From the NCBI RefSeq assembly GCF_903642205.1, contig NZ_CAHJWH010000018.1:1-33113 (forward strand): a stretch of DNA of 33,113 bases, written 5' to 3'. How positions within the stretch are numbered: the first letter of the stretch is position 1; each line of letters opens with the position of its first letter. The notes under the pieces are model-generated. The model saw only the letters and a program-made list of their open reading frames with translations. It had not been told where the DNA came from and did not search any database. Below, piece after piece: positions 1-33,113 of this stretch. The DNA is from Caulobacter sp. S45 (lineage in GTDB: Bacteria > Pseudomonadota > Alphaproteobacteria > Caulobacterales > Caulobacteraceae). The translations under genes were made by a program, and so were the position numbers.

Positions 1-36
1 GCGCCGCGGGACGTTTTGAGCGCGCAGGAGGACATC

Positions 37-1581
37 ATGGCGGAGCAACGGTCAGTCATCGTGGGCAGCGAGCGGACCCCGCCCACAGGCGTGGACACGG
101 GGGAAGTCGCCGCGGAAGCGGTCGCGCAGGTGAGCGTCTATCTCAAGCCGCCGACTGCGCTTCACCCTTCGAGGGACCAGAGCTTCCGCACGCGGACGGA
201 GCTCAGAACCGAGCGCCAGGCGAGCCTTGCGGACGCGATGGCGCGCCTGCAGGCCTTCGCCAGGCGCGAGGGGCTGAGCGTGGTGGAGACCGATGCGGGC
301 CGCCGCCTGGTCCGGCTCGAAAGCACGCTGGGTGCGCTCCAGGCCGCCTTCGGGACGCAGCTCCGCCAGTACCGGCACGCAGGCCGGGCCTTCCGGGCGC
401 GCTCGGGGGCCCTGACCGCCCCCTCCGACATCTCGGCCATGGTCGAAGCCGTCCTCGGCCTGGACCAGCGCCCGATCGCCACGCCCAAGTCCAGGCGGCT
501 CGCCAACCCGAGCGTCGATGCAGGCTTCCTGCCGAACCAGGTCGCCAGGCTGTACGGCTTCCCCTCCCCGTCCGGTGCGGGATCGGGCCAGTGCATCGGC
601 GTCATCGAGCTCGGCGGCGGCTTCAACGCCAGCGACACGGCGGCCGCGTTCGCCGCCATGTCGCTGGCGCCGCCCCAGGTGACCGCCGTACCGGTGTCAG
701 GCGGGGCGAACACGCCGGGCAAGGACACCGACGCCGACGGCGAGGTGGCCCTGGACATCCAGGTGGCGGGCGCAGGCGCGCCGGGCGCGCACCTGGCGGT
801 CTATTTCGCCGCCAACACGGACCAGGGCTTCGTCGACGCCATCAGCCAGGCCGCACATGACGAGGCCAACGCGCCGAGCGTGCTTTCCATCAGCTGGGGC
901 TCGGCCGAGAGCGGCTGGACCCAGCAGGCGATCACCGCCATGGGCTCCGCCCTCCAGGACGCCGCCGACCTGGGCGTCACCGTCCTCGCCGCCTCAGGCG
1001 ACGGGCTGGCCACCGATGGCGTGGACGACGGCAAGGCGCACGTGGATTTCCCGGCCTCCAGTCCGCTCGTCCTGGGGTGCGGAGGCACGCACCTTACAGC
1101 GTCCAGCACCGAGATCAGCGGCGAGACGGTGTGGAACAGCGACGGCGGAGGAACAGGCGGCGGGATCAGCGACCTCTTCGACATCCCCGCCTACCAGGCC
1201 CCATTATCGCTGCCAGCCTCGGTGAACGGCCAGCGCAAGGGTCGCGGCGTTCCCGACGTCGCGGCCAACGCCGATCCGGACAGCGGCTACCGCGTGGTGG
1301 TCGACGGGCAGGCCCAGGTGATCGGGGGCACCAGCGCGGCGGCGCCGCTCTGGGCCGGGCTGTTCGCCCTGATCAACGCGGGCGCCGGCCGCCCGTCGGG
1401 CCAGCCCCACGCAGTGCTCTACGCCCATGCCGACGCGTTCCGCGACATTGTCTTGGGTGACAACAGGTCCGGTAGCGTCGGCTATGCGGCGGCAAAGGGC
1501 TGGGACGCCTGCACCGGGCTTGGATCGCCCAGGGCGGCCGAAGTGGCGGCGCTTTTCGCCTCGGGGAAGGCCCCCGAGTAA
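37..1581 (+). CDS. Sedolisin (S53) family serine-carboxyl peptidase, kumamolisin type
   Basis: Acid-type endopeptidase of family S53 with a Ser-Glu-Asp catalytic triad. Of the 514 residues, roughly 25-165 match the pro-kumamolisin activation domain and about 170-510 the peptidase domain. Visible catalytic residues are Glu236 and Asp240 in GEVALDIQV, the oxyanion Asp322 in AASGDG and the nucleophile Ser433 in GGTSAAAP. The calcium site is suggested by FRDI (Asp470) and by GWDACTGLGSP with Asp490. The start is the ATG at 37 because AGGAGG lies 5 bases upstream; an in-frame TTG at 16 is less likely. The first 25 residues show no hydrophobic signal peptide, so how the enzyme is exported, if it is, is unclear. 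It converges on the radical SAM gene with a 25-base gap. The family call is firm; the substrate is unknown. Confidence 0.93.
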   Translation: MAEQRSVIVGSERTPPTGVDTGEVAAEAVAQVSVYLKPPTALHPSRDQSFRTRTELRTERQASLADAMARLQAFARREGLSVVETDAGRRLVRLESTLGALQAAFGTQLRQYRHAGRAFRARSGALTAPSDISAMVEAVLGLDQRPIATPKSRRLANPSVDAGFLPNQVARLYGFPSPSGAGSGQCIGVIELGGGFNASDTAAAFAAMSLAPPQVTAVPVSGGANTPGKDTDADGEVALDIQVAGAGAPGAHLAVYFAANTDQGFVDAISQAAHDEANAPSVLSISWGSAESGWTQQAITAMGSALQDAADLGVTVLAASGDGLATDGVDDGKAHVDFPASSPLVLGCGGTHLTASSTEISGETVWNSDGGGTGGGISDLFDIPAYQAPLSLPASVNGQRKGRGVPDVAANADPDSGYRVVVDGQAQVIGGTSAAAPLWAGLFALINAGAGRPSGQPHAVLYAHADAFRDIVLGDNRSGSVGYAAAKGWDACTGLGSPRAAEVAALFASGKAPE

Positions 1582-1606
1582 GCAAGGCGAGAAGTCGCTG
1601 GCGGCG

Positions 1607-2707
1607 TCACGTCCAGTAGAGGATCCGGGCCGAGGGGAGTTCCCGGCCGATCATGGTGGAGAGCGCCTCGCGCATGTCCCGCATGAGGGCGGCCGGATAG
1701 ACGAACTTGGTCGAGCCGAACTTGGTCAGCTTGCGCGACCGGCTGTCCTCGTCGAGGTCCAGCGCTGTACCCGGGTACCAGGCCTGCAGCACCGCCTTGG
1801 ACTTGGGCGTGAACCGGTGGGTGATCAGCTCCGCGGTGAGGTCGAGGTCGGGAATCCCCTCCAGCTCGGCTGCAGCCTGTGCGAAGAGCGCCGTGTAGGC
1901 CTCGCGCCACCCGTCGACGGGCTGGATAGGCGCGACGGTCAGCCCGACCCGGTAGCCGTCCCGTGCGAGCCGGCCCAGGGCTGCGAGCCGGGCGGCGAGA
2001 GGGCTCGTACCCCCTTCGAAGCGGATCAGCGGCGCGGCGTTGACCGACATGCGCACCCTCACGCGGCGCGCATGAGCCAGACCCAGCAGGGGCTCCACGC
2101 CATCGAACTTGGTGGTGAAGCGGAGCTGCACGGGCGCCTCCCAAGCTCCGAAGAAGCGCACCGCCTCCGCAAGGCTGCCGGTCAGATGCTCGACCCCGAG
2201 CGGGTCGGCGTAGCAGGAAGCCTCGAAGGTCGTGCCTTCCTGGCTTCGCGCCTGGGACACGGAGGTGACCGACCCCTGGCCCACATAGGCGGCCAGGTCA
2301 TCTAGGATCTCCCCTACATTGGCGTAGACGCGGGTGATGGGCGCGCCGGCGAGCGAGCCTGCAAGATAACAGTACTGGCAGTGGGCGTGACATCCTTCGG
2401 CCAAGTCGAAGCGCCAGTCCGCCGACGGCGGGATGGGCTGCAGCCGCCGCTTGCCGGCCGGCGCGACGACGACCGCCAGGGTCGATTTGGCGTCCTTGTA
2501 GGCGGTGCGCTTATCCGCGGCCTTGGGCAGGACCACCCGGTCGCCGGGAAGCTCCACCACGTCGGACCCTAGGCTCGCCGCGCGCGCAGCGATCTCGCGA
2601 CCATGCGCCCACGCCATGGCCGAGTGCGTGATCACCACCCGCCGCGGCCGCCACAGCCGTGGGCTTCCGGCGGGAATACGAGGAACGCGGCTACTCAGGA
2701 CTTCCAT
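1607..2707 (-). CDS. Spore photoproduct lyase (SPL) family radical SAM protein
   Basis: Radical SAM protein of about 366 residues. The cluster-binding motif CxxxCxxC is seen as Cys106, Cys110 and Cys113 in EGCHAHCQYCYLAG, preceded by the SPL-family stretch LQPIPPSADWRFDLAEG. Known SPL enzymes repair the UV lesion spore photoproduct using a 4Fe-4S cluster and S-adenosylmethionine. Members in non-sporulating bacteria are of unproven function, so only the family is claimed here. The reading frame is open far upstream, but that part is the antisense shadow of katG and its terminator. The ATG at 2707 places the start just before the conserved LWRPRRVVIT. An ATG at 2785, with GAGGAG 12 bases ahead of it, is an alternative that adds 26 residues. 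The gene lies behind the katG terminator and is probably transcribed from its own promoter. Confidence 0.85.
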   Translation of the reverse strand: MEVLSSRVPRIPAGSPRLWRPRRVVITHSAMAWAHGREIAARAASLGSDVVELPGDRVVLPKAADKRTAYKDAKSTLAVVVAPAGKRRLQPIPPSADWRFDLAEGCHAHCQYCYLAGSLAGAPITRVYANVGEILDDLAAYVGQGSVTSVSQARSQEGTTFEASCYADPLGVEHLTGSLAEAVRFFGAWEAPVQLRFTTKFDGVEPLLGLAHARRVRVRMSVNAAPLIRFEGGTSPLAARLAALGRLARDGYRVGLTVAPIQPVDGWREAYTALFAQAAAELEGIPDLDLTAELITHRFTPKSKAVLQAWYPGTALDLDEDSRSRKLTKFGSTKFVYPAALMRDMREALSTMIGRELPSARILYWT

Positions 2708-2897
2708 CAGACGTCCCCAACGCGCATCCGGCGGAAAAGGCCCTGGCCTAGAACGTCCAAGAGCCGTTTCAACACGTGGCGGCATCGGTCGAGACGGCTC
2801 CTCAGGAGGAGGAAGCGTATGGAAAGTGCCCCCCGGTTCGTCATCTTGCGAGCTTACTCGGTCTCCAAGCACGCGGGAACGTTCAGGTAATTCAGAA

Positions 2898-2926
2898 AGG
2901 GCGAAGATCATCGTCATCTTCGCCCT
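2898..2926 (-). terminator. Rho-independent terminator of katG
   Basis: A perfect 11-bp inverted repeat (AGGGCGAAGAT / ATCTTCGCCCT) with a 7-base loop lies about 30 bases after the katG stop codon. Read on the minus strand it is followed by a short T-rich stretch (TTTCTGAATT). It separates katG from the SPL-family gene downstream. The stem is mixed in GC content and the T-tract is short, so termination may be partial. Confidence 0.75.
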
Positions 2927-2955
2927 CGATTCTAAGGCTTCCAGGCCGGCGGCGG

Positions 2956-5489
<2,534 letters not shown>

Positions 5490-5800
5490 TTACGGTAACC
5501 TCCACGTGACCGAGCGCGCCGGCTGCCGCCATCCCCTGGTGAGCCGCCCATGATCCAGCGCCTTAGCCCAGGCGAACAAAGCCGGGCCGCCGCAGCCGTC
5601 TCGTTGCGGACTCTTGCCATCTGGAGCTTGCTCGGGGCTCAGCTCCGCCACCGTCCGTTCGCCACGCAGCGCCTCTAGCGCCACCTTGGCGTTGAACTCA
5701 GCAGAAGACCGCTTCCGCTTGCCCGTCATCGGGTCCGTCCTTCCTCTCGGTCGAACCCACCTCAACACCCTGTCCGATTTCAAGGGACCACCTCACTTAA
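5490..5800 (-). mobile_element. Remnant of an IS3-family insertion sequence (5' end of orfA)
   Basis: A minus-strand frame from the ATG at 5729 begins MTGKRKRSSAEFNAKVALEA, followed by LRGERTVAELS, the typical N-terminus of IS3-family OrfA (a helix-turn-helix transposase subunit). After about 31 residues the similarity stops and the frame runs on with unrelated residues to 5490. No orfB with its DDE catalytic domain follows. The bases upstream of the ATG, up to about 5796, read like the terminal leader of such elements (GGTGGTCCCTTGAAATCGGA on the minus strand). It is therefore a truncated end of an element, not a working transposon. It sits between katG and tRNA-Leu. Confidence 0.72.
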
Positions 5801-5877
5801 TGGACCTCGGCAAGGCGTCGTCGGCGATGCGATTAGGCCGATAAATACGCTGCGGAAGGCTTAGCTCGACCTAAAGG

Positions 5878-5962
5878 TGGTGCGGGTGGTCGGGGTCGAA
5901 CCGACACTCCTTGCGGAACCGGATTTTGAGTCCGGCGCGTCTACCAATTCCACCACACCCGC
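5878..5962 (-). tRNA. tRNA-Leu (anticodon CAA)
   Basis: An 85-base minus-strand tRNA with an encoded CCA end (5878-5880). The acceptor stem GCGGGTG pairs with CACCCGC and the discriminator base is A. The D-arm sequence TGGTGGAATTGGTAGACGC is typical of leucine tRNAs, and a long variable arm lies between the anticodon and T arms (TTCCGCAAGGAGTG). The T-arm GGTTCGACCCC is intact. The anticodon loop CTCAAAA gives CAA at 5926-5928, reading UUG codons. Its 3' end faces the IS remnant, but I see no duplicated tRNA end that would mark an integrated island. Confidence 0.96.
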
Positions 5963-6172
5963 ATTAAGGCGCTCGGCTCCTCTGTGGCTCCTAGCGCATT
6001 TCAGGCCGTTTCGGGAGGCCCGTCAGGTGGCACGCTAAGTGCCTGTTTCGTGTCAGAATAAAAAGTCTATAGAACCCAGCACAAATCGCTTTTCGAGGCT
6101 GCGCGTCTACTATTCGCGACCGGGGCACAGTCCGCGCAGATTACCGGCGATAGAGATCCTTCCCGGCCTGGC

Positions 6173-6199
6173 GCAAGGCGGCGGCCTGCGCCGCCTTGC
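6173..6199 (-). terminator. Hairpin downstream of the PsiF-like gene
   Basis: An 11-bp perfect inverted repeat (GCAAGGCGGCG / CGCCGCCTTGC) with a 5-base loop begins 11 bases after the stop codon of the PsiF-repeat gene. It has no following T-tract, so it could be a terminator that needs help, a transcript-stabilising hairpin or simply GC-rich sequence. Confidence 0.4.
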
Positions 6200-6210
6200 G
6201 GGCCTCGGTC

Positions 6211-6465
6211 CTACTTGCTCTTCTTGCAGGCGCGCATGAACTTCTCGCGGTCCTTCCCGTGGACGCCCTTGGAGTCTGCGCTTGCGGAGCAGGCCAGGGA
6301 CGCCTCCGTCCGTGCACCCTTGGGCGCTAGACCGGTGTGGGTGGTGGTGACCTTTGGATGGCCGGCCACCTTGGTGGTGGTCGTGGTCGTGGCAGTAGGC
6401 GCCTGCGCCATGGCCGAGCCAGCCATGAGGATTATGGCGGCCGCAGCCAGCATGAACGTACGCAT
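6211..6465 (-). CDS. PsiF-repeat small periplasmic protein
   Basis: A protein of 84 residues with an N-terminal signal peptide (residues 1-22, MRTFMLAAAAIILMAGSAMA, likely cut after AMA) and a Thr-rich linker. One PsiF-type repeat is present near the C-terminus, recognisable as SLACSASADSKGVHGKDREKF followed by MRACKKSK, with two cysteines that could form a disulfide. E. coli PsiF is induced by phosphate starvation, but its function is unknown. The E. coli protein has two repeats; this one has one. The start at 6465 was chosen because the signal peptide begins there and GAGGGAG lies about 9 bases upstream. The longer frame to 6546 has no supporting site. Confidence 0.82.
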   Translation of the reverse strand: MRTFMLAAAAIILMAGSAMAQAPTATTTTTTKVAGHPKVTTTHTGLAPKGARTEASLACSASADSKGVHGKDREKFMRACKKSK

Positions 6466-6566
6466 AGGAGTCGCTCCCTCTTGAGGACCCTGACTGTAGC
6501 TTGGCCATGACGTCTGTCGAGACACTCCGAGCTTACAGTTTCTCAAGCTCGCAACGTCGAAGCGCG

Positions 6567-7598
6567 TCAGGCGCCCTGCACCTGTGTCATCTTGAAGATG
6601 CCCTGGGCGTTGGAACTGTCGAAGCGCAGATCGATACGCCCGGCTTCCGCCTCTACATCCCGGGTGATGAACTCGTAGAAGGAGCCTGGCGCACTCATCC
6701 GCACCTCACCGCCACTGTCGTCGAGGAAGCTGCGCTCCACCGGATCGGCGCGGAAAGCGGTCTGGCGCACGCGGCCCGAAGCGGAGATCTCGACCGCGGG
6801 CTTCATCGGGCGGCCGAGCGCACGCTGAGCCTGGGCCAGAGCGTCCACGTCCGAAACCCGGTCCGTGGCGTGGTTGAAGGCGTTGCCCTCAGTGGCGATC
6901 CAGGCCGCCTCCGCCGACTCGCCCAGCAGGGTGCGGTAGTCGGCGAGCCGCGGGACCGCATGCCGGCGCCCAAAGACCGACGCCAGGACCGACAGCAGCC
7001 GGATGGCTGCGGCCATTTCCAGCTCGCCCTTGGCGCGAAGCTGGCCTAAGTCGGCGAGGCTGACCGGATCAAGCGGATCGCTGGAACTATCGAAGACCGC
7101 ATGGGCGGCGGCCTGGAAGGGCGCGCTGAAGCGGTCCACATGCAACTCGCTCAGGAAGAACTGCGGCACGTCCTCCGGAAAGTCCTCCTGGGCGTAGGCG
7201 CGGCCCGTCATCCCCAGCCTGTCCAGCGGGTAGACGCCAGCCAGTGCGTAGCCAAGCGGCTCCAGGACACGGGTGAAGGCCGCTTCACCCGGTGGCAGAG
7301 CGCCCGTCGGCCCCTCTTTGAATCGAATGGTGCGCAACGCGCCGTGATCGAACACGACACCCGCACCGTCTGCCCGCCGATCCGCCACATAGGCCGCGGC
7401 GGTCGGCGCCCGGGCGAGCAGGTCGTGGAACAGCAGGATGTTGAGCGCCATGGCGGCCACAGCCCGAGAGACCCGCCCATCGGCCCCGGACGGGTTAAGC
7501 AAAGCCGGCGACATCCGCAGGGCCTCGAGCGTGTCGCGGGCGGCGGAGTGGCCGAGGATCGTCTCGACCAGGCGATGCAATTGCGGCGGCTCACCCAT
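6567..7598 (-). CDS. hglS: 2-oxoadipate dioxygenase/decarboxylase (HglS, DUF1338 family)
   Basis: Fe(II) enzyme of the DUF1338 family. In Pseudomonas, HglS converts 2-oxoadipate to D-2-hydroxyglutarate with loss of CO2, a late step of D-lysine catabolism. The three metal ligands of the family are visible: His85 in FDHGALRTIR, His243 in EGNAFNHATDRV and Glu309 in SFYEF. Arg89 lies four residues after the first His, as does the substrate-binding Arg of HglS. The C-terminal signature FDSSNAQGIFKMTQ is also present. The length is 343 residues from the ATG at 7598, which has GGAG 7 bases upstream; a TTG two codons earlier is possible. No other lysine-pathway gene lies beside it, so its substrate here is inferred from the family alone. 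Confidence 0.87.
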   Translation of the reverse strand: MGEPPQLHRLVETILGHSAARDTLEALRMSPALLNPSGADGRVSRAVAAMALNILLFHDLLARAPTAAAYVADRRADGAGVVFDHGALRTIRFKEGPTGALPPGEAAFTRVLEPLGYALAGVYPLDRLGMTGRAYAQEDFPEDVPQFFLSELHVDRFSAPFQAAAHAVFDSSSDPLDPVSLADLGQLRAKGELEMAAAIRLLSVLASVFGRRHAVPRLADYRTLLGESAEAAWIATEGNAFNHATDRVSDVDALAQAQRALGRPMKPAVEISASGRVRQTAFRADPVERSFLDDSGGEVRMSAPGSFYEFITRDVEAEAGRIDLRFDSSNAQGIFKMTQVQGA

Positions 7599-7657
7599 GC
7601 TCAAGCTCCAGAAGCGTAGCTGCCCCTCACCCTCACGCGGAGGTCAGCCGTAACGCC

Positions 7658-8659
7658 TCAGTAGCGGTAAGGCCGGTGATGGCGATAGTACCAGACATGG
7701 TAGGGATATGGACGATAGCTCCACCGGCCGCCGACGTAGAGCCAGGGATTGTAATCCACAGGTGCAGCGTAGGCGTAGCCTCCACCGTAGGTGAAGCCCG
7801 GCGCATCCCCGCGCAGCACGTAGCCGGGCGGACACCCGGGGCTTGTGCCGCCTGGCTGACTGGAGGCGACCGCTCCGCCCAGCAACGCCCCACCCGCAGC
7901 GCCGGCGAGCGCTCCGGCGCCACGGCTATGGCGACCGGCCAGCCCTGCGCCGGCGAAGGCTCCCAGCGCCCCGCCGATGAGCGCGCCGCCTGCGACGTTG
8001 CCGCCGGACTTCACGCAGTTGTCCGTGGCCCACTGCTCAGCCGCCTGAGCATATTGCTGGTCGGCCTGAGGCGAGCCGCCTGCATCCGGGCCGTTTCGAT
8101 CGTATCCTGGCGGTGGCGGAACCGACGATGCTCCGCCATAGCCCGGCCCTTGCGGATAGCCGTTGTCTGAAGGCGGCGGGTAGCCTTGCTGGCCATAACC
8201 TGGCTGCGCATAGCCGCCCTGCCCATAACCGGATTGATCATAGCCCGACTGGCCGCCGTAGCTTGACTGCCCAGAGCCCTGTTGGCCGTAACCCGGCTGG
8301 CCGTAACCTTGCTGGCCATAGCTCTCAGGCTGACCATAACCCTGTTGCCCGTAACCACCTTGGGGTGGCTGTCCGTAGCCATCCCGCGGAGGTGGCGGTG
8401 CAGATGTGTAGCCGCCCTGCGAAGGATCTTGGCCGTAGCCCGGACCGCCATAGCCTGGCTGCCCGCTAGGATCAGGTTGGCCGTAACCCGATTGGCGATA
8501 GCCTGACTGGTCATAGCCCTGGTCGCCGCCATAGGGCTGGCCATAGGCCTGCGCACCGACATCCTGGGCCGAAGCGAAGGAAGCGGCCAGAGGCGAGACG
8601 CTCAGCCCCAACGCCGCCAGCATCAGGCTCGATCGGGACAGTATCGCGGTCGAGATCAT
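7658..8659 (-). CDS. Secreted Tyr/Gly/Gln-rich low-complexity protein with glycine zipper
   Basis: A protein of 333 residues in three parts. Residues 1-31 form a signal peptide ending SFASA before QDV. Residues 33-190 are low complexity, built from loose repeats such as GYGQ, SYGQQ and QPGYGQ, with 23 tyrosines, no lysine and only three arginines. Residues 218-265 form a glycine-zipper segment ([19 protein letters not shown], then [16 protein letters not shown]) of the kind seen in outer-membrane 17 kDa-antigen-like proteins. The tail (residues 308-333) is rich in Tyr, His and Arg and ends RPYRY. The start at 8659 has GGAGGA about 7 bases upstream. The gene is divergent from the Ig-like gene, with 49 bases between them. 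The function is unknown; the composition suggests self-association or a cell-envelope matrix role, which is inference only. Confidence 0.85.
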
Positions 8660-8708
8660 CGGCGTATCCTCCGCCGCTCGCCTGAGCAGCCATCTTCCAG
8701 TACAACAA

Positions 8709-9380
8709 ATGAAGTCTGAACCCGCCCTGACCGTTCCGTTCATCGTCCGCCGCCAGACGGCCGGCCATGGTCGAGCGCGGTGTTTTCACCTCCCAGGCCC
8801 TGGCTTGTCAGCTTTGGCGGCGAGTTGGCTGGGCATGACTCTCGGCGCGTCCGCCGCGATGGGAAAGCCGTTGGCCGCCCATCCGAAAGGAGGCGCCCTG
8901 GACACCGAGACCTCGGTGGTTACGGTCACGGCAAGCCGCGTCGTCCCCAAGGTGCAGAGCACCTTCCCTGCCTCCGGCGCCAAGGTCTCGCCTGGACTGC
9001 TCGTGCTGCGGGTGACCTACGACACGCGCATGCGGCCCGAGGGCTGGTCCTACGCGCAGGAGGCCGGCGAGCAATATCCAGACTGCGCAAAAGCTCCACG
9101 CCTGCTGGACGACAAGCGCAGCTTCGTGCTCATCTGCCGCACCCTTCCGGGCAAGCGGTACGCTGTCTGGTTCAACCGGCCGCCCTTGAACGACTTCACC
9201 AGCTTCGGGCGCCGAGCGGCGAAACCCTTCGAGCTGAAGTTCGTCACCAGCGAAGACGAACCGGTGCGCACCCTCACCGAGGCCATGAGGGCCGACCCGG
9301 CCCTGTCCACTCTTGGAAATCCCGTGGAGCCGGACGGTCTGGCCGCCTACGGTCAGGACGCGCCACCTGGAGAGCCGTAG
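8709..9380 (+). CDS. Putative exported protein with an Ig-like (SbsA/Big_5-type) domain
   Basis: A hypothetical protein of up to 223 residues. A hydrophobic stretch around residues 33-50 ending LGASAAMG resembles a signal peptide, but it lies far from the first ATG and that ATG has no clear ribosome binding site. The true start may be an internal TTG near 8805. Residues 78-182 resemble a bacterial Ig-like fold: [19 protein letters not shown], then a Y-D-T-R-M strand and a closing FELKFVTS. Two cysteines (126 and 143) could form a disulfide. The divergent neighbour is also secreted. I cannot assign a function. Confidence 0.7.
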
Positions 9381-9710
9381 GCCTCAGCCTGTCGTGCGCC
9401 TGGCAGTCGGACGACGGCCGGGCGGCGCTCCCTTCGACTTGGCCCGGGTGGCTGTTCGGCCGCCTTCGGCGCAGCGCCCGTACGCTGCAGACTGGCCCGG
9501 AGACCGCCTTAAGGTCGGTGACGTTGCCGTCCTCGGGTTCGACGACAGTCACAGCGTTCTGGCCCTCTGCTTGCTGGCGACAAAACCCTTCAACGCCTCT
9601 TCGTAGCGGTCGGTGAACTGGCTCGGATCGAAGGGAACCTGCTGCTGCTCGATGAGCTGGAAGGCAATCTCGACCATGGCTGCCGCCATCTTCCAATCTC
9701 CCCTGTCCGG
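9353..9710 (-). pseudogene. Frameshifted C-terminal remnant of a Ku (non-homologous end joining) gene
   Basis: Minus-strand translation shows pieces of a Ku C-terminus in three consecutive frames. Frame one (down to a stop at 9549) reads MVEIAFQLIEQQQVPFDPS, then QFTDRYEEALKGFVASKQ. Frame two continues EGQNAVTVVEPEDGNVTDL. Frame three continues LRASLQRTGAAPKAAEQPPG and ends at a stop at 9353. In intact Ku proteins these blocks follow each other as (I)EQ..FDPS.F.DRYE.AL...V..K, then the V.DL..ALR.SL tail. At least two frameshifts separate them. Nothing like the Ku core domain is found upstream, where tusA begins on the other strand at 9796. Intact Ku binds double-strand DNA ends and recruits LigD; this copy cannot. 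The identification rests on short motifs read by eye. Confidence 0.62.
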
Positions 9711-9795
9711 CCCGACGAGGCGCGAGGAGCGAACGGGCGCGCAGATGACTCGTTCGGCCCTTGCTTGGCGGCGCTCTGTTGCGCATCAGGCAGGG

Positions 9796-10080
9796 ATGAA
9801 CGCGGAGCTTCCCCACGGAGGCGAGACGGTCGTGGATGCGCGTGGCCATCGCTGCCCCACGCCGACCCTGCGGCTGCGACGGGCTCTGGCGGCCGAGCCG
9901 GACGGAGCGGTCATCTTGTTGCTGGCCGACGATCCCATGGCGCGCATTGACGTGCCGCATTTCGCCATTGGAGCGGGCCACGTGATCGAGGACCTCAGCC
10001 AGGAAGACGGCGTCCTTCGCTTCAGGGTGCGGAAGGGCGTTTCGGCGGTCGGCGCGGTCCGTGGTGGACGCCCGGCGTGA
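9796..10080 (+). CDS. TusA-family sulfurtransferase / sulfur carrier
   Basis: A small protein of 94 residues with the TusA (SirA/YedF) signature: VVDARGHRCPTPTLRLRRAL, where Cys20 followed by Pro is the persulfide-carrying residue of the family, then LLLADDPMARIDVPHFAIGAGH. Family members pass sulfur to tRNA thiolation, molybdopterin or other acceptors; which applies here cannot be told. The ATG at 9796 is chosen because the conserved domain begins soon after it; only a weak AGG precedes it. Its last 59 bases overlap the end of the YihY/BrkB gene on the other strand. Confidence 0.85.
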   Translation: MNAELPHGGETVVDARGHRCPTPTLRLRRALAAEPDGAVILLLADDPMARIDVPHFAIGAGHVIEDLSQEDGVLRFRVRKGVSAVGAVRGGRPA

Positions 10081-11071
10081 GGATCAGCTCCATCTCGGTG
10101 GCGACCGCGCCGCCGAAGAAGACCGCGTTGACGTTCCAGGACAGCCAGACGAGGAACACCACCACCGCACCGATCGACCCGTAGGTCGCTCCGTAATTGG
10201 CGATTTTGCCTACATAAAAAGCGCAGAACCATGAAGCCAGGATCGATAGCCCCGTGGCCACGACTCCGCCCGTCACCGAGGCCCGCCATCTGACGTGATG
10301 GCTGGCCATGGCGTAGCGGTAGAGCAGCGTGAAACCGGCCACCAAGCCAACAGACTCCCAGGTCCACTCATTGTTCAGCCAGGACTGGCCAAGCAGTTCG
10401 AGTTTAAGAGTGGAGCCCAGCACCCGCACAGCGAGGAATATGCTTGACGAGGCGGCCAAGAGGGCGAAGGCCCCCACCGCCACCACCAGGGCCATCAAGT
10501 TGAACTGGACAAAGTTGCGCGGCCGGTCTTCTTCGTAGATAAAGGACAGGCCCGCCAGCAGCGCCTTGAAGCCTCTGTGGGCGGCGTACAGCCCAATGCT
10601 CAGCGCCACGATGCTCTGGACTGAAATGGCCGTGCGCGGCGCGCCCGCCAGTCGTCCCAATTCCGCCTGCACCAGGTCCTGCGCCTGCACGGGCATGAGG
10701 TTGACCAGCGCGGCGCCGAATCCCTCGACTTGGGAGGTGGGCGCCAGCAGACTGAACAGGCTGACCAGGATCGTCAGCGCGGGGAATACCGCCAGCAGGG
10801 CGAAGAACGACACGCCCCCCGTGTAGAGCATGCAGTCGCGGCCCCAGATGCGCAAAAACGAGCGTTGCACCAGCAACATGGCTCCCCGCATGAAGGTGAG
10901 CGTTTCCTCCGGCGATAGAGTGCGGACATGGGTCGCCGCGGCGCGTAGGGGTGCGCTTCGGGCTAGGATGTCGCCGCCGCCGGAGGGACGGCTCTGGAAC
11001 GGTTCAGTCGTCAAAAGTCGGGGTCGCCTGGGCCGATTTGCGCAGTGCTGGGCCGCACCGCTATGATCCAT
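10022..11071 (-). CDS. YihY/BrkB-family inner membrane protein
   Basis: Integral membrane protein of the YihY/virulence factor BrkB family (once misnamed ribonuclease BN). The family core begins near residue 60 (MRGAMLLVQRSFLRIWGRD). It has about six hydrophobic helices, including FFALLAVFPALTILVSLFSL, then FNLMALVVAVGAFALLA and the signature YGATYGSIGAVVVFLVWL, ending with a Pro/Arg-rich cytoplasmic tail. The role of the family is not settled. The ATG at 11071 gives 349 residues but lacks a ribosome binding site. The ATG at 10891 (289 residues), with GGAGGA about 13 bases upstream, is close to the usual family length and may be the real start. The 3' end overlaps the TusA gene by 59 bases. 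The gene is divergent from the PopA-like gene. Confidence 0.87.
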   Translation of the reverse strand: MDHSGAAQHCANRPRRPRLLTTEPFQSRPSGGGDILARSAPLRAAATHVRTLSPEETLTFMRGAMLLVQRSFLRIWGRDCMLYTGGVSFFALLAVFPALTILVSLFSLLAPTSQVEGFGAALVNLMPVQAQDLVQAELGRLAGAPRTAISVQSIVALSIGLYAAHRGFKALLAGLSFIYEEDRPRNFVQFNLMALVVAVGAFALLAASSSIFLAVRVLGSTLKLELLGQSWLNNEWTWESVGLVAGFTLLYRYAMASHHVRWRASVTGGVVATGLSILASWFCAFYVGKIANYGATYGSIGAVVVFLVWLSWNVNAVFFGGAVATEMELILTPGVHHGPRRPPKRPSAP

Positions 11072-11133
11072 AAACGGTTTAGGCGCCAGTTCGGGGCCAG
11101 TGTCGCGCAACGACGCGCAACAAGAGGTGATCG

Positions 11134-12456
11134 GTGTCGCACGGCGTTCGCGTGCTGATCGTGGCTCGCGACGAAGCGGTCGCCGAGCCGCTGAGCCGAG
11201 GGCTCGACGCTCTGGGATGGCGTACGGTAACCGCCCGCGGCGCTCACGCCGCCCAGATCGCTCTGGAGGACCTGCCCATCGAGGCGGCGATCGTCGTCAT
11301 CGACGGCCTGACCGAGGCGCGAGGCTTGGCTGACCGACTGCGGGCCGAGCGCGCCCCGCGGCCCTTTCCAGTGATAGGCGTGCGCGCGGGCGAGGCGGCG
11401 CTGGGCGAGCACGGCTTCGATCTTACCCTGTCCGCCGCCTGCCATCCTTCGCAGATTACGCTGCGCCTGGAGCAGCTGGTGCGTGCGGTGGCGGCTGAAG
11501 AGGAATTCGTCCTGCGCCAGCGGACCTTCGCCGAATATGGTGGCGGCCTGTCCGCGCCGGACGCAGACAGCTCGCCCTTCAGAGTGCTGACCGTGGGAGA
11601 GCCCGCGCCCAACTTCCTGGCACTCTCGCACTCCCTAAGGGCGCGCGGGGCGGAGGTCACCGCGGCCTTCACCGCCTACACCGCTTTCGACTACCTGCAC
11701 GAGCGCGCTTTTGACGCCGTGGCGCTGTGGGCCGGAGAGACCCAGGCGGAGGCGCTTTCGATCGCCGCGGGGATGCGGCGTAATTCTCGCCTCTACCACC
11801 TGCCCACCCTGCTCTACCTGCGCTCCCGCTCCGAGATCGATCCAGAGGCAGCCTACCGCCGTGGGCTCACGGACATCGCTACCGCCGAAACACCGCCGGA
11901 AGAGACCGCCCGCCGCATCGCCGCCCTGGCGCGCGGATACCGACGCGAACTCGCCATTCGGCAATCGCTGGAGCAGGCCCGGGGGATCGGTCTGACCGAT
12001 CCCAGCACGGGCCTGTTCACCCCGGAATTGTTCGCCGCCCACCTTGCGCGCCTGACCGAGTCAGTCCGCACCCGAGGACGGCCGCTATCGCTCGCCGTGC
12101 TGCGCATCGCCGACCGACCCGAGACGCTGCGCGCCCGCGCCGGCGGCTGGCTGGACCGCGCAATTCCGCAGATCGGCTCAATGGTCGGTCGCCTAGTCCG
12201 TGCGGAGGACACGGCCGGTCGGATCGCACCGGAAATCTTCGGCCTGGCCCTGCCGGGAGCGGGCTTCAAGGCGGCGCTGACCGCGGCGGAGCGGATCGCA
12301 GCGGTGATCGCCTGCACCGCTTTCCAGGCCGGTCAGGATCAGCGTCCCTTCACTGTCGACTTCGAGGTTGGCGCAGCGGAGCTGCACCCTGGCGAGAGCG
12401 CGGGCCGCGCCCTGGAACGGGCCGCTACGCAATCTTCGGCGCGGAAGGCGAGCTGA
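11134..12456 (+). CDS. popA: PopA-like c-di-GMP effector: two receiver domains plus degenerate GGDEF
   Basis: A protein of 440 residues with a receiver domain at about 5-120, a second receiver-like domain at about 148-260 and a GGDEF-type domain at about 288-430. The phosphoacceptor position of the first receiver is Asp57 (VVIDG). The second receiver lacks one, with Trp at that place (VALWAG). The GGDEF signature is replaced by APEIF (365-369), so cyclase activity is not expected. The inhibitory I-site RxxD (Arg356-Ala-Glu-Asp359) is kept exactly five residues before it. This layout matches Caulobacter PopA, which binds c-di-GMP through its I-site and helps bring CtrA to the cell pole for ClpXP degradation. 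The start is the GTG at 11134 with AGAGG upstream. Orthology to PopA is inferred from architecture; a degenerate PleD paralogue is the alternative. Confidence 0.72.
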   Translation: MSHGVRVLIVARDEAVAEPLSRGLDALGWRTVTARGAHAAQIALEDLPIEAAIVVIDGLTEARGLADRLRAERAPRPFPVIGVRAGEAALGEHGFDLTLSAACHPSQITLRLEQLVRAVAAEEEFVLRQRTFAEYGGGLSAPDADSSPFRVLTVGEPAPNFLALSHSLRARGAEVTAAFTAYTAFDYLHERAFDAVALWAGETQAEALSIAAGMRRNSRLYHLPTLLYLRSRSEIDPEAAYRRGLTDIATAETPPEETARRIAALARGYRRELAIRQSLEQARGIGLTDPSTGLFTPELFAAHLARLTESVRTRGRPLSLAVLRIADRPETLRARAGGWLDRAIPQIGSMVGRLVRAEDTAGRIAPEIFGLALPGAGFKAALTAAERIAAVIACTAFQAGQDQRPFTVDFEVGAAELHPGESAGRALERAATQSSARKAS

Positions 12457-12541
12457 GACGAAGATCTCGGCCCATCAACGAGTTGACCGCGCCGTTATGG
12501 CTCTCCACCCTGAATCGCCCGCGACTCTTTGGACCTCAGCC

Positions 12542-13219
12542 ATGCTCATCGTCCACCACCTGAACAACTCCCGCTCTCAGCGCGTGCTGTGGCTGCTGGA
12601 AGAGCTCGGCGTGCCCTACGAGGTGAAGCGCTATGAGCGCAACACGCAGACCATGCTCGCTCCCCCCGAGCTGAAGCATGTCCATCCGCTGGGCAAGAGC
12701 CCGGTGATCACCGATGACAAGGCGATCCTCGCCGAAACCGGCCTGATCTGCGAATACCTCTGCGACAGGTACGGCCAGGGCCGTCTGGCGCCGACCAAGA
12801 GCGTGGGCGTCGACAGTTCCGAACGGCTACGTTGGCTCTACTGGCTACACTATGCAGAGGGCTCAGCCATGCCGCCGCTGCTGCTGGGCCTGGTGTTCGG
12901 CGCAATGCCGCAGCGCGCCCCCGTCCTGATGCGGCCCCTGGTCAAGGCGATCGCCCAGCGGGCGCAGGATGGCTTCGTCAGACCGCAGATCAAGCTGCAC
13001 CTGGACTACTGGGAGGCCGAACTGGCGGAAAGCGGCTGGTTCGCCGGCGCGCAGTTCAGCGCCGCCGACGTGATGATGAGCTTCCCTGTCGAAGCCGCGG
13101 CTACCCGCGTCGGCGATGACCCCGACCGGACCAACCTGAAGGCGTTCCTGGAGCGCATCCATGCGCGGCCAGCCTACAAGCGGGCGCTTGAGCGGGGCGG
13201 CCCCTACGCCTACGCCTGA
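12542..13219 (+). CDS. Glutathione S-transferase family protein
   Basis: A protein of 225 residues with an N-terminal thioredoxin-like GST domain (1-80) and a helical C-terminal domain. Visible motifs are HLNNSRSQRVLWLLEELGVPYE, with Ser10 or Ser12 as candidate catalytic residues, the cis-proline Pro54 in GKSPVI and Glu65-Thr66 in the glutathione-binding AETG segment. The C-terminal part carries FSAADVMMSFPVEAA, the usual N-capping region. The family conjugates glutathione to electrophiles or reduces peroxides; the class cannot be fixed by eye. The ATG at 12542 begins the conserved fold; no strong ribosome binding site is seen. The aldo/keto reductase follows after 82 bases and may be co-transcribed. 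Confidence 0.9.
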   Translation: MLIVHHLNNSRSQRVLWLLEELGVPYEVKRYERNTQTMLAPPELKHVHPLGKSPVITDDKAILAETGLICEYLCDRYGQGRLAPTKSVGVDSSERLRWLYWLHYAEGSAMPPLLLGLVFGAMPQRAPVLMRPLVKAIAQRAQDGFVRPQIKLHLDYWEAELAESGWFAGAQFSAADVMMSFPVEAAATRVGDDPDRTNLKAFLERIHARPAYKRALERGGPYAYA

Positions 13220-13301
13220 GGGAACGACATGCGCAGACTGGGCGCCACGAGGGCGGCCCTGCTACAGGAGCGCCCTGCACCAGCCGAAGTCAGGAATGCT
13301 C

Positions 13302-14330
13302 ATGGACTATCGACGCCTCGGCGCCTCCGGCTTCACGGTCCCGGCGCTCAGCTTCGGCACCGGCACCTTCGGCGGCCGGGGTGAGTTCTTCCAGGCCTGG
13401 GGCTCCACGGACGTAGCCGAGGCGCGCCGGCTGGTGGACATCTGCGTGGACGCCGGCGTGGTGATGTTCGACACCGCCGACATCTACTCGGGCGGCGCCG
13501 CAGAGGAGATCCTGGGTGAGGCGCTGAAAGATCGGCCCCGCGACAGCGTGATCATCTCCACCAAAGCGAGCTTTCGCAACGGCGATGGCGCCAACGACGT
13601 CGGCTCTTCCCGCTACCATCTGATCCAGGCGGTCGAGAAGGCGCTCCGGCGGCTGAAGACCGATTACATCGACCTTTTCCAGCTGCACGGCTTCGATGCT
13701 CTGACGCCGGTGGAGGAGGTGCTGTCCACCCTCGATCAGCTCGTGCGGGATGGAAAGGTCCGCTACACTGGTGTGTCGAACTTCTCCGGATGGCACCTGA
13801 TGAAGTCCCTCGCTGCGGCGGAGCGCCATGGCTTCCCCCGCTATGTCGCCAACCAGACCTACTACTCGCTGGTGGGGCGAGACTACGAACACGAGCTGAT
13901 GCCCCTGAGCCTTGACCAGGGCCTGGGCGCGGTGGTCTGGAGCCCGCTGGGCTGGGGCCGGCTCACCGGCAAGATCCGTCGCGGCCAGCCGCTCCCTGCG
14001 CAAAGCCGCCTGCACAAGACCGCCAACATGGGGCCGCCGCTGGAGGACGACTACGTCTACAAGGTGGTCGACGCTCTGGAGGCGGTGGCCGCCGAGACGG
14101 ACAGGAGCGTGCCCCAGGTCGCGTTGAACTGGCTCCTGCAGCGCCCGACCGTGGCCTCGGTCATCATCGGCGCGCGCGACGAAGCGCAGCTGCGCCAGAA
14201 CCTGGGCGCCGTGGGTTGGACTCTGACGCCTGATCAGGTGAAGCGGTTGGACGAGGCCAGCGCCAAGCCCAAAGCCTACCCGTACTGGCACCAGCTCGGC
14301 TACACCGAGCGCAATCCCCTGCCCGTCTAG
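13302..14330 (+). CDS. Aldo/keto reductase
   Basis: NADPH-dependent oxidoreductase of the AKR superfamily, 342 residues. The catalytic tetrad is complete: Asp57 (FDTADIY), Tyr62, Lys88 (IISTKAS) and His129 (FQLHGFD). The cofactor-binding segments SPLGWGRLTGK and SVIIGARDEAQLRQNLGA are also present. The sequence resembles the YajO / potassium-channel beta-subunit branch. Two ATGs lie six bases apart (13296 and 13302). AGGA at 13292-13295 touches the first, so the second is the better spaced start. The 20-base gap to the next gene suggests co-transcription. Confidence 0.94.
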   Translation: MDYRRLGASGFTVPALSFGTGTFGGRGEFFQAWGSTDVAEARRLVDICVDAGVVMFDTADIYSGGAAEEILGEALKDRPRDSVIISTKASFRNGDGANDVGSSRYHLIQAVEKALRRLKTDYIDLFQLHGFDALTPVEEVLSTLDQLVRDGKVRYTGVSNFSGWHLMKSLAAAERHGFPRYVANQTYYSLVGRDYEHELMPLSLDQGLGAVVWSPLGWGRLTGKIRRGQPLPAQSRLHKTANMGPPLEDDYVYKVVDALEAVAAETDRSVPQVALNWLLQRPTVASVIIGARDEAQLRQNLGAVGWTLTPDQVKRLDEASAKPKAYPYWHQLGYTERNPLPV

Positions 14331-14350
14331 TCGGTCGAAGGAGACGCGCC

Positions 14351-14908
14351 ATATCCGCCCTGGATGCCCACGAGCAGCACGAGCGGGCCGAGCACGCCCA
14401 CCACGCCGCAGATCCGTTTATCACCCGCGTCTCCATCACCATCGCGCTTCTGGCGGTTGCCGCCGCCATCGTGGGCAGCCTGGAGACCGTGCAGAGCGCC
14501 ACCGCCATCAACGCCACCAGCCGCGCCGTGCTGGTCCAGGACAAGGCTACGGACGTCTGGAACGAGTACCAGGCCGACAGTTTGAAGAAGCACGTCTACG
14601 GCATCGCGGCCGACGCTCCCGGCCCCAACGCCGCCCGCTATCGCAAGGCCTCAGCCGATCAGGTTCAGGCCCAGAACATCCTGCGCGACAAGGCCACAGC
14701 CGGTGAACACGAACGCGATCAGCTGGTTGAGACGGCGGAAGCGGCGGAAAAGCGACATCACTGGCTTACCGCCGCCGCCGCCCTGCTGGAGATCGGCATC
14801 GGCGTCTCCTCAGTATCCATCATAACCAAGAACCGGCTGTTCTGGTTCGGCGCCCTTGCTCTAGGGCTGGGAGGCTTGGTCCTGTTCATCACCTGCTGGC
14901 TGGTCTGA
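14351..14908 (+). CDS. DUF4337 membrane protein with apparent ATA start codon
   Basis: About 185 residues resembling DUF4337. It has a His-rich cytoplasmic head, a first membrane helix at about 27-44 (VSITIALLAVAAAIVGSL), a charged helical region beginning with the family-like stretch ATDVWNEYQADSLKKHVYG, and two C-terminal helices ending LFITCWLV. No ATG, GTG or TTG exists in frame before the GTG at 14471, which would cut off the His-rich head and nearly all of helix 1. A strong AAGGAG at 14338-14343 sits 7 bases before ATA at 14351, exactly where an ATG would be expected. CTG at 14360 is a poorer choice. Either a rare AUA start, a point mutation or a sequence error explains this. The function of the family is unknown. 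Confidence 0.75.
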   Translation: MSALDAHEQHERAEHAHHAADPFITRVSITIALLAVAAAIVGSLETVQSATAINATSRAVLVQDKATDVWNEYQADSLKKHVYGIAADAPGPNAARYRKASADQVQAQNILRDKATAGEHERDQLVETAEAAEKRHHWLTAAAALLEIGIGVSSVSIITKNRLFWFGALALGLGGLVLFITCWLV

Positions 14909-15377
14909 CGCCCGCGGCCGACGCTGAGACAGGCTCCAGGACCACCGACGTCCTGAACACGGGGAAGATGCCCAGGGCGCGCGTCCAACCCTTCATGCGA
15001 ACGCGTCCATCGGCCTCGCGCCAGACGTTCACTCTCAGGTGGATCACGTTGGCTCCAGCCGACATGCGAAGGCGGTCGTAGCGGATCTGGAAGCCTTGCC
15101 GGGTGTCCCGGATCCGCATGCGTCCGCCCTGTGAGGCTTCCAGCCCCAGCATGGCGCCTCCACCGGTGCTGCTCAGAAGCCAGGACCGCACCATGGTTGC
15201 CCTATTGTTGTAGACGACCCGCTCATCGCACAACAGCGCGCTGTCCGTAGCCGAGCCTTCGCATTCGTAGAACACCGTGAAGGTGCGCAGACGTTCGCCG
15301 AACAGGCCGCGGACCTCGCCCCTTCCTTTCCAACGATCGGCGAAGAAGGACGCGGCTGTCTGCCCCTCGACGCTCAT
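14889..15377 (-). CDS. Conserved hypothetical protein, lipocalin-like (possibly DUF3833-related)
   Basis: A protein of 162 residues without a signal peptide. The pattern is a series of short beta strands: FFADRWKGRGEVRGLFGE, FTVFYECEG, CDERVVYNNRATMVRSWLLS, IRDTRQGFQIRYDRLRM, VNVWREADGRVRMKGW. This recalls small beta-barrel families such as DUF3833 in its first half, although the family's DDWMY segment is not seen. The start at 15377 has GAGG about 9 bases upstream. Its 3' end overlaps the DUF4337 gene by 20 bases, tail to tail. No function is assigned. Confidence 0.7.
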   Translation of the reverse strand: MSVEGQTAASFFADRWKGRGEVRGLFGERLRTFTVFYECEGSATDSALLCDERVVYNNRATMVRSWLLSSTGGGAMLGLEASQGGRMRIRDTRQGFQIRYDRLRMSAGANVIHLRVNVWREADGRVRMKGWTRALGIFPVFRTSVVLEPVSASAAGVRPASR

Positions 15378-15735
15378 CCCCGCCGCCTCACACGACCCTC
15401 AAGGGCATGCCGTGAAACTGCAGACGGTCCACCGGCTGCACGCTGACAAATTCTGCGGTCGCAGGGCTCATTCTGCGGTCGCAGGGCTCAAAGCGACGCC
15501 GTCGAGCTCGGAGCCGCTAGGACGGCCTCGCACGTTTCCGTCCGGGGAGACCTTCAGGCGAGGCTTGGTCATTCCGCAAGGCTGGACCATGCCGATGGCG
15601 CAAAGAAGGTCTTGCGACCAGCCCGTGGAACGTCGCGGGAACATCGGTTCTTGAAGCTCCGGATGACGTCCCGGCGGCCCTTGTCTTTGTCCCCGGGCTG
15701 AAGCTAGAGTCACCGTCGCCTCCTGGAGTGACCCC
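15378..15735. other. Intergenic region with a tandem duplication, no gene called
   Basis: A stretch of 358 bases between two divergent genes. It holds a perfect 20-base tandem duplication (15450-15489) and must contain the promoters of both neighbours. GGAG 8 bases before 15736 is the ribosome binding site of the ferritin-like gene. Two short overlapping minus-strand frames extend into the ferritin-like gene and show no recognisable protein, so they are not called. Confidence 0.4.
15450..15489 (+). repeat. 20-bp perfect tandem duplication
   Basis: The 20-base unit ATTCTGCGGTCGCAGGGCTC occurs twice head to tail at 15450-15469 and 15470-15489 with no mismatch. Each unit contains CTGCGGTCGCAG, a short near-palindrome (CTGCG..CGCAG) that could be a dyad protein site or could simply promote slippage. 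Confidence 0.9.
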
Positions 15736-16653
15736 ATGAAGCCCGAATTTCCAGGCCAGTTCGCCGACGGCCCCGAACGCCCGGCCATCCCGCCCTACCC
15801 TGCAAAGATCAAGCTCGGCAGCGAGGCGCATAAGGCGCTGTTCTGCACGACCCTGCTGGACACCTTCAACCCTTACAAGCCCGCGGTGATCGACTGGCCG
15901 GAGCTAGAGCCCGAGGCGCTGGCGCGTGTCACCGGCCTCCCGGTGTGGGACATTGCGGTGCAGACGGAGAACCGGGCGAGCCTGCGGGTGAGGGCTTACG
16001 CCGAGCTGGTGTGCGACCCTCTGTTGCGCCGGGCGGTGGAGCTGAACGGCTTCGAGGAGGCTCGCCATCGTCATGTTCTATCCAACCTCGTCCAGGCCTA
16101 CGGCATCGCATTGAAGCCCGAGGAGGACGTCAAGCCTCCTCGCGACATCGAGTGGGCCTTCATGGTCACCGGCTTCTCGGAATGCATCGACAGCTTCTTC
16201 GCCTTCGGTCTGTTTGAGGCGGCTCGACGCTCCGGCTACTTCCCGCCCGAACTCGTCGAAACCTTCGAGCCGGTTGTTCATGAAGAGGCCCGCCACATAC
16301 TGTTCTTCGTCAACTGGGTCGCCTGGATGCGGCGCAACATGCCGCTATGGCGCCGGCCCTGGTTCGAGCTGAAGGTGATGGCGGTCTGGATATTCCTGGC
16401 CTGGGAGCGCATGGGCTTGGCCAAGGACGTGGGCACGGCGGAGGAAGCCAACTTCACCGTATCGGGCGGGGAGGCGGTGGCCGACATCGACGTGCCGGGC
16501 CTGATGGACCTGTGCCTGGCCGAGAACGACCGCCGTCTGGCCCCCTACGATCCGCGCCTGATCCGCCCGACCTTCTTCCCGCGCCTGGTCCGTTTCGCAA
16601 GGCGGTTCTTGGGCAAGTCGCGGGCCCAGAAAGACGCCATGGCTGCGGCCTAG
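15736..16653 (+). CDS. Ferritin-like diiron-type protein of unknown function
   Basis: A soluble protein of 305 residues with two copies of an EExRH motif: Glu107-Glu108-Ala-Arg-His111 (NGFEEARHRH) and Glu183-Glu184-Ala-Arg-His187 (HEEARHILFF). Helices bearing Glu149 and Glu161 lie between them (SECIDSFFAFGLFE). Two ExxH motifs plus two extra glutamates is the pattern of four-helix ferritin-like proteins that bind two irons, so a diiron oxygenase, oxidase or peroxidase role is plausible. The exact reaction is unknown. The ATG at 15736 has GGAG 8 bases upstream. The Pro-rich head and the basic tail (RLVRFARRFLGKSRAQK) are outside the fold. It converges on the TDT transporter gene. Confidence 0.8.
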   Translation: MKPEFPGQFADGPERPAIPPYPAKIKLGSEAHKALFCTTLLDTFNPYKPAVIDWPELEPEALARVTGLPVWDIAVQTENRASLRVRAYAELVCDPLLRRAVELNGFEEARHRHVLSNLVQAYGIALKPEEDVKPPRDIEWAFMVTGFSECIDSFFAFGLFEAARRSGYFPPELVETFEPVVHEEARHILFFVNWVAWMRRNMPLWRRPWFELKVMAVWIFLAWERMGLAKDVGTAEEANFTVSGGEAVADIDVPGLMDLCLAENDRRLAPYDPRLIRPTFFPRLVRFARRFLGKSRAQKDAMAAA

Positions 16654-16776
16654 GCAGCTTCGGCGCCAGGATTTCACGCGCATAGTCGCGGGGATCTGAC
16701 CGGTTCTAGCCGGCTCTTCCTCCATCCATGCACCGCGGAGAGCGCCCAAAAACCTGCTTTATGTCCGACCCTCAGG

Positions 16777-17931
16777 CTAGTTGGTGCTTGCGATGCAGGG
16801 CGACACGAAGAGATGGCCTCTCCACCCGCCGTGGAGGGTTCGGGCCATGACCACCGCCCACATGGCGGCCAGGGCCGCTGCGAGCACGGCGCCGACCGCG
16901 GTGAAGACGGCGAGGTGAAGCGTCGTCCCTAGCCGCAGGGTCGCCACGGTGTAGACGCCCAGTGGGAAGGTGTAGCCCCACCAGCCCAGGTTGAAAGGGA
17001 TGCCCGCCCGGAAGTAGCGGATGGTGATGAGCATGGCGAGGAACAGCCACCACAAGCCGAAGCCCCACAGCAGCACGCCGGCGATGACACCCATCCCCTG
17101 GGCGATCATACCCACGCCGGACAGGTCGTGCGCGGCGAAGATCGGCAGGGCGTCCGCCCCGAGCACCATCATGCCGAGCGCGCCTGTGCCTATGGGACCC
17201 AGCGCCAGCCAGCTCGACGCCGCCACGCTTGCGGGCGGGAGCTTGTGCAGCGCCATGCGCAGGATGAGCAGGGTCAGGATGCCGAACGCCACCGGGACGG
17301 AGTAGGCCCACAGCGCATAGCTGGTCGTCAGGACGATGAACTGCGTCGCCGGATCGCTCAGGTGCGGGGCAAGGAGCCCGCCGCTCACCGCAGCGACTTC
17401 CGCCGCCACCACCGGCAGCAGCCACACCGCCGTCATCTCGTCGATGCTGTGCTGCTGGCGGGTGAACATAAGGTAGGGGATGCCGACGCCGCAAGCCACC
17501 GACATCGCCACGTCCAGCCACCAGAACGTCTCCACCACCGGTACGACGGCGCCCCCAAACCTCGGCAGTGCGAACGCGAGTGCGCCGTTGAGGAGCGTGG
17601 CCAGCCCCATCGGGATCGTGCCGATGAACATCGAGACCACGCTGTGGCCGAAGATGCGCCGGGCCTCATGGCCGAACAGCACCCATCGCGCGCCGTAGAG
17701 CCCCGAGAAGAGCAGGAAGAGCGCCACGTCGAACCACCACAGACCCTCGCCCAGAGGGCGGAGAGTGGCGCCGACCCTGGGGAGCTGGGGCAGGATGAGC
17801 GCCAGCACGCCCGTCCCCATGGTCGCCGCAAACCAGTTCGGCGTGAACTGCCGGACCATCTCCAGCGGACGGTCGAGCCGCGACAGCGGCCTGAGGCCGC
17901 TCATCACCTCGCTGACGTGATCCATGCTCAT
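16777..17931 (-). CDS. TDT-family transporter (TehA/SLAC1-like anion channel superfamily)
   Basis: An integral membrane protein of 384 residues with about ten hydrophobic helices. It begins with the family motif FTPNWFAATMGTGVLALIL and contains GLWWFDVALFLLF, FWWLDVAMSVACG and the late signature NLGWWGYTFPLGVYTVATL. The tellurite-resistance/dicarboxylate transporter family includes TehA, yeast sulfite exporter Ssu1, malate carrier Mae1 and plant SLAC1; the substrate here cannot be predicted. ATGs at 17931 and 17925 are both possible and neither has a clear ribosome binding site. The 202 bases upstream, before the large TPR gene's stop at 18134, hold no gene I can support. Confidence 0.9.
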   Translation of the reverse strand: MSMDHVSEVMSGLRPLSRLDRPLEMVRQFTPNWFAATMGTGVLALILPQLPRVGATLRPLGEGLWWFDVALFLLFSGLYGARWVLFGHEARRIFGHSVVSMFIGTIPMGLATLLNGALAFALPRFGGAVVPVVETFWWLDVAMSVACGVGIPYLMFTRQQHSIDEMTAVWLLPVVAAEVAAVSGGLLAPHLSDPATQFIVLTTSYALWAYSVPVAFGILTLLILRMALHKLPPASVAASSWLALGPIGTGALGMMVLGADALPIFAAHDLSGVGMIAQGMGVIAGVLLWGFGLWWLFLAMLITIRYFRAGIPFNLGWWGYTFPLGVYTVATLRLGTTLHLAVFTAVGAVLAAALAAMWAVVMARTLHGGWRGHLFVSPCIASTN

Positions 17932-18133
17932 CGGCGGACTAGGACAAGATCATCGGTAGCGCTCCGCATCGACAAGCTCGTGCACATGCCTGATCCCGCC
18001 ATCGCATGGCGGCGCTTCAGTGTCTTCGCCGCATTCCAGGGTGACAGAGTTTGGCCCTGGCGGTCCAGCGGCTTGGGCCTTCCGGTCAGCCAGGCCCGCT
18101 TACGCGCCTGCGCTGCAGCGGAAGCCGACGTCC

Positions 18134-20965
18134 TCAAGCCTTCGCCAGCCCGGAGGCCATCAGGCGGCTCTTCATCGCCGACACCCAAGTCGCGAAGGCA
18201 TCCGCATCGGGCGCTGCAGCGCCGTAGGCCGGCGCACTGAAGCCGGACTGAGGTCCAGCCAACGCCACCTTGAGGAGCGCTGCGTCCCTGGCGGTCTCAG
18301 CCTGCTGGCCGTAGCGCGTCCGCAGTCGGCCCAGCCCCGCCTCGTCGCCCGCCAGGCTGTAGGCGATGGCGGCGCGCAGGAGTTCAGCCTGTTCGAGCTC
18401 GCTGAGCGGGGCGGCCGACTTGAAGCGGTCGCCGAGCGCCACCTCCATCGCCTTCCCGGCCCGGGGCCAGTCCCGCCTGCGCCAGAGCGCCTCCGCGCGG
18501 GCGGCCTGGGCATCCGCCGACTTGTCTGCGTCCAGGATCTCCAGCGCATCGTCGTAGCGTCCGAGCGCGCTCAGCGCCCGGGACTGAATCACCCGGCGCC
18601 GCGACTGCAGGTCGGTGGGCAGGAGCGTGGTGCGCGAGGCGTTCAGGGCGTCCAGTGCGGCTTCGGGCTGGCGGTTCATCACTTGGATCAGGGCGAGGTC
18701 GGTGTCCACCTCGCCGCGCGCGACGCCATCCAGCCGATTGTCCGCCTGATACTTCAGCAGCTCGGCGGCCTGGTCGAGCAGGTCCACGTCCACCAGCCGC
18801 CGCGCCAGCTTGCGGACCATGGTGTCGCCGTCCGCGCCCACCGGAGTCAGGTCCTTGAAGTCGAAGAACAGCGCCAGCGCCTGGATCGGCGGCAGCCCGT
18901 CGGCGCCGCCGTCCAGGAACAGGCTGCGGAAGGCCGAGCCGAGATCGCCCTGCACGCCGGCCGCCGCCGGCAGTGTGGCCGAGGCGGTCTGAGAGGCGCG
19001 GAGCGCCTCCAGGGCGTCGCGATAGCGGCCCTGGGCGATGTAGAGCCGGCCGAGCGCGCGGGCGGCCTCCAGCTCGGTGCCGTCTCCGCGCCAGCGGAAA
19101 CGGATGGAGGCGAGCACCGCCGCGGCCTCGGCCGGCGCGATCCGGTCGTGCGCCTGCTGCAGCTCGGTGGCGTAGAGCAGGGCCGGTGCGGACACGCCGC
19201 CATAGGGACTGGCCTCGGCGGTGGCGAACAGGGGAAGCGCGGCGTCGGGCTGGCCGGCCGCCTCGGCCAGGCGGGCGAGGTCGAGGGAAAGCCTGTCGCC
19301 CTCCACGCCCTGAGGCTTCAAGACCTGGGCGAGCTGGAGCGTGTTGCGAGCGGCGCCCAGGTCGCCCGCCGTCAGCGCCGCCTCCCCCTGCGCCTGCAGG
19401 AAGCGTTCGCGCCATTCGGGGCTGAACCGGTCCAGCACGCCGCGTCCTTCGACGAAGGCCTGGCGCGCGCCGGCCGCGTCGCCGAGCCTGGACGCCACGT
19501 AGCCGCGCCACAGCGCACTGGACGGGTCGCTGGACAGGGCGGGCGAGGAGAAGTCGGCCTGGGCGTCCTTAAAGCGGCCGGCCATGGCCCGCGCCGCGCC
19601 GCGCAGGCCCCGGAACTCCGGCGTGGCGGTGACCTGGGGATTGGTCTTGGCCAGCAGGTCGAGCACGCCGATCGCCTCGAACGCCATCTGCGAGCCGACC
19701 AGGAAGCGGGCGAAGCCGAAGCGGGCCAGCAGCGGTGCGTCCTTGCCGTGGATCCCTTCGTCGGAGGCGCCTTGCAGCAGGGCCTCGTAGCGCACAAGGA
19801 ACCCACCCTGCCCCGTCTTCGACCAGCCGTCAAAGTCGATCAAGGCCGGCAGCGCTGTCGGCTGGGGCAGGCTCAGGGGCGTGGAGACGACCAGGGGGGC
19901 CTGCACGCCGACCGACAGCTGCAATCCGCTCGGCCGGCCGATGCGCACCACATCGCCGTCGCTGACCACGGTCAAGTCCGAGGCCAATGGCAAGAGAGCA
20001 AGGCCCTGTGTCGAGGCCAGAACGTTCGCGTCCACCAGCCGTCGCGGCGCCGGCACGCCCTTGGCCGGACCGAGCGCGGTCACCACGGCCAGCCGGTCGC
20101 CCACCGCCGGATCGTCGAGCCAGAAGACGCCCGTCGCGCCGGCGAGCTGGGCGGCCAGCCCTCCGGCCTCCGGCTTCACGCTCAAGGGGCTGGGCGGCGC
20201 GCCGGTCGCCGGGCCAAGCGCGATGGTCCACGACGCCCCCTGGGCCGTGGCGCTCGCCACAACGCCCACCGGGGCCAGGATGCGCAGCGCGGTGACGTTG
20301 GGCGCCGAGACGGGCTCGATGCGGCGGGCCTGGGGAAGGCCGCCCGGCGCTTCGCCGAGGTCGAGCCGGGCGTGGGCGTCGAACACCACCCAGATCGCGT
20401 CGCCCCGGCGGAACACCGCCGCCCCCACGGGCGCGCGCCAGTCGAAGCGGAGCGACAGCAGCCCGTGCTGCAGCTCCGCATGCGCCTTCACCACGCCCGA
20501 GGCTGGAACAGGATCGACCTTGCGGTCCGGCGTCTGGTCAGCGGGGGCCGCAGGGCTCGCGCCTGGAGACAGGTTGACGTACGCGCCGCCGTCCGCGCGT
20601 CCGACCTTGGCCTGCACTCCCTGCGCCAGGGTGAGGCGCAGCTCCATCCCGTCGGCCGTCGCCCGGGTGGACGCCGTCTTCAGGTAGCGGGGCGGATCGA
20701 CCCGCAACAGCGAGAGGTTGGGCGCAGCGACATGACCGAACTGCAGGACCAGGTCTTGGCCGTCGCGCCGGGCCGACCTCGGCTGCACGCCGTCGAACTC
20801 GATGCGGGAGAAGGCGTCGGCCTGGCCGACCTTCACCGAAACGCCGCCCGGCGTCTCCGGCGCAGGCTGCGCGGCTGCGTCCGCCCAGGCTGCAGGCGCG
20901 GTCGCGCCGCTCCCGAGCGCAAGGCTCGCGGACACGGCGAGGCTGATCGCGGGACGCGAACGCAT
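18134..20965 (-). CDS. Large exported TPR protein with AMIN-like N-terminal region
   Basis: A protein of 943 residues. A signal peptide (about 1-29, ending AAWADA) is followed by a beta-rich region (about 40-330). That region has AMIN-like patterns (FSRIEFDGVQPRSARRDG, LVLQFGHV) related to domains that tether periplasmic proteins to the envelope. The C-terminal two thirds are alpha-helical with TPR-like repeats, for example ARALGRLYIAQGRYRDALEA and SRALSALGRYDDALEILDAD. Such proteins act as periplasmic scaffolds, as in some motility and envelope complexes, but the partner is not known here. GGAG about 13 bases before the start is a weak ribosome binding site. The phosphatase gene ends 74 bases upstream on the same strand, so the two may be co-transcribed. 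Confidence 0.85.
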   Translation of the reverse strand: MRSRPAISLAVSASLALGSGATAPAAWADAAAQPAPETPGGVSVKVGQADAFSRIEFDGVQPRSARRDGQDLVLQFGHVAAPNLSLLRVDPPRYLKTASTRATADGMELRLTLAQGVQAKVGRADGGAYVNLSPGASPAAPADQTPDRKVDPVPASGVVKAHAELQHGLLSLRFDWRAPVGAAVFRRGDAIWVVFDAHARLDLGEAPGGLPQARRIEPVSAPNVTALRILAPVGVVASATAQGASWTIALGPATGAPPSPLSVKPEAGGLAAQLAGATGVFWLDDPAVGDRLAVVTALGPAKGVPAPRRLVDANVLASTQGLALLPLASDLTVVSDGDVVRIGRPSGLQLSVGVQAPLVVSTPLSLPQPTALPALIDFDGWSKTGQGGFLVRYEALLQGASDEGIHGKDAPLLARFGFARFLVGSQMAFEAIGVLDLLAKTNPQVTATPEFRGLRGAARAMAGRFKDAQADFSSPALSSDPSSALWRGYVASRLGDAAGARQAFVEGRGVLDRFSPEWRERFLQAQGEAALTAGDLGAARNTLQLAQVLKPQGVEGDRLSLDLARLAEAAGQPDAALPLFATAEASPYGGVSAPALLYATELQQAHDRIAPAEAAAVLASIRFRWRGDGTELEAARALGRLYIAQGRYRDALEALRASQTASATLPAAAGVQGDLGSAFRSLFLDGGADGLPPIQALALFFDFKDLTPVGADGDTMVRKLARRLVDVDLLDQAAELLKYQADNRLDGVARGEVDTDLALIQVMNRQPEAALDALNASRTTLLPTDLQSRRRVIQSRALSALGRYDDALEILDADKSADAQAARAEALWRRRDWPRAGKAMEVALGDRFKSAAPLSELEQAELLRAAIAYSLAGDEAGLGRLRTRYGQQAETARDAALLKVALAGPQSGFSAPAYGAAAPDADAFATWVSAMKSRLMASGLAKA

Positions 20966-21039
20966 CAGGCGGGACGAACTCCAGGGCGGCTGGCTGCAAC
21001 CCTGCCCTGTCCGCCCTTAAGCGCGGTTAACGACGTCGC

Positions 21040-21879
21040 TCACCAGACCGGATGCGCCACCGCGTCGGCCTCGACGCGACAGTCCTGGGCATCGGGCGCA
21101 GACCCGCCGGCGCTGCGCAGCGCCGCGAGCTGGCTGCGCGCCATCGCCAGGTCGCGCTGGAACTCCGGCTCCGCCTGCAAGGCGCTGAAGACCGTGGATG
21201 CGGCGACGCGGCCCGCCTGCACGTCGCTCTCGTAATGGACGCCGCAGACCACCCGGCTCTCGCCGTAGGCGCGCGCCCGGCCGAGGATTTCCGCGGCCCG
21301 ATCCGGGGCGACCTCGGCGAGCGCCAGGCCCACGGTCCAGGAGAAGGTCGAGTGGCCCGATGGGTAGGAGTAGCTGCGCACCAGCGCCTCGTCCTTGGCT
21401 ACGCAGATGGGGCCGTCGTGATCGACGAAGGGACGCGGTCGCCTGAACACCTTCTTGGCGCGGGCGGCGGCGGCGGCGTCGTCCAACCCCACGCGGCTCA
21501 GCAGGGTCCGCAGGGCGGGCGCATTGGCGGATGTGAGCCGCACGCCCAGGGCGCAGGAGAAGTCCTGCAGCATGGCGTCGGCGCCGTAGACGGCGTCCCG
21601 TGTCGCCAAGGCCCAGCGCGGACCCCCCTGCAGCGCCCGTGTCGCCTGGTAGGTGGAGACGTCGCCTGACTGCGTTCCGCTGTTCGCGGACGGGGGCGGC
21701 CCGATCGCGGGCGCGACATCCGGCACATGCCCAGGCGACAGGTAGCCGGCGGCGCCGGAGGCTGCAGCCACAGTCGGCGCAACCACCGGCTGGCCCGTGG
21801 CCGGGGGCCCGACAGCCAGGAGCGCAGCCAGGCCAGCGCCCAGGTGGGCGAGCGTGGGGCGACGAGCGGAAACTGCCAT
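21040..21879 (-). CDS. Class A acid phosphatase (PAP2 fold), exported
   Basis: A protein of 279 residues with a signal peptide (about 1-29, ending PATGQ) and a complete phosphatase signature of the PAP2/class A non-specific acid phosphatase superfamily. The three parts are KKVFRRPRP (Lys142, Arg149, Pro150), PSGH (173-176, with His176) and SRVVCGVHYESD (Ser208, Arg209, His215, Asp219). In this family His215 is the nucleophile that forms a phosphohistidine and His176 the general acid. It likely hydrolyses phosphate monoesters in the periplasm. The start at 21879 has GGAG 7 bases upstream. It is probably first in a two-gene unit with the large TPR gene. Confidence 0.93.
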   Translation of the reverse strand: MAVSARRPTLAHLGAGLAALLAVGPPATGQPVVAPTVAAASGAAGYLSPGHVPDVAPAIGPPPSANSGTQSGDVSTYQATRALQGGPRWALATRDAVYGADAMLQDFSCALGVRLTSANAPALRTLLSRVGLDDAAAAARAKKVFRRPRPFVDHDGPICVAKDEALVRSYSYPSGHSTFSWTVGLALAEVAPDRAAEILGRARAYGESRVVCGVHYESDVQAGRVAASTVFSALQAEPEFQRDLAMARSQLAALRSAGGSAPDAQDCRVEADAVAHPVW

Positions 21880-22051
21880 GACGACACTCCAGGCGGATCG
21901 TCAGTCCTCCTAGCCTGCGCCAGCTTTGTTGGAAACAGAGGGCGGCGGGCTGGTTGGACCGGGCCACATCATGATGACGACGAGCTTGACGGCGGGATGC
22001 ATCCGTCATCGGCGAGCTGCGTTTCGGCAGCGAGACTGTGAAGGATGGCCC

Positions 22052-22492
22052 GTGAGAACTCTCCTACCCTCCGCCATGGTCCTGGCCATGGGCTTGATGT
22101 CCAGCGTCTCGGCGCCAGCCCAGCCGATCGGCGATGCCGGCGCGCCGATGCCGGCCTCCCAGGGGCCGCCAGAAGGTCAGGGCTCGCCCGGCCTCCCCGG
22201 CCGGCAGGCCGTCGATCCCGCACCCGGCGCTACAGGCGCCTATCTCGGGGCGGGGCCGCAGGGCTTCTACGACGTGGACGCGCAGCTCACGGCGGTGGCG
22301 GCGCGCGTCGCGTCGCTGCCGCCCGGCCCGCGCCGCCGGATCGGCGTGCAGATCCGCCAGATCCGCACCGAAGAAGCCACCCAGCGCGCCCGCCATGGCG
22401 GCGAACTGCTGGACTGGGCTCGGGAGAGCATGACCCAGAAGCTTGACCAGCTGGTGCAGCAATACCCTTCGCTCAGGGGCGACGCCGGCTGA
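22052..22492 (+). CDS. Small exported protein of unknown function
   Basis: A protein of 146 residues from the GTG at 22052, which has AGGA 7 bases upstream. The first 24 residues (MRTLLPSAMVLAMGLMSSVS then APAQP) are a good signal peptide. A Pro/Gly-rich linker follows, then a helical basic segment (FYDVDAQLTAVAARVASLP, then RRRIGVQIRQIRTEEATQRA) and a C-terminal helix ending LVQQYPSLRGDAG. It is not a family I recognise. An open frame reaches back to 21926 without a signal peptide or ribosome binding site. It converges on treY with a 47-base gap. Confidence 0.7.
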   Translation: MRTLLPSAMVLAMGLMSSVSAPAQPIGDAGAPMPASQGPPEGQGSPGLPGRQAVDPAPGATGAYLGAGPQGFYDVDAQLTAVAARVASLPPGPRRRIGVQIRQIRTEEATQRARHGGELLDWARESMTQKLDQLVQQYPSLRGDAG

Positions 22493-22539
22493 AACCGCCA
22501 GCCGTGGCCGATCCAGATCAGGACATCACGCAGTACGGG

Positions 22540-25146
22540 TCAGCTGAGCTCCAGTAGGGCGAATGGGGCGGAGTGGAAGAGGTCCGTCAGTTTGATCGGC
22601 GAGGACAGGTCGAACATCCTGCCGGAGACGCTCTCCAGCGCCGACGTGTGCTGAAGGTCCGCCGGCAGGATCAGGCTGCCGCCCCCCAGCCCGCCGGCTA
22701 GGAGCTTCAGGGTCCGAGGATCGACCGCGCCCTGCAGGTGAAGCGGCGCGAACACGATCACGGCGCGAGGCCCGGATTGTCGCGCGAACGCGATCACCCG
22801 CTGCGTCTCGGCGCCCTGCACGTCGATTGGCCGGTAATCGCCTTTCGCGAACACCTCCGGCCATCTACGGCGCAGGCCCAAGGCGGTCGCGATCAGCCTC
22901 TGCTTCACCCGACCATCCGGCCAGCTCGACAGCAGCTCGGCCCACGGCTTATCGCTCTCCAGCGCGGCCTGCCGCTCCGCATAGTCCACCTGCCGGCGAT
23001 TGTCGGGGTCGACCAGGCTGAGGTCCCAGCCCTCCGTCCCCTGATACAGGTCCGGCACGCCGGGCGCGGTGCAGCGGAGAAGGGCCTGCACCAGGCCGTT
23101 CACGGCGCCTGCCGGCGCGACGTCGTCGACGAAGCCGACGAGGTCGAGCAGGAACCCGCTGGAAAGTGCCGGGTCGAGCGCGGCCTTTAGGAAGGCGAGG
23201 CACGCCGCCTCATACGCCTCGTCGGGCGCAGCCCACGAGGAGTGCAGCTTGGCTTCCCGCAGAGCCTTGCGCCACCACCCGCCGACCCTCTCGCAGAAAG
23301 CCGCCAAGCCCGCCGCATCGTCCGGCCCCAGGGTGAGCGGCCACGCGCCGACCAGGGTCTGGTACAGGGGATAGGTGTCCAGCGGATCGATGGCGGCCGC
23401 CAGGCCGGCGTTCATCTCCGACCAGCGCCGGACAGCCGCGCCCCAACGCTGCGGCGCCTCGCTCAGCACCGCCAGACGGGCACGGACATCTTCGCCGCGC
23501 TTGTGATCATGGGTGGCGGTGGCGAGCAGGGCGTGGGGAAAGCTCGCCGCCCGCTCGAGGTTGGCGGCGTGCATGTGCTCGACGCTTCCCGCCAGCCGCG
23601 CCGGATCGGAGCCCACGTCGTCGCGCGACAGCAGCCGGCCGTAGCGGTAGAAGGCGGTGTCCTCCACGGCCTTCGCGGAAACCGGAGCGCTCAGCTGCTG
23701 GAAACGCCGGGCCGCCTCGCGCCGCAGCTCCCCGTCACCCGGTCCCTCGCCTGAAAGCCAGGCGGCGATGCGGTCCAGCACCGGCCCCTCCCCGGGCGCG
23801 ACGAAGGCCTGGGCGCGCGCCAGGGCGTGCTGCAGCACCGGCCCATCGCTGGCCGGAGCCGCCTCGCCTGTCGCGTAGGTGCGATAGACCGGGAAGACGC
23901 TCAGCAGCACGGTCAGGCCGCGCCGCAACATGCCTGCGGTCAGGTCGCGCGTAGCCACGTCTGACCGCGCCACCCGGTGGAACGCCCGCACCGCAGCCTC
24001 CAGCTGGCCCGAGAAGGATCGCCGCAGGGTCTCCAGCCGGGCCTGCCGCTCCTCGTCCTCGAACACGCCCGACCGCCCGCTGACCTCGATCCAGAGACGG
24101 GTCAGCTCCGCCTCGCCATCGGCGTCGTGCAGCAGCGCGGCGGCCTCGTTCATGTAGTCGTAGCCCGTGGTCCCGTCGGTCAGCCAGTCGGGCGAGAGCC
24201 GCTCGCCCTGCGCCAGGATCTTCTCCACCACGAAGTAGGCCCGGCCACCCGACGCCCCCGGCGGGCGCTTCGCCCCAGCTTCGGTGAGCGCGCTGCGCAG
24301 TCGCCGGCAGTAGGCCGCCGGGTCCGCCAGGCCATCGACGTGATCCACCCGCACCCCGTCGATCAGCCCCTCCGCATACAGGCGAAGCGGCAGGGCGTGG
24401 ACAAGGTCGAAGACCTCCGGGCGTTCGACCCTGAGGCCCGCGAGTTCGGTGATGTCGAAGAAGCGTCGCCAGTTGATCTCGTCGCCAGCCGTGCGCCACC
24501 AAGCCAGGCGAAAGTGCTGGCGTTCCAGCAGGTCGTGCAATCGGGCGCGCCCCTGCGGGTCGCGGCCGTAGAAGCGGGTCGCGAAATCGCGGTCGGAAGA
24601 GACGGCCGGCTGGTCTTCCGGCCGCAGGGGAAAGCAATGCGCGTCATAGGCCCAGACGGCGCACCGCCCCGTCGCTGGATCGCGCTTCAGCTTCAGGTCA
24701 CCTGCGGCCAGGGCCTCCGCATAGGGTGCGCCGAGGAAGGGGGTCAGCACCTTGCCCATGAGCGCGGGATCGGCGGGGATCCAGTCGATGTCGAACAGCT
24801 GGGCGTGAGGGCTGTCCGCCCCATGCTCCAGCACGTCCAGCCACCAGAGGTTGTCCGCCTGGCCCACCGCCATGTGGTTGGGGACAATGTCCAGTATCAC
24901 CCCCAGCCCTTGCGCCTTCAGCGCCGCCACGAGGGCGAGGAAGCCCTCCTCGCCGCCGAGTTCGGGGTTGATGCGGGTAGGGTCGACCTGGTCATAGCCG
25001 TGCGTCGAGCCCGCCCGCGCCGTGCCGATGGGAGAGGCGTAGACGTGGCTGACGCCCAGCCGGGCGAGATAGGGCGCGAGCGGCGCCGCATCGGCGAAGG
25101 TGAAGCCCTTGTGGAACTGCAGGCGGTAGGTCGCGCGGGGGGTCAA
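22540..25146 (-). CDS. treY: Malto-oligosyltrehalose synthase TreY
   Basis: GH13 enzyme that turns the reducing-end alpha-1,4 bond of a maltooligosaccharide into the alpha-1,1 bond of maltooligosyl-trehalose. The head TYRLQFHKGFTFADA and HVYASPI...STHGYDQVDP are hallmarks of TreY. The catalytic nucleophile is Asp268 (IDGVRVDHVDGL) and the acid/base Glu308 (YFVVEKIL); the transition-state Asp lies in ATHDHKRGEDVRARL. It has 868 residues. The start is a TTG at 25146 in the overlap TTGA with the malQ stop, with GGGAG 8 bases upstream. There is no in-frame ATG near the conserved head. It is the last gene of the glg/tre operon; the product goes to TreZ two genes upstream. Confidence 0.95.
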   Translation of the reverse strand: MTPRATYRLQFHKGFTFADAAPLAPYLARLGVSHVYASPIGTARAGSTHGYDQVDPTRINPELGGEEGFLALVAALKAQGLGVILDIVPNHMAVGQADNLWWLDVLEHGADSPHAQLFDIDWIPADPALMGKVLTPFLGAPYAEALAAGDLKLKRDPATGRCAVWAYDAHCFPLRPEDQPAVSSDRDFATRFYGRDPQGRARLHDLLERQHFRLAWWRTAGDEINWRRFFDITELAGLRVERPEVFDLVHALPLRLYAEGLIDGVRVDHVDGLADPAAYCRRLRSALTEAGAKRPPGASGGRAYFVVEKILAQGERLSPDWLTDGTTGYDYMNEAAALLHDADGEAELTRLWIEVSGRSGVFEDEERQARLETLRRSFSGQLEAAVRAFHRVARSDVATRDLTAGMLRRGLTVLLSVFPVYRTYATGEAAPASDGPVLQHALARAQAFVAPGEGPVLDRIAAWLSGEGPGDGELRREAARRFQQLSAPVSAKAVEDTAFYRYGRLLSRDDVGSDPARLAGSVEHMHAANLERAASFPHALLATATHDHKRGEDVRARLAVLSEAPQRWGAAVRRWSEMNAGLAAAIDPLDTYPLYQTLVGAWPLTLGPDDAAGLAAFCERVGGWWRKALREAKLHSSWAAPDEAYEAACLAFLKAALDPALSSGFLLDLVGFVDDVAPAGAVNGLVQALLRCTAPGVPDLYQGTEGWDLSLVDPDNRRQVDYAERQAALESDKPWAELLSSWPDGRVKQRLIATALGLRRRWPEVFAKGDYRPIDVQGAETQRVIAFARQSGPRAVIVFAPLHLQGAVDPRTLKLLAGGLGGGSLILPADLQHTSALESVSGRMFDLSSPIKLTDLFHSAPFALLELS

Positions 25147-27194
25147 GACGCCGGCTCCCGGCCAGGACGCCCTGGCGCCGGCCGCTCGTGCGCGAGCCGC
25201 TCCAGGCGCGCGGAGACGCGGGGCTCCTGCAGCAGGATATCGGAGTCGGCGGGGAGGCGACCGCGCCAATTGGGATGTTCGTCAATCGTGCCGGGCAGGT
25301 TCGGCTGCTCCACTTCGCCCAGTATGTCTTCAAGGGGAACGATCGCCAGGCTGCAGGCGCTCCTCGCCACGTAGTCTACCGCCGCGTCCACAGCAGCCTG
25401 ATCGCCGCTCGGCGGCGGCTGCAGGCCTTCGCCGGCTCCGGCCTCCGCGCAGGCGCGCCACAGCGCCTCGCGGTCGGCCTCACGGGCGGCGCGTTCCTCG
25501 GCCGGACCGGCCTGGCTCGCCTTGCGGCCGAGCTGCGCCATCCAGTCGATGTCGCGCTCGCGCCACCAGCCGGCGACGGTCGGCAGGTCGTGGGTGCTGG
25601 TCATGGCCATGGCGTCCCGGCTCCAAGCCTGCGGCGGCTGGAACCCGCCATGGGCATCCCGCTCGAACCACAGCACGCGCATGCCCATCATGCCCGCCGA
25701 CGTGGTCTCTTCGCGGAAGCCGGGCGGCACGGTGCCGAGGTCCTCGCCCACCACGATGGCCCGCGCACGCGCGGACTCCAGCGCGATCAGCCGCATCATG
25801 TCCTCGAACGGGTACTGCAGGTAGGCGCCCTCGGTGGGTCTGGCGCCCTGCGGGGTGAGCCAGAGCCGGCGCAGGCCCATGGCGTGGTCGATCCGCACGC
25901 CTCCCGCATGCCGCATGGCTGCGCGCAGGGTGGAGAGAAAGGCGTGGTAGCCGCTGCGCCGCAACGCGGCCGGCGAGAAGGCGGCGAGGCCCCAGTCCTG
26001 GCCCGCAGGCTGGAACAGGTCGGGCGGCGCGCCCACGCTCAGGCCATGCAGCAGGTCGTCCGGCCGGCTCCAGGCATGGCTGCCGCCGGCGTCCATGCCC
26101 ACGGCGAGATCGGCGATCAGGCCCACCGCCATGCCGGCGTCCTTGGCCGCCGCCTGGGCGCGCGCCAGGCTGAGGTCGGCGAGCCACTGCAGGAAGACGT
26201 GGAAGCCCACCTCGGCCGCGTTGCGCGCGGCGAACTCGGCGACGGCCGCGCCTGCAGGATCGTGAAAGGCCTCGGGCCAGCCCTGCCACCCCCGGGCGCC
26301 GGTCTCCGCATGGAAGTGCGCGTGCAGCGTCTCGAAGCGGGCGTGCCGCTCCAGGTCCTCGCCACCTTCGCGGCGGAACGCCTCCAGCCGGGAGCGGTCA
26401 TCGCGCGGAGCCTGCGTTTGGAAGCGCGCGAACACGGAGCGCAGCCGCGCCAGCTTGTCAGCGCCTGCAGTCGGCCAGTCGATGAGCTCACCCCCCGGCG
26501 CCCCCGCTGGCGTGTCGGCGAACAGGATCGACGGATCGGCGAACAGCACGTTCAGGAACAGCCGCGTGGAGGGCGCGTAAGGCCCGAAGCGGGCCGGGTC
26601 GGCGGCGAACAGGGCGTGCACCGGGCTGATGGCCAGCGCATCAGCGCCCCGCCCGCCCATGCTGCGGCACAGGTCCGCCAGCGCGCCGAACTCGCCGAAC
26701 GGTTCGCTGCGGCGGCCTCGCAGGCTGTAGAGCTGCGCGGCCACGCCCCAGATGTGCCGTCCCGGCGCAGCGTCCGCGACGGTGAAGCCGCGCCGGGGAG
26801 CGACCGCGAGGGTCACGGCGCCCCCACCAGTCTCGATCCGGTGGTAGCCTGGCGCGAGGGGCGCATCGAGGCTCCAGCCCTCTCCCTCGTAGACGGCGTC
26901 CAAAGCTGAAGCCGAGCCATCCTCCAACATGAGGCGAGGCCTGGCGGCGGAGGACGAGACAAGATGGACGCGCTCTCCGGTCCAGGCCGTGAGGAAGGTG
27001 GAGGCGGCGGCGCCAGCCTTGAGCCGCTCTTGGCTGTCGGCGATCTGTGCGCTGTCGGCGCAGGGCAGGTCCATGGCCGAGAGGATGGCGCCAAGGCTGT
27101 CGGGCGAGACGGTCCGGGGCGCGCCGCCGGCATCCTCCCAGCGCACCAGCAAACCGGCCTCTTGCGCCAGGCGCGCCAGGGCGTCGTCGCTCAT
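25143..27194 (-). CDS. malQ: 4-alpha-glucanotransferase MalQ (amylomaltase)
   Basis: GH77 disproportionating enzyme that moves glucan segments between maltodextrins. It is 683 residues long, with an N-terminal extension of about 140 residues as in other proteobacterial MalQ proteins. Catalytic residues are the nucleophile Asp436 (GGVRIDHAMGLRRLW), the acid/base Glu484 (VVGEDLGTVP) and Asp536 (TSTHDLPTVAGWW). The ATG at 27194 overlaps the treZ stop (ATGA), with GGAGG 7 bases upstream, which argues for translational coupling. Set between treZ and treY, it probably rebuilds short maltodextrins into chains long enough for TreY. Confidence 0.95.
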   Translation of the reverse strand: MSDDALARLAQEAGLLVRWEDAGGAPRTVSPDSLGAILSAMDLPCADSAQIADSQERLKAGAAASTFLTAWTGERVHLVSSSAARPRLMLEDGSASALDAVYEGEGWSLDAPLAPGYHRIETGGGAVTLAVAPRRGFTVADAAPGRHIWGVAAQLYSLRGRRSEPFGEFGALADLCRSMGGRGADALAISPVHALFAADPARFGPYAPSTRLFLNVLFADPSILFADTPAGAPGGELIDWPTAGADKLARLRSVFARFQTQAPRDDRSRLEAFRREGGEDLERHARFETLHAHFHAETGARGWQGWPEAFHDPAGAAVAEFAARNAAEVGFHVFLQWLADLSLARAQAAAKDAGMAVGLIADLAVGMDAGGSHAWSRPDDLLHGLSVGAPPDLFQPAGQDWGLAAFSPAALRRSGYHAFLSTLRAAMRHAGGVRIDHAMGLRRLWLTPQGARPTEGAYLQYPFEDMMRLIALESARARAIVVGEDLGTVPPGFREETTSAGMMGMRVLWFERDAHGGFQPPQAWSRDAMAMTSTHDLPTVAGWWRERDIDWMAQLGRKASQAGPAEERAAREADREALWRACAEAGAGEGLQPPPSGDQAAVDAAVDYVARSACSLAIVPLEDILGEVEQPNLPGTIDEHPNWRGRLPADSDILLQEPRVSARLERLAHERPAPGRPGREPAS

Positions 27195-28939
27195 GGCTTG
27201 GCCTCCAGCCACGCGACGAGAGCGTGAGCGTCGAGCCGGTCGACTGCCAGCGAGCCCGCGCCATAGACCGGCGCACCAGCCGGATGGCCGCTGAGGGGCA
27301 CGGCTACGTCCGCCAGGTTGATCGCTAGCGTCAGCACCGCGCCTTCGGCCAGAGACCAGCGGGCGAGGACGGCCTTCTCGCCGAGCACCTCGGCGCCGAT
27401 CGAGCGGGCGCCATCGAGGCCCGGAACGACGTGCGTGCGCCGCAGCTCCAGCAGGTCGGCGTAGAAGCGCCGCCATGTGTCCGCGTCTTCGCCCGGTCTG
27501 GGTCGCGAGCATTCAAAGGTGGCGGAGGCGTTCGGGTCGGGGATGCGCTTGCGCCGCTCGGGGTCGGAGAACTCGGGAAACTTGGCGAACTCCTTGCGGC
27601 GCCCCTCGCGCACGGCGTCGGCCAACTCGTCATGGAAATCGGTGAAGAACAGGAAGGGCGTGCGGGAGCCCGTCTCCTCACCCATGAACAGCAGCGGGAT
27701 CTGAGGGCAGAGCAGCATCAGGGCGGTGGCGGCGCGTAGGGCCTGGGGATCGGCGAGATCGATCAGGCGCTCGCCCATCGCGCGGTTGCCGGCCTGGTCG
27801 TGGTTCTGCAGGAAGCTGACGAAGGCGGTTGGGGGCAGATCGTCGCTGGGCTCCCCGCGCGGCTCGCCGTCGTGGTTAGGGGACGGCTCGCCCTGGTAGA
27901 TGAAGCCCTGGCTCAGGCAGCGGGCAAGCCGCTCGGCCGGACGGTCGGCGAAGTCCTGGTAGTAGGCCCCGGTCTCGCCGGTCAGCAGCACGTGCATGAC
28001 GTTGTGGAAGTCGTCGTTCCACTGGGCGTCGAAGGGACCGCGCAGGTGGCTGGCGGCGTTGTGCTCGTTCTCCAGCACGAGGTGGACGTGGCGCACGGGG
28101 CCGGCGGCGGCGCGCACGGCCTGCGCCATCTCGGTCAGCCAGTCCTGCTCGCTGATGGCGTGCACCGCGTCGAAGCGCAGGCCGTCGAAGCGATACTCGT
28201 TGATCCAGTAGATGGCGTTCCGGGTGAAGTAGTCGCGCACCTGCGGGCGGCGGAAGTCGATGGCGCCGCCCCAGGGCGTGTGCAGGTCCTTACGGAACAT
28301 CTGCGGCGCATAAGCGTGGACATAGGCCCCGTCCGGCCCGAAGTGGTTGTAGACCACGTCCAGGAAGATCATCAGGCCGAGTTCGTGCGCCCGGTCCACC
28401 AGCGCCTTCAGCTCATCAGGGGAGCCGTAGGCCGCGTCCGGCGCATAGGGCAGCACGCCGTCATAGCCCCAGTTCCGCCGGCCTGGGAAGTCGGCGATGG
28501 GCATCAGCTCCACCGCCGTGACGCCCAGCGCCTTCAGCGCCGGCAGGCGCTCGGCGACGCCTGAAAAGCCGCCGAGCAGGCCGGCGTGCACTTCGTAGAG
28601 CACGGTCTCGCACCAGGGCCGGCCCTGCCAGTCGCCTGTCCGCCATTCGTAGGCGTGCGGGTCCACCACGACGCTGAAGCCGTGCACGTCGTCGGCCTGG
28701 GCGCGAGAGGCGGGGTCGGGCGCGGCCAGGTCGCCGAAGACGTAGCGGTAGCAGGCGCCGGCCTGACAGTCCGTCTCGGCCTCGAACCACCCCTCCCCGC
28801 TCCGCGCCATCGGCAGGCGACCGCGGCCTTCGATCTCCAGCTCGGCCTGGTCCATGCTGGGCGCCCAGACGCGGAAGCCAGCCCGACCTTCCCCCAGCAA
28901 GGTCGCGCCAAAGCCGAGGTCGGCGGCGAACCGGCTCAC
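27191..28939 (-). CDS. treZ: Malto-oligosyltrehalose trehalohydrolase TreZ
   Basis: GH13 enzyme that cuts the alpha-1,4 bond next to the trehalose end of maltooligosyl-trehalose and releases free trehalose. It has 582 residues. An N-terminal carbohydrate-binding domain (GFRVWAPSMDQAELEIEGRG) is followed by the barrel with NWGYDGVLPYAPDAAYG. Catalytic residues are Asp257 (FDGLRFDAVHAI), Glu290 (HLVLENEHN) and Asp381 (FLQNHDQAGN), close to the numbering known for archaeal TreZ. The start is a GTG in a GTGA overlap with the glgX stop, without a close ribosome binding site, so it probably depends on coupling to glgX translation. Confidence 0.96.
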   Translation of the reverse strand: MSRFAADLGFGATLLGEGRAGFRVWAPSMDQAELEIEGRGRLPMARSGEGWFEAETDCQAGACYRYVFGDLAAPDPASRAQADDVHGFSVVVDPHAYEWRTGDWQGRPWCETVLYEVHAGLLGGFSGVAERLPALKALGVTAVELMPIADFPGRRNWGYDGVLPYAPDAAYGSPDELKALVDRAHELGLMIFLDVVYNHFGPDGAYVHAYAPQMFRKDLHTPWGGAIDFRRPQVRDYFTRNAIYWINEYRFDGLRFDAVHAISEQDWLTEMAQAVRAAAGPVRHVHLVLENEHNAASHLRGPFDAQWNDDFHNVMHVLLTGETGAYYQDFADRPAERLARCLSQGFIYQGEPSPNHDGEPRGEPSDDLPPTAFVSFLQNHDQAGNRAMGERLIDLADPQALRAATALMLLCPQIPLLFMGEETGSRTPFLFFTDFHDELADAVREGRRKEFAKFPEFSDPERRKRIPDPNASATFECSRPRPGEDADTWRRFYADLLELRRTHVVPGLDGARSIGAEVLGEKAVLARWSLAEGAVLTLAINLADVAVPLSGHPAGAPVYGAGSLAVDRLDAHALVAWLEAKP

Positions 28940-31056
28940 CAGGCGGCCTGCTCCGCGCTCTCCAGCACGCCTACGAAAAGAACGGCCGACCGGTTCTGAA
29001 CCTCGATCTCGGCTCCGCCGTCCAGATCACGTTCCGGGGCGGTGGGATCGGCGCTGTCGACCAGCAGGCGACGGCTGAACTTGGAGGGCTCGGGCAGGGT
29101 GAAGGTGATCGCGTTCTCCGAGGCGTTCATCAGCAGGGTCATGACCTCCACGTGGCCATCCTCCAACTTGCTGGCCCGGCGCATGGTCAGGGCGCGGCCC
29201 TGGGCGTTGTCCCAATCTTCCGAGGACAGGTGTTCGCCGCGCTCGTCGAACCAATCGACGTCCAGCACGCCGGGCGCGACCTCCTCCTGGCCGTAGAGGA
29301 AGCTGCGGGCGTGCAGCACCGGATACTGCCTACGAAGCGCCGTCAGGCGCGCGGTGAAGGCGATCAGCGCTTCTCCCGCCTCCGACCCCGCCAGCTTCCA
29401 GTCCAGCCAGTTGATCTCGTTGTCCTGGCAATAGGCGTTGTTGTTGCCCTGCTGGGTGCGGCCGAACTCGTCGCCGGCCAGCAGCATCGGCGTGCCGAGC
29501 GCGGTGAAGAGGCTCATCAACATCGACCGGCGCACCCTGTCCCGCGTGGCCTGGATGGCGGGATCGTCGGTCGGGCCCTCCACGCCCCAGTTGCAGGAGA
29601 AGTTCTCGCCGTGGCCGTCCTTGTTGTCCTCGCCATTGGCCTCGTTGTGACGCTGCTCATAGGAGACGACGTCGTTCAGCGTGTAGCCATCGTGGGAGGC
29701 CAGGTAGTTGAGCGAGGCCCAGGGCCGGCGTGCGCGGCGGTCGAACAGGTCGCCCGAGCCCGAGAGGCGGGCGGCCAGCTCAGGCCGCATGCCCTCGTCA
29801 CCGCGCCAGTACTTGCGCACGCCGTCGCGGTACTTGTCGTTCCACTCCGAGAAGCCGGGCGGAAACTGGCCGAGCTGATAGCCGCCTGGGCCGATGTCCC
29901 AGGGCTCGGTGATCAGCTTCAGCCGTTGCAGGGTGGGGTCGGTCCGCAGCACGTCGAAGAAACCCGCGCCCCGGTCGAACCCGTGCGGCTCGCGGCCCAG
30001 CGTCAGGCCAAGGTCGAAGCGGAAGCCGTCCACGTGGAACTCGTCGGCCCAGTAGCGCAGGCTGTCAGCGATCATCTGCAGCACGCGGGTGGTGGAGGTG
30101 TTGACCGTGTTGCCCGTCCCCGTGTCGTTGATGCAGTAGCGGGGCTGGTCCGGCAGCAGCCGGTAGTATTTAGCGTTGTCCAGGCCGCGAAACGACAGGG
30201 TCGTCCCCTTCTCGCTGCCCTCGGCCGTGTGGTTGTAGACCACGTCCAGGATCACTTCGAGCCCGGCGGCGTGCAGGCGGCGGATGGCCAGCTTCATCTC
30301 CTTCACCGAGCCGTTGCTCAGATAGCGTCGCTCGGGACTGAAGAAGGCCAGGCTGTTATAGCCCCAATAGTTGGACAGCCCCCGCTCCTGCAGGAAGTGG
30401 TCCTGCACGAAGCCGTGGATAGGCAGCAGCTCCACCGCGGTGACGCCGATGCGCTTGAGGTGGTCGATCACCTTGGGGTGGGACAGGGCGTGGAAGGCGC
30501 CGCGCTCGGCTTCCGGTACGTCGTCCATCAGCTTGGTCAGGCCGCGGACATGGGCCTCGTAGATCACCGTGTCGGCCCAGGGCGTGTTGGGCCGACGGTC
30601 GTCGCCCCAATCGTACTGGCTGGAGACGACGGTGGCCTTGATCATGTCCGGGCCGGAATCGAGCGTGCTGAAGGTCGTGTCGTCGCCGCTCTCCACGTCG
30701 TAGCCGAACAGCGAATTGGACCAGTTCAGCTCGCCCCGGACGCCCTTGGCGTAGGGGTCGAGCAGCAGCTTGTTCGGGTTGAAGCGGTGGCCCGCCTCCG
30801 GTTCGTAGGGGCCATAGGCGCGGTATCCGTAGACCGTGCCGGGGCGGGCGTGGGGCAGATAGCCGTGCCAGACCTCGTCGGTGCACTCCGGCATCTCAAA
30901 GCGGGCGGTCTCCTGGACGCCGTCGGCATCGTAGACGCACAGCTCCATCTTCTCGGCGTTGGCGGAGTAGACGGCGAAGTTGACCCCCAGCCCGTCGAAG
31001 CTGGCGCCAAGGGGATAAGGCGAGCCGGCGTCCAGCCGCTCCGGCAGATAGCTCAA
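28936..31056 (-). CDS. glgX: Glycogen debranching enzyme GlgX
   Basis: GH13 isoamylase-type enzyme that hydrolyses alpha-1,6 branches of glycogen and frees linear maltodextrins. It has 706 residues. An N-terminal CBM48-like domain (YPLGASFDGLGVNFAVYSA) precedes the catalytic barrel. Catalytic residues are Asp348 (VDGFRFDLGLTL), Glu384 (LITEPWDIG) and Asp456 (NYLASHDGYTLNDVV). The signature DNEINWLDW is also present. The start is a TTG at 31056 preceded by GGGGGTG; no in-frame ATG is available and the protein begins right at the conserved head. The gap to glgB is 16 bases. Released chains are the substrate for the TreY/TreZ route encoded downstream. Confidence 0.96.
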   Translation of the reverse strand: MSYLPERLDAGSPYPLGASFDGLGVNFAVYSANAEKMELCVYDADGVQETARFEMPECTDEVWHGYLPHARPGTVYGYRAYGPYEPEAGHRFNPNKLLLDPYAKGVRGELNWSNSLFGYDVESGDDTTFSTLDSGPDMIKATVVSSQYDWGDDRRPNTPWADTVIYEAHVRGLTKLMDDVPEAERGAFHALSHPKVIDHLKRIGVTAVELLPIHGFVQDHFLQERGLSNYWGYNSLAFFSPERRYLSNGSVKEMKLAIRRLHAAGLEVILDVVYNHTAEGSEKGTTLSFRGLDNAKYYRLLPDQPRYCINDTGTGNTVNTSTTRVLQMIADSLRYWADEFHVDGFRFDLGLTLGREPHGFDRGAGFFDVLRTDPTLQRLKLITEPWDIGPGGYQLGQFPPGFSEWNDKYRDGVRKYWRGDEGMRPELAARLSGSGDLFDRRARRPWASLNYLASHDGYTLNDVVSYEQRHNEANGEDNKDGHGENFSCNWGVEGPTDDPAIQATRDRVRRSMLMSLFTALGTPMLLAGDEFGRTQQGNNNAYCQDNEINWLDWKLAGSEAGEALIAFTARLTALRRQYPVLHARSFLYGQEEVAPGVLDVDWFDERGEHLSSEDWDNAQGRALTMRRASKLEDGHVEVMTLLMNASENAITFTLPEPSKFSRRLLVDSADPTAPERDLDGGAEIEVQNRSAVLFVGVLESAEQAAW

Positions 31057-31072
31057 ACGTACACCCCCGGCT

Positions 31073-33113
31073 TCAAGTCAGGTCAGGTTTCAGGACCACC
31101 ATGGCCAAGGGGGGCAGCACCAGCTCCAGCGAGGCTGGCTGGCCGTGCATCCCATGGCGAGCAGCTTCAACCCCGCCGCCCGAGCCGATGTTCCCGCCGC
31201 CGTAGGTCTCGGCGTCCGTGTTCAGCACCTCGCGCCAGCGCCCCTCCAGAGGAACACCGACGCGATAGCCGTAGCGGGGCACGGGCGTGCCGTTCATGAC
31301 GCAGAGAAGCGGAGGCGAACCTACAGCCTTCCGCAGGAAAACGAAGACGCTGTTGGCCGCGTCGTCGCCGACCAGCCACTGGAAGCCAGCCGGATCGGCG
31401 TCCGTGGCGTGCAGGGCTGGCTCGGCCGCGTAGAGACGGTTCAGGTCGCGTACCAAGCGCTGCAGTCCCGCATGGGCGGGATCGTCCAGCAGGCTCCAGT
31501 CCAGCTCCGCGTCGTGGTTCCACTCGCGCCACTGGCCGAGTTCGCCGCCCATGAACAGCAGCTTCTTGCCGGGATGGGTCCACATGAAGCCGAAATAGGC
31601 CCGGAGATTGGCGAGCTTTCGCCAGGTGTCGCCCGGCATCTTGCCGATCAGCGAGCCCTTCCCGTGCACCACCTCGTCGTGGGACAGGGGCAGCACGAAC
31701 GTCTCGGAGAAGGCGTAGACCAGCCCGAAGGTCAGCTCGTTGTGCGACCAGGACCGATGGATCGGGTCCTGCTCCATGTAGTGGAGGGTGTCGTGCATCC
31801 ACCCCATGTTCCACTTGTAGTCGAAGCCGAGGCCACCCTCCGCCACGGGCGCGGTGACGCCGGGCCAGGCGGTGGACTCCTCGGCCAGCGTGATGGCGCC
31901 CGGCGCATACTCCGCCACGATGCTGTTCAGGCGTTTCAGGAAGTCGACCGACTCCAGGTTCTCGCGGCCGCCGTGGATGTTGGGCGTCCACTCGCCGGCC
32001 TTGCGGCTGTAGTCGCGGTAGAGCATTGAGGCGACCGCATCCACGCGCAGGCCATCCACGTGGAAGGTGTTGAGCCACCACAAGGCGCTCGAGATCAGGA
32101 AGCCCTGCACCTCGCGCCGGCCGAGATTGTAGATCAGGGTGTTCCAGTCCTGGTGGAAGCCTTCCCGCGGGTCGGCATGCTCATACAGGGGCGTGCCGTC
32201 AAAGTGCGCCAGGCCGTGGATGTCCGTTGGAAAGTGCGCGGGCACCCAGTCCAGGATCACGCCGAGCTTGGCCGCATGGCAGGCGTCCACGAAGCGGGCG
32301 AACCCCTCCGCCGGTCCGAAGCGGGAGCTAGGCGCGAACTGGCCGAGCGGCTGATAGCCCCACGAGCCCCCAAACGGGTGCTCCATGATCGGCATCAGCT
32401 CCAGATGGGTGAAGCCGAGGTCGACGGCGTAGGGGATCAGGCGCCGGGCCAGGCCGTCCCAGTCAAGCACGCCCTCCGGGTTCCCGTCCGGCCGGAGCCA
32501 GGAGGCGGCATGCACCTCGTAGATGCTGACCGGGGCATCGGCCGCTTGGCGCGCGGCGCGCCCGGCCATCCAGTCCGCATCCCCCCAGGCGTGGGTCATG
32601 GGCGCAGCCACGATGGAAGCCGTGGCGGGCGGGACCTCCGCGGCGCGGGCCAGGGGGTCGGCGCGCTGGGTGGTGGAACCGTCCGCGCCCACCACCTCGA
32701 ACTTGTAGAGCTCGCCGGGCTGCAGCCGCGGCACGAACAGCTCCCACACACCGGCTTCGACCCTCAGGCGCATGGGGTGCCGTCGCCCGTCCCATAGATT
32801 GAAGCCGCCGATGACGGAGACCCGGCGCGCATTTGGCGCCCAGACGGAGAAGGCGACGCCCTCCACCTCGTCCATGCGCGTGAGCTGGGCGCCGAAGCGT
32901 TCAGCCAGCTTCCAGTGCGCGCCCTCGGCGAACAGGTGCAGGTCCAGCTCGCCGAGCATCAGGCCAAAGCTGTAGGTGTCCTCGGTCTCCTGCACCACGC
33001 CATGCCAGTCGATGTGCAAGACGTAGGCGACGGCCTCCGAGAGGCGCCCGGTGAACAGCCCCGTGTCGCCTGCGGCCTGCAGGCTGGCCAGCGGGCGGCC
33101 GTCGTCCCGCGCG
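31073..33113 (-). CDS. glgB: 1,4-alpha-glucan branching enzyme GlgB (5' end outside window)
   Basis: GH13 enzyme that forms alpha-1,6 branches in glycogen. The frame stays open to the right edge, so the protein is partial at its N-terminus. At the edge it reads [20 protein letters not shown], and soon after comes the family block [20 protein letters not shown]. About 680 residues are visible. The conserved regions are [19 protein letters not shown] (nucleophile Asp), [15 protein letters not shown] (acid/base Glu) and [14 protein letters not shown] (transition-state Asp). The C-terminal all-beta domain ends [18 protein letters not shown] at 33019 is not the start, because conserved sequence continues upstream of it. 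It is the most upstream gene seen of the glg/tre operon; glgA or glgC may lie beyond. Confidence 0.96.

Follow-up and report, generated by a model that had tools for sequence, protein, structure and literature searches.

The window analysed here, the whole stretch of 33,113 nucleotides of contig NZ_CAHJWH010000018.1 from Caulobacter sp. S45, carries a gene whose coding frame runs on the minus strand from 8659 to 7658, stop included; the first-pass annotation of this segment had given no strand. Frame 1 of the plus strand is interrupted by stops across 7658-8659, and the longest plus-strand ORFs within the interval are 164 and 118 amino acids. The gene and its upstream region comprise the following features.

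7658-8659, minus strand: gene for a protein of 333 amino acids plus stop, supported by reading frame, GGAGG and dN/dS
8567-8659, minus strand: predicted Sec signal peptide, residues 1-31, with cleavage after ASA (ASA-Q) as judged by eye
8090-8566, minus strand: Tyr/Gly/Gln/Pro low-complexity stretch, residues 32-190, from a composition count
8015-8062, minus strand: conserved helix of 16 residues, 200-215, from homologue alignments and helix prediction
7859-7999, minus strand: two-segment glycine zipper, residues 221-267, with an RHSR turn, from Pfam, alignment and hydrophobicity
7661-7849, minus strand: conserved tail, residues 271-333, with stretches of 14 and 18 residues, from alignments
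8668-8672, minus strand: Shine-Dalgarno-like GGAGG, found by eye
8716-8732, minus strand: 11-bp direct repeat GGTCAG-GGCGG-GTTCAG, a putative response-regulator box, from box scoring

The GGAGG at 8672-8668 precedes the ATG at 8659 and favours it as the start codon. An alternative upstream ATG at 8743 is possible and would place the promoter-like box within the gene. A secretion signal had been claimed before, and residues 1-31 indeed form a predicted Sec signal ending in a site of signal-peptidase-I type. The only cysteines of the protein are Cys-215, which ends the conserved helix, and Cys-276 in the tail; none lies in the signal peptide, which therefore has no lipobox of the SlyB-family kind. 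The tail (63 residues) contains 13 Tyr, 6 Arg, 3 His, 3 Trp and no Lys, bearing out the Tyr/His/Arg-rich character previously ascribed to it. Of ten stretches compared, only that of G001 shares window neighbours (an aldo-keto reductase, a GGDEF protein, BrkB and a divergent ORF), and the neighbourhood was set aside as a functional clue. Immediately downstream (6567-7604, minus strand) lies a gene of the 2-oxoadipate dioxygenase/decarboxylase (HGLS) family, for which the 12-kb stretch compared from the nearest relative gave no match. Near the start of the window (16-1581, plus strand) is a Peptidase_S8 gene with a pro-kumamolisin activation domain.

Residues 33-190 (158 amino acids) comprise 47 Gly, 27 Gln, 24 Pro, 23 Tyr, 14 Ser, 3 Arg and no Lys, with 13 [GS]Y[GS] and 11 [GS]Y[GSA]Q motifs; the 23 tyrosines and the lack of lysine had been counted correctly when a FUS-like domain was proposed. 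The FUS low-complexity domain has its tyrosines in G/S-Y-G/S-Q units and no lysine, with arginine elsewhere in the chain. The stretch resembles FUS and EWS in these three respects, being Tyr-rich in G/S-Y-G/S-Q repeats and poor in lysine. It is unlike them in belonging to a secreted bacterial protein, in having a spacer that is Pro-rich and rather Ser-poor, a composition from which the FUS domain differs, and in a repeat that is not conserved among homologues. The nine GYGQ units are written in eight different DNA spellings, which makes recent slippage unlikely, and DNA-level slippage was rejected as a recent source of the repeats. Tandem Repeats Finder identified short arrays only, of 2.0-4.7 copies.

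Homologues were collected from Caulobacteraceae and Sphingomonadaceae. Among 57 non-redundant matches to a core model, 39 were retained as having the tail or, in one case (L081), a core truncated by the contig end. Those left out were 17 zipper proteins that lack the tail, and L025, a paralogue in G002 with a TAG stop in frame within its tail region and no start found. Start codons of the 39 members were chosen by hand. A kin search matched 23 of 60 genomes at E 0.001, the own genome included, and many weaker matches covered the zipper only. The core model from an alignment of 11 sequences (A1) matched 46 of 299 family genomes at E 1e-15; 34 matches in 26 genomes, again including the own, reached 1e-37. 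The Caulobacter sp. S45 genome alone matched in a class-wide draw of 289 genomes (at 1e-25) and in an order-wide draw of 200 genomes searched with a second alignment (A2), both draws being samples from which known Sphingomonadaceae members are missing. Named matches belong to Sphingomonas, Novosphingobium, Phenylobacterium, Caulobacter sp. S45 and further Caulobacteraceae (at least 15 loci, two of them weak), a distribution by which the family appears patchy and narrowly spread within the alphaproteobacteria. One record titled 'Actinobacteria bacterium' (L041) has a 65% identical core and is probably a binning error; the other named matches are alphaproteobacterial or titled only Proteobacteria.

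The core consensus reads DxxYAxxxxxWAxxxCV, two zipper blocks, CPPGYVxRxGAPxF and YNPWxxxGRWxYRPYPYHxWYY. A1 has 30 invariant columns, including both cysteines and zipper glycines recurring every four residues in two blocks, and A2 (13 sequences) has 26, including Cys-215 and Cys-276 flanking the zipper. No Pfam model matches the tail. What the family conserves is therefore a WAxxxC helix, two GxxxG segments between two cysteines, and a tail rich in aromatic residues, Arg and His; the tyrosine repeats are not part of this unit. Compared with the closest relative, G001 (82% identity), the whole gene showed a dN/dS of 0.07, with lower values for the zipper block (0.02) and the tail (0.05); dN was 0.018, 0.073 and 0.158 in zipper, tail and spacer, respectively, with dS of the spacer saturated. 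The gene is thus real and evolves under purifying selection. Compared with the more distant G002, dN/dS was 0.12 in the spacer, whose alignment is uncertain owing to the repeats, and 0.22 in the zipper, the tail and the gene as a whole; by this measure the spacer would be no less constrained than zipper and tail.

The low-complexity stretch itself varies widely. Across the 39 homologues, with spacer limits set by a simple rule, it is 26-164 residues long (median 66), and only five contain at least five [GS]Y[GS] motifs. Nine members retain zipper and tail with 1-3 Tyr in a spacer of 26-41 residues; two paralogues in G002, a genome of the same genus, have 1-2 Tyr in spacers of 34-35 residues. 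The repeat unit is YGQ here and DQGQY, GYNGQP, NYDRQP or YDDRAPQ elsewhere in the family. Tyr content of the 39 spacers ranges from 3 to 17%, about 11% on average. Lysine is absent from all 2724 residues of the 39 stretches, and from the tails, so that its lack is not special to the Caulobacter sp. S45 protein. Spacer composition is thus loosely maintained in the family and the repeat motif is not; the repeats resemble a disordered spacer, particular to this lineage, that has been added to an envelope protein of SlyB-like kind. A FUS-like function was accordingly rejected as a conserved role and as the main reading, since spacer length and motif vary among the homologues; of the earlier FUS-like proposal the Tyr-rich, Lys-free composition stands, but relatives do not keep the repeat. 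The first-pass annotation had named as grounds for refutation a repeat length that varies freely together with an unconserved zipper or tail. Half of this is borne out: length is free, yet zipper and tail are strongly conserved. An envelope role is supported for these two parts by their conservation. Another glycine-zipper protein carries a YGQ stretch in G001 but none in the own genome (L026 versus L030), a pair that suggests rapid gain or loss of such stretches.

The glycine zipper proposed behind the Tyr-rich stretch is recognisable, although its Pfam score against PF05433 is below the cut-off (17.7 bits for the whole protein and 19.4 for the core alone, versus 24.2 required). Two hydrophobic segments with regular glycines, of the PF05433 type, lie near residues 222-241 and 247-265, parted by RHSR. 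Searched singly against the Pfam glycine zippers at E 0.01, 11 of 13 members matched YMGG, 10 Omp and 9 Rick_17kDa. Shuffling the zipper letters equalled the observed GxxxGxxxG count in 3% of cases and the observed GxxxG count in 18%. AlphaFold2 run on A2, from which L044 was missing as it had been missed by the selection pattern, gave a weak model (mean pLDDT 64, pTM 0.57, zipper under 50) with a confident N-terminal helix (model residues 8-25) and a strand pair and C-terminal helix in the tail. Foldseek found no match in the PDB with this weak model. Among 11 matches of a PDB profile search, SlyB (7ojf) is the sole outer-membrane protein; its match is weak (E 0.026), covers the zipper only and stands amid glycine-rich matches attributable to chance, Kelch proteins for instance, of which six (counting a SAKe design) have better scores. 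The protein resembles SlyB (PF05433 Rick_17kDa_Anti type) in having a two-helix glycine-zipper segment followed by a C-terminal part, and differs in having no lipobox, a long Tyr-rich spacer, a cysteine pair around the zipper and a tail for which no relation was detected. Insertion into a membrane and SlyB-like behaviour would be expected from the zipper class. According to a citation in PMC13082787, SlyB encapsulates outer-membrane proteins of the TolC-like kind under stress, and slyB is activated by PhoP in enterobacteria (PMC11825808).

The direct repeat upstream of the gene (8732-8716) matches GTTCAS-N5-GTTCAS in 11 of 12 letters, its first half-site, GGTCAG, being the one that deviates. 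We scored this pattern in the 150 bp before the 39 family genes. At least 10 letters matched in 20 upstream regions and at least 11 in 16; one of the 20 (L081) has its box at -144, which may not be a promoter site. Other spacers between 0 and 12 bp yielded at most 4 and 1, respectively, and the reverse strand none. The remaining 19 members have no good box (fewer than 10 letters), so that control by the box is not family-wide. A TA step, outside the letters used for selection, recurs at a constant distance of 12-13 bases past the box, with T in 12 and A in 15 of the 20 family promoters, and with T in 22 and A in 31 of 48 aligned boxes. Its position suggests a -10 element. The Caulobacter sp. 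S45 gene has TG at this place and TA 2 bp further on.

In eight related genomes the exact box occurs 34 times, the reversed pattern once and a permuted pattern 7 times; read backward, the permuted pattern (39 matches) becomes STTCAG-N5-STTCAG, nearly the box itself, and is no control. The own genome has three copies of GKTCASN5GTTCAS, a number not above that roughly estimated by hand for uniform base composition; the other two copies also precede secreted Gly/Tyr/His-rich proteins (L085, L086). We examined the 30 of the 34 exact-box sites that have a locus, leaving out four. A putative signal-peptide ORF, called by a crude script and not by SignalP, starts within 270 bp downstream of 25 of the 30. 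The corresponding counts are 9 of 30 for the opposite side of the box, 1 of 7 for the permuted sites and 570 of 3933 (14.5%) for random positions. The random rate depends on the pool, being 306 of 1500 in a homologue-rich pool and 570 of 3933 in five longer stretches; the 3933 are 4000 random samples minus those with an ORF of the glycine-zipper family. Proteins with more than 50% G/Y/H/Q/P/W stand behind 13 of 30 boxes (11 of 28 without the glycine-zipper family) versus 11 of 3933 random positions (0.3%). These box counts ignore kinship, and some loci are orthologous and hence not all independent. Loci with secreted HGGG/GYG/His-rich proteins directly behind the box are the two of the own genome just named and, in relatives, L108, L110, L111, L116, L122, L125 and L126.

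The genes behind exact boxes also include YnbE-like lipoproteins (Pfam PF13617) and others that we take to encode BrkB-like and RcnB-like (L113) proteins. A looser match, for which a longer pattern with at most two mismatches was allowed, precedes a SlyB-like zipper protein (L102, PF05433 above cut-off) and a presumably MlaC-like protein. Box or looser sites before YnbE-like, BrkB-like and MlaC-like genes were noted at L118, L130, L114, L120, L100 and L107, hinting that outer-membrane lipid upkeep may be part of the same box control.

In G022, G034 and G002, the exact box opens an operon in which the gene for a secreted PepSY-like protein comes ahead of that for a response regulator; in G020 a looser match does so. 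Operons of a PepSY-like protein and a PmrA/QseB-like regulator bearing the box were seen at L143 (G000:C27), L097, L109, L127, L129, L144 and L145. A search with the regulator protein at 1e-60 matched in 6 of 8 genomes, with none in G001 and G006. All six regulator loci, the own genome included, have a 10-11/12 box that lies 390-660 bp ahead of the regulator, close to where the preceding gene starts, a score of 10/12 being one that can arise by chance in 900 bp (as the second-best match in L145 illustrates). The preceding gene was recognised as PepSY-like by pattern in three of the six (G000, G003, G032), and the own-genome protein passes the Pfam PepSY cut-off (31.4 versus 24 bits). That protein itself contains a Gly-rich stretch with some GYG. 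The G002 regulator is 95% identical to the own-genome regulator; its best NCBIfam scores are to PmrA, QseB, TctD and PhoP, and it falls below the cut-off of all 25 models shown, including the equivalog cut-offs of PmrA (224 of 330 bits) and PhoP (199.6 of 336). G006 has neither regulator match nor box, G001 (85% complete) has the box and no regulator match, and G010 and G032 have the regulator and no good box before their family members. From the association of the box with regulator operons that themselves bear it, we infer that this regulator reads GTTCAS-N5-GTTCAS.

The enterobacterial PhoP box consists of two half-sites with 5-bp spacing. Like enterobacterial PhoP/PmrA regulons, the present system would have two half-sites 5 bp apart, self-regulation and a SlyB-like zipper gene (L102), and the Caulobacter sp. 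S45 gene, with an upstream direct repeat of the same spacing, resembles PhoP-activated slyB. It is unlike these regulons in its GTTCAS half-site, in having the PepSY gene first in the operon and in its many secreted low-complexity targets. CenR, ChvI and the alphaproteobacterial metal regulator UzcR govern regulons in which, as in the proposed one, two-component systems control envelope or exported proteins. They were rejected as regulators here, since the motifs given in the available parts of the publications, TGA-N8-TGA (PMC9275681), TTGC-N3-GCAA (PMC9731502) and CATTAC-N6-TTAA (PMC8963506), respectively, differ from GTTCAS-N5-GTTCAS. For FeuP, also considered a candidate, no binding motif was found in the accessible portions of the literature searched. 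Nor did any of the papers listed by searches that exclude most subscription journals concern the GTTCAS-N5-GTTCAS box. A search combining glycine zipper, tyrosine-rich and bacterial outer membrane found nothing, which does not show absence from print, and among the titles and abstract openings listed for low-complexity secreted proteins none concerned the glycine-zipper/tail family.

Taken as a whole, we give somewhat better than even chances to the explanation that the gene encodes a Sec-exported glycine-zipper envelope protein with a YGQ spacer, under two-component control via GTTCAS-N5-GTTCAS. The zipper (residues 221-267) would probably form a hairpin of two helices inserted in a membrane, most likely the outer one, as in SlyB and the 17-kDa antigen, and its GxxxG faces would pack with themselves or with other proteins. 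Cys-215 and Cys-276 at the zipper ends probably form a disulfide that closes the base of the hairpin. The preceding helix and the Tyr/Trp/Arg/His tail would make up a small cap that could bind LPS phosphate groups, peptidoglycan or partner proteins. The YGQ stretch would serve as a flexible spacer, lengthened in this lineage, that may add weak self-association without being a conserved function. Expression is probably driven by the PmrA/QseB/PhoP-like response regulator of the self-regulated PepSY-regulator operon, presumably upon a stress signal. That regulator would read the box before the Caulobacter sp. S45 gene and before other secreted low-complexity genes, and the protein is probably one of a set of secreted, low-complexity proteins of the envelope that are under stress control.

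The main features of this explanation can be weighed against simpler or more specialised ones. That the protein is an ordinary surface-antigen-like zipper protein, its stretch a product of neutral drift in a GC-rich genome and its box a coincidence with no special regulation, would fit the abundance of glycine-zipper proteins in the compared genomes (many weaker matches), the YGQ stretch that G001 has and the own genome lacks in a second such protein, and the roughly half of the family without the box. The spacing and strand specificity of the box are nevertheless hard to obtain by chance, and so are the eight-genome enrichment, the bias in downstream genes, the fixed TA and the regulator operon; we regard this account as unlikely. 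Less likely again is a FUS-like condensate or matrix, periplasmic or outside the cell, with the Tyr/Gly/Gln stretch and Arg/Tyr tail as drivers of phase separation or fibre formation and the zipper as an anchor. Condensation is possible for a protein with such a stretch. The abundance of tyrosine in GYGQ-like motifs and lack of lysine point in this direction, as do the family-wide Tyr level and lysine absence despite differing spacer sequences, and the occurrence of the same box before other secreted Gly/Tyr/His-rich proteins; the parts of the papers available report Tyr-Arg cation-pi contacts in FUS (PMC5927716) and phase separation of the curli envelope protein CsgF (PMC10133297). The free spacer length and motif argue against it, as do the nine members that keep zipper and tail with hardly any tyrosine, and sequence alone is no demonstration of condensation.

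Least probable in our view is a metal-handling envelope protein whose Tyr/His/Gln-rich segments bind metal ions within a metal-responsive regulon. PmrA-type regulators can respond to metals, and the box precedes His-rich secreted proteins (L086, L116, L122, L123) and the putative RcnB-like protein. The tail, however, has only 3 His, no metal motif was seen in the protein, and UzcR, in the available part of PMC8963506, reads a different motif. Beyond the favoured reading of a two-component-controlled zipper protein, a bolder extension, slightly less doubtful to us than the metal account and still improbable, is that a PhoP/PmrA-like system of Caulobacterales and Sphingomonadales controls secreted Tyr/Gly/His/Gln-rich proteins that build a stress-induced envelope layer or condensate. 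The glycine-zipper protein would be its membrane-anchored scaffold, with the Tyr-rich spacer mixing with partners.

Even without condensation, the family is a non-lipoprotein variant of glycine-zipper envelope proteins with a conserved tail unmatched in Pfam. If the box and the regulator are right, they would define a two-component programme in which secreted low-complexity proteins are a main output, an output not met in the available parts of the CenR, ChvI and UzcR regulon papers (PMC9275681, PMC9731502, PMC8963506). On the same condition, condensates or matrices of the Gram-negative envelope would become testable by deleting a single regulator.
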